Shown here piece by piece: positions 1-41,506 of a DNA stretch of 41,506 nt. The stretch lies in assembly GCA_011524395.1 (NCBI GenBank), contig WTKN01000267.1, positions 15,517-57,022 on the forward strand. Direction: 5' to 3'. Position 1 is the stretch's first letter; every line of letters starts with the position of its first letter. The translations under genes and the position numbers were made by a program. Origin of the DNA: Moorena sp. SS36440bin_2. Lineage in GTDB: Bacteria; Cyanobacteriota; Cyanobacteriia; Cyanobacteriales; Coleofasciculaceae. Under the pieces are notes generated by a model, which was not told the origin of the DNA, made no database searches, and saw only the letters and a program-made list of their open reading frames with translations.

Positions 1-1
1 T

Positions 2-67
2 TGGCAACACGGAAAGCGCCCCAACTGGTCAGAAGTACTGCCGTTTTATGGACAGCATCCAGTTTAA
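2..67 (+). CDS. C-terminal end of an unidentified protein (partial)
   Basis: Frame 2 is open from the window edge to a TAA at 65-67 and encodes 21 residues ending WSEVLPFYGQHPV. The composition looks like a real protein end, rich in aromatic residues and proline. The stop codon lies inside the first unit of the heptamer array that follows. Too little is present to name a family. Frame 1 is also open here for a similar length, so the frame choice is a judgement. Confidence 0.3.
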   Translation, partial: WQHGKRPNWSEVLPFYGQHPV

Positions 68-112
68 GAATTAAGAATTAAGAATTAAGAATTAAGAATT
101 AAGAATTAAGAA
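64..112. repeat. Heptanucleotide tandem repeat, TTAAGAA x7
   Basis: Seven perfect head-to-tail copies of TTAAGAA fill 64-112, between the partial upstream gene and the leader of dprA. Heptamer tandem repeats of this kind (STRR sequences) are well known from filamentous cyanobacteria. Confidence 0.9.
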
Positions 113-169
113 AATTATATTTTTTTTGAAAATTTATAATTAAAATTATGGGGTATTTTTGAAATATAA

Positions 170-201
170 ATTGATAATTTATAATTGGAGCGAAGCGATT
201 G
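170..201 (+). promoter_or_regulatory. Repeat supplying RBS and TTG start of dprA
   Basis: This stretch contains GGAG at 187-190 and a TTG start at 199-201 inside GCGATTGAC. Almost the same roughly 35-base sequence occurs on the minus strand at 6321-6355, again ending on the TTG start of a gene (the CHAT-CHASE2 gene). I count one mismatch. The repeat therefore carries a translation-initiation signal for two unrelated genes. Confidence 0.7.
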
Positions 202-1335
202 ACCAAGGAAGAAGAACGTGCGTACTGGCTGGCATGGTCTGAGGTTCCCGGTATCGGATCAGTATTGCTCCAACGTCTACAGCAACACTTTGGGACTCTG
301 GGGGAGGCTTGGAAAGCTTCAGCTTCAGAGTTAGGAGCAGTTGAGGGGTTGGGAGTGCGGCTGATCGAAAGAGTAGTGAAAATGCGTGGGCAATACTTAC
401 CGGAACAGCTACTCGAGCAACACTTGGTCAAAAATCCTTGTTTCTGGACACCAGCGGATGGGGAGTATCCCCGCTTGTTACTAGAAATTCCTAGTCCTCC
501 CCCAAGGCTATACTATAGCGGAGTAGTTGATCTACAAGAAAATTACGGTAGTAAGCCGATAGTCGGTATCGTGGGTACTCGCAATCCCAGCGAATACGGT
601 AAACGTTGGACTCGTAAAATCAGTGCTACCCTTGCTAAGCATGGTTTTACAGTGGTGTCCGGTATGGCAGTGGGAATTGATACACAAGCCCATCAGGGCT
701 GTCTGGAAGCGGGTGGTAGGACCATAGCAGTTTTGGGAACTGGTCTTGATGTGGTATATCCCTTGAGCAATAGTTATCTTTATAAACAAATTCAAGAGCA
801 GGGATTGGTAATCAGCGAGTATCCAGCCAGTACTAAACCCGCACGTTCCAACTTTCCCCAACGGAATCGAATTATTGCTGGTTTAAGCCGTGCAGTTTTA
901 GTGATGGAAGCGCCTAACAAGTCCGGAGCGCTAATTACTGCTAGGCTCGCCAATGAGTTTTGTCGGGATGTCTATGCACTACCAGGTTCCTTAGATAATC
1001 CTAATTCTATCGGTTGTTTGGGACTGTTAAATCGGGGTGCCCATGTAATTTTAAGTGAAGGTCACTTGTTGGAAATGCTCGGAGCTATTCCAGAACTTGA
1101 CCCCCACTCCGCTATAGAAAAACCTTTACCCGCTTTACCCGTACCGACCTTAGAGCCAGAATTGGCAAAAGTGTTGGATGCGATCGCATTTGAACCAACC
1201 TCATTCGATATTATTGTGCAGCAAGCAGCTTTAGAAGCAGGCTCAGTATCCAGTGCCTTGTTACAGTTGGAACTCATGGGATTAGTGTCTCAGTCACCAG
1301 GGATGCGATATCGAAGATTAATCACTGGAATATGA
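199..1335 (+). CDS. dprA: DNA-processing protein DprA
   Basis: DprA (Smf) binds incoming single-stranded DNA during natural transformation and loads RecA on it in the cytoplasm. The 378-residue protein has an N-terminal helix-hairpin-helix-like region (VPGIGSVLLQRL, about 16-27). A Rossmann-like core follows, with GTRNPSEYG near 126-134, SGMAVGIDTQAH at 154-165 and PQRNRIIAGLS at 220-230, the typical DprA motifs. A C-terminal winged-helix-like region covers about 305-375. The start is TTG at 199, preceded by GGAG at 187. This matches where the family usually begins, because ERAYWLAWSEVPGIG follows almost at once. The xylanase-type gene starts 3 nt after the stop, so the two are probably co-transcribed although functionally unrelated. 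Confidence 0.95.
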   Translation: MTKEEERAYWLAWSEVPGIGSVLLQRLQQHFGTLGEAWKASASELGAVEGLGVRLIERVVKMRGQYLPEQLLEQHLVKNPCFWTPADGEYPRLLLEIPSPPPRLYYSGVVDLQENYGSKPIVGIVGTRNPSEYGKRWTRKISATLAKHGFTVVSGMAVGIDTQAHQGCLEAGGRTIAVLGTGLDVVYPLSNSYLYKQIQEQGLVISEYPASTKPARSNFPQRNRIIAGLSRAVLVMEAPNKSGALITARLANEFCRDVYALPGSLDNPNSIGCLGLLNRGAHVILSEGHLLEMLGAIPELDPHSAIEKPLPALPVPTLEPELAKVLDAIAFEPTSFDIIVQQAALEAGSVSSALLQLELMGLVSQSPGMRYRRLITGI

Positions 1336-1338
1336 AGC

Positions 1339-2331
1339 ATGAATACAAATAACAGTAATTTACGTTCCTTGGCACAAAAGCGCAAATTGGCGATTGGAAC
1401 GGGAGTGTCCATGGAACCGTTGCGAAACGATCCTAGTTATCGGGAGGTGTTGATGCGTGAATATAACATTGTCACACCAACTTATATCATGAAGTTTGAG
1501 GCGCTACAGCCCCAACGCCATCACTATAATTTTGAAGCTGCTGATAACTTTGTAGCCATTGCCAAAGCCAATCAGATGCAGGTGCGCGGTCATAATCTAG
1601 TTTGGCATCATAGTGTGCCTTGGTGGCTAACCCATGAACAATGGACAACACAAGAGTTAATCCATATCCTGCGACAACATATTCATACTGTTGTTGGTCA
1701 CTATCGGGGACAATTAGCAGCTTGGGATGTGGTCAACGAAGCGCTAGCAGACCAAGACTCAGCAGGAAAAAGGAAACGAGATACAATTTGGTTGCGCGGC
1801 ATTGGACCAGAATACGTTGAGTTGGCATTTCGCTGGGCTCATGAAGCTGACCCCACAGTTCCCTTGTTTTATAATGACTACGGTGGAGAAGGACTAGGGG
1901 AAAAGTCAGATGCGATTTATGCCATGGTCAAAGAATTGCGCCAAACGGATGTCCCAATTCATGGCATTGGCTTTCAGATGCACGTTAGTATTCAAAATCC
2001 TCCCAAGCCAGAAGACATAGCAGCAAACATGAAGCGTCTGGGTGAGTTGGGATTGCAGGTTCAGGTTACCGAGATGGACGTAAAAATCCATGATGGTAGT
2101 GGCACACCAGAAGAACGAGTGGCTGCTCAGACACAGGTATATCAAGATATCCTGCAAGTTTGTCTAGAGGCTCCCAATTGTACAGCGTTCCTAACTTGGG
2201 AATTTGCAGATCATCATTCTTGGATTCCGGATTTCTTTGGTAAACCAGATTCCCCTCTACCTTTCGATAAATCTTATCATCCTAAAGCTCCTTATCACGC
2301 GATGGTTGAGGTTTTGAAAATTGATGCTTAA
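1339..2331 (+). CDS. GH10 endo-1,4-beta-xylanase-type glycoside hydrolase
   Basis: Family GH10 enzymes hydrolyse beta-1,4-xylan with retention of configuration. The 330-residue protein is essentially one GH10 barrel. It has GHNLVWH at 84-90, the acid/base glutamate E134 in WDVVNEA, NDYGGE at 179-184, and the nucleophile E245 in VTEMDVKI. Both catalytic glutamates are therefore present. No signal peptide or carbohydrate-binding module is visible: the N-terminus (MNTNNSNLRSLAQKRKLAIG) is polar. The enzyme is either cytoplasmic or exported by a route not visible here. Translation starts 3 nt after the dprA stop. A strong hairpin at 2355-2383 probably ends the transcript. The physiological substrate is unknown; internal xylo-oligosaccharides or a related glycan are possibilities. 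Confidence 0.9.
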   Translation: MNTNNSNLRSLAQKRKLAIGTGVSMEPLRNDPSYREVLMREYNIVTPTYIMKFEALQPQRHHYNFEAADNFVAIAKANQMQVRGHNLVWHHSVPWWLTHEQWTTQELIHILRQHIHTVVGHYRGQLAAWDVVNEALADQDSAGKRKRDTIWLRGIGPEYVELAFRWAHEADPTVPLFYNDYGGEGLGEKSDAIYAMVKELRQTDVPIHGIGFQMHVSIQNPPKPEDIAANMKRLGELGLQVQVTEMDVKIHDGSGTPEERVAAQTQVYQDILQVCLEAPNCTAFLTWEFADHHSWIPDFFGKPDSPLPFDKSYHPKAPYHAMVEVLKIDA

Positions 2332-2354
2332 AATGACCGAAACCCAAGTGCATT

Positions 2355-2383
2355 GCTGTTGTGCAATTTAAATGCACAACAGC
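2355..2383 (+). terminator. Hairpin downstream of the xylanase-type gene
   Basis: GCTGTTGTGCA at 2355-2365 pairs perfectly with TGCACAACAGC at 2373-2383 across a 7-nt loop. It is followed by a weak T-rich stretch (TTATCTT). It lies 24 nt after the stop and is the likely end of the dprA-xylanase transcript. Confidence 0.6.
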
Positions 2384-2388
2384 TTATC

Positions 2389-2577
2389 TTAAAATCCTAG
2401 TACAAACTGCTGGTCGAACCTGAATAGAAACTCAAGTCTCAATCCATTTATTTTTTCCCAGGAAAGATTTAGAAACATAGGAGCAGCTTCTGGTTTATAA
2501 ACGTAACATGTGATCGCAATACAGAGAGCAATACTGGTGAGTGCAGTATTAACAATTTTGGCCAGTTTATTGTTCAT
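2389..2577 (-). CDS. Possible small exported protein, function unknown
   Basis: This 62-residue frame starts MNNKLAKIVNTALTSIALC and has one hydrophobic segment (about 9-26), like a signal peptide or single membrane span. A short hydrophilic tail follows. I recognise no family. The ribosome-binding site is poor. The stop abuts the hairpin at 2355-2383, which could also terminate it. It could be a chance frame. Confidence 0.35.
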   Translation of the reverse strand: MNNKLAKIVNTALTSIALCIAITCYVYKPEAAPMFLNLSWEKINGLRLEFLFRFDQQFVLGF

Positions 2578-3147
2578 TTTTAGATTATCTCGACTACATT
2601 GGCTTACTTATGACTGTTCAAACAAAAATTTACTTTAATGGCTGATTAGATTGGTAGTTGATCAATTCCCTAGCAACGAGAGGTTATAAATAACAGCGCT
2701 AATATAATTCAGGAGCTCCCTCACACCCCTCAATGAATCTTGATAACTATAGCTTCCTATGCCGTTATAGGTTTCTGTAAAAACAATCAATTGATGTTGA
2801 ATATAATGATCTTATCAGGTGTTACGGACAACCTGCATCAAGTTATTATCAATATAATTAATGATTTTGTTAAGAGAGCTTTAAGGAAATATGAAGTTAG
2901 TTTATAACTTAAGCAATACTAGTCAAAAAAAACTATAGGTAGTACAACACTAGAGGTATATTTACTGCATAATTTCTGTAGTTAAGACTAGTCTCGTTAG
3001 AATATGAAAAATAAAAAAGATGAATTGTGAATACTGATAATACCTGATTTTAACATAAAAAACTATCCTCAGATTTAGGAGCTTCGAATTAGGAGTTAGA
3101 CTAATTTATTTATTTTTCAGTAATTTTTACGTTCAATTCGCCTTTGA
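2578..3147. other. AT-rich intergenic region
   Basis: About 570 nt with no credible gene. It is AT-rich, with scattered short direct repeats and no RNA gene that I can fold by eye. Confidence 0.6.
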
Positions 3148-3837
3148 CTACTCACAAAACTCTTGATATAATTCCTCAGTATTACTTTGCCAACGATCTA
3201 AGTCCTCAAACACCGAAATCACTCGTACCACATCTAGGAAAAGATCGCGATCAGCAAAGTAACTCGCATGCTTATATCGAAACTGCTCACCTGGCAATTC
3301 AGCTTTGATAATCCGATACGCTTTACCACCCATAACTTGAAAGGGAATAGTTTCGGTATCTGTAATTAGTTGTCCATTATTATCAGTTGTGTTGTACTCT
3401 ACCCAGTAATAATATTCTTTACCTCGTTGAAGTGGCTGACCTTTACCATCAGCATTGTAAATAACACTAGTCTGATTATGGTTTACCTGATAAGACCATA
3501 AGGCTTGTCCATAGCGAGAGGAACGAACTTGAATGATGTTAACACTTCCTTCCCAAGCAAATCGAGGTTGGTCACTCCAGGTGCGATAGGCAGCAATATT
3601 AGGGGAAATTGAACAAAACTCTCCATGGGTACCTGCTTCATCCTTCTTCCTACGAAAAATATCTCGGATCTTAGCCCATACAGATTGTGTTTCCTGTTTG
3701 GTTTGACTCACTGCTTTCGCTACTTGATTCCCTTGACTTGTAAACGAAGATCCAACTGATACTAATGAGGTCGGAAAATTAATACTCATCGTTCCAGTAA
3801 TTAGCAGTAGATAAAAGACTCTAATTAATCGATACAT
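3148..3837 (-). CDS. Secreted protein of the CHAT block, function unknown
   Basis: The 229-residue protein begins with a basic-hydrophobic stretch (MYRLIRVFYLLLITGTMSINF), a likely signal peptide. The mature part starts after a polar linker with FCSISPNIAAYRTWSDQPRFAWEG near 77-100. It then looks like a beta-sandwich (LWSYQVNHNQTSVIYN, then YYYWVEYN) and ends in a helical tail. I recall similar secreted proteins, with a cysteine followed by a WSD-P-F-W pattern, beside cyanobacterial CHAT/CHASE2 genes, but cannot give a firm family name; DUF928-type is one possibility. It is the last gene of the minus-strand block, 55 nt after the CHAT-CHASE2 gene. An extracytoplasmic partner or ligand for the CHASE2 sensor is a reasonable inference. 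Confidence 0.7.
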   Translation of the reverse strand: MYRLIRVFYLLLITGTMSINFPTSLVSVGSSFTSQGNQVAKAVSQTKQETQSVWAKIRDIFRRKKDEAGTHGEFCSISPNIAAYRTWSDQPRFAWEGSVNIIQVRSSRYGQALWSYQVNHNQTSVIYNADGKGQPLQRGKEYYYWVEYNTTDNNGQLITDTETIPFQVMGGKAYRIIKAELPGEQFRYKHASYFADRDLFLDVVRVISVFEDLDRWQSNTEELYQEFCE

Positions 3838-3892
3838 AGGATTTAAAGGCCAAAGGCTTGCCGGTAATTAATAATTACAAATTAATAATTAA

Positions 3893-6325
3893 CTAAATAA
3901 TATAAAACCAGAGTATAATTGATGGTAAAGCTATAGGAATTAAAATAGAAGCTGAGATATAAGCCTGTAGTCCGATTATTCCATAGACAGCTGTAGCACC
4001 AACTAATATCAATATTGATTGCTGTCGTTTTTGAGGCTTTTGCTGGAGCAGTAGCAGCATTGTTCCTTTTCCTAACAATGCTGCTAATAGAATCATCCAG
4101 CTGTCGGGAATTAATTTTATTGTATGCTTCGATAAAAAATGATGAACCATGTAAGCATGGGCTTCACCTCCGGTAAATACCTTGGGACAAGTATCTGCTG
4201 GCTTTCTAGTTCGATTCAGTGGATCACACCAATATTCAATAGCTAGAGGTAGGGAAAAATTATCCTCAGCTTCATCATATCCCCCAGAGGCAATGATAAC
4301 GACTTGCTGCTCAATGTTAGGAAAGTCACTTTTGAGGAATTCCCAAGCAGGCTTGTGCTCATAAGCCTGTTCTGGAGGAATAGAAAAGTCAATAATATAG
4401 CGCATCCCTAAGGGTAGATTCTTGGGTTTAACAGATGCGATCGCGTAGCGTGGCCTACGGCCAATCGCATTATCCTGGCTACTGACTTGCTGAAGATACT
4501 GACTAACTTGTTGCTGAAAGTTGGTGGTACTTTCAACATTAGGATTTAATCCTATGCCGTGCTTTGGCTGTTGGTGCAACTGGTGTGATAGAGCCAGTAG
4601 ATAGGCAAAAGGACATGACTTTTTGCAGGTGGCATCCTGCGGGAGTTCCATATCCCAACGGAAAAAGGTAATATCCCCTTGTAGACTCCATTTAGGGCTA
4701 GCAATTTTCGGAAACACCTTGCGATTTTTCTCCTGATTGACTCCAAAGACAAACCAGGTATCCTGTTGAGTGACAGCGGATTGAATCGCACTAGCCAGTT
4801 TTTCCTCTCTTGGTTCTTGGGTATAGAGGAGATAATCAATTCCAATTACCTTAGCGCCTGAGTTCGAGAGTTGTCTGACTAATTTGCCAAGGTATTCCCG
4901 TTCCATCGGCTGGGTTTTAAAGCCTTTTATCTCCAGTTGCGCCTGATTGATTGAGTCTTGATCAATAGCAATTAACAGTACAGAGCGTGGCTTCGCAGAG
5001 GATAACCCCTCCCGAGGAAACTGGTTTGTGCTATCACGATAGACAGCTTGAAGAAACGTTCGCCCATCTAGCAACATGTCTTGGACAGGAACCATAGCGC
5101 TAACTAAAAGCACACTAGCTAATGCGATCGCTTCTTTTGGTTTAGGTAGCCACTGCTGAAGTAGTTTCTGGTAACCCCAAGGCTCAATCCGAAATGGCTT
5201 AGCACCATAGGGACTAAAAAACGAAGGAATTAGGTAAGCTGATGGATAAACAAACTTTTCACCTACCTGTAAATTCCGACAAGCTGCCAGCATTGCTTCC
5301 TGGACATCCTGATACTGAGCTAAGCGACTGCAAAATTCTTTGAGAAATACATGAGCAACATTATCATGAACTTCCTCGCGCATGATCACCACTTGCAATC
5401 CTAAATCAGCCAACCGATTGGCTATTTTTAGACCACTACAGGAGTTAAAGACGCACAACTGAAGTCCCTGATTTTTAGCAGTAGTTAGGTATTCCTTTAT
5501 TTCACTGATAGATACCAACTGCTCTGGCGCGATCGCTAATTTTCCATCAGTAACTTTTGTTTCATCACTATGACCCATAAAAAATAGAGCATCCCACCCC
5601 CTTTCATCAGTTATTTCTGCCGCCAGTGCTGCTTTAAGATTTACCCCATCCCCTTGGTGTTGCCAGTCAAAGAACTCTACTTGAGCAACTCCTTTGAGCA
5701 ACTTAATAGCCTGCTTATCTTTCTCCAAATTCAGATCTGTATTATCCCCCAAAATCGCTAAAATTCGAGGTTTACCATGGCGCAATTTATTATCTCGCGC
5801 TATTGTTTCTGCCTGAGTAGTCATCGGAATCCTGGTAATCCGAATTCTCCCACTGGGGATATCCTCTGGAACCAACTGCCATGCTTCCCAAGGAAGCCGT
5901 GCCAATTCCATAGAATCGCAGGCTATAAAAATAGCTACTTCTCCATAGGCTTCTGCTGTCTTCTTTGACTGTGATTCCTTTCTAGCAACAGTGAAAATTT
6001 GATGTTGAACTGTTTCTCGAATGGCCTGTAATTGACCTAACCACCGTTGAAAGACATCCAGAAATACCTCTTTTGCTTCTTCTAATTCATGTCCCAAGTC
6101 ATCGACTACTGGTGTGATGGCACCACTGGATAATTCTCTGGCTCGCAATTTCGGATAAAACTGAAGGTAAAGGTATCGCCACTCCTCATAACAGTCTATT
6201 ACTTTAGCTGGATAGTCCAACTTAGCGGATACTTCCTGTCCGTGATTACCCCGTAAATAAAACAGACAGGATGAATCAGCTTGCCAAATATTTAGTCTAA
6301 AACTACTTTGATAATTAGTTGTCAA
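3893..6325 (-). CDS. CHAT-CHASE2 protein: transmembrane caspase-like protease
   Basis: CHAT domains are caspase-HetF-associated cysteine proteases; CHASE2 is an extracytoplasmic sensory domain. In this 810-residue protein residues 1-375 form a cytoplasmic CHAT region with His252 in FFMGHSD and Cys296 in FNSCSG, the expected dyad. A membrane segment lies near 398-416, CHASE2 covers about 430-735 (LLIAID...GAKVIGIDYLL), and three C-terminal membrane segments lie near 742-760, 770-786 and 790-810. The predicted layout is an internal protease controlled by an external sensor. The TTG start at 6325 sits in the repeat copy at 6321-6355, with GGAG upstream. Residues GRRPRYA are encoded by a GCGTAGCG/GGCC repeat at 4441-4465 read in frame. 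Neighbours are a DUF1822 gene upstream and a secreted protein downstream. Confidence 0.9.
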   Translation of the reverse strand: MTTNYQSSFRLNIWQADSSCLFYLRGNHGQEVSAKLDYPAKVIDCYEEWRYLYLQFYPKLRARELSSGAITPVVDDLGHELEEAKEVFLDVFQRWLGQLQAIRETVQHQIFTVARKESQSKKTAEAYGEVAIFIACDSMELARLPWEAWQLVPEDIPSGRIRITRIPMTTQAETIARDNKLRHGKPRILAILGDNTDLNLEKDKQAIKLLKGVAQVEFFDWQHQGDGVNLKAALAAEITDERGWDALFFMGHSDETKVTDGKLAIAPEQLVSISEIKEYLTTAKNQGLQLCVFNSCSGLKIANRLADLGLQVVIMREEVHDNVAHVFLKEFCSRLAQYQDVQEAMLAACRNLQVGEKFVYPSAYLIPSFFSPYGAKPFRIEPWGYQKLLQQWLPKPKEAIALASVLLVSAMVPVQDMLLDGRTFLQAVYRDSTNQFPREGLSSAKPRSVLLIAIDQDSINQAQLEIKGFKTQPMEREYLGKLVRQLSNSGAKVIGIDYLLYTQEPREEKLASAIQSAVTQQDTWFVFGVNQEKNRKVFPKIASPKWSLQGDITFFRWDMELPQDATCKKSCPFAYLLALSHQLHQQPKHGIGLNPNVESTTNFQQQVSQYLQQVSSQDNAIGRRPRYAIASVKPKNLPLGMRYIIDFSIPPEQAYEHKPAWEFLKSDFPNIEQQVVIIASGGYDEAEDNFSLPLAIEYWCDPLNRTRKPADTCPKVFTGGEAHAYMVHHFLSKHTIKLIPDSWMILLAALLGKGTMLLLLQQKPQKRQQSILILVGATAVYGIIGLQAYISASILIPIALPSIILWFYII
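4441..4465 (-). repeat. GCGTAGCG/GGCC palindromic repeat inside the CHAT-CHASE2 gene
   Basis: Read on the minus strand this is ATTGGCCGTAGGCCACGCTA plus CGCGA, the same sequence as the intergenic repeat at 17735-17759. It is translated in frame within the CHASE2 region. Confidence 0.85.
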
Positions 6326-6355
6326 TCGCTTCGCTCCAATTACAAATTATCAATT
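6321..6355 (-). promoter_or_regulatory. Repeat supplying RBS and TTG start of the CHAT-CHASE2 gene
   Basis: On the minus strand this is nearly identical to the dprA leader at 170-201. It includes GGAGCGAAGCGATTGAC, whose TTG is the start codon. A partial third copy (GGAGCAAAACGAT) lies on the minus strand near 6400-6415. Confidence 0.7.
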
Positions 6356-6474
6356 AAAACTTTAAAAAATTACCACAAATGTATTCGGGGGCTTTACACA
6401 TCGTTTTGCTCCAATTAAAAAATGGTAATTTGTTACTTTTTTATTCCCCATACTCCCGAATCCATATTAAAATA

Positions 6475-7647
6475 TCATAAACATTTATCAGGCTCAAAAG
6501 CGAAGGGAAGTAGGGTTAATGAGGCTCCATTACTTAGAGAAATGGTAGCTACAAATTTTTGGTTCCACCTACCTGCTACTGCAACATGGAGATAACGTTC
6601 ATTTACCAATATCGCTTCAGACACAACACCAGTGAATTCGCTGATTCGTAACTTCATACCAGGGGGAAGTGTATTACCAAGACAGTCTTCGATTAGCAAT
6701 AACAATGCCCATTCTCGAGTATCTTCTGGTGCTTTCTGGTAAATGAACCAGGTAACAGCACATAGTTTGAACAAAATTCCATTTAAATTAACAGTTTGGT
6801 AAGAGCCACGAGCATGAGACGGAACAATTAATCCTTTTTGTCGTCTCAACTCTTTAGCGATCGCTCGATATCTGTCTGGTTCATCGGATACTGGACTAAT
6901 CCGACGCATCGATGGCTTAGAAAAGGTATAGTCAGGAAGCAGTTGCCAAGATAAACAGCTTGCTAACTCATCCATTTCTCCTCGCAGCCACTCTGCTGTA
7001 TTAATGGCTGTTTCAGCAAAGAATGGTAGGATTTCCTGAACAGAACGCTTAGTATCAGCAACTGGAATTGTGATCTCTTGGGAATCTAACCAACGCAAGT
7101 AGTGCAGTAAATGATTTGGTTGCTGATCAAATAAAGACAGAGGTAAATTATAGTTACGCTTACCTTGTGGTAAGTTAGTTGATTCGCGATAGTTAACCAA
7201 CTCGTCGTGACGTAAAACACCTCGAATAATACCCTGTTCTTGGGTTTCTTTAACCTCAATTAGGATATAGAAATGAGCCGCAAGTTCTGGTAATTCAACC
7301 GCAGCTATTGGTACAGTAACTGATTGCTCATTGGAGTTATCTGTGACAATTATACACAGATTAAACTCCCCAACTCTCAAATTACAGACCGTATCAATCA
7401 GATTAGCATAGTCTGGTTGATACACCGAACAGTTTTCCGTAATAATTTGTAGCTGATTAACTCGTTTTCCTAACCATCTTTCAAAACCAAATAATGCTAA
7501 ACAATTTAGATAACTTTGCTCCTGGGTTACTCCCTTGTTAACTTGTTTACTAATCTTTTTTGCTTGCTCAAAGTCTTCAGTTTCTAGCCAAAATGATTCT
7601 AGGATTGGAAGGGTTATATCCATTGAGTCGATACTAGCATTAGTCAT
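6475..7647 (-). CDS. DUF1822 family protein
   Basis: This 390-residue soluble protein resembles the cyanobacterial DUF1822 family, whose function is not known to me. Visible hallmarks are an N-terminal helical part with YLNCLALFGFERWLGKRV (about 45-62) and then a beta-rich part with VCNLRVGEFNLCII and VPIAAVELPELAAHFYILIEV. A middle WLRGEMDELASCLSWQLLP and a C-terminal sandwich rich in LLL and ISLSNGASLTLLPF follow. No signal peptide or membrane segment is visible. It starts 10 nt after the stop of the upstream sigma-like gene, indicating one transcript. CHAT-CHASE2 follows after 149 nt. Given this order it may be a regulator or substrate in the CHAT pathway; that is inference. Confidence 0.75.
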   Translation of the reverse strand: MTNASIDSMDITLPILESFWLETEDFEQAKKISKQVNKGVTQEQSYLNCLALFGFERWLGKRVNQLQIITENCSVYQPDYANLIDTVCNLRVGEFNLCIIVTDNSNEQSVTVPIAAVELPELAAHFYILIEVKETQEQGIIRGVLRHDELVNYRESTNLPQGKRNYNLPLSLFDQQPNHLLHYLRWLDSQEITIPVADTKRSVQEILPFFAETAINTAEWLRGEMDELASCLSWQLLPDYTFSKPSMRRISPVSDEPDRYRAIAKELRRQKGLIVPSHARGSYQTVNLNGILFKLCAVTWFIYQKAPEDTREWALLLLIEDCLGNTLPPGMKLRISEFTGVVSEAILVNERYLHVAVAGRWNQKFVATISLSNGASLTLLPFAFEPDKCL

Positions 7648-7657
7648 TGTTTTATCC

Positions 7658-9175
7658 TTATTTTTTATTGTGTTTATCTAGATATATGCACAGTCGCTGA
7701 GCATATAAACTAGTCATTGAACGGCTTTTAGACGTAGTCAGTTCGGCTACCGCTTCTTGAAAAAATTGTGTGTTCAGGAAAGCCTCGACTTCCTGCATCA
7801 CGTTACTCAAATAATCCAGCTTTGTTGCCTTTTCTTCCAGAGCTAATCCCTTAGTAGTTGTTGACATAAGCTGGAAAAAATTTTCTACACTCAGATACTG
7901 AACGCGATTGAGCAGTTTCCCTGGTGCCAAGACTCGGCTGGCTTGGGAATGATTGGTCATATTCAAAAGGGTTGCTATCTCTTTAAGAGACTTCCCCTCA
8001 CAGTAAAAGAATCGGAAACCTGGGATAACCTTTGAAGCAAAACAAGCGTAACGGCGGCTTTGCTCTAAAGAGGCAATGTGCTCAACCAACGCTTGCCCTA
8101 TAGCGTGATCTAAAAGCTCAATCAGTCCCTGGTCAAGAAAATCCTGCAATTCAGATTGTCCTAAATGATCTATGGTATTAATAGAGTTTAGATCAGGTAA
8201 TTCTTTCGGGAAATACTCCCCAGTTTCTGGATCCTGTGCTTCTAGAGGTTCCCAGATCGGACTTCCTCTGCGGCTCCAAATCTCCTTTTCTTGCAGACCC
8301 TTGGCTATCCTGGTTAGTTCTTTGTGAAGCTCTTGGGTGGAATTGATGATAACACCACGTTCTGGCAACAGGTGGAGCATGTCTTGGAGTTGGTCATCCC
8401 TAGGCTCAAGGCATTGGTTGACTCTATGGTTAAATCTATGGTTAACTCTATTGCGCCGCTGCTGTTGTCTGTCTTGAGAATAGACAGTATGGAAGGTTTC
8501 TACTAGTTTGCGATCGCGTGGATAGAGCTGTTCAAGGTGTCTGAGTTTAACTCGTCCCAACAGTGACCAGTTACTGGACAATGGCAATCCCTGTTCAGCG
8601 AAGCAACCTTTGATGTCAGGATGTTGTTTGGTTTTAAGATATGCCCAATTGTCCAAACTGAGGCGAGCTGATGAGTTCAGACGATAGCTTGCCAAGACAT
8701 CAATCGTAAAAAACTGACCAAGCCCAGGTTCAATCTCACCTTGCTGATTCAGAACCAGTTGAGTTTTGCCATCACTATCGAGAATAATCAGAGTTTTGCC
8801 ATCATCATTGAGTACATAGGATAGCAGCTCACGAAAAGTTAACCGATAGTCAAGGCAAAACTGACTCCCTAGTGTTTTACAAGCCTTTAGGATCGAGCAA
8901 GAAACATAGCACCGAAGACACAGTCCAGCTAACGCCTGGGATTTAGGATCAACAGTAGATAGATCAGCGCGAAACCAGGATAGCAGTAAATCCTGGATAT
9001 CTCGTTCCCACTGAGCTGATAATTTTTCATTTCGATCTAATCCCAGGAGTGTTCGTTCAAAAAACTCCTGTGCTTCCGGTTGATAGCAGACTTTGTAGCC
9101 TTCTTCGTTATTGCCTGGGTCAAATACCCGAATTGTCGAGTATCTAGATGCATCCATAACTGATTGAGACAGCAC
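7658..9175 (-). CDS. Sigma-70-like HTH protein of the CHAT block
   Basis: The 505-residue cytoplasmic protein has a helix-turn-helix-like segment at about 390-425 (YCEGKSLKEIATLLNMTNHS, then QASRVLAP). It resembles the region-4-like segment of large cyanobacterial proteins annotated as sigma-70 family, which sit beside CHAT/DUF1822 genes. The N-terminal part has helical segments and a cysteine-rich stretch (LAGLCLRCYVSCSILKACK, about 82-100). I do not see a clear sigma region 2, so it may be a distant sigma factor or a DNA-binding regulator. It is the first gene of the minus-strand block, 10 nt before the DUF1822 gene. It is divergent from the esterase gene at 9294, with a 118-nt spacer that probably holds both promoters. 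Confidence 0.6.
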   Translation of the reverse strand: MLSQSVMDASRYSTIRVFDPGNNEEGYKVCYQPEAQEFFERTLLGLDRNEKLSAQWERDIQDLLLSWFRADLSTVDPKSQALAGLCLRCYVSCSILKACKTLGSQFCLDYRLTFRELLSYVLNDDGKTLIILDSDGKTQLVLNQQGEIEPGLGQFFTIDVLASYRLNSSARLSLDNWAYLKTKQHPDIKGCFAEQGLPLSSNWSLLGRVKLRHLEQLYPRDRKLVETFHTVYSQDRQQQRRNRVNHRFNHRVNQCLEPRDDQLQDMLHLLPERGVIINSTQELHKELTRIAKGLQEKEIWSRRGSPIWEPLEAQDPETGEYFPKELPDLNSINTIDHLGQSELQDFLDQGLIELLDHAIGQALVEHIASLEQSRRYACFASKVIPGFRFFYCEGKSLKEIATLLNMTNHSQASRVLAPGKLLNRVQYLSVENFFQLMSTTTKGLALEEKATKLDYLSNVMQEVEAFLNTQFFQEAVAELTTSKSRSMTSLYAQRLCIYLDKHNKK

Positions 9176-9293
9176 TCTAGTAGTATATAGATGTCAGGCT
9201 ATTTAACCTGTGCAGTTTTCTCTAGCAACAGCAGCAGGAAAGGGGTTGGGCAATGGTGGAACGATTGAGAGTAATCGGTAATGGGGAAGCACG

Positions 9294-10055
9294 GTGAAAC
9301 TCAATCGATTGAGGCGACGAAAATTTATATCCCAAAGTTTAGGAGCTCTGGGAATAACTCTGTTATCCAATGCTTGTCAGACAGCGTACAATTCTCAAGA
9401 GATAACCTACTCTGATTCTGGAGATAACTCTTTGTCACTGAAGTATATTAACGTTTCCCCTACCAACAATCAACCACCAACTGGATTAATTGTCTGCTTA
9501 CACGGCTTTGGAGCCAACTCCCAAGATTTGGTATCTTTGGCAGAGGCGCTAAACTTACCAGACTATCAGTTTCTATTTGCTGAAGCTCCCTTTGACCATC
9601 CTGCTGTACCTGGGGGGAAAATGTGGTATGATTTGACAGGCCAGGATGATCAAGGCTTAACCGAAAGCAGACAAAAGCTTATTGATTGGCTCAAATCCCT
9701 CGAAGTGAGCACTGGCGTGCCCCTATCCCGCACCATTCTGAGTGGATTTTCCCAAGGCGGAGCCATGACTTTAGATGTAGGGTTAACCTTGCCGATAGCA
9801 GGCTTGGTATCCATGAGTGGCTATTTACACAGCGAACCCCAAGCTACTACAGGATCATCATTACCACCGATTTTGATAGTTCATGGCAGACAAGACGAGG
9901 TTGTACCGTTAATTGCTGCTCACCATGCTAGGGAAACTCTAACTGGTTTAGGGATACAGGTCAAGTATCAAGAATTTGACATGGGCCATCAAATCATCCC
10001 AGAGGTAGTAGTGTTATTTCGTAATTTTGTTATTCAAGTAATGGCTAATCGGTAA
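9294..10055 (+). CDS. Phospholipase/carboxylesterase family protein, exported
   Basis: This alpha/beta hydrolase resembles the phospholipase/carboxylesterase family (PF02230-like), which cleaves ester bonds of acyl chains or small esters. The triad is visible as Ser153 in GFSQGG, Asp201 in GRQDEVVP and His232 in MGHQI; HGFGANSQD at 70-78 is the oxyanion-side motif. The N-terminus has a Tat-like twin arginine (RRRKFIS, 7-13), a hydrophobic segment and LLSNAC ending at Cys28, which fits a lipobox. The mature protein is therefore likely a membrane-anchored lipoprotein outside the cytoplasm. The start is GTG at 9294 with GGGGAAG just upstream (9283-9289). The gene stands alone, divergent from the CHAT block. 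Confidence 0.85.
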   Translation: MKLNRLRRRKFISQSLGALGITLLSNACQTAYNSQEITYSDSGDNSLSLKYINVSPTNNQPPTGLIVCLHGFGANSQDLVSLAEALNLPDYQFLFAEAPFDHPAVPGGKMWYDLTGQDDQGLTESRQKLIDWLKSLEVSTGVPLSRTILSGFSQGGAMTLDVGLTLPIAGLVSMSGYLHSEPQATTGSSLPPILIVHGRQDEVVPLIAAHHARETLTGLGIQVKYQEFDMGHQIIPEVVVLFRNFVIQVMANR

Positions 10056-10450
10056 TCTGTTCGCGTAGCGTGACCGAACGCGCACGCGTGGCCTTTTGGC
10101 CAAGGTCAAGGACTTTTAGCTAATTTGATTTTTTCGATTCCGAAATCCTGATAACAATTAGAAACTCGGTAGAATACAAAAGTTTGTCAGACTAAGCCTA
10201 GATCCATCTTCTCCCTCTTGCCATCCCTCACTTTCTACACAACTAGGTTTAGTCTACTTGAGTGCAGACTAGTATAATTACTCCCCTATAAATCTTGTTT
10301 CAAATTAACAGACGACTAGGGTGTAAAGTGTCAAAATGATAGATTTCACAAAAAATTTACAAAATATTGAAATTCTTTCAGTGTAGATAACACAAACTTG
10401 ATGAGGAGTTGGTCACTTTAAGAGGCTTAGCTAATCAACCAGAGAACTCT
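10056..10450. other. Intergenic region with GCGTAGCG/GGCC repeat
   Basis: A repeat at 10060-10110 holds GCGTAGCGTGACC and the palindrome TTGGCC/GGCCAA on either side of a T-rich centre. The remainder is AT-rich and must contain the rfb promoter. No further gene is visible. Confidence 0.7.
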
Positions 10451-10996
10451 ATGAACGTTATTGAAACTAAAATACCCGAAGTCTTAATTCTTGAACCCCG
10501 TGTCTTTGGTGATGACCGTGGTTTTTTCTTTGAAAGCTACAATCAAAGAGTTCTAGCAGATAAAGCTGGGATCACTGCTGAGTTTGTCCAGGATAACTAT
10601 TCCCGTTCAGCCCAAGGAGTGCTTCGAGGATTACACTACCAGATTGAGCAGCCCCAAGGTAAATTGGTGCGGGTTTTACTGGGTACTGTATTTGATGTGG
10701 CAGTGGATATTAGAAAAAGCTCCCCGACCTTTGGACAGTGGGTTAGTTGTTTGCTGAGTGCAGAAAATAAACAACAAATCTGGATTCCGGCTGGATTCGC
10801 TCACGGATTCCTGGTTGTATCTGAATTTGCTGAAGTTTTATATAAGACTACTGACTTTTACGCTCCTGATCATGAGCGGAGTATTTTGTGGAATGACCCT
10901 GACCTAGCCATTCATTGGCCTGTGACCGACTCTCCCAGTCTGTCGGCTAAAGATCAAGCAGGTAAGTCTTTCAAAACAGCCGAGGTTTTTTCATGA
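10451..10996 (+). CDS. rfbC: dTDP-4-dehydrorhamnose 3,5-epimerase
   Basis: RfbC (RmlC) epimerises dTDP-4-keto-6-deoxyglucose at C3 and C5, the third step of dTDP-L-rhamnose synthesis. From ATG 10451 the protein is 181 residues, the usual length, and starts MNVIETKIPEVLILEPRVFG like other RmlC proteins. The catalytic base His62 (RGLHYQ) and Tyr131 (VLYKTT) are present, with WIPAGFAHGF at 111-120. A TTG at 10409 would add 14 residues, but GAGGAG directly abuts it, so I prefer the ATG. The stop overlaps the rfbD start by 4 nt, so the two are translationally coupled. Confidence 0.95.
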   Translation: MNVIETKIPEVLILEPRVFGDDRGFFFESYNQRVLADKAGITAEFVQDNYSRSAQGVLRGLHYQIEQPQGKLVRVLLGTVFDVAVDIRKSSPTFGQWVSCLLSAENKQQIWIPAGFAHGFLVVSEFAEVLYKTTDFYAPDHERSILWNDPDLAIHWPVTDSPSLSAKDQAGKSFKTAEVFS

Positions 10997-11883
10997 AAAA
11001 AATCTTACTCACTGGCATCACTGGACAAGTGGGTCAAGAATTGCAACATACTCTGAGTCCCCTAGGCCAAGTAATCGGTGTGGGGCGCTCGGATATGGAC
11101 TTAGCTCAGCCAGAGAGTATTCGTCAGGTAATTGATCAGATTAAGCCTGACGTGATTGTCAATGCAGCGGCTTACACGGCTGTGGATAAAGCAGAGACAG
11201 AACTGGCATTGGCTAAATCAATTAATGCTGTTGCTCCAACCACCATGGCAGAGGAAGCTCAGAATTTAGGGGCGATCCTGCTCCATATTTCCACTGACTA
11301 TGTGTTCGATGGCAAAAAAAATACTCCTTATACGGAGCAAGACACTCCTAACCCCATCGGTTCCTATGGTAAGTCAAAACTGGAAGGGGAAGAAGGGGTA
11401 AAGCAAAAATGCGATCGCAATCTCATCCTGAGGACTGCTTGGGTTTACGGTAGTCGTGGTCATGGCAACTTTGTCAAAACCATGTTACGACTGGGGGCTG
11501 AGCGAGAAGAGCTTCGGGTAGTAGCGGATCAAGTGGGTACTCCTACCTGGGCGAAGGATATAGCAGTAACCATTACTCAACTTTTGCAAGCAATGGATTC
11601 TAATCCAGTGGTAGGGGGAATCTATCACTTCACCAACAGTGGTGTAACTAGTTGGTATGACTTTGCCGTTGCCATCTTTGAAGAAGCAAAACTCCTGGGC
11701 TTCCCCTTAAAATTGCAGCGAGTTGTCCCAATTACTACTCCAGAATACCCCACCCCAGCTCAGCGTCCAGCTTACTCAGTTCTCTCAAACCAGAAAATAT
11801 CCCAAACCTTGGGAACCTATCCGCCCCATTGGCGTCAATCTTTGAGGCAAATGCTAGCAGAACTTTATCAAAAGCTTGAGTAA
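10993..11883 (+). CDS. rfbD: dTDP-4-dehydrorhamnose reductase
   Basis: RfbD (RmlD) reduces dTDP-4-keto-L-rhamnose to dTDP-L-rhamnose with NAD(P)H, the last step of the pathway. The 296-residue short-chain dehydrogenase-type protein has the nucleotide-binding GITGQVGQEL (8-17), NAAAYTAVDKAE (57-68), STDYVFDG (100-107) and the catalytic Tyr125/Lys129 of YGKSK. The ATG overlaps the rfbC stop (ATGA). A spacer of about 310 nt made of repeats separates it from rfbA, so rfbA may be transcribed on its own. Confidence 0.95.
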   Translation: MKKILLTGITGQVGQELQHTLSPLGQVIGVGRSDMDLAQPESIRQVIDQIKPDVIVNAAAYTAVDKAETELALAKSINAVAPTTMAEEAQNLGAILLHISTDYVFDGKKNTPYTEQDTPNPIGSYGKSKLEGEEGVKQKCDRNLILRTAWVYGSRGHGNFVKTMLRLGAEREELRVVADQVGTPTWAKDIAVTITQLLQAMDSNPVVGGIYHFTNSGVTSWYDFAVAIFEEAKLLGFPLKLQRVVPITTPEYPTPAQRPAYSVLSNQKISQTLGTYPPHWRQSLRQMLAELYQKLE

Positions 11884-12195
11884 TTGCTATAAGCATAGGG
11901 AGTAGGGAATCGGGAATCGGGAATCGGGAATCGGGAATCGGGAACAGGAAAAACATCCTGTGTACCTGATTACTATCAGAAGCGCTATAGTTCAAGTTCA
12001 CCCTTGGCCTTTGGCCACGCGTGCGCATTCAACCTACCAACCTGCCAACCTTCAATCCTAAACCTTCAACCTTAAACCTTCAACCTGCCAACCTACCAAC
12101 CTGCCAACCTTGGGCAAAAGGCCACGCTACGCGTTCAACTTTAATAATTCCTATTTCATAATTTCAGACTTTATAGTATTGACTTCATATAGCTT
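11884..12195. repeat. Repeat-filled spacer between rfbD and rfbA
   Basis: It holds five perfect GGGAATC units at 11905-11939 plus a sixth variant. Next come a TTGGCCTTTGGCCACGCGTG palindromic repeat at about 12003-12027 and a degenerate 7-nt-period CAACCTN array at 12029-12107. A GGCCACGCTACGCG repeat at 12108-12137 and an AT-rich stretch that probably carries the rfbA promoter complete the spacer. There is no gene. Confidence 0.85.
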
Positions 12196-13269
12196 ATGAA
12201 AGCACTAATTCTTTCTGGGGGAAAAGGCACTCGTTTACGTCCTCTAACTTATACTGGTGCCAAACAGTTAGTACCTGTTGCTAATAAACCAATTTTGTGG
12301 TATGGGCTGGAAGCCATTATCGCTGCTGGTATTACTGATATCGGTATTATTATCAGTCCTGAAACTGGGGAAGAAGTTAAGACTAAAACAGGAAATGGCG
12401 ATCGCTTCGGAGCCAACATTACCTATATCCTCCAAGACCAACCCTTAGGACTTGCCCACGCCGTTAAAGTCGCCCAACCCTTTCTCGGAGATTCTCCCTT
12501 TGTGATGTACTTGGGAGACAACTTGGTTCAAAGTGAGCTTAACTTATTTGTAGAGAATTTCCAGAACAAAAATCTGGATGCTCTGACTCTGCTAAGAGCA
12601 GTAGAAAATCCTACTGCCTTTGGTGTTGCCAAAGTCGATGAATTTGGGCGAGTGTTGCAGCTAGTAGAAAAACCCAAAGTTCCTCCTTCTAATCTAGCAC
12701 TGGTAGGTGTTTACCTATTTTCTCCTGTTATCCATCAAGCAATTGCTAACATCGAGCCTTCTCCTAGAGGGGAACTGGAAATTACCGATGCGATTCAATA
12801 CTTGATTGATCAGCAAAAAAATGTAGAAGCTTTTCAAATCAAAGGTTGGTGGCTCGATACTGGGAAAAAAGATGACTTGTTAGCTGCTAACCAGATTATT
12901 CTAGATACTTGCCTAGAATCTGCTGTTGATGGTGAAATTGACACCGAAAGTAGAATTAGCGGACGGGTACAGATTGGTAAGGGATCTTATATTACTAATT
13001 GTACCATTCGTGGTCCAGTTACCATTGGTGAAAACTGCCATCTAGAAAACTGCTTTATTGGTCCATATACTAGCATTGCTGACCAAGCTACTTTGGTAGA
13101 CGCTGATATTGAGCATAGCGTGATTCTAAAAGGGGCTAAATTAACGGGAATTCATCAACGAATTGTTGATAGTTTAATTGGAGAAAGAGCTCAAGTAAAA
13201 GCTGCACCCCAACATCCAAAAGCCTTACGATTCATGATTGGTGATGACTCACAAGTTGAACTAACTTAA
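12196..13269 (+). CDS. rfbA: Glucose-1-phosphate thymidylyltransferase, long form
   Basis: RfbA (RmlA) makes dTDP-glucose from dTTP and glucose-1-phosphate, the first step towards dTDP-rhamnose. The 357-residue protein has the nucleotidyltransferase signature GGKGTRLRPLT (8-18), QPLGLAHA (82-89), LGDN with Asp108, and GWWLDTGK. It is longer than the roughly 290-residue enterobacterial enzyme. The extra C-terminal part (about 245-340, SRISGRVQIGKGSYI and similar) is a left-handed beta-helix of hexapeptide repeats, as in the StrD-type long form. The start is ATG 12196 and no strong ribosome-binding site is visible. Confidence 0.93.
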   Translation: MKALILSGGKGTRLRPLTYTGAKQLVPVANKPILWYGLEAIIAAGITDIGIIISPETGEEVKTKTGNGDRFGANITYILQDQPLGLAHAVKVAQPFLGDSPFVMYLGDNLVQSELNLFVENFQNKNLDALTLLRAVENPTAFGVAKVDEFGRVLQLVEKPKVPPSNLALVGVYLFSPVIHQAIANIEPSPRGELEITDAIQYLIDQQKNVEAFQIKGWWLDTGKKDDLLAANQIILDTCLESAVDGEIDTESRISGRVQIGKGSYITNCTIRGPVTIGENCHLENCFIGPYTSIADQATLVDADIEHSVILKGAKLTGIHQRIVDSLIGERAQVKAAPQHPKALRFMIGDDSQVELT

Positions 13270-13568
13270 GGTAAGCATTTAGCGGTCAGCGGTCAGCCGT
13301 CAGCCTTGAGCTAAAAGATCACGCTAAGCGAACAGTTTAAAATAAACCTCAAAATTTTGAATTTAATAGTTCGAAATTAATTAGAGTTGAATATCTGGTG
13401 AAAAGCCTATATAAGCATATGCTGAGAGCTGAGAGCTGAGAGCTGAGAGCTGAGAGCTGAGAGCTGAGAGCTTGAGAGCTGAGAGCTGATGGCTGATAGC
13501 TGAGAGCTGAGAGCTGATAGCTTACTTTTTTCCTAAGCAACTGAAGTACTGACATACTCAAACTAATC
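13270..13568. repeat. Heptamer arrays between rfbA and rfbB
   Basis: It holds GGTCAGC-type heptamers at about 13284-13304 and a degraded GCGTAGCG-type repeat (ATCACGCTAAGCGAAC) at 13306-13334. A long GAGAGCT array follows at about 13424-13522, nearly perfect with a few slipped or substituted units. It ends 47 nt before the rfbB start. Confidence 0.85.
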
Positions 13569-14666
13569 ATGAATTCTTCTGAACAAAAATCCCTGACAAC
13601 TAGACAACCTCGCCAATTACTAGTAACAGGTGGTGCAGGATTTATTGGCTCCAATTTTGTTCATCACTGGTGTGAACAGTACCCAGGGGATCGCGTAGTG
13701 GTACTGGATGCTCTGACCTATGCTGGTAACCGCCAGAATCTAGCCGGTCTGGAAGAGAAAGCCAATTTGCGGTTTGTCCAGGGAGACATATGCGATCGCA
13801 CTCTAGTAGACCGCCTGCTCCAGGAAGAAAGCATCGACACTGTCGCCCATTTTGCTGCTGAATCCCACGTTGACCGCTCCATTTTAGGACCCGATGCCTT
13901 TATCCGCACCAATGTTGTCGGTTCCTTCACCCTACTAGAGTCCTTCCGGCAAAAATGGCAAAATCAAGGACAACCAACGGATTATCGATTCCTCCATGTT
14001 TCCACCGATGAAGTGTATGGCAGTCTAAGTGCTGATGACCCAGCCTTCTGTGAAACCACACCCTATGCCCCCAACAGTCCATATTCTGCTTCCAAAGCTG
14101 GCAGTGACCATCTTGCCCGGGCTTATTACCATACTTATGGGGTCCCCACTATTATCACTAATTGCTCCAATAACTACGGACCCTATCATTTTCCAGAAAA
14201 ATTAATTCCCCTGATGTGCATCAACATCCTGTTAGGCAAATCTCTACCAGTCTACGGGGATGGACAAAATATTCGAGATTGGCTCTATGTCGGTGATCAT
14301 TGCCGTGCTTTAGATGTGGTGATTCACAAAGGTCAACCAGGGGAAACCTATAACATTGGTGGCAATAACGAAGTCAAAAACCTTGACCTAGTTCACCAGA
14401 TTTGCGAGCTGATGAATGAATTAGCCCCTGATCTACCCGTCGCTCCAGCGGAACAATTAATTACCTTTGTCAAAGACCGCCCAGGCCATGACCGTCGCTA
14501 TGCTATTGATGCGACTAAAATTAAAACTGAATTGGGTTGGGAACCAACAGAAACCTTAGCAGGTGGACTACGTAAAACCATTGAGTGGTATCTCAGCAAC
14601 CGGGATTGGTGGCAACCATTGCTATCCCAAGAGTATCAAGCTTATTATCAGAAAGTTTATGCGTAG
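13569..14666 (+). CDS. rfbB: dTDP-glucose 4,6-dehydratase
   Basis: RfbB (RmlB) is the NAD-dependent second enzyme of dTDP-rhamnose synthesis, converting dTDP-glucose to dTDP-4-keto-6-deoxyglucose. The 365-residue protein has GGAGFIGSN (21-29), DALTYAG (47-53), [11 protein letters not shown] (95-105), STDEVYG (145-151) and the catalytic Tyr172/Lys176 in [19 protein letters not shown] and the C-terminal [11 protein letters not shown] are typical of RmlB. It completes the four-gene rhamnose set. The first roughly 15 residues are poorly conserved in character, so a slightly later start is possible. Confidence 0.95.
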
Positions 14667-15675
14667 AAGGGTTAAGGCTTGAGTACCTTTTCCTAGGTTT
14701 TAGGGAGTAGGGAGTGTCAGCAGTCAGCTATCAGCTTATGCGCAATCGGTGCTTTTGAATAAAATAAGCTGAAGGCTGAAGGTTTACTAGGGAGTAGCGA
14801 TGCAGCGCACCAAAACTGTGCTACATCGCTTTTTAATAACACCAAAAAATCCTCCGAGCTCTTTCCTACTGTTCCCTGTTTCCTGTTCCCTGTTCCCTGT
14901 TCCCTTGTAGATAAAGGGATAAACTATCGAATTTTATATCATCATATTTTTTTAATCTAATTTTGATCTAGTTAAAGTTTTAGTTAGTTTGCCTTGAATT
15001 TGATAAATTTTAGCTGAGTTAGATATAAACTGATAGTCGAGACAATAATTAAGTACTAAATGCTAAGAGTTAGCTTAACTATTAATTACTTAATTTTAGG
15101 TTAAAAATATGAAGCTTAAATAAGTTATTTTATGGTGTTATATTTTGAATAGTTAAGAGGTAGATAATTACTTATTTCAGTCTAGCAATCCGTGTCCAAA
15201 TTGTGATTATTTTTATTGCCTACTCCCTATTGCCTACTCCCTGCTACCTATTTCCTCTTCCCTATTTCCTTTGTTATAGCTCGATTCTTTATTCCTTTAA
15301 TCCTAGTTTCGAAGTCCTCTTACTTAAGCAATTACTAGGTTAATTGATAATACATTTATGATCAGTATTATTACTACAGTATTATTACTATAGTTGGTGT
15401 TGAGTTTTTTATATTATACTGAGATGTCTTACCTTTAAATAAAAGCTAATAACGTCTTAGTTAAGATTCATGGAACACAAATTATTATCTACATTGATAA
15501 AACCTCGACTAGTTATTAGCTAAACACAGTAACTAATAACTAGTCTTTAACTCACCTGCTATTCCAGCCAACTTTACCTATTATTAACTAGTTTTGTCCT
15601 AGTGCAATATCTAAGTTTAAGAACCAGTGCAACTAGGCAGATGGAGCTCTCTGCTGTTCTATTTTAGTCAAAACT
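14667..15675. other. 1-kb intergenic region with heptamer repeats
   Basis: There is no gene that I can support. Beyond the terminator-like hairpin at 14796-14834, it contains GTCAGCN heptamers (about 14715-14738), GCTGAAG x2 (about 14769-14782) and TTCCCTG units (about 14869-14905). A CTACTCCCTATTGC-type repeat lies at about 15216-15271. The rest is very AT-rich up to the MscS gene. Confidence 0.7.
14796..14834 (+). terminator. Rho-independent terminator downstream of rfbB
   Basis: AGCGATGCAGCGCA at 14796-14809 pairs with TGTGCTACATCGCT at 14817-14830. The stem is 14 bp with two G-U wobbles and a 7-nt loop, followed by TTTT. It lies 130 nt after the rfbB stop. Confidence 0.75.
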
Positions 15676-16836
15676 ATGGAAAACCTTATCAACCTAATCA
15701 AAGAAAGAATATTTGATTCCGAATTCCAGCTCGGCAACATCCCTCTTTCCACGATAGTTATTATGGTGATCATCCTCCTGCTCACCCAAATATGTCGAGG
15801 TTTGTTCACTTCAATAATCATTCACAGAATCGAGCGTCTAACTAGCGCTACAGAAACCACCCTAGACGATGAGTTTATTAAGATTCTGAGGGCACCATTA
15901 GGCTGGCTAATTTGGCTAGCTGGACTATGGCTAGTACATAGTGTTGTGGCAACCCATCTTAGTCCTGAACAGAATCAGAAAATCCCCGAGATTCTCTTTG
16001 TGAGCGCTCTGTTCATTGTTACCTATATTCTTTACCGTGCTGCTCCACTACTGGGGGAGCTGCTAGCGGGATTGGCGGCACACACTGAAACTGAACTGGA
16101 CGATTTGTTCGTCCCCTACTTCCCAAGGCTTTTTCAGACAGCAGCAATCCTGATTGCTGTGATTAAAGCCAGTGAGATTTTGTTGGGGGCATCTGCCGGT
16201 GCATTGATCGGTCTAGTCGGTGGCGCAGGTGTCGCCTTAGGTTTGTTATTGAAAGACATTATCTATGACTGGTTTTGTACGGTGATTATCTACGCTGATG
16301 GTCTCTATAAACCGGGTGATTGGGTAGGAGTGGACGGCGTATATGGTTTTGTTCAGATCGTCAGTATTGGTCTGAGAAGTACACAGCTTCGTCTGACTGA
16401 GTGGGGTTCTATCAAAAAAGTTCCCAACTCTAAAATGATTGCTGGCGTTGTCGAAAATTGGTCCCAGAAGACTGGTAATACCTTTGAGTGGGGCATAAAT
16501 TTAACTCTGAAAGTTGATGGGATTTCCGCTGAGCAAACTAGCCGAATTTGTCAGGCTATTGAAGAAAAAATTCCGTCTATCGATGGCTTGCATAAGCAGA
16601 AACTCTTAGTTTTCTTTTCCCACATTGAAGAGAATGCTCGTGTGATTAGAGTTAGGGTATTTGTGATTGATCCCAACCTCTACTTTGCTGCTCAGCAAAC
16701 CTTGAATCTAGCCCTATTACAAATCCTGGAAAAAGAGGAGATTGATCACCTGCATGTTGAGCTGGAAAAGCAACTTCAAGACTACAAACAGCTGAATGAA
16801 AATGGCTCTCCCAGTATGGCTATGATAAATTTTTAG
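15676..16836 (+). CDS. MscS-family mechanosensitive ion channel
   Basis: MscS-type channels open under membrane tension to release solutes during hypo-osmotic shock. The 386-residue protein has membrane segments near 22-45, 75-93, 106-121 and 155-170. The pore-lining helix is ASAGALIGLVGGAGVALGLL (172-191). The MscS beta domain follows (YKPGDWVGVDGVYGFVQIVS, 211-230, then KKVPNSKMIAG, 247-257). The C-terminal alpha/beta region has LKVDGISAEQTSRICQAI. Some relatives are small-molecule-gated, so the stimulus is open. The start is ATG 15676. It is monocistronic, with hairpins after the stop. Confidence 0.9.
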   Translation: MENLINLIKERIFDSEFQLGNIPLSTIVIMVIILLLTQICRGLFTSIIIHRIERLTSATETTLDDEFIKILRAPLGWLIWLAGLWLVHSVVATHLSPEQNQKIPEILFVSALFIVTYILYRAAPLLGELLAGLAAHTETELDDLFVPYFPRLFQTAAILIAVIKASEILLGASAGALIGLVGGAGVALGLLLKDIIYDWFCTVIIYADGLYKPGDWVGVDGVYGFVQIVSIGLRSTQLRLTEWGSIKKVPNSKMIAGVVENWSQKTGNTFEWGINLTLKVDGISAEQTSRICQAIEEKIPSIDGLHKQKLLVFFSHIEENARVIRVRVFVIDPNLYFAAQQTLNLALLQILEKEEIDHLHVELEKQLQDYKQLNENGSPSMAMINF

Positions 16837-16873
16837 AAAACAATCGCGCCTTTTGCTTACTAGCGATCGCTGC

Positions 16874-16897
16874 AAGCCATTTTGATAAAAATGGCTT
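16874..16897 (+). terminator. Hairpin downstream of the MscS gene
   Basis: AAGCCATTTT (16874-16883) pairs with AAAATGGCTT (16888-16897) around a GATA loop. The T-tract after it is weak. It could act in either direction between the MscS gene and tRNA-Val. Confidence 0.5.
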
Positions 16898-16903
16898 TCC
16901 ATT

Positions 16904-16944
16904 GTATTGATGAAGTCGCTCATAGGGAGCGACTTCATCAATAC
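16904..16944. other. Perfect 18-bp hairpin beside tRNA-Val
   Basis: An 18-bp stem at 16904-16921 and 16927-16944 has no mismatch and a 5-nt loop (ATAGG). On the minus strand it lies 45 nt beyond the 3' end of the tRNA. It may be the tRNA transcript terminator or a small repeat. Confidence 0.6.
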
Positions 16945-16989
16945 AGGGATTCCCGATAACAGAATAAAAAAAATATTCATTACGGACAT

Positions 16990-17060
16990 GGGCAGTACTG
17001 GATTCGAACCAGTGACGTCCTGCTTGTAAGGCAGGCGCTCTACCGCTGAGCTAACCGCCC
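16990..17060 (-). tRNA. tRNA-Val(UAC)
   Basis: The minus strand folds as a full cloverleaf. The acceptor GGGCGGT pairs with ACTGCCC (one G-U), the D-arm is GCTC...GAGC, and the anticodon stem is CCTGC/GCAGG with loop CTTACAA (anticodon TAC). The T-arm is ACTGG-TTCGAAT-CCAGT. Length is 71 nt without encoded CCA. Confidence 0.95.
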
Positions 17061-17120
17061 GTATGCAATACTTGTTTACTATAACATAGTTTTCCAAAGA
17101 CGACAAGAACTATAAAAAAT

Positions 17121-17729
17121 ATGTCCTCTGGCTATATACATGATCGCATAACCTTGTGGAGTTTGCCAGTAGTCACGGTTTTGAGCTTGGTAGTAACCCG
17201 GAGTAGTGATTTGACCTTGATTGTAGCTGGAGGCTTTCTGTTCGGTGGCTTGATGTTTAGCCCTGATTTGGATCTATACTCTCGACCCTTTAAGCGTTGG
17301 GGCTGGTTGCGCTGGATTTGGATTCCTTATCAGAGGATGGTGCCTCACCGTTCTATTTTTTCTCATGGACCAGTGATTGGGACGATTTTGCGACTGCTTT
17401 ATCTAGCGAATTGGATCGTTTTGTTTGGGGGTGTGGGATTGCTGGTGTTTCAGCTATTCCAGGATGAACCAGATCGTTGGCTGGAGCTAATTCAAGGGCT
17501 GGGCGGTAGGGTGTGGGAATATCGTACCTGGTTGATGGCCTGTGTGGTGGGATTGGAGTTAGGTGCGATCGCGCATTTTGTCAGTGATTGGGGAAGTTCG
17601 GCTTATAAGCAGTTTAAAAAAAGTGGGATCACGGGGTTATGGTCTGGCAAGCAAGGGAGGACTAAGGGCAGGGGTGCGGGTAAGCCTAAACCACAAAGAC
17701 CCAAAGCACGCAAAGGCAAGAGCAGTTAG
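17121..17729 (+). CDS. DUF2227-like putative metal-binding membrane protein
   Basis: The 202-residue protein resembles cyanobacterial DUF2227 (putative metal-binding) proteins, whose role is undefined. The N-terminus MSSGYIHDRITLW has the conserved His-Asp. A membrane segment follows (about 15-47), then FSPDLDLYSRPFKRWGWLRW (47-66) and PHRSIFSHGP (75-84). The His and Asp residues of these motifs are the presumed metal ligands. Further membrane segments are near 88-112 and 138-155, with HFVSDWGS near 149. The tail is Lys/Arg/Gly-rich (KPKPQRPKARKGKSS). It begins 60 nt from tRNA-Val, in the opposite direction. Confidence 0.8.
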   Translation: MSSGYIHDRITLWSLPVVTVLSLVVTRSSDLTLIVAGGFLFGGLMFSPDLDLYSRPFKRWGWLRWIWIPYQRMVPHRSIFSHGPVIGTILRLLYLANWIVLFGGVGLLVFQLFQDEPDRWLELIQGLGGRVWEYRTWLMACVVGLELGAIAHFVSDWGSSAYKQFKKSGITGLWSGKQGRTKGRGAGKPKPQRPKARKGKSS

Positions 17730-17734
17730 ATGTC

Positions 17735-17784
17735 ATTGGCCGTAGGCCACGCTACGCGATTGACCGTAGGTCACGCTACGCGAA
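17735..17784. repeat. Two adjacent GCGTAGCG-type palindromic repeats
   Basis: Copy 1 is TTGGCCGTAGGCCACGCTAC and copy 2 is TTGACCGTAGGTCACGCTAC; each continues GCGA. The two differ at paired positions (GGCC/GGCC against GACC/GGTC), so the small hairpin is preserved. They lie just after the DUF2227 stop. Confidence 0.85.
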
Positions 17785-17875
17785 CGATTTTTCCAATATC
17801 ACTAGCCCCTTAAAATTTGGCATTAGTGGTGGATTTGGTTAAGACTAATTAAGTTGCGTTTCGCTTTTCGGTTTT

Positions 17876-18712
17876 ATGTCTAGTTCCCCGGAAAAAGCTC
17901 AGCCAGTTGATCAGGTGTCGATGTTGGCCGCTTTGCAAGAGTTGATTGATGTAGTAGCCAGATTGCGATCGCCTGAGGGTGGTTGTCCTTGGGATTTGGC
18001 TCAGACCCCTCAATCCCTAATTCCTTATGTGATTGAAGAAGCTTATGAGGTAGTGGATGCGATTCGGAGTGAGAATCAAAATGCGATCGCAGAGGAGTTG
18101 GGTGATTTGTTATTGCAGGTAGTTCTGCAAGCTCAGATTAGTAGTGAACAAGGTCAGTTTACCTTGACCGAGGTAGCTCAGGGAATTACTCAAAAACTAA
18201 TCCGCCGTCATCCCCATGTCTTCGGTGATGTCGAGGTTGATAATGTCGAGGAGGTGCGTCAAAACTGGGAGGACATTAAGGCAGCAGAGAAAGGAGAAAC
18301 CGTTGCGGATAAGCAATTATTGAGTCGTAAACTGAGTCGCTATAGTAAAACCCTTCCCCCTCTAATGGCTGGGATGAAGATATCGAAAAAAGCGGCTAGT
18401 GGTGGGTTTGAATGGGATAATGTTGAGGGAGTTTGGGATAAGTTTCACGAAGAATTGGCTGAGTTTGAAGAAGCACTTGAACAGGATGATAAAGCCCACC
18501 AGGAAGCCGAATTGGGAGACGTACTGTTTACTCTGATTAATATTGCGCGTTGGTATGACCTTGACCCTTCAGCTGCTTTGCAGGGAACCCAGGGAAGGTT
18601 TATTGAAAGGTTAGCGCAAGTGGAAGCATTGGCTGAGCGCCCACTGTCTGATTACACCTTGGATCAGTTGGACGCTCTCTGGCAAAAGGCTAAAGCACTG
18701 TTAGCTCAGTAG
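17876..18712 (+). CDS. mazG: Nucleoside triphosphate pyrophosphohydrolase MazG
   Basis: MazG hydrolyses (d)NTPs to NMP and pyrophosphate, clearing abnormal nucleotides and affecting nucleotide-based stress signalling. The 278-residue protein has the two-domain form. The N-terminal metal-binding motifs are CPWDLAQTPQSL (37-48), EEAYEVVDAI (54-63) and EELGDLLLQVV (73-83). The C-terminal half has a second set, FHEELAEFEEAL and EAELGDVLFTLINIARW. The acidic residues for Mg2+ are present in both halves. The start is ATG 17876. The gene stands alone after the repeat pair. Confidence 0.93.
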   Translation: MSSSPEKAQPVDQVSMLAALQELIDVVARLRSPEGGCPWDLAQTPQSLIPYVIEEAYEVVDAIRSENQNAIAEELGDLLLQVVLQAQISSEQGQFTLTEVAQGITQKLIRRHPHVFGDVEVDNVEEVRQNWEDIKAAEKGETVADKQLLSRKLSRYSKTLPPLMAGMKISKKAASGGFEWDNVEGVWDKFHEELAEFEEALEQDDKAHQEAELGDVLFTLINIARWYDLDPSAALQGTQGRFIERLAQVEALAERPLSDYTLDQLDALWQKAKALLAQ

Positions 18713-18861
18713 TAAGGTTTACCTATAAAAATTGACCAATCTTAGTGGAAGTAGCAAGTGGGTACCCAAACAAATGTGATATCACAGGGGGTATCGCCCC
18801 ACATCCCCAAGTTCCGGAAAAAGGTTACAAATATAAACAATAGCCATTACCATATAGTCTA

Positions 18862-19062
18862 ATGTTGGCTCCAGCTCATCTTATTCCCGGTGCTATACCA
18901 GAACTGTTTGCTAAAGTTAGCAGCTCTGGAAAAATAACTATTGCTGATCGATATGGATTGAAGTCAGCTCTATTGCAAGATTCACTCACCTCCGAAGAGA
19001 GAGACTCCATCGACAGATTACTCCGTGCTGCATATCGGGGCAGGTTAAAACTAGCTACCTGA
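18862..19062 (+). CDS. Small conserved-looking protein, function unknown
   Basis: The 66-residue soluble protein contains SSGKITIADRYGLKSALLQD and ends RLLRAAYRGRLKLAT, with balanced charge and a helical C-terminus. I associate this pattern with small cyanobacterial hypothetical proteins, without a known function. The ribosome-binding site before ATG 18862 is weak. It has its own upstream spacer of about 150 nt and no visible partner. Confidence 0.6.
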   Translation: MLAPAHLIPGAIPELFAKVSSSGKITIADRYGLKSALLQDSLTSEERDSIDRLLRAAYRGRLKLAT

Positions 19063-19119
19063 TGCTTTCACTATAGGTAGTAGATTGTTCTCCTTGAGAA
19101 AAGAATATACAAAACCATA

Positions 19120-19160
19120 TACAAAAAGAAATCCCCCATTGATGTGAGGGGCATGGGGGA
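19120..19160 (-). terminator. Terminator-like hairpin of the GTPase gene
   Basis: TCCCCCAT (19132-19139) pairs with ATGGGGGA (19153-19160) over a 13-nt loop. On the minus strand the hairpin is followed by ATTTCTTTTTGT, the T-rich tail expected of a terminator for the gene ending at 19237. Confidence 0.65.
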
Positions 19161-19236
19161 CTGGAGAAAACATTGAATCTACTCTATTTCATTAAACAGG
19201 AATTTGAGTCGATTTGATAGGCATAATGGCTCGAGT

Positions 19237-20808
19237 TTAGGATTTACTGCCTTTGTCCTTGATTTCGTCCCGTTCATCAATTGCTGATTGGGCTTCTGAT
19301 TTTCCTGTCAGAGGTTGGACTACCTTTGCGATCGCTTCACTGACAAAGGCTTTAATAAACTCATCCCGCTGGTTTAACTGAAACTGCTTCTGCACCACTT
19401 CACTCATCCCTCCATCTCCCCAGTCTTGGTCATTGCGGAAATATTCAATAAAGCTTTTCCCAGCAATTCGGATTAGATAAGCAGCAGTTACCCCCTGAAT
19501 AGCTTTGCCGACAACATAGGTAGCAACATTCAGTCTTAGTGTAGTACTAAGGATTTGAATTGCTCCCTTGACAATACCCAAACTAGCTAAGGTTTTTCCC
19601 AAGGATAGGGCTAATTCCCGACCCCTTTCCATATTCAGTTCACAGCCGTAGATTTTGCCAATTTCGACCACCATTTGGGCATTAACTGCTGCAGTTGCTA
19701 ATAAATCCACTACGGGTAAGGGAGTCAGAGAAATTACACTCGCCCCAATCCACTGGAACCTTTCCACCACTTTCTCTGCTTCTCGCCTGCGCTGCTTGTC
19801 GAGGATGTGTCGAGTTTCTTGGCCTAAGCGTTGGGATTGTAGCAGTATGTTATCAGCAATCAACTCTTCTCCCTCTGCTCTTAATACAGCAGCTAAGCGA
19901 CGGATTAAGGGCAAAATTTCCGGTTCAGGTTGGCAAAGTTGACCATTTTCTAGGGTAACAGGCTGGGGATTGGCTGCGATCGCAACTACATCTGAACCAG
20001 CAATAAAGCTCCTTACTCGGTGGCGCAAGCGTGCTAGAATCCTTTCTGAGTCTTGTTCCGTGTATAAGTCAATTTTATTGAACACCAGAAGCGATCGCTT
20101 TCCAATCTGTGCCAATTTTTGGAATGGATCATACTCTGAGTGTCGTAAATCATTATCCACCACGAACAACAACAAATCCGCTTCCGTTGCTAGATGTCGT
20201 GCCCATTGCTCTCGCTGAGTCCCAACCACACCAGATTCTAAAATTCCTGGTGTATCAGTAATCAGAATAGGGCGTTCTAATCCCTTCAGCTTTAGTTTGT
20301 AGGTTTCCCCAACCTCGGTCGTTCCCATGGGGGCACCGACTTCACCCACCATCCGACCAATCAAAGCATTGACTAGAGAAGTTTTCCCCGCTGAGCCAGT
20401 ACCAAACACTACCACTAACAGTTCCCCACGGGAGAGGATAGCTTCAATTTCTTCAGAGCGACGCAGCATCGCTTGTCGTGACACTTCATCCTGAATCTGT
20501 TTAACCTGTTGCCTTACTGCTTTAAGGGTTTCTTCTGCTGCTTCAGTTTTCACCTCCGGGGCTTTAGGTTCCAGACGACCTTTACCTGGCCGTTTCCGGG
20601 ATTTACCAAATAACCCCATGGTGTAGATTAAGGCCCATATTAGTAGCCCTAGCAAGGTAATCGCCAACAGCAGCACTAAATTAGCCAGTACCGGAGCAGT
20701 AAAGGAAATTTGGATATACAGTTGGTATATACCATTAATCAACCAAAGCATTAGCCCCAGAATAATAATGAGACCAATAATTAGGGTTAGTAGACGTGGC
20801 AGGGGCAT
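19237..20808 (-). CDS. Membrane-anchored GTPase with DUF697/YcjF-like domain
   Basis: The 523-residue protein starts with two membrane helices (about 5-27 and 37-65). A charged linker and an Era-like G domain follow: P-loop GTGSAGKTS (136-144), switch threonines in GAPMGTTEVG, G3 DTPG (185-188) and G4 NKID (244-247). The C-terminal half (about 345-470) is hydrophobic and alpha-helical (GASVISLTPLPVVDLLATAA, VNAQMVVEIGKIYG), matching the DUF697 domain of YcjF-like proteins. It probably acts at the inner or thylakoid membrane; its cellular job is not established. The start is ATG 20808 and the gene stands alone. Confidence 0.88.
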   Translation of the reverse strand: MPLPRLLTLIIGLIIILGLMLWLINGIYQLYIQISFTAPVLANLVLLLAITLLGLLIWALIYTMGLFGKSRKRPGKGRLEPKAPEVKTEAAEETLKAVRQQVKQIQDEVSRQAMLRRSEEIEAILSRGELLVVVFGTGSAGKTSLVNALIGRMVGEVGAPMGTTEVGETYKLKLKGLERPILITDTPGILESGVVGTQREQWARHLATEADLLLFVVDNDLRHSEYDPFQKLAQIGKRSLLVFNKIDLYTEQDSERILARLRHRVRSFIAGSDVVAIAANPQPVTLENGQLCQPEPEILPLIRRLAAVLRAEGEELIADNILLQSQRLGQETRHILDKQRRREAEKVVERFQWIGASVISLTPLPVVDLLATAAVNAQMVVEIGKIYGCELNMERGRELALSLGKTLASLGIVKGAIQILSTTLRLNVATYVVGKAIQGVTAAYLIRIAGKSFIEYFRNDQDWGDGGMSEVVQKQFQLNQRDEFIKAFVSEAIAKVVQPLTGKSEAQSAIDERDEIKDKGSKS

Positions 20809-21083
20809 GGAAGATAGGATAGGTTTTAATTATTAATCTTAGAAGATCCCACAAGAATTCCCCCATCTCCTCAGGCCGAGACGCTGTCTAAGACCTGTAA
20901 TAAGAGTGGATGGAGATAACAGCGAAAGAGACTCGAATCCGCAACTAACTCGAAGGGTATAGTTAAGGGAAGTTCACGTTAACTACTCAGCCATAAGTTA
21001 TAGTAGGGAACTATAATCAATCAGTCATGATTGATTTTGGAAAAAACTGTTTAAATGTGACTGTTTAAATCGGTAAAAAAACA
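20809..21083. other. Divergent spacer with several dyads
   Basis: It lies between the GTPase gene and the DUF937-like gene. AATCAATCA at 21015-21023 pairs with TGATTGATT at 21028-21036. TAGTTAA/TTAACTA lies further upstream, and CTGTTTAAAT occurs twice just before the DUF937-like start. Operator or promoter function is likely but unproven. Confidence 0.5.
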
Positions 21084-21605
21084 ATGAGCTTATTCAATAG
21101 TATTCTCAGTGCCATTAATAGTCCTACACAACAAGCTAGTTCTAGTCAGCTAGGGAATATTCTGGACACGGTACAGCAATTGAGTGGTAACCATCACACC
21201 AATCCTTCAGCCGTGCAATCTGCTACCTCAATTGTAGGTAAGTATGTGCGTTCAGCCCTCCAAGAAAAGCGCAGAAATGAAGGAGATGAGCAGGTACAAT
21301 CACTAGTTAATCAATTTGGTGGCATTGGTGCTAGTTCTCAAGTGGTCAATATGCTCTTTAGTGCGCCTCAGATCCAGAAGCTTGTTGGAGAAATTACTAG
21401 CAAGACAGGCATTAATGCTGGTATCATCCAAGCTATGCTACCCACCCTAGTCCCCGTGGTCTTGAATTTCCTCAAGACTGGCACCAATACTCAGAATCCC
21501 CTTGGTTCTAATTCTGTACTCAGTGGCTTTCTAGATGCTGATGGGGATGGGGATGTGGATATTTATGATGCCATGCAGCTGGCATCACGGTACTTAGGAA
21601 GGTAA
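21084..21605 (+). CDS. DUF937/YidB-like protein with C-terminal EF-hand-like loop
   Basis: The 173-residue protein has a DUF937/YidB-like helical body: MSLFNSILSAINSP at the start, LVNQFGG and VVNMLFSAPQIQKLVGEITS, then GINAGIIQAMLPTLVPVVLN. A calcium-loop-like segment DADGDGDVDIYDAMQLASRY is at the C-terminus, typical of EF-hand or dockerin-type loops. The function of DUF937 proteins is not established. No signal peptide is clear. The gene converges on the Hpt gene with only 22 nt between the stops. Confidence 0.7.
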   Translation: MSLFNSILSAINSPTQQASSSQLGNILDTVQQLSGNHHTNPSAVQSATSIVGKYVRSALQEKRRNEGDEQVQSLVNQFGGIGASSQVVNMLFSAPQIQKLVGEITSKTGINAGIIQAMLPTLVPVVLNFLKTGTNTQNPLGSNSVLSGFLDADGDGDVDIYDAMQLASRYLGR

Positions 21606-21627
21606 TGAAAAAACCCAGCTTGTTGGC

Positions 21628-22653
21628 CTAGGAAGAAGCACGCGTTGCTGGAATCAGTAACTTAATCAGTTTTGACAGCTGGGGTTTATCAAAGGCTTGG
21701 ATGAGTACCTTGGCGGCGGCTTTTGGTTCTACCACAATCGTAATTTCCTTACCCTTAGTGGTTCGGTTTGGCCCAGTAGATCCTACAGCTGCTAGTTTTT
21801 GCAATGCTGAACTAGGAGCGATCGCAGCCGCTGCCTTTCGCAACTCCTCTAGATTACCCTGTGCTGCTTGCAACTGGTCACTGGCTTCCTTGAGTTCTTT
21901 GATCACTAATGGTGCTAACTGGATATAGGAGTTTTTAGGATTTGCGATCGCTTTATGGCAAACTCCCACTAATTTATGCCAACTACCAATCCCAGCCCCC
22001 AGTTGAGCCAGACGCTTACAAAGCTTTTGAAGTTTTTGGCGATTGGTTGGTGTGGAAGATTGTTTAAACAGCTCTAGCATTTCTTTAAGCAGGCTAATCA
22101 CCTTCGGTCCAAAGTCTGGGGGAAATTTACCTTTTGCTGAAGAAGACGCTTTGCTAGTCGAAACTTGATCAGAACGAATTGCTTTTTCAGCAGCAGAGCT
22201 AGAAGCGATTGCGGCTGGTGATTCACCCTCACCACTGACCAAAGTTTTGAGATAACTCTGCAATTGTTCAAAGCCTGGCTGAGCTGCTTTTAGAGTTTTT
22301 TCTGCTTCAGTTTGTTCAAACCCAAACGGTCCTTCTAACAGATCAATCAACGCTTTGAGAGTATCATAACTCTTTAAAAACAGAGTCTCCAGCTGTTGAT
22401 CAACCTGAATCTTATTCTCTTGAAGTACTTTGAAAGAATCCTCTAAACGATGGGCAGTCTTTTGAATACTTGTAAACCCCAACATGGCCGCTCCGCCTTT
22501 AACAGAATGAGCAGCGCGAAACAATTCATTAACCGTCTCTGGTTCATTGACCACTGAGCCCAGATTTAACAGTCCCTGTTCAATGGTTTCCAGGTGTTCT
22601 TTCGCTTCTTCAATGAAATAGCCTAAAATCCTTTGCTGATTCCCAGCTTCCAC
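21628..22653 (-). CDS. Hpt (histidine phosphotransfer) domain protein
   Basis: Hpt domains pass phosphate between response regulators and kinases. The 341-residue protein has an N-terminal Hpt four-helix bundle (about 5-110) with the phosphorylatable His49 in FRAAHSVKGGAAMLGF, the HxxKG signature. A low-complexity Ser/Ala linker (about 140-175) and a helical C-terminal half with no name I can give follow. It resembles the N-terminus of CheA/PixL-type kinases without the kinase part, so it must depend on partners encoded elsewhere. It converges with the DUF937-like gene. Confidence 0.85.
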   Translation of the reverse strand: MEAGNQQRILGYFIEEAKEHLETIEQGLLNLGSVVNEPETVNELFRAAHSVKGGAAMLGFTSIQKTAHRLEDSFKVLQENKIQVDQQLETLFLKSYDTLKALIDLLEGPFGFEQTEAEKTLKAAQPGFEQLQSYLKTLVSGEGESPAAIASSSAAEKAIRSDQVSTSKASSSAKGKFPPDFGPKVISLLKEMLELFKQSSTPTNRQKLQKLCKRLAQLGAGIGSWHKLVGVCHKAIANPKNSYIQLAPLVIKELKEASDQLQAAQGNLEELRKAAAAIAPSSALQKLAAVGSTGPNRTTKGKEITIVVEPKAAAKVLIQAFDKPQLSKLIKLLIPATRASS

Positions 22654-22980
22654 GGCAATTTTTCCTTATCAGAACGGCTAATCACAACAGATTGATGATA
22701 ATCATCAGAGCAACATTAGATCTGGTGAACGCAGTTTTCAAATCAGTAGACCATAGCGTTGGTTACAGCAACAGGTTATTCTGAGCTTACCCCCAAATCA
22801 GCGATTGGGCTATCAATGGTGAAAACTGCTATTAGATCTTGAGTTGGATCTCTATTGTGGGATACTCTTAAACCGTAATAAATCGAACAAATCGATACAT
22901 AACAGTCAAGGTGCAATTTATTGTTGCCTGAGGGAGGGGTGGTCATGCAGTAATTGGAGTTAAACTTCCCACCCAGCTGT
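22654..22980. other. Region between the Hpt gene and tnpB 3' end
   Basis: There is no gene. It lies 3' of tnpB, so the tnpB right end and a possible guide (omega/reRNA-type) transcript would fall here on the minus strand, possibly starting inside the gene. A stem TCCTGGC/GCCAGGA sits over the tnpB stop region (about 22990-23012). I cannot fix the element's right border by eye. Confidence 0.4.
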
Positions 22981-24453
22981 CTATCTAGGCGTTCCTGGCA
23001 TCCCGGCCAGGAGTTGCTTGAAAGCCTTAGTCTTGCTATGTTTAAGGTCAAGCCAACCAAGCTCAACCCCATCAAGCAAGCTAAGTCCCATACCTCTCAA
23101 GTAACGCGCGGTACGACGCAACAATACTGCCTGAACCTCGGTCTTGTTCATATACCGAGTTATTTCCTTGTCGGTACCACGAGCAAGGATATTCAATGCA
23201 GCATTATAGTCAGCCTGCAACACGACCCCATCAAATCCGGTAAAATTGTCCCCAGTTCTTTTCCCAAGAAGGGTTCCAGTCCTGGAGTCAATTTGCGACG
23301 TGTAACTAGGCTGAACTTCTGTAACAACCGAACCAGTCCAATTAGCCCATTTCTGCAAAGAGTCTCGCATCGCTCCTTTCATCCAACTATTCAGTTTGCG
23401 AGACACGGCCTTGGACTGGCGCTTATTTCTGATCGGTTGTGTTAAATCTTCTGCAAAAACTTTTAAAGCTTCTTCATTAAAAAGAGATTTAGAAGCTGCT
23501 CCTATTATCGCCGCCAGTTCTGTTTGGTTCTGTCTATAACGACGGTTTTCGGTCTTTCTAGTTAGGTTGTTTTCGAGTATCCTTGCTGACTTATCTGGAT
23601 CTATTTTTTCTAGCTTTCTGTGCAGTGCCCACAGTTTTCCTCTATTACGGTTCTTGGCACAAATACGATCTGACTTCTTTGTGGTTACCTTTCCCAACCC
23701 TTTGCCGTGAGCCTGACCATCTGAATCATAGAAAGCCTCCGTGTATCCCTTGTCTACTCCGATACTCCGACGTTCAACTGGGATTTCAATGGTGCCATAA
23801 TCTACCAGAAAGTGAACTTCAAATCTTTGCAAAAGTTGATTGTAGATCAGTCGGATTTGACCCTTTATCTTGCGGTTATATTTTACAACTATCTTATTTC
23901 TTTTGCCCCTTTTTAGCCCAGCTAATTCCAGTTGATAAGTGTTGCGGGAAAGCCTTTTGCACTTGTATCCCCCCTGTTGATAGACTATTTGATTTCTAAC
24001 CCAAGAATGCCCGCGTTGATACTCTTTTCTGACAAGTCTATGGAGGAGGGTATTTTCTAGAAAAGCTAAAGTTTTAAGCTGTTTGCAAAGTTCTTTTCGC
24101 TTATTTTGATTTTCCTTTCCAGGAAATCTTTGATAGATATTTTTTATTACCGCATCTTTACAGGCTGCTTGTTGGGCTGTTATGGCTTTAGCTACATCGC
24201 TAACAGTCCATTCCGCCAGCTTTGAGGGGAGCCCTAAGGATTCAGGAGTCCTGAAACCCTTAACTTCCGGGTAGGCTTTTTTCCAATCGATTCCCCAATA
24301 ACAAATGCTTCCCAACTTGTTGTAAGACTCAGAACGAACAATGCCCAGCTTTTTCATGGTAGACAGCAACTCAGCCTTGACCGTCTCTGTCATCCCTATT
24401 ACAGGGACAATCTGAGTCGATATTTTCTTTGTTACTCCCTTTTTTTTGGGCAT
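22981..24453 (-). mobile_element. tnpB: TnpB (IS200/IS605-type) gene lacking the zinc ribbon
   Basis: TnpB proteins are RNA-guided RuvC nucleases carried by IS200/IS605-type elements. The 490-residue protein has the RuvC triad Asp234 (SIGVDKGYTEAF), Glu335 (VFAEDL) and Asp415 (QADYNAALNI). Between the last two, the YTSQ motif (384-387) is present, but the four cysteines that normally follow (CS-CG...C-CG) are all absent. The zinc ribbon is therefore missing while the catalytic residues remain. No TnpA gene lies nearby, as in stand-alone IS1341/IS891-type elements. The start is ATG 24453. The C-terminal tail (421-490) is longer than usual and basic. A truncated relative from another subgroup lies at 41081-41476. 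Confidence 0.85.
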
Positions 24454-24837
24454 TGCTGCTTTCCAAATCCTATACCTTAATCTTACTCTAGTGCTAGAGA
24501 ATTGTCAATGTCGGTTCTATACTATTAAATACCGTATTATCCCTATTTAAGGGGGTCTGAACGATTAGGCATCCCATACCAAGTCAGCAAAGACTTTACG
24601 CCAGCTTAAAAGCACAAGGAATGGCTAGGGTTGCCTTGAAGCCGACACTTACCCTAACAGGTAAGCTTCACATTATATCACCAATCGATTGCAGGCACCG
24701 ATAAGAATAGCTTATCTCTAGATCAAATTTCTAAATATAACATAATCCTTTACATACAAAAAGTATAATTAACATTATGTTACATTTTAAGTAACATAAT
24801 GTTAAGTTGGCGCTGCTGCCAGCTATGGATACCCCAA
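24454..24837. other. Spacer between tnpB and pentapeptide gene
   Basis: It contains a small hairpin CTTACC/GGTAAG at 24648-24665, GATAAG/CTTATC near 24700-24716, and the large perfect inverted repeat described separately. The left end of the tnpB element should lie in its first part, but no border is recognisable. Confidence 0.5.
24764..24805 (+). promoter_or_regulatory. TATAAT box overlapping a perfect 15-bp inverted repeat
   Basis: TATAAT at 24764-24769 is followed at once by TTAACATTATGTTAC (24769-24783) and its exact reverse complement at 24791-24805, with a 7-nt AT loop. A start site would fall inside the dyad, so it could be an operator or a 5'-UTR hairpin for the pentapeptide gene. 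Confidence 0.6.
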
Positions 24838-25470
24838 ATGGATACTAATGAGCTTCTAGAGCGTTATTCAGCAGGTGAGAAGGATTTTCGTGGAGTAGAT
24901 CTCCAGCAAATCAACCTGAGTGAAGTCAATCTGACTGGAGTAATTTTCAGACGAGTCAACCTAGCTGATGCCAACCTGAGTCTCGCGGTTTTACAGGAAG
25001 TCAACCTTAATCAGGCAAATCTGACAGGAGCGAAACTGTGGCGAACTAATTTGAAAAAAACCTCTCTGGTACAGGCTAACTTGAGTCAGGCATTTATGAT
25101 TCGGGCGAATCTGACTAGAGTAAACCTGCGCCAAGCTATTCTAACCCGAGCCGATTTAAGATTAACCGTTCTTCAGGATACCGATTTGCGAGGAGCTAAT
25201 TTAACCAGGGCAGACCTACGCTACGCTGATTTAAGAGGGGCTAACTTGACTGGTGCTTGTCTCCACCAGGCAGACTTGACTAGGGCAAATCTGTGTGATG
25301 CTGACCTTTCTCAAGCAAACTTGAGTGGAGCAATTTTGAGTCAGGTAGACTTGAGACGCGTGACTCTGTGTGATGTAGATTTGGGTCAGGCTGAGCTTTC
25401 TGGGGCAACGGTACCAGATCAACTGACTAGTGAATATTCAAAATTTCAAAAGTTAACAGCTAACAACTAA
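24838..25470 (+). CDS. Pentapeptide-repeat protein
   Basis: This 210-residue protein is built almost wholly of A(D/N)LXX-type pentapeptides (for example ANLTRADLRYADLRGANLTG), from about residue 18 to 190. They fold as a right-handed quadrilateral beta-helix. The family is abundant in cyanobacteria and mostly of unknown function; a few members mimic DNA. I chose ATG 24838 (MDTNELLERYSAGEKDF, a usual leader for this family). The upstream ATG at 24799 lies inside a perfect inverted repeat and would add an odd Cys/Trp-rich leader. The DICT-GAF kinase follows after 123 nt that hold three copies of an approximately 18-nt TCAAAAGGGTTT-type repeat (about 25484-25537). Confidence 0.88.
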   Translation: MDTNELLERYSAGEKDFRGVDLQQINLSEVNLTGVIFRRVNLADANLSLAVLQEVNLNQANLTGAKLWRTNLKKTSLVQANLSQAFMIRANLTRVNLRQAILTRADLRLTVLQDTDLRGANLTRADLRYADLRGANLTGACLHQADLTRANLCDADLSQANLSGAILSQVDLRRVTLCDVDLGQAELSGATVPDQLTSEYSKFQKLTANN

Positions 25471-25593
25471 TAAAGAATCCCTTAATCAAAAGGGTTGATT
25501 TAATCAAAAGGGTTTGTTTGATCAAAAGAGTTTGTTGAGGTAAAACTATCCCCCTCATGAGTGGAGTGGGACTAATTAGGGAGGGATTTTTAG

Positions 25594-27594
25594 GTGAACA
25601 ATCCGAATTCGTTACTGGGGGATTTACTGCAAGAGCTACCACATCTGCGCTGCCAAATGTACTTCAAATCTTCCTTGACAGCTCTTTCTCATGCCATGGA
25701 AGACCTCGTGCTAGCAGTGGATGACTCTCCCTTGGTGATTGCCAATTTCCAACATGAGAAGTTTTATCGTCAGGAAGTCCACCGCTATCAGCGAATTGCC
25801 CAACGTACAAACCAAGTTTATGTGCTGGCGGCACCAGAATCCGAGTCTGGCTTTGCTGTGCTTGAAGACTCCTTAGAAACTATCTTCTTAGACCCAAATG
25901 ATGGTCTTGCCCAAGAGTGGCACCTGGTGATTTTGGCGCAGAAGTATACAGCTTGCCTAATTTGTCGAGAACAACTGACACCAGCAACTTCTATGGAGCA
26001 GGCGCGCAGGTTTGAGGGATTTTGGTCCTTTGACCCCCGGGTTACCATTCATGCTGCTCGACTATTACTGGGACGGATTGCTAGTTATCGACCAGAACTA
26101 GCCCCAAAAGTGGAGCAGGTATGGCAGCACTATGGTTTGACCACAGAGCTCCCAGAGCAAACATTGTTGCTGACGAGTACAGGGATTGATATTAGTATTT
26201 TTGCTCAGCGGCTGGTAACTTATCTGCAAGCTAGTCAATATAAGCTCCTGAAAGCTTATCGAGTCCTGAGCACCAAAGAACGCAAGGAGCGTCTGATTAA
26301 TGCCATCACCGCCACCATCCGTCGCTCCCTCAATCCCCAAGATGTTTTAGCCGCGACAGTAAAAGAGTTAGGAAAAACCTTTAAGTCTTGCCGTTGCCTG
26401 CTTTACCGCTGTAGTCCTAATGACCAGCAAGCAAAAATTGAGTATGAATCCGTTGCTTCTGGTTTACCGTCCCTAACTGGACAAATGTGGTCGTTAGCAG
26501 ATAATCCTCTAATTCAAGTCGCTCTAGCTCAGGAACGAGCTATTGCCATTGCTGATGTGACTGAGTCTCCCAACTTACACAATAATCGAGCTTTCAGGAC
26601 AACTATTCAGCATTGGCAGATTCGATCTTGGTTACTGGTACCAATACACTATCAAGGAACATTGCTGGGGATGCTGGAACTCCATCATGGGGGTTCGGAA
26701 CCCTATAGATGGCTCGAAGACGATATTGATTTAGTAGAAGCGATCGCAACACAAGCTGGGGTAGCCTTGAATCAAGCCCAAGCTTATACTGACTTAACTG
26801 AACTCCATAACCAACTAGAAGCCCTAGAACGAACCCGCAATAATCTGATTGCTATCGTTGGTCATGAATTACGAACTCCCTTATCAACTATTCGAGTGTG
26901 CCTAGAAAGTTTAGAGAGTGAACCAGAAATGCCAAGGGAGTTTCGGGAAATTATGCTTGATACGGCGTTAAGCGATGCCGAGCGCATGCGTAAACTGATT
27001 CAAGATTTCCTAACTCTGTCTAAGTTAGAAAGTGGTCAGACCTGTCGTTACCCAGAATCTATCGAGATTATCGAAGTCCTAGACTTGGCTCTTTCTGCTC
27101 TGAGATCGATTTGGTCACCAGAGACTCTACCAGAAATCAACGTTGAAGTACCCTTTGTGTTACCAACAGTCCAAGCAGATGGTGAAGGGTTGGTAGAAGT
27201 CTTAACCAAACTCCTAGACAATGCCTGTAAGTTTACTGAGCCAGGGGGTAAAATCACTATCCAAGCCCAAATCAATGAAACTCAACCTGAGTCGATGGGA
27301 TTTGTAACAAATAATCGCCGCCATAATCCCATGCTAGAATTAATTGTAGCTGATACAGGTAGGGGCATTGAACCGAGTCAGCTAGACGCAATATTTGAAA
27401 GTTTTTATCAAGAGGAAGATTCACTGCGACGCACCGTTGGTGGCACAGGTCTTGGTTTAGCTATTTGTCGCCTGATTATTAAAGGTATGGGTGGAAAAAT
27501 TTGGGCTAAGTCTAACGGGAAAAATCAAGGTAGTCAATTCCACTTTACCATTCCATTGGAATCATCTCAAACCTTGTTGAGTATTAAGTATTGA
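25594..27594 (+). CDS. DICT-GAF hybrid sensor histidine kinase
   Basis: The 666-residue cytoplasmic kinase has an N-terminal DICT-type sensory domain (about 15-155, with FYRQEVHRYQRIAQRTNQVY). A GAF domain follows (about 245-395, RCLLYRCSP and IRSWLLVPIHYQGTLLGMLELHH). A HisKA domain has phospho-acceptor His424 in IVGHELRTPLS, and a complete HATPase_c has LLDNACKFTEPGG (N box), VADTGRGIEP (G1) and GGTGLGLAICRLI (G2). No membrane segment is present, so the signal is internal, plausibly a chromophore or small ligand of the GAF domain. The start is GTG 25594 with GGGAGGG at 25579-25585. No response regulator gene lies adjacent. Confidence 0.92.
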   Translation: MNNPNSLLGDLLQELPHLRCQMYFKSSLTALSHAMEDLVLAVDDSPLVIANFQHEKFYRQEVHRYQRIAQRTNQVYVLAAPESESGFAVLEDSLETIFLDPNDGLAQEWHLVILAQKYTACLICREQLTPATSMEQARRFEGFWSFDPRVTIHAARLLLGRIASYRPELAPKVEQVWQHYGLTTELPEQTLLLTSTGIDISIFAQRLVTYLQASQYKLLKAYRVLSTKERKERLINAITATIRRSLNPQDVLAATVKELGKTFKSCRCLLYRCSPNDQQAKIEYESVASGLPSLTGQMWSLADNPLIQVALAQERAIAIADVTESPNLHNNRAFRTTIQHWQIRSWLLVPIHYQGTLLGMLELHHGGSEPYRWLEDDIDLVEAIATQAGVALNQAQAYTDLTELHNQLEALERTRNNLIAIVGHELRTPLSTIRVCLESLESEPEMPREFREIMLDTALSDAERMRKLIQDFLTLSKLESGQTCRYPESIEIIEVLDLALSALRSIWSPETLPEINVEVPFVLPTVQADGEGLVEVLTKLLDNACKFTEPGGKITIQAQINETQPESMGFVTNNRRHNPMLELIVADTGRGIEPSQLDAIFESFYQEEDSLRRTVGGTGLGLAICRLIIKGMGGKIWAKSNGKNQGSQFHFTIPLESSQTLLSIKY

Positions 27595-27680
27595 CTGTTA
27601 ACTATTGACCTTTACCCTTTAATATTAACCCTTCAGCTTTTAATATTTAACACTTAACATTAAACATTTAAATTTAAATC

Positions 27681-28313
27681 TTAAACTCTTGATCCTAATT
27701 TATCGAATAAACGAGTAACTTTTTTTAAATCTTTATCACCTGGTGTGCGCTCTACACCACTGGATAAATCAATCCCACTGGGTTGCACTAGCGTTAGGGC
27801 ATCTAAGACATTATCTGGTGTCAAGCCACCAGCTAGTAACCAAGGGATACTGGTACCAAATTCTTGTAGCCTTTGCCAGTCCAAAGTTTTACCAGTACCG
27901 CCCAACATTTTTCGATGGTAAGCATCTAGTAATAGTGTATCTACAGAACTTACATAACTATCTGCCTGATTTAAACATTCTGGAGTTCTTATCCTTAATG
28001 CTTTAATAATTTCAATATCTGGTAAAGCTTGGCGCAGCTTTTGGCAAAATTCTGGAGATTCATTGCTATGCAGCTGAACAGCATTTATCCCTGACTCATT
28101 TACTATTTTACTAATTTCTTCCGTAGAAGTATTAGCAAAAACACCAATGCGGTCAACTGATACGGACAAGTGGTTGACCATCCCTCGAATTTGCTGGGGT
28201 GTAACGTAACGAGGAGAGCCTGGTACACAAATAAAGCCTAATGCTGTTGCTCCCAATTTTGCGATCGCATCTCCTTGCTCGGGTTTCGTAATGCCACAAA
28301 TTTTTACACGCAT
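27681..28313 (-). CDS. trpF: Phosphoribosylanthranilate isomerase
   Basis: TrpF isomerises N-(5'-phosphoribosyl)anthranilate in tryptophan synthesis. The 210-residue TIM barrel has the catalytic Cys6 in VKICGITK and the catalytic Asp130 in [15 protein letters not shown] (138-146) and the phosphate-binding [11 protein letters not shown] and GIDLSSGVE are also present. The start is ATG 28313. A TTGTTAC heptamer array (about 28314-28350) lies directly upstream in place of an ordinary leader. The gene is alone, as trp genes usually are in cyanobacteria. Confidence 0.95.
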
Positions 28314-28350
28314 TGTTACTTGTTACTTGTTGTTACTTGTTCCTTGTAAC
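28314..28350. repeat. TTGTTAC heptamer repeat upstream of trpF
   Basis: Several TTGTTAC/TTGTTCC heptamers, with one slipped unit, abut the trpF start codon. Confidence 0.7.
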
Positions 28351-28369
28351 TCGTTAATTTAGATTTTCG

Positions 28370-28732
28370 CTATTCCCTCCATATTTCCCGCTCAAAGCGC
28401 AGCATTTCCAGAGAGCAATCTCCATAAAGTGCTTCAATGTGCTCCCAACAGCAGTCAATGGCAAAATCATTTAAATCTGCTGGCTCCACCCCATACATAT
28501 CCTGAAATACCTCAGGTTCCACCCGACAGAAACGAGGTCGATGGGCATAAATACGACATTCACGGGTGGTGTGATCGAAATTTATACACCATCCCCCCTC
28601 ACCTACCATACTTAAATATAGCGCTAGCTCTTCTGGGAGAAGATATTCCTCTAATCCTGGACGCTCAGCTGGGTCAAGATGACAGCAAGCGCCACATTGC
28701 TTTACACAACTCCAAGTGGGCATGACTTTCAA
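28370..28732 (-). CDS. YkgJ-family cysteine cluster protein
   Basis: The 120-residue protein has the YkgJ (PF03692-like) cysteine pattern: Cys9, Cys13, Cys16 and Cys17 in SCVKQCGACCHLD, Cys49, Cys59 in RECRIYAHRP and Cys69 in RFCR. These proteins are thought to bind zinc or iron; the biochemical role is not established. The start is ATG 28732. It is upstream of trpF on the same strand with a 57-nt gap, so the two may share a transcript. It is divergent from psb30. Confidence 0.88.
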   Translation of the reverse strand: MKVMPTWSCVKQCGACCHLDPAERPGLEEYLLPEELALYLSMVGEGGWCINFDHTTRECRIYAHRPRFCRVEPEVFQDMYGVEPADLNDFAIDCCWEHIEALYGDCSLEMLRFEREIWRE

Positions 28733-28869
28733 AAAAGAGCTAAAAGCTTATAGTATATATAGCTTAGCGAGTTTTGACCCGTGATCGGTGTAGTCAGGCT
28801 TGCCATTGAGTTTTGTATATTTTTGTAAACTTACTTAAAAAAAGCAGATCATTACCCAGTAAAATCTAA

Positions 28870-28897
28870 GCGATGGATTGTGATTAGTCACCATCGC
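28870..28897 (+). promoter_or_regulatory. Hairpin in the psb30 5' leader
   Basis: GCGATGG (28870-28876) pairs with CCATCGC (28891-28897), with an inner TGA/TCA dyad around TTAG. It ends 19 nt before the ribosome-binding site of psb30. A role in mRNA stability or translation is possible. Confidence 0.45.
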
Positions 28898-28924
28898 CTT
28901 TGTTGGGTCAATTCTGGAGAACAT

Positions 28925-29059
28925 ATGTATTTAGCTTTTTTAGATTTTATAGGTAACATCGATTGGGTATTGATTGCTCAGCTGAGTATGCTGGCAGCTG
29001 TTGTAATTGCTGGTCCAGTGGTCATTTTCGCCCTATATGCTCTTAGAGGCGACCTTTAA
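28925..29059 (+). CDS. psb30: Photosystem II protein Psb30 (Ycf12)
   Basis: Psb30 is a one-helix thylakoid protein at the edge of the photosystem II core, near cytochrome b559, and helps stabilise the complex. The frame encodes 44 residues, MYLAFLDFIGNIDWVLIAQL and then SMLAAVVIAGPVVIFALYAL followed by RGDL. The pattern N-I-(D/N)-(W/F)-x-x-I-A-Q-L, then an IAGP(V/M)VIF membrane helix and a C-terminal R-G-(D/N)-L, matches Ycf12 sequences as I remember them. The start is ATG 28925, with GGAGA at 28916-28920. The gene is monocistronic. Confidence 0.85.
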   Translation: MYLAFLDFIGNIDWVLIAQLSMLAAVVIAGPVVIFALYALRGDL

Positions 29060-29570
29060 TCTAGGCTTGAAAGTGACGCGATTGTTCCCCCTTGGTGTTC
29101 GGTGTAGGGTAGGTGACACAGTTGAAGGTTTAACACGCACGCGTGGCCGAACGCGCCCCGCGTGGCCAAAAGGCAAAAAGGCCAAGGTTGTTCCCCTTTT
29201 GGTTCAGTATAAAACCTACAACCTCTAACTTATTAAGTTTAACTTTGAACGCACCCCATCCATAATCTGGGGTTGGTTAATTAAGGAATAAATGCGCGAT
29301 CATCTGGTTTTGTTAAAGCCCCCTAAATCCCCCGAGCGAGCAATCCCTCGCTCGGGGAACTTTGAAAGTTTTTTTACGCCCGAAATTGGGGGGACAGGGG
29401 GGCAAAACTATACCCATAATCAGCAACGGCCATAATCTTTGATTTGGATGGGGATTCATTAGCTCTTGAATAGCTAAATTTGTTAACGTCCCCAGGACAA
29501 TTGGTGTTCTCAATGTGCCGTCAAAACTTTTGCTGTCGTATACCCTAGAAAAGTTTTTATCCTCTACTAT
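29060..29570. other. Repeat-rich intergenic region downstream of psb30
   Basis: It contains a GCGTGGCC-type repeat cluster at about 29133-29186 (ACGCGTGGCCGAACGCGCC and AAAAGGCCAAGG) and the palindromic element at 29318-29403. No gene is visible; short frames here are repeat sequence. Confidence 0.7.
29318..29403. repeat. MITE-like palindromic element with a CAATCC-loop hairpin
   Basis: The ends GCCCCCTAAATCCCCC and GGGGGGACAGGGGGGC are imperfect inverted repeats. Inside, CCCCGAGCGAG (29330-29340), loop CAATCC and CTCGCTCGGGG (29347-29357) form a perfect 11-bp hairpin. C-tract/G-tract elements like this are common between genes of filamentous cyanobacteria. Confidence 0.75.
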
Positions 29571-30272
29571 GTGAATATGAACTTACAAGAGGCTTTGGAA
29601 CAATATCAGGGTACTAAACTCAAGCTAGATGAATTGAGCAAATATCAACAATGGGCTTTCTCTTTTTTTCATAATGAAGAATTTGTTTTAAACCCTAACC
29701 TCTCGATAACTCTACAGCTAGACTTGGGAGGTGCTCGTGAAATTTATGAAAAGTCATTTCAAAATCCACAAGGAGCCTCTTTTCAAGCTTATCTTGTTTG
29801 GAATTTAGTCAAAGCATTATCTTTAAACTGGACGTTTTGCACCCGCAAAATCGATGGAGAATGGTATTTTTTTAAAAACCTTCCGGTGTACTTTGCAATT
29901 GCTGTTGGGGGAGAGGATCGGTTTAAAGATGTGATTATTAACGATGTCAGCTTAATGGATTGGACAAAGTTTTCAAGATTCTATCGAAATTCTATTCAAA
30001 ATTATAAGATAGATGTTGGATCTCTCCCTCCATTGATGTGGGAAATTGCTCATTTCATTGGAAACCTAACTGACCTAAACTTTACATCATTTCAAATACA
30101 CCGTGGAATCATGAAGACGGGGCGACCTATATTTTACTTTGGACAACGGTATAATTCGCACCAAGGACTGACTGTTCCGTTGAGCATTACTTTCGATCAT
30201 GCGAATTCAGATCCTTACGTTTTGAATAAGCTAATGCAAACCTATCAAGATTTTTTGACAAAAGTTGAATGA
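29571..30272 (+). CDS. Chloramphenicol acetyltransferase-like (CatA-type) acyltransferase
   Basis: The 233-residue protein has the order of features of CatA-type acetyl-CoA-dependent O-acetyltransferases. It has a mid-region FQAYLVWNLVKALSLNWTF (helix of the fold), then LNFTSFQIH (compare SFTSFDLNV of CAT). GRPIFYFGQRYNSHQGLTVP follows (compare PVFTMGKYYTQGDKVLMP), then the active-site region SITFDHANSDPYVLNKLM. The catalytic His210 and Asp214 of HxxxD are kept, but HHxxxDG is here DHxxxDP. The identification is from sequence pattern only. Chloramphenicol may not be the substrate; an endogenous hydroxyl acceptor is as likely. The start is GTG 29571 or ATG 29577. Codon use appears more AT-rich than the neighbours, suggesting possible transfer. 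Confidence 0.65.
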   Translation: MNMNLQEALEQYQGTKLKLDELSKYQQWAFSFFHNEEFVLNPNLSITLQLDLGGAREIYEKSFQNPQGASFQAYLVWNLVKALSLNWTFCTRKIDGEWYFFKNLPVYFAIAVGGEDRFKDVIINDVSLMDWTKFSRFYRNSIQNYKIDVGSLPPLMWEIAHFIGNLTDLNFTSFQIHRGIMKTGRPIFYFGQRYNSHQGLTVPLSITFDHANSDPYVLNKLMQTYQDFLTKVE

Positions 30273-30422
30273 AATGATATCAACCTTGGCTCATTTTGGG
30301 GCGGGCAAGATGCCCACCCTACTTCTATTAATTCCTTGACTGACGCAACCCCGTTTTTTGTTGGTGTGGCTAACCCCACCTATAATCTTAGAGTTAAGTG
30401 GGAACTGCGCGAGACATTTTGT

Positions 30423-32513
30423 TCAACTGAGTCCCAACGCACGAGTTGCTGCTTTGATCAACGGGTAGTAGGGCGGTTTAGTGACATTAACTTCTTTAGC
30501 GTCTTCCCGTTTAGTACCCAAAAGTCCAATGCGTTGTCCTTTCTGAATCGCGAGGACTTTCCCTTCTGGGTTTCTAATCCTTAGTTCATTTAAAGATTCC
30601 CAGAGGCTACAGGTGTAACGGCGCTGATTGTAATAAAATTCCGCTTTCTTTGTTGTTGAGGTACTAGTAACTTTACTAGTAACTTTACTAGTAACTACGG
30701 GACTAGTCACTACGGGTAGACGAACACCCACTAACTCTAACTCAATGGTCGTGTTCCCTTCCCAATGATGCTCTCGCAACTTGTAGGCAATATCCACTCG
30801 TTTAGGTAAAGGGAAGTATTCCTCCCAACGCCAAGCAATAGCTTGAATCTTGACTGATTGATTGTCCTGATTCAAGGTAAGCTTAATGTGTCCTTTACCA
30901 ACAACTCGTTGCTCAAGGATTTGGACATTAGCACTCCAAAAGACGGGATCCCGATTGCCAATCCCACAGGGGTGAAGCAGATCTAATTGCTGGTAGAAGT
31001 TAGAGGTAATTTGAGGTAATTCTAGGCTAGCGTCGATAGCAACTAGGGGTTTGAGGTGTTCAGGTTTTAGACATTCATGGGCAAAACGGCTAAGGGATTG
31101 TTCAAAGTCGCTCAAGTTCTCAGCCGGTAGGGAAAATCCACCAGCTGCTTTGTGTCCTCCATATTTAGCCAGTAAGTCTTGACAGAACTCTAAGGCTTCA
31201 AAAATATTGAATTCAGTTATGCCTCTTGCTGAACCGCGAATGTGTTGTTGGTCATCGTCTTCATACGTTCCAATAAAGACTGGTACACCATAGCGCTCTA
31301 CTAATCTGGAGGCAACAATGCCAATGACTCCATGATGCCAATTCGGTTGGACAATCACTAATACCCGCTTCTGTTCCCAATCTAGTCCAGTGTCCTCAAT
31401 AAATGCGATCGCATCTTGTTCAATATCAGCACACAATTCCTGACGCCGTTGGTTCACTTCTTCACACTGCATTGCCCTCTCAAGTGCTACTTCGGGTGCA
31501 GTCGTCGTCAGCAGTTCAATTACAATTTGGGGATCGGATAAGCGACCAATAGCGTTAATTCTTGGTCCTAGTCTAAATCCAATATCCTCCGGCTTAAGGG
31601 ATTTTTGGTCATCTTTAACCCCAGTTATCTCGATTAATGCTTGAACTCCTGCTAATTGAGATTGAGGCAATAACCCTAAACCTCGCTTTAACCAACGTCG
31701 GTTGATACCCGTTAAAGGGGCTAAATCCGCAATAGTTCCCAGAGTAAATAGTTCTAACAGCTGTTGGGTCAAGCCTTTGAGTTGACCAAGTTCTTGTGCT
31801 AGACAGATAGCTAAAATGTAAGCTATTCCTACGCCAGCTAAACTTCGGTAGGGTGACTCTTCCGGCAGTTGCTTGGGATTGAGAATCGCATCGGCGTCTG
31901 GAAGTTCTGGAGGTAGATCATGGTGGTCAGTTACAATAACCGTTACTCCCAGTTCTACAGCTCTAGCAATAGGTTCATGGGCAGCAATACCATTATCAAC
32001 CGTTAAAATCACACCCACCCCTTCCTCCGCAAATTCTTCCACAATCCGTGTATTGATGCCATAACCCTCTGTCATCCTGCTGGGTATGGCGTAGTCTACA
32101 TCAGCCCCCAACCAGCGTAATGCTCTGAGTAACAAAGCCGTGCTGGTCATGCCATCAGCATCGTAGTCTCCACAAATAGCGATTTTTTCCTGATTTGCGA
32201 TCGCTTCAGTCAGCATCTCGACACTAATTGCCAAATCGGGAAATTCATCAATCGGTGCAGGCATCATCTGAGATAGGGGATTGAGGAAAACCTCGGCTTG
32301 TTCAGAGGTTTCAATACCCCTGTTAATCAGGAGTTGAGCGATTAGGGGGGAAATCCCACTAGCTTTGGCGAGTTGGTTAGCTTGTTCAGTTTTGAGGGGG
32401 GCAATCTCCCAACGCTGATTAGGCAATTGGGCATGGGGTTTAGATGGGGTGGGTGAGAGGTGGTTGTGCACAGGTGTCGTGATCGAACAACAATAGCCCA
32501 TACTACCACCCAT
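30423..32513 (-). CDS. recJ: Single-stranded-DNA-specific exonuclease RecJ
   Basis: RecJ degrades single-stranded DNA 5' to 3' in recombination and mismatch repair. The 696-residue protein has the DHH phosphoesterase motifs ICGDYDADGMTST (113-125), LTVDNGIAAHEP (170-181) and VTDHHDLPPELPDADAILNP (194-213). It also has the DHHA1-type GGHKAAGGFSLP and an OB-fold region (CGIGNRDPVFWS, GHIKLTLNQ). The metal-binding aspartates and histidines are present. A late linker, VVTSPVVTSKVTSKVTS, is encoded by a 12-nt repeat (ACTAGTAACTTT on the plus strand) at 30663-30698. The first roughly 30 residues look non-conserved, so the true start may be later than 32513. Confidence 0.95.
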   Translation of the reverse strand: MGGSMGYCCSITTPVHNHLSPTPSKPHAQLPNQRWEIAPLKTEQANQLAKASGISPLIAQLLINRGIETSEQAEVFLNPLSQMMPAPIDEFPDLAISVEMLTEAIANQEKIAICGDYDADGMTSTALLLRALRWLGADVDYAIPSRMTEGYGINTRIVEEFAEEGVGVILTVDNGIAAHEPIARAVELGVTVIVTDHHDLPPELPDADAILNPKQLPEESPYRSLAGVGIAYILAICLAQELGQLKGLTQQLLELFTLGTIADLAPLTGINRRWLKRGLGLLPQSQLAGVQALIEITGVKDDQKSLKPEDIGFRLGPRINAIGRLSDPQIVIELLTTTAPEVALERAMQCEEVNQRRQELCADIEQDAIAFIEDTGLDWEQKRVLVIVQPNWHHGVIGIVASRLVERYGVPVFIGTYEDDDQQHIRGSARGITEFNIFEALEFCQDLLAKYGGHKAAGGFSLPAENLSDFEQSLSRFAHECLKPEHLKPLVAIDASLELPQITSNFYQQLDLLHPCGIGNRDPVFWSANVQILEQRVVGKGHIKLTLNQDNQSVKIQAIAWRWEEYFPLPKRVDIAYKLREHHWEGNTTIELELVGVRLPVVTSPVVTSKVTSKVTSTSTTKKAEFYYNQRRYTCSLWESLNELRIRNPEGKVLAIQKGQRIGLLGTKREDAKEVNVTKPPYYPLIKAATRALGLS

Positions 32514-32855
32514 ACTATCAGTTATTGGATTTGACCGAGATAATTACAATAGGTTATAATCTTAACATTTTGTAATACTCAGACCCGTGGGTTTGTCAAG
32601 GCAGAGATAACCTAATCGATAGATATATCTTTAACAGGTATCTGCAAACCCGTTTAATCCAGATTAATTGTCAATTTTAAATTGTTAATTAATCTGGATA
32701 AATTGTCTGGTCTATATTACTTAAAAGTAGTCAATATTACAGGCTATCAACTCTATTTTTACTGAAAATATTTTCAGTAAAAATCCAGAATAACATCAGT
32801 AAATTAAGTCAATTTAAAGACACGTTTAACAAAATCAGAAGGAACTTTGGTAACT
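32514..32855. promoter_or_regulatory. Divergent recJ/GNAT spacer with two strong dyads
   Basis: ATCCAGATTAATT (32657-32669) pairs exactly with AATTAATCTGGAT (32687-32699), and CAATTT/AAATTG pairs inside it. A perfect 28-bp palindrome, halves TTTTTACTGAAAAT and ATTTTCAGTAAAAA, lies at 32756-32783, 73 nt before the GNAT start. There is no gene. These are candidate regulator-binding sites or leader hairpins. Confidence 0.6.
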
Positions 32856-33326
32856 ATGGATTACCGCCATATTCAGTTTTGTGATCGCAAATATAAAATC
32901 GACTATTACCAGCTACAAAAATTGTTTAACCTAGGTGCTTTTTGGGCAAAAGACCGAAAAATCGAGGATTGGCAAGTTGCGATCGCTAACAGTAATCCTG
33001 TCATCAGCGTTTGGGATAACCAGAAGCTGATTGGATTAGCCAGAGCTACCTCTGACGGAATTTATCGGGGAAACATTTGGGATGTCGTTATCCATCCAGA
33101 CTATCGAGGAGCTGGGCTAGGGCGTAAGCTAGTGGAAACTGTACTCTCTCATCCTCAGATGAGCCGAGTAGAGAGAGTTTATTTGATGACCACCCATCAA
33201 CAAAGTTTTTACGAACGCATTGGTTTTGAGGTGAACTCCAGTACCACAATGGTATTGTACAATCAGCCTCTAGTTACTCCAGTCCCTAGTAAGGCTCTAC
33301 AATCTCAGGAATCCCCTGGGGTATAG
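32856..33326 (+). CDS. GNAT-family N-acetyltransferase
   Basis: GNAT enzymes transfer acetyl from acetyl-CoA to amines. From ATG 32856 the protein has 156 residues. The core is LIGLARATSDGIYRGNIWDV, then VIHPDYRGAGLGRKLVE (motif A with the R/Q-xxGxG/A acetyl-CoA loop) and SFYERIGFE (motif B). A TTG at 32847 is an alternative, with AAGGA 4 nt away. It is clearly related to the second GNAT at 37480-38001 (LIG-ARATSD, IWDVV-HPD), so the two are paralogues. The last 41 nt overlap the 3' end of the kinase-like gene on the other strand. The substrate is unknown. Confidence 0.85.
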   Translation: MDYRHIQFCDRKYKIDYYQLQKLFNLGAFWAKDRKIEDWQVAIANSNPVISVWDNQKLIGLARATSDGIYRGNIWDVVIHPDYRGAGLGRKLVETVLSHPQMSRVERVYLMTTHQQSFYERIGFEVNSSTTMVLYNQPLVTPVPSKALQSQESPGV

Positions 33327-34299
33327 AAACATGAAACCGGGTAAGATTCTCAGCAGAGGAATCATTGTGAGCTTCTTCACTGGGGACCGCTAATACTTCT
33401 ATACGCCCCTGCATCACTTCCAAGAGTGTTTGAATCATCAACAAGGTCAGTCCAGATGAAGTGGATACCGTTTCACTGGGCTGTTTTGATTGATCTAGTT
33501 TTGATTGATCTAGAGGTAATTGTAATAAATCAACAGCTTCAGCCCAACAGCTGATGGCACAGGGCATATCAATCCAGATGGAAACTGTTTCAGATTTAGA
33601 GGAGAGTGCAGTCCAAACTTTAATTTGACCACTGCTGATCTGAGTAATCCCAGTATCCACCATCATTACTAATGCTTGTCGAAAACGCCGTGGATCGACT
33701 AAAACGTGAATTTTGGAGTCAGGTGGAACTATTTCCAGCTGCAGATTGCGATTGGCAGCTTGCAAATGGGTCAGACGATAGAGGTCTTCAAACAGCTGCT
33801 TCAAAGAGACTGAGCAAATCTCCAAAACGTTAGTACCGTGTTCAGTTTTAGCTACAGCAGTCACCTCATCAAGCAGTTTAACCATAGTATGGGCAGAGGC
33901 GTTAGCCTGCTGCACAAATTCTCTCTCTTCTTCTGAAGACTCACACAGATCCGACAAAATCAACTGATGTAAACCAATCAAGCGACTCAGGGGCGATCGC
34001 AACTCGTGGGAAGTTCGTGCCAAAAATCCGGCTTTAAACTGGCTCATTTCCATTGCCATTTGGTAAGCCAATTGATTTTGCTTGAATTCCTGTTTCAGAC
34101 GCTGGATTTCTTCAGCATCAGTATCAGTTTGATGGAATCCAGAGGTATTTGAGTCTGTGCTTTCATGGAGGTGCGACCCAAGGTCGCGAGCAATCCCTCG
34201 CGGCCTTGGAAAGCCCACCTTTAAAAATTTCCTGAAGTGACTCCCCATAACTCCTAACCCAATGCCTACTAGCAAATAGATCAGATCCGTCTCACCCAT
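33286..34299 (-). CDS. Histidine-kinase-like protein with degenerate ATPase domain
   Basis: From ATG 34299 the protein has 337 residues: a short N-terminal membrane segment (LIYLLVGIGLGVMG, 6-19), a linker and a HisKA domain with His98 in FLARTSHELRSPLS. A HATPase-like domain follows in which key motifs are changed. The N-box region reads LVMMVDTGITQ without the expected Asn, no DxGxG G1 box is seen (IDMPCAISC), and the G2 region is SSGLTLLMIQTL. Autophosphorylation is therefore doubtful; a scaffold or phosphotransfer role is possible. The frame continues upstream to 34485, but those residues look non-conserved. Residues of about 29-44 (GFPRPRGIARDLGSHL) are encoded by a palindromic repeat. 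The 3' end overlaps the GNAT gene by 41 nt. Confidence 0.75.
   Translation of the reverse strand: MGETDLIYLLVGIGLGVMGSHFRKFLKVGFPRPRGIARDLGSHLHESTDSNTSGFHQTDTDAEEIQRLKQEFKQNQLAYQMAMEMSQFKAGFLARTSHELRSPLSRLIGLHQLILSDLCESSEEEREFVQQANASAHTMVKLLDEVTAVAKTEHGTNVLEICSVSLKQLFEDLYRLTHLQAANRNLQLEIVPPDSKIHVLVDPRRFRQALVMMVDTGITQISSGQIKVWTALSSKSETVSIWIDMPCAISCWAEAVDLLQLPLDQSKLDQSKQPSETVSTSSGLTLLMIQTLLEVMQGRIEVLAVPSEEAHNDSSAENLTRFHVSIPQGIPEIVEPY
34169..34220. repeat. CAATCC-loop palindromic repeat inside the kinase-like gene
   Basis: AGGTGCGACCCAAGGTCGCG, loop region CAATCC, and CTCGCGGCCTT form a near-perfect hairpin. The reverse complement of 38767-38819 is clearly the same repeat. It is translated in frame. 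Confidence 0.8.
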
Positions 34300-34612
34300 G
34301 CTTATTAAGTCTTGCCACACTAAAAACGTCAACAGGTGCCCACCAAACCGCGAATTTAATTCGCAACGGAAAGCGAACCTAACAAAATTGAAGGATAAAG
34401 AATGAAGGTTGAAGCTTATACTGCTGGAAATCGACAAGAATAGAGTTGGGTAGGGAACCAGGCTAAAAAAAATACCTGTTACCAAGTAACCAATCGATAG
34501 CCAGTTTTCATGATTACTTCACAATTCATGATTACTTCACAATTCAAACTTCATACTTTTTTGTCAGATCTTTTTAAGGATAGCTAGTTTTTTTCAAAGG
34601 TGAGTAGAACTA
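34300..34612. other. Spacer between tsaC and the kinase-like gene
   Basis: It contains the palindrome GCGAATTTAATTCGC (34350-34364) and two perfect tandem copies of an 18-bp unit, CATGATTACTTCACAATT, at 34509-34526 and 34527-34544. No gene beyond a non-conserved upstream extension of the kinase-like frame. Confidence 0.65.
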
Positions 34613-35215
34613 TTAAAACCCTGAATCTTCTAATTGAATCCCTCCAGCACGCAAAATTTCCCAGCCACTGCTTGTCCATTTAGCAACAGTAGACGGGACG
34701 CCAATCTTGTCTGGTTTTATCGCTTCTAACTCAGCTGGCTGGAGCGTCAATACCTCGGGAAACTGCACCTCAACCGCTGCCATTGTTTGTAACGGTGGCT
34801 CGCCTGAGTAATTAGCACTGGTAGTTGCCAACGGACCAGTCTTGGACAAAATTGCGATCGCTATCCTGGAAGCTGGCACACGAATCCCAATAGTAGTCGG
34901 GTCAGAAGGATTCATAACGGTAGGTACTTTATCTGAAGCGGGTAACACCAATGTTAATGCTCCTGGCCAATACTTCTGAGCCATGTGTTCCCAAATTGAC
35001 CTCTGTGCGGAAGTACCTTGAACAAATGGCCAAAGAGACTTAGGAGATGCCCCCATCAAAATCAAAGGTTTGTCTTGAGGACGCCGCTTTGCCTCAAACA
35101 CCAACTCTGACTTGTGCGGTAGCACTGCTAGTGCTGGGACTGTATCTGTTGGAAAACTTACCAGCTTACCTGAGATAGCCCCAGAAATCAGGGTAGCCAT
35201 AGAAACTTGGGTCAT
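34613..35215 (-). CDS. tsaC: L-threonylcarbamoyladenylate synthase (TsaC/Sua5/YrdC family)
   Basis: This enzyme makes threonylcarbamoyl-AMP from threonine, bicarbonate and ATP for the t6A37 modification of ANN-decoding tRNAs. The 200-residue single-domain (TsaC-length) protein has SFPTDTVPALA (20-30), the K-R-R...K motif KRRPQDKPL (43-51) and YWPGALTLVLP. TIGIRVP and ATTSANYSG (130-138) are also present. It lacks the extra Sua5 domain. It lies 102 nt downstream of prmC on the same strand, so it is probably in the tic22-like/prmC transcript. Confidence 0.92.
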   Translation of the reverse strand: MTQVSMATLISGAISGKLVSFPTDTVPALAVLPHKSELVFEAKRRPQDKPLILMGASPKSLWPFVQGTSAQRSIWEHMAQKYWPGALTLVLPASDKVPTVMNPSDPTTIGIRVPASRIAIAILSKTGPLATTSANYSGEPPLQTMAAVEVQFPEVLTLQPAELEAIKPDKIGVPSTVAKWTSSGWEILRAGGIQLEDSGF

Positions 35216-35317
35216 TGCTCACCAGCACACTAAAAAGTAGAAGCGATAACGTCAAAGGTAAACGTTGGCTGAAATTATCCAAAGCTTTTTACCTATTGGC
35301 ATCAATGCATACCTTGT

Positions 35318-36265
35318 TTATACTTCATACTTTCTATAAGCTAGAGCAAAGCGGTCAATACCTGCTAAATCAGGAAATATCTGAATCTGAGAGTAACTGC
35401 CCTGGTTTTGCAGTAGTTGAACAACCTTGTCCGCTTGTCCTGCCATCATTTCAATTAACCAAACACCGCCGGGGCGCAGATAATCCCCAGATATTTCAAT
35501 CAGCTGTCGGATACAGTCTAGACCATCCCTGCCGCCGTCGAGGGCAATATGCGGTTCATGGTAGTAAATTTCTGGTTGTAGCTGTTTGAGGGAGTTACTA
35601 GGTATATAAGGTGGGTTTGCCACTATACCACTTAACTGGCCTTTTAAGGCTTCTAGAGGTGAATACCAAGAACCATGGTAAAACTTTATTTTTTCTGCCA
35701 TGCCCAACTGTTGAGCATTAAGTTGAGCAATGGCAAGGGCTTCTTCAGTGCAATCAACCCCATGAATTGTCCCATGGGGAAATACCTCTGCCAGTCCACA
35801 AGCGATCGCTCCACTACCAGTTCCCAAATCCGCCCAGTGTCCTGATGATAAGTCAGCTTTAGAGCTCATAGCTACAGCATTGACCGCCAGATCAATCAGG
35901 GATTCAGTTTCTGGACGGGGAATCAGGACAGCTGGGGAAACTCTCAAGGAGAAATGACGCCAAGGGGTAACCCCAGCTAGGTATTGAACTGGGCATCGCT
36001 GATGGATACGCCTTTGCCACAGTTGGGTAAGTACAGGTAGAGGTTGGGAAAGTTTAATAGTTGAGTTCTCAGCGGCTTTCCCTAATAAGGAACACTTTTG
36101 CCATGACTCCAAGCGTAGCACTAATGGGTCAAGCTCAGCTACCTCCTTTAGCAACCAGTCCACTTCAGCTCTAGAGACACCTGCCTCGGCTGCAGACTTG
36201 CAGGCATCTTGACGCCACTGCCAGAGTTCTTTTCCCGAGACCGCCCACCGCTGATCCATAATCAT
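35318..36265 (-). CDS. prmC: Release factor glutamine N5-methyltransferase PrmC
   Basis: PrmC (HemK) methylates the GGQ glutamine of peptide release factors using S-adenosylmethionine. The 315-residue protein has the N-terminal helical substrate domain (about 1-100), then VLIPRPETE (113-121), the SAM-binding DLGTGSGAIA (146-155) and the catalytic NPPYIP (217-222). The ATG overlaps the stop of the tic22-like gene by 4 nt. The first Met may be 36265 or two codons later. Confidence 0.94.
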   Translation of the reverse strand: MIMDQRWAVSGKELWQWRQDACKSAAEAGVSRAEVDWLLKEVAELDPLVLRLESWQKCSLLGKAAENSTIKLSQPLPVLTQLWQRRIHQRCPVQYLAGVTPWRHFSLRVSPAVLIPRPETESLIDLAVNAVAMSSKADLSSGHWADLGTGSGAIACGLAEVFPHGTIHGVDCTEEALAIAQLNAQQLGMAEKIKFYHGSWYSPLEALKGQLSGIVANPPYIPSNSLKQLQPEIYYHEPHIALDGGRDGLDCIRQLIEISGDYLRPGGVWLIEMMAGQADKVVQLLQNQGSYSQIQIFPDLAGIDRFALAYRKYEV

Positions 36266-37029
36266 TGATTTGGACTTTGGAGTTGATTTTGGGACAGACT
36301 TTGCAAAAACTTCAGGGATTCCTGGGATGGCACTAGTACGATTTTCTCTAGCTGCTGATCATTGCTCTCCTGTAAGGTTTGAATAACCCCCTCTAGAGGC
36401 ACTACCTCTATCTTAACCTGGGAGTTAGGGTCTTGCTGCTTATAGCGGTTGACTATATTCTGTAATTGCTCTTTGTTAAAAAAGAACGGAATTGAAGAGA
36501 CCCCATTTTGTTGAATAGTTAGGTATCCACTGTTGCTAGCTTCTTTGGCAACAAACAGTGGTACGCCCTGAAATGGCTTTTTGTCTTGACCATTTTGGTT
36601 CCAGATCGCTTGTGCCTTCTTTACCTGCTGTTGGTTTGGTATGTAGGCAAAATTTAAACCATTGGCAACAGTGCGATTCTTTTGATTTTGCTCATGAACT
36701 TCCCCCAAAGATACAGGCACTACTTTTACCTTGTTACCTAGTTCAGGATTCTCCTGCTTTAAACGCTGTACAAACGCATTAGCATCTTCTTGGCTAATAA
36801 ACACACCTGCGACTGAGGTAGTCTTCTTTTGATCTTGCTGATCTGGAATTGAGGCTACTAGTGGCGAACCTTTACTATCAGTAACTGCAAATACAGGTAC
36901 AGGTCTCAACTTTTCTCTTACCTGGTCTTCGGTCAGAGCCAGTGCCGCTAAATTTTCTGCACTCACTGAGCCTAGTAAGGCACTCGCTACTAAACTTAAT
37001 GTTGTGCCCCAACGGAACAATGATTTCAT
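36262..37029 (-). CDS. Tic22-like family protein
   Basis: Tic22 homologues in cyanobacteria are periplasmic or thylakoid-lumen proteins implicated in outer-membrane biogenesis; in plastids Tic22 assists protein import. From ATG 37029 the protein has 255 residues with a signal peptide (MKSLFRWGTTLSLVASALLG, cleaved after SVSA). Two related halves follow: VPVFAVTDSKGSPLVAS with VAGVFISQEDANAFVQRLKQ, and GVPLFVAKE with IPFFFNKEQLQNIVNRYKQ. GAGGT lies 12 nt before this ATG, which is why I prefer it to the 14-residue longer frame. It is the first gene of the transcript with prmC. Confidence 0.9.
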   Translation of the reverse strand: MKSLFRWGTTLSLVASALLGSVSAENLAALALTEDQVREKLRPVPVFAVTDSKGSPLVASIPDQQDQKKTTSVAGVFISQEDANAFVQRLKQENPELGNKVKVVPVSLGEVHEQNQKNRTVANGLNFAYIPNQQQVKKAQAIWNQNGQDKKPFQGVPLFVAKEASNSGYLTIQQNGVSSIPFFFNKEQLQNIVNRYKQQDPNSQVKIEVVPLEGVIQTLQESNDQQLEKIVLVPSQESLKFLQSLSQNQLQSPNQ

Positions 37030-37343
37030 AGAAATTACCTCGAGTTTTAAGGAAGAAGAGCCTGTTACCACTAGAATACCCTGCTCACTGAGAGATCTGA
37101 ACGCACCTCGCTAACCTCTAGTAGAGGCAGAGATTCAAATCTAACTTGATCGATCATAGCTTGACCTGGCTTGTTAACAAGCCCTGATCAGTTGCGTTTA
37201 ATACACCTTTAGCTAACTCTTATCAAGTTTGAATGTATCAAGTTTGACTGTATATGACTGTATCAAGTTCCACTGAGTTTACCCTGGTGTCTTGACTGAT
37301 TTAGTGATTTACTTATGGACTGATCGAGTTATGAATTTAAAAT

Positions 37344-37416
37344 CGGGATGACAGGATTTGAACCTGCGACATCCTGCTCCCAAAGCAGGCGCGCTACCAA
37401 GCTGCGCTACATCCCG
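37344..37416 (-). tRNA. tRNA-Pro(UGG)
   Basis: The minus strand folds as a cloverleaf. Acceptor CGGGATG pairs with CATCCCG, the D-arm is GCGC...GCGC, and the anticodon stem is CCTGC/GCAGG with loop TTTGGGA (anticodon TGG). The T-arm is GCAGG-TTCAAAT-CCTGT. Length is 73 nt without encoded CCA. Confidence 0.95.
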
Positions 37417-37479
37417 GATGCTACCTTTAAGTATTATAACCAGTATAACTTACTTTTGGCGCTTTGTGTTTACTCAAGA

Positions 37480-38001
37480 TTAATCTGGATACCAGAACAT
37501 GCCTTTAATACCTTCTGGGTCAGGCATAAATCCCATTTTACGGTAAAAACTTACCACTTGAGGATCGGCAAATAAGGTGATATTGCTAATATCCTGGCTG
37601 CGCAATTTTTTGATCATATATCTCATCAAAGCTTTGCCCAGTCCCTTGGTTTGGAAATCTGGATGAACCACTACATCCCAGATTGTCGCATTGAAAGCAT
37701 GATCAGAAGTGGCACGGGCAAAGCCAATTAAGCGCCTCGTGTTACCTCGCTGGTACCACATCGAAGTAACCAAAAAGCTATGCTGAATGGCTTTCCTAAC
37801 TTTGCGCAGAGGACGGCGAGACCAACCAACAGCATCACAAAGTTCTTCCAATTCGTACAGATCAATTTCTCGTGTTGTACTAAAAAATACCCGTGAGGTA
37901 CCGTCGGTGCGATATTTTAAACCTTCTACGGTATCTCCTTCAGGTCGTGTTTGAGGTAAAGCAGTGTCAGAACTGCTAAAGAAGCTTTTCCAAAAACCCA
38001 T
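37480..38001 (-). CDS. GNAT acetyltransferase related to plastid NSI/SNAT (Ycf52-like)
   Basis: The 173-residue GNAT has [20 protein letters not shown], then [19 protein letters not shown] (acetyl-CoA loop), [20 protein letters not shown] and a C-terminal [12 protein letters not shown]. The last two match, as I remember them, the chloroplast acetyltransferase NSI/SNAT/GNAT2 of plants and the red-algal plastid gene ycf52. In plants that enzyme acetylates proteins and arylalkylamines and is needed for photosynthetic state transitions. Whether the cyanobacterial protein shares this role is inference. It lies 63 nt from tRNA-Pro on the same strand. It is a paralogue of the GNAT at 32856-33326. 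Confidence 0.85.
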
Positions 38002-38503
38002 GCAGGTGTGAAAGTGGCGTTATCATAATTGTGAGCTACTTGGACTGGTAATGGTCTTCTTTCCCTGACGGCTCAGACGTTCTGGGTCTCGGTCAACCAG
38101 AGCCAGACTTAAATGTTTGTTTCAAAAAACAGAAAGTGATATTTGATCTATTGGTTTTATTCCACCAGGAAAACTATCATACCCGACCTACCTTGATCTG
38201 AAACTAATTCTTTGTGGAAACGATAATACCACAATTAACCCTCCTATATAAATTCTTATCCTAGCATTCCCATCGGTCGCACTCATTGAAGTCGCTTGGA
38301 TAAGATGCTCCCGTCTTAGGGGGTACAGCTGTTTGCTGCCCTTGGGCGAATCTAAATCAACAACCGATGCAGTGGCGTGACGGGGGTTTCCACGAGACAA
38401 ACAGCGGTGCCTTCACGTAGTCTCTCTAAAGGAGAATCGCTGTGTTCCGCACACAGCAAAACCAGTCGCGCTTTGCATCAACAGCTGCCCTTAACCCGTG
38501 GCC

Positions 38504-38949
38504 AATTTAATTCTGAATGGTAAGAGCGCACCTAACCAGGAAAGTCGGCAAGCTACCGAAGGTGGGGAAGTTGGGGAAGATTAGTTAGACTAGGCTAATC
38601 AGCAAAATTGGTGAGAAATGAATCAGATCCGCGCTTGTTGTTGCCTCGGGGGACCCAGAGAGTTTTGAGCATGACAAAAGCCTCAAACCCAGACGAAACC
38701 CTTGGAAATACACCAAATAGCCAAAAATGGCTCAAACCCAGATATATCAATAAATCAAGCAAATCAAGGTGCGCGCCTCCAAGGCCGGGAGGGATTCCTC
38801 GCGGCCTTGGGTCGCACCTCAATGTTAAACTCTATCTATATATACATTTAAGGCTCTTTTCTCAGTATTTTTGTAAGTCCCCCTACAAGCTTACCGGGTT
38901 GTGTTAACTCAAAAAGCTTAGGTGCGCTCTTACCATTAAGAATTAAATT
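38504..38949. mobile_element. MITE-like element with 32-bp terminal inverted repeats
   Basis: The left end at 38504-38535 and the reverse complement of 38918-38949 are identical at 31 of 32 positions (both contain GGTAAGAGCGCACCTAA). The 446-bp interior has no gene, but it carries a copy of the CAATCC-loop palindrome at 38767-38819. A short non-autonomous transposable element is the simplest reading. I see no clear target duplication. Confidence 0.65.
38767..38819. repeat. CAATCC-loop-type palindromic repeat within the MITE-like element
   Basis: AGGTGCG...CGCACCT form the outer arms, and CCAAGGCCGGGAGG pairs with CCTCGCGGCCTTGG in the inner arms. On the minus strand it closely matches the copy inside the kinase-like gene at 34169-34220; the loop reads GAATCC here. 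Confidence 0.8.
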
Positions 38950-39030
38950 CGCACCTTTCGGCAAATCCGACGCGGGGCGCTAACGGGCGCGCACCTTTTG
39001 ATAAACAAGAATAGCCACCTACCCCTATCG

Positions 39031-39756
39031 ATGACTGTGGGTTGGAAATCATCCGAACAAGAAATCCTGAAACGCTTCAACCGAGCGTTTCCTAAGTTCT
39101 ATGAGCAGTTTGTTAGTAGTGAAATCCAACTGCATAACCTCAGACTTGCTTACCGACTCTATAAAACCCAACATGCTGTAATTGAGATCAAACCGGAAGG
39201 CTCAAAAAGTGTCCTACACTTTGCTTACCGGAATGAGTCTTTTCTGCTCAGTGATATTTTTGGGGTTCTGACTGCCTATGGACTGACTATCCACAGTCTC
39301 AGTCTTTATGGTCAAATTAGTCCACCAATGCTGGTGTTTATGAAACTAGTGGTATCTCGTAACCGGAAAGCGCTGACCCACAAAACCTCAGAAAATGTCT
39401 GCCGTGCCCTGAGAGAGGCTTTGGCAGGGCGCTTTGAGGTGGAACAAATGCTGGCAGTGGAATTTAATCTCGATGCTGGCTTGAAGCAGGTAGAAACAGA
39501 ATTTTATGTAGATCCAGTCTTCCATCTCCCAGCCCTATTAATTGAGGCAAATAATCAACCTGGATTATTTTACAAAGTTATGTATGCCATCTGGCAAGAG
39601 GATTTACTGGTGGTCAATGCCAACTTGCTGGTGTGGCGGGGACGAACCAGGCTGATTCTTTACCTACTAGGCCCTAACGGAAACTTGATTCCCGATTATT
39701 TAGGTCAAAAAATTGCTGAAAGCATTCGGAGGCGATTACTAGGTCAAGTGTTTTAG
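39031..39756 (+). CDS. Tandem ACT-like domain protein
   Basis: From ATG 39031 the protein has 241 residues. It seems to hold two ACT-like regulatory folds. The first is around 50-135 (SVLHFAYRNESFLLSDIFGV and LTAYGLTIHSLSLYGQI). The second is around 160-235 (HLPALLIEANNQPGLFYKVM, YAIWQEDLLVVNANLLVWRG). The D-x-P/N-Q-P-G-L-(F/L)-x-x-(V/I) pattern resembles the C-terminal ACT domains of GlnD-type sensors, but there is no nucleotidyltransferase part. Ligand and partners are unknown. A TTG at 38998 would extend it by 11 residues with no better ribosome-binding site. Confidence 0.6.
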   Translation: MTVGWKSSEQEILKRFNRAFPKFYEQFVSSEIQLHNLRLAYRLYKTQHAVIEIKPEGSKSVLHFAYRNESFLLSDIFGVLTAYGLTIHSLSLYGQISPPMLVFMKLVVSRNRKALTHKTSENVCRALREALAGRFEVEQMLAVEFNLDAGLKQVETEFYVDPVFHLPALLIEANNQPGLFYKVMYAIWQEDLLVVNANLLVWRGRTRLILYLLGPNGNLIPDYLGQKIAESIRRRLLGQVF

Positions 39757-39848
39757 TGATCATTGGGTGACAAGCACAGGTGCGACCCGTTGTGATTAAA
39801 ATCACTGACGAATTTCCTATCCTGTTAATTCTTCGATAATATCAAGGT

Positions 39849-40760
39849 ATGGCAAGCATTAACATCCTAGGAGTCTCCCATACTTACGAATTAACACCTC
39901 CTACTCAATCATCCTGTCCTGTTCTGGTTTTCATCCACGGCTGGCTGTTAAGCCGTAGCTATTGGCAACCTCTAATTTATAGGTTGTCACAGCAGTATCA
40001 GTGTCTGATCTATGACCTGCGGGGATTCGGTGAATCCCAGTCCCAAATTCATAACACTCAAAGCTCAACATCGAACCGGGACTCGGAATCACCATTTCCT
40101 GAGACTGCTACTTCACCCACTGACCGCTATAGCTTAGCTGCCTATGCTGAGGACTTGGTAATATTGTTAGAAGAACTGGGAATCGAACAGGCGTGGGTTA
40201 TTGGTCATTCCCTAGGGGGTAGCATTGCTCTGTGGGGTGCCTATTTGCTCCCTCAGAGGATTAAAGGGGTAATCTGTCTTAATGCTGGTGGTGGAATTTA
40301 TCTTAAAGAAGAATTTGAGCGCTTTCGGCTGGCTGGTGAGCAGTTGGTAAAACGCCGTCCCCGTTGGTTGTGTTATGTCCCTTTACTCGATTTATTGTTT
40401 ACCCGGGCTCAGGTAGCGCATCCTATTTCCCGAAAATGGGGACGTCAACGGGTTGTTGATTTTGTTACTGCTAACGCGGAAGCTGCACTGAGGACGTTAC
40501 TAGATACTACCACAGAAGCCGAGGTCCATCGCTTACCTCAGGTTGTTTCCCGACTCAAACAACCTGTTTATTTTATTGCTGGTACTAAGGATAAGGTAAT
40601 GGCACCGAAATATGTGCGTCATCTGGCTAGTTTTCACAATCTCTTTCAATCCTGTGGGGACAATGTGATTGAAATTGCTGAATGTGGACATATGGCGATG
40701 GTGGAAAAACCAGAGACTATTGAGGATCAAATTCGTAAAATTTTGGCTAATTATAGTTAA
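39849..40760 (+). CDS. Alpha/beta hydrolase
   Basis: The 303-residue protein has the alpha/beta-hydrolase fold. It has VLVFIHGWLLSRSYW (25-39, oxyanion region), LRGFGESQ (57-64) and the nucleophile Ser121 in VIGHSLGGS. The acid is Asp248 in AGTKDKVMAP and the base is His281 in AECGHMAMVEKPE. An unusually polar insert rich in Ser/Thr/Pro (about 64-95) separates the first strands from the nucleophile. No signal peptide is visible. The substrate cannot be told from sequence. The start is ATG 39849. Confidence 0.88.
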   Translation: MASINILGVSHTYELTPPTQSSCPVLVFIHGWLLSRSYWQPLIYRLSQQYQCLIYDLRGFGESQSQIHNTQSSTSNRDSESPFPETATSPTDRYSLAAYAEDLVILLEELGIEQAWVIGHSLGGSIALWGAYLLPQRIKGVICLNAGGGIYLKEEFERFRLAGEQLVKRRPRWLCYVPLLDLLFTRAQVAHPISRKWGRQRVVDFVTANAEAALRTLLDTTTEAEVHRLPQVVSRLKQPVYFIAGTKDKVMAPKYVRHLASFHNLFQSCGDNVIEIAECGHMAMVEKPETIEDQIRKILANYS

Positions 40761-41080
40761 TTACGGAACTCCCAAGGCTGAAAGCCCCGTGTTTTTAAAA
40801 CGGGTCAGAAGTTACCCCAGCGAGGGATTGCTCGCTGGGGCAGCCTTTATGGTTGGTCGGCTATGGGTAAAAGGGTTAAAACTTTGAGGCGCGACAATCG
40901 CGCGAATTTAATTACTGGTCAAGCGCGCCTCCATGATTAAGGCTGCCTTATTTTAAGGTTTCGTCTCCGGGATGAAAGCCAGTTAGCGACTTTAGTCGCC
41001 GTGAAAAAGATCTGACCTTGATTTGACAGTTTTAGCTTGAAATATTAGCGTAATAATATATCAGTTAAGGTCGAGTTCTG
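40761..41080. other. Spacer with several hairpins upstream of the tnpB fragment
   Basis: CCCGT...ACGGG with internal T-tract at 40786-40804 could terminate the hydrolase gene. CCCCAGCGAG/CTCGCTGGGG at 40815-40840 is a CAATCC-loop-type hairpin. GCGCGA/TCGCGC at 40889-40903 and GCGACT/AGTCGC at 40986-40999 are further perfect stems. The last part may be the left end of the tnpB element. Confidence 0.6.
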
Positions 41081-41476
41081 ATGATTATTCTAGAGTTCAA
41101 ATCATACGGCAAACCCCTTCAGTATCAAGCTATAGACGAAGCGATTCGGACGGTTAAATTTATCCGTAATAGCTGCATTCGTTTATGGATGGACAACAAA
41201 GGGACGGGGAAATATGACCTTAGTAAGTACTGCAAGATTCTTGCTAAAGAATTCCCTTTTGCTAATGAATTGAACTCTACCGCCCGACAAGCGGCTGCTG
41301 AAAGGGCATGGTTAGAAGTTACCGTAAGAATAGTGGAGCCTTGTCAGCCATGCAGTCGCTCATGGGGGAAACCACGGCAGTCGCTCATGGTTAGAAGTTA
41401 CCGTAAGACAGGCTCGCCTTGTCAGCCATGCAGTCGCTCATGGGGGAAACCCCCAAGACCGCGCAAATCACGCTAA
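41081..41476 (+). pseudogene. Truncated tnpB (N-terminal fragment)
   Basis: Residues 1-77 (MIILEFKSYGKPLQYQAIDE, AIRTVKFIRNSCIRLWMDNK, then LNSTARQAAAERAW) match the N-terminus of IS891/IS1341-type TnpB proteins, which are about 400 residues long. After that the frame runs into repeat sequence (PCQPCSRSWGKP twice) and stops at 41474-41476. No RuvC motif is present, so it is dead. The repeat sequence is a 79-bp imperfect tandem duplication with copies from 41307 and 41386. It belongs to a different TnpB group from the full-length gene at 22981-24453. Confidence 0.8.
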
Positions 41477-41506
41477 TCAATAAGTTTTACCCCTTTTCTG
41501 CATAGC

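What the first reader, a model, noticed from the sequence alone, without database searches (positions are those of the whole stretch)
3148..9175. CHAT-CHASE2 protease block: sigma-like protein, DUF1822, transmembrane caspase-like protease, secreted protein
Seen: four minus-strand genes in tight order, with gaps of 10, 149 and 55 nt. The third combines an intact His252/Cys296 CHAT dyad with a membrane anchor and an extracytoplasmic CHASE2 domain. The first has an HTH resembling sigma region 4. Known: CHAT proteases elsewhere (Csx29 of type III-E CRISPR) cleave a partner that otherwise restrains a sigma factor. Inference: an external signal sensed by CHASE2, perhaps via the secreted protein, activates an internal protease that cleaves DUF1822 or the sigma-like protein and so changes transcription. 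That would be a one-membrane signal-to-proteolysis-to-transcription system.
Basis: partly seen in the sequence, partly recalled or inferred. Interest (0 to 1): 0.78.

Follow-up and report, generated by a model that had tools for sequence, protein, structure and literature searches.

The report
Membrane protease–sigma cassette with promoter code
Many filamentous cyanobacteria carry a gene block that joins a membrane sensor with a built-in caspase-like protease to a sigma-like transcription protein, and a matching promoter signature found before the block and before other genes makes its circuit testable.

Summary
The four minus-strand genes are real, with the stated coordinates and gaps, and form a conserved cassette. 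The order sigma-like > DUF1822 > CHAT-CHASE2 > secreted protein stands in 45 of 82 CHAT-CHASE2 loci, and the His/Cys dyad in 82 of 82. The secreted protein is a DUF928 relative. The outline is already in print: Kaur et al. 2021 describe caspase proteins with CHASE2 and other sensors beside an ECF sigma factor and DUF1822, and propose protease-to-transcription signalling.

What seems new is a directional, nearly fixed-spacing promoter-like motif (TGCATAAG–N12–AGANATA). It lies upstream of the window's sigma-like gene (9184-9219), of 33 of 52 other sigma-like genes, and of secreted TPR-CHAT proteins, caspases, a subtilase and others. Pattern matches concentrate in genomes with the sigma-like protein (3.2 vs 0.31 per genome), but 21 of 43 such genomes have none. 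Both motif halves change with the sigma-like clade, at the cassette and at other genes alike. This fits a sigma-like factor with its own regulon.

DUF1822 directly follows 34 of 40 sigma-like genes, so it is the likeliest restraint. Its cleavage by CHAT is inference. Verdict: interpretation partly supported; new variant of a predicted kind.

The parts
9184..9219 (-). Promoter-like site AAAACTGCACAGGTTAAATAGCCTGACATCTATATA; -35-like TGCACAGG at 9214-9207, -10-like ACATCTA at 9194-9188, 8 nt before the GTG start and 26 nt before the ATG alternative
   Evidence: 28.4 bits with a matrix trained on upstream regions of relatives; the window was not in the training list but its close relatives L021 and L022 were; sequence read
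7658..9175 (-). Sigma-like protein, 505 aa, HTH near residues 377-416
   Evidence: family
6475..7647 (-). DUF1822 protein, 390 aa, alpha+beta with a C-terminal beta-rich part; proposed restraint of the sigma-like protein
   Evidence: Pfam 4.5e-39; model and fold search
3893..6325 (-). CHAT-CHASE2 membrane protein, 810 aa: N-terminal ~100 aa (perhaps EACC2), CHAT with H252/C296, hydrophobic segment 400-418, CHASE2, three C-terminal hydrophobic segments
3148..3837 (-). Secreted protein, 229 aa, DUF928 relative
   Evidence: family of 62 members; 31 of 50 members match PF06051 at E <= 0.1, best 3.2e-8, the window member itself does not; signal-peptide-like start in 56 of 62 members against 53 of 208 control ORFs

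Best explanation
A membrane-to-transcription relay. The CHASE2 ectodomain, probably helped by the secreted DUF928-like protein, holds or releases the cytoplasmic CHAT cysteine protease of the same polypeptide. Active CHAT inactivates DUF1822, the constant partner of the sigma-like protein. The freed sigma-like protein directs transcription from bipartite promoters (-35-like TGCATAAG, -10-like AGANATA or, in the window's clade, RCATCTA), switching on its own cassette and a set of genes rich in secreted TPR-CHAT proteins, other proteases and envelope proteins. Shown by computation: the cassette, the dyad, the predicted topology, the motif, its direction and spacing, its enrichment in genomes with the protein, and its change together with the protein's clade. 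Inferred: that the protein is a working sigma factor, that it is what reads the motif, that DUF1822 restrains it, and that CHAT cleaves DUF1822.
For: Cassette: order SIG>DUF1822>CHAT>SEC in 45 of 82 loci (own loci L019 and L020 counted), SIG>DUF1822>CHAT in 8, DUF1822>CHAT>SEC>SIG in 2; median gaps 7, 61 and -8 nt. Dyad 82 of 82. Of 40 sigma-like genes picked from the profile hits, 34 have DUF1822 as next gene, 28 also CHAT, 15 also the secreted gene; no CHAT without DUF1822. In the small-sigma branch 28 of 30 loci have DUF1822. Motif: log-likelihood 260 against 85-94 in three shuffles; 7.4 per sequence against 3.0 for other genes; 111 matrix hits in 80 loci against 2, 0, 0 in shuffles and 2 for the reversed matrix; of 78 hits not before the sigma-like gene, 61 have a same-strand gene start within 300 nt and 2 only an opposite-strand one; the two halves are 12-15 nt apart and no match occurs at 6-11 or 16-19. 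Genomes: 138 exact matches in 43 genomes with the protein, 33 in 105 others (Mann-Whitney p 8.6e-6), second variant 13 of 43 against 2 of 105 (Fisher p 1.6e-6). Clade match of both halves at cassette and at other genes. In G061 the CHAT-CHASE2 gene lies away from SIG-DUF1822 and has its own site. Precedent: Csx29 (CHAT) cleaves the sigma inhibitor Csx30 (PMC10028731, passages).
Against: No significant sigma match for the window protein; only 4 of 48 family members match region 4 at E <= 0.1 and region 2 is not among the 25 families shown of 41; a profile search of solved structures gives no sigma factor among 6 hits; fold search has no hit at E <= 0.001, the best being an RNA polymerase complex chain at E 0.025 with TM 0.16. 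21 of 43 genomes with the protein have no exact match to the first pattern, and six genomes hold 102 of the 138; 9 of 19 further genomes looked at had no recognisable site (under 7 bits) upstream of it; the second Moorena paralogue (L017, L032, L033) has none. The window's own genome has no match to the first pattern and two to the second. Genomes are related, so the p values overstate independence. 15 of 64 CHAT-CHASE2 loci have neither SIG nor DUF1822 nearby. Nothing here shows cleavage, inhibition or polymerase binding.
Confidence: 0.45

Rival explanations
1. The protein is a DNA-binding activator with an HTH, not a sigma factor; the bipartite motif is its operator (or half operator, half ordinary -10), and DUF1822 is a co-regulator. 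CHAT still controls it.
For: Weak region 4 and no significant region 2 evidence; an HTH-like C-terminal part.
Against: Motif halves keep 12-15 nt spacing and one direction relative to genes and both halves shift together with the protein's clade, which a single HTH would not readily explain; the gene sits where the smaller ECF-like sigma gene sits in sister DUF1822 loci; profile comparison aligns residues 153-194 with region 2 of the small sigma at E 0.0011, probability 21%.
Confidence: 0.25
2. The protease works mainly as a death or defence effector (cleaving itself or host proteins), and the sigma-like protein and DUF1822 only regulate expression of such effectors; CHAT does not act on DUF1822.
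For: Kaur et al. 2021 place these proteins among counter-invader and apoptosis-like systems and propose autopeptidase activation; genes behind the motif include TPR-CHAT (8 of 50) and caspase (L147, L190) proteins.
Against: PADLOC gives no defence match; CHAT was never seen without DUF1822 next to the sigma-like gene in 40 loci, which suggests a link between the three.
Confidence: 0.2
3. The motif is read by another regulator that happens to be inherited with the cassette.
For: About half of the genomes with the protein have no exact match, and 21 of 105 genomes without it have one to four.
Against: Matches in genomes without the protein (0.31 per genome) are near those of the reversed control pattern (26 in 105 genomes, counted from the table); both halves track the protein's clade.
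Confidence: 0.1

Closest known systems
EACC2-caspase systems with ECF sigma factor and DUF1822 (Kaur et al. 2021, PMC8195603; passages seen)
   Same: Constant N-terminal part plus caspase-like domain, variable C-terminal sensor including CHASE2, neighbours ECF sigma factor and DUF1822; protease-to-transcription signalling proposed there.
   Different: The passages seen do not mention the DUF928-like secreted gene (0 occurrences of DUF928), nor any promoter or regulon (0 occurrences of either word). The sigma-like protein here is about 500 aa and far from ECF profiles. That paper calls DUF1822 a TPR protein; the model here is alpha+beta with a beta-rich end.
Type III-E CRISPR CASP: Csx29 TPR-CHAT, Csx30, CASP-sigma (PMC10028731; passages seen)
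   Same: CHAT protease, a sigma factor, and a third protein that restrains it.
   Different: There the trigger is target RNA through Cas7-11; here a membrane protein with CHASE2. No relation of DUF1822 to Csx30 was shown.
RseA / DegS / sigma-E type envelope stress relays (named in PMC10028731; otherwise recalled)
   Same: Envelope signal, proteolysis of a restraint, sigma factor release.
   Different: There the restraint is the membrane protein and the protease is separate; here the proposed restraint is soluble and the protease is part of the membrane sensor.
Small-sigma DUF1822 loci of the same genomes
   Same: Sigma, DUF1822 and CHAT next to each other.
   Different: About 220-aa ECF-like sigma with detectable regions 2 and 4 in some members; another upstream motif.

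Membership tests
EACC2-caspase systems (Kaur et al. 2021) | Constant N-terminal EACC2 alpha+beta domain before the protease domain | tested here: inconclusive
   About 100 conserved residues precede CHAT, but no EACC2 model was at hand
EACC2-caspase systems (Kaur et al. 2021) | Caspase-like domain followed by variable C-terminal domain such as CHASE2 | tested here: met
   CHAT plus CHASE2; own paralogues carry CHASE2 or a periplasmic-binding domain
EACC2-caspase systems (Kaur et al. 2021) | Neighbouring sigma factor and DUF1822 genes | tested here: met
   47 of 64 loci with enough upstream sequence have both, the sigma factor being sigma-like by position, motif and weak similarity
CHAT proteases | Conserved His/Cys dyad | tested here: met
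   82 of 82
CHAT proteases | Proteolytic activity | not testable with these tools
   no bench
Sigma-70 family | Regions 2 and 4 recognisable by profile | tested here: inconclusive
   region 4 in 4 of 48 members at E <= 0.1; region 2 not among the 25 of 41 families shown; weak profile and fold leads; no sigma among 6 solved-structure hits
Sigma-70 family | Cognate bipartite promoters | tested here: inconclusive
   bipartite directional motif with nearly fixed spacing, tracking the clade; use as a promoter not shown
Sigma-70 family | Binds core RNA polymerase | not testable with these tools
   no bench
DUF928 | Matches PF06051 | tested here: inconclusive
   31 of 50 family members at E <= 0.1, best 3.2e-8; the window member does not match
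DUF1822 as TPR protein | Tetratricopeptide helical repeats | tested here: not met
   model mean pLDDT 87.7 with helices and a beta-rich C-terminal part; best solved-structure match an ApaG domain, E 2.2e-4
CASP (Csx29/Csx30) | TPR-CHAT protease with Cas7-11 | tested here: not met
   CHAT is fused to CHASE2, no TPR match; CRISPR genes were not searched for

The most novel reading that the evidence does not exclude
A one-membrane circuit in which a caspase-like protease built into the sensor itself frees a previously unrecognised, strongly divergent sigma factor with its own evolving promoter code, so that one protease switches on an arsenal of further secreted proteases: a proteolytic cascade run through transcription.
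Probability: 0.4. Interest if true: 0.85.

Novelty: new variant of a known kind. Interest (0 to 1): 0.7.

Why it matters
Cyanobacteria hold many CHAT and caspase-like proteins (26 to 71 CHAT matches in each of seven genomes) and little is known of what they cleave. A cassette with a defined candidate substrate, a defined promoter and a reporter-ready regulon turns this into a bench question. If the 500-aa protein is a sigma factor, current profiles miss a whole branch, and the coupled change of protein clade and promoter halves is a natural code for mapping contacts.

Tried and rejected
Defence-system match: none in PADLOC. DUF1822 as TPR protein: not borne out by the model. Sigma regions by sequence search of solved structures: the profile of the small-sigma family finds SigK and SigE weakly, that of the window's family finds no sigma factor. 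Ordinary explanation of the motif by chance or base composition: rejected by shuffles, reversed matrix and reversed pattern. Motifs found upstream of DUF1822, CHAT and the secreted gene were set aside, since these stretches are mostly coding sequence of the gene before. A first order count (8 loci with CHAT before DUF1822) was an artefact of overlaps and was replaced by midpoints. My notes say that the G091 C28 sigma-like gene has the second variant directly upstream; the coordinates put it about 680 nt away, so I do not count it. The upstream motif of the small-sigma loci was not followed.

Limits: loci L021-L100 are the best 80 of 195 confirmed relatives. ORFs were called mechanically (60 aa or more), so starts can be too long. 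The class of genomes without the protein includes two with weak hits (G089, G072) and several with fragments. Fold search by the second aligner was not possible.

Full report
What is there. The four genes stand as described, and Pfam confirms CHAT, CHASE2 and DUF1822. The window lies in a 7.75-Mb genome whose nearest named relatives are Moorena (91-96% identity over the CHAT-CHASE2 protein). In ten stretches of that genome with DUF1822, each of the ten has a CHAT relative beside it. Pfam at E <= 1 sees CHASE2 in eight of these proteins, the window's included, and a periplasmic-binding domain in one (L018); one 456-aa protein (L014) has no Pfam match. The dyad is kept in all ten.

The cassette is conserved. 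A scan of named genomes with three CHAT-CHASE2 proteins gave 195 relatives, the best 80 kept. All four families are present in 46 of these 80; CHAT with DUF1822 and SIG in 8; with DUF1822 and the secreted gene in 3; with DUF1822 alone in 1; with the secreted gene alone in 10; CHAT alone in 12; some of the last lie at contig ends. By midpoints on one strand, the order SIG>DUF1822>CHAT>SEC stands in 45 of 82 loci, the window and own paralogue L020 counted. Median gaps are 7, 61 and -8 nt. Of 40 sigma-like genes chosen from the profile hits (mostly one per genome; the profile was itself built from CHAT-linked members), 34 have DUF1822 next; 28 of these also have CHAT within the stretch and 15 also the secreted gene. 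The other six are one contig end (L252), one with the secreted gene before it (L235) and four with none of them downstream (L243, L244, L251, L253). DUF1822 is thus the closest partner. In the small-sigma branch 28 of 30 loci have DUF1822 in the fetched stretch.

The proteins. The secreted protein's family matches DUF928 in 31 of 50 members at E <= 0.1, best 3.2e-8, though not the window's own member. 56 of 62 members have a signal-peptide-like start by a crude test, against 53 of 208 control ORFs. The DUF1822 model (mean pLDDT 87.7) is alpha+beta with a beta-rich C-terminal part; three solved structures match at E <= 0.001, the best an ApaG domain, over part of the chain. Kaur et al. call it a TPR protein. 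The sigma-like model (pLDDT 80.6, pTM 0.50) finds no significant fold match; the first and third hits are F chains of RNA polymerase complexes (E 0.025 and 1.3), which I recall to be sigma subunits. Sequence evidence for a sigma factor is weak. The smaller sigma of sister loci is better supported: region 4 in 9 of 29 members, region 2 in 3, and SigK and SigE as weak PDB profile hits.

The promoter-like motif. Motif search in the 250 nt before 43 de-duplicated sigma-like genes gave a bipartite motif, log-likelihood 260 against 94, 85 and 91 in shuffles. A 36-column matrix was trained on 45 sequences, 31 of which score over 10 bits; the same search before other genes gave 3.0 against 7.4 per sequence. 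The window, not in the training list although close relatives were, has a 28.4-bit site just before its sigma-like gene. At 17 bits or more within 350 nt, 34 of 53 sigma-like genes have a site, the window included, most of them training sequences. Over the 80 loci (1.36 Mb) there are 111 hits, against 2, 0 and 0 in shuffles and 2 with the reversed matrix. Of the 111, 33 lie before the sigma-like gene. Of the other 78, 61 have a same-strand gene start within 300 nt and 2 only an opposite-strand one, while random intergenic positions show no such bias (271 same, 237 opposite of 799). The halves lie 12 (39 cases), 13 (17), 14 (6) or 15 (6) nt apart and never at 6-11 or 16-19.

Genomes. In 148 genomes of the order, 43 have a long sigma-like hit (E <= 1e-40). 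An exact pattern gives 138 matches in these 43 and 33 in the other 105 (means 3.21 and 0.31; Mann-Whitney p 8.6e-6). The reversed pattern gives 7 and 26, counted by eye from the same table. The signal is uneven: G042, G133, G084, G061, G091 and G139 hold 102 of the 138, and 21 of the 43 have none. The second variant is found in 15 genomes, 13 of them among the 43; the two exceptions share one identical site. Genomes are not independent, so the p values are guides only. Upstream regions of 20 sigma-like genes of 19 genomes, 17 of them without exact matches to the first pattern, gave sites of 14 bits or more in 4, weaker candidates of 8 to 11 bits in 5, and 6.4 bits or less in 11.

Code and clade. 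In a tree of 55 sigma-like proteins the letters before the final TA cluster (5 changes against 8.8 in shuffles, 0 of 500 as low), but not perfectly. Sorted by clade, sites before genes other than the sigma-like gene read: window clade, -35 TGCA in 10 of 11 and no G at -10 position 2 in 11 of 11; Nodosilinea clade, TGAA in 15 of 17 and G in 17 of 17; the rest, TGCA in 42 of 46 and G in 38 of 46. The sites before the sigma-like gene show the same split. The training set held sites of all three clades, so the matrix favours none outright. Further loci, some from species already used, agree: of 9 placed with the window clade, 6 have a site of 16 bits or more, all without G at that position; three of four placed with the Nodosilinea clade have TGAATAAG; 15 of the rest have a site of 15 bits or more, 12 with G. 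In G091 two sigma-like genes, one of each clade, carry the two -10 types.

Genes behind the motif. Stretches around the exact matches in G042, G061, G091 and G084 gave 72 site-gene pairs, median distance 53 nt, 5 sites inside other ORFs, 26 genes with a signal-peptide-like start by a crude test. Of 50 kept genes (within 300 nt, not inside, 100 aa or more, distinct, L185 left out), 14 match TPR_12, 8 CHAT and 3 ABC ATPases (25 of 118 families shown, proteins often cut at the stretch end). Twenty looked at singly include two caspases, a subtilase, a pilin-like protein, a kinase, a CAP/RTX protein and an AAA_35 protein; eight had no Pfam match. In G061 the CHAT-CHASE2 gene lies apart from SIG-DUF1822 and has its own site.

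Mechanism. The simplest reading is a relay: CHASE2 controls CHAT, CHAT removes DUF1822, the sigma-like protein transcribes its cassette and a protease-rich regulon. The transcription arm rests on the motif evidence (I put it near 0.8 that the protein reads the motif in some way); the proteolytic arm rests on gene association and on the Csx29/Csx30 precedent.

Known and new. In the library searched, DUF1822 is named in two papers and DUF928 in one, and no paper holds CHAT domain with ECF sigma factor and cyanobacteria, or with CHASE2 and cyanobacteri. Kaur et al. 2021 predicted the core system; the words promoter, regulon and DUF928 do not occur in its held text. Their 2020 paper was not read. 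New here: the DUF928-like fourth gene, the promoter-like motif with its clade-specific letters, and the putative regulon.

Noticed in passing
upstream of small-sigma genes, own paralogues and L102-L130: Another strong motif, GTAAATGTAAAGTTTTGTAACAAAT (34 de-duplicated sequences, log-likelihood 196 against 79-86 in shuffles); its reverse complement resembles the HLR1 box of RpaB (recalled).
   Followed up: no
L017:13152-13724 and like genes in L030-L036: A 190-200 aa protein with a LuxR-type HTH downstream of several window-clade cassettes, often with its own promoter-like site.
   Followed up: partly
L140:2922-3482, L184:369-896, L167:329-922: Similar-looking 175-197 aa proteins right behind motif sites in three genomes; L140 has no Pfam match.
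   Followed up: no
L051, L052, L059, L064, L071, L099: Okeania and Hydrocoleum CHAT-CHASE2 genes without SIG or DUF1822 nearby; a motif-like hit lies antisense inside a conserved ORF of about 470 aa upstream.
   Followed up: no
L040, L049, L058, L061, L069, L080: Some CHAT-CHASE2 genes sit next to genes that look like secreted TPR proteins, with or without SIG-DUF1822 (read from the sequence).
   Followed up: no
L243, L244, L251, L253: Sigma-like genes with no DUF1822 or CHAT downstream in the fetched stretch; L251 still has a 33.5-bit site before it.
   Followed up: no
window 10409-14666: ORFs that look like a dTDP-rhamnose pathway set (read from the translations, not searched), and a family 10 glycosyl hydrolase at 1339-2331.
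   Followed up: no
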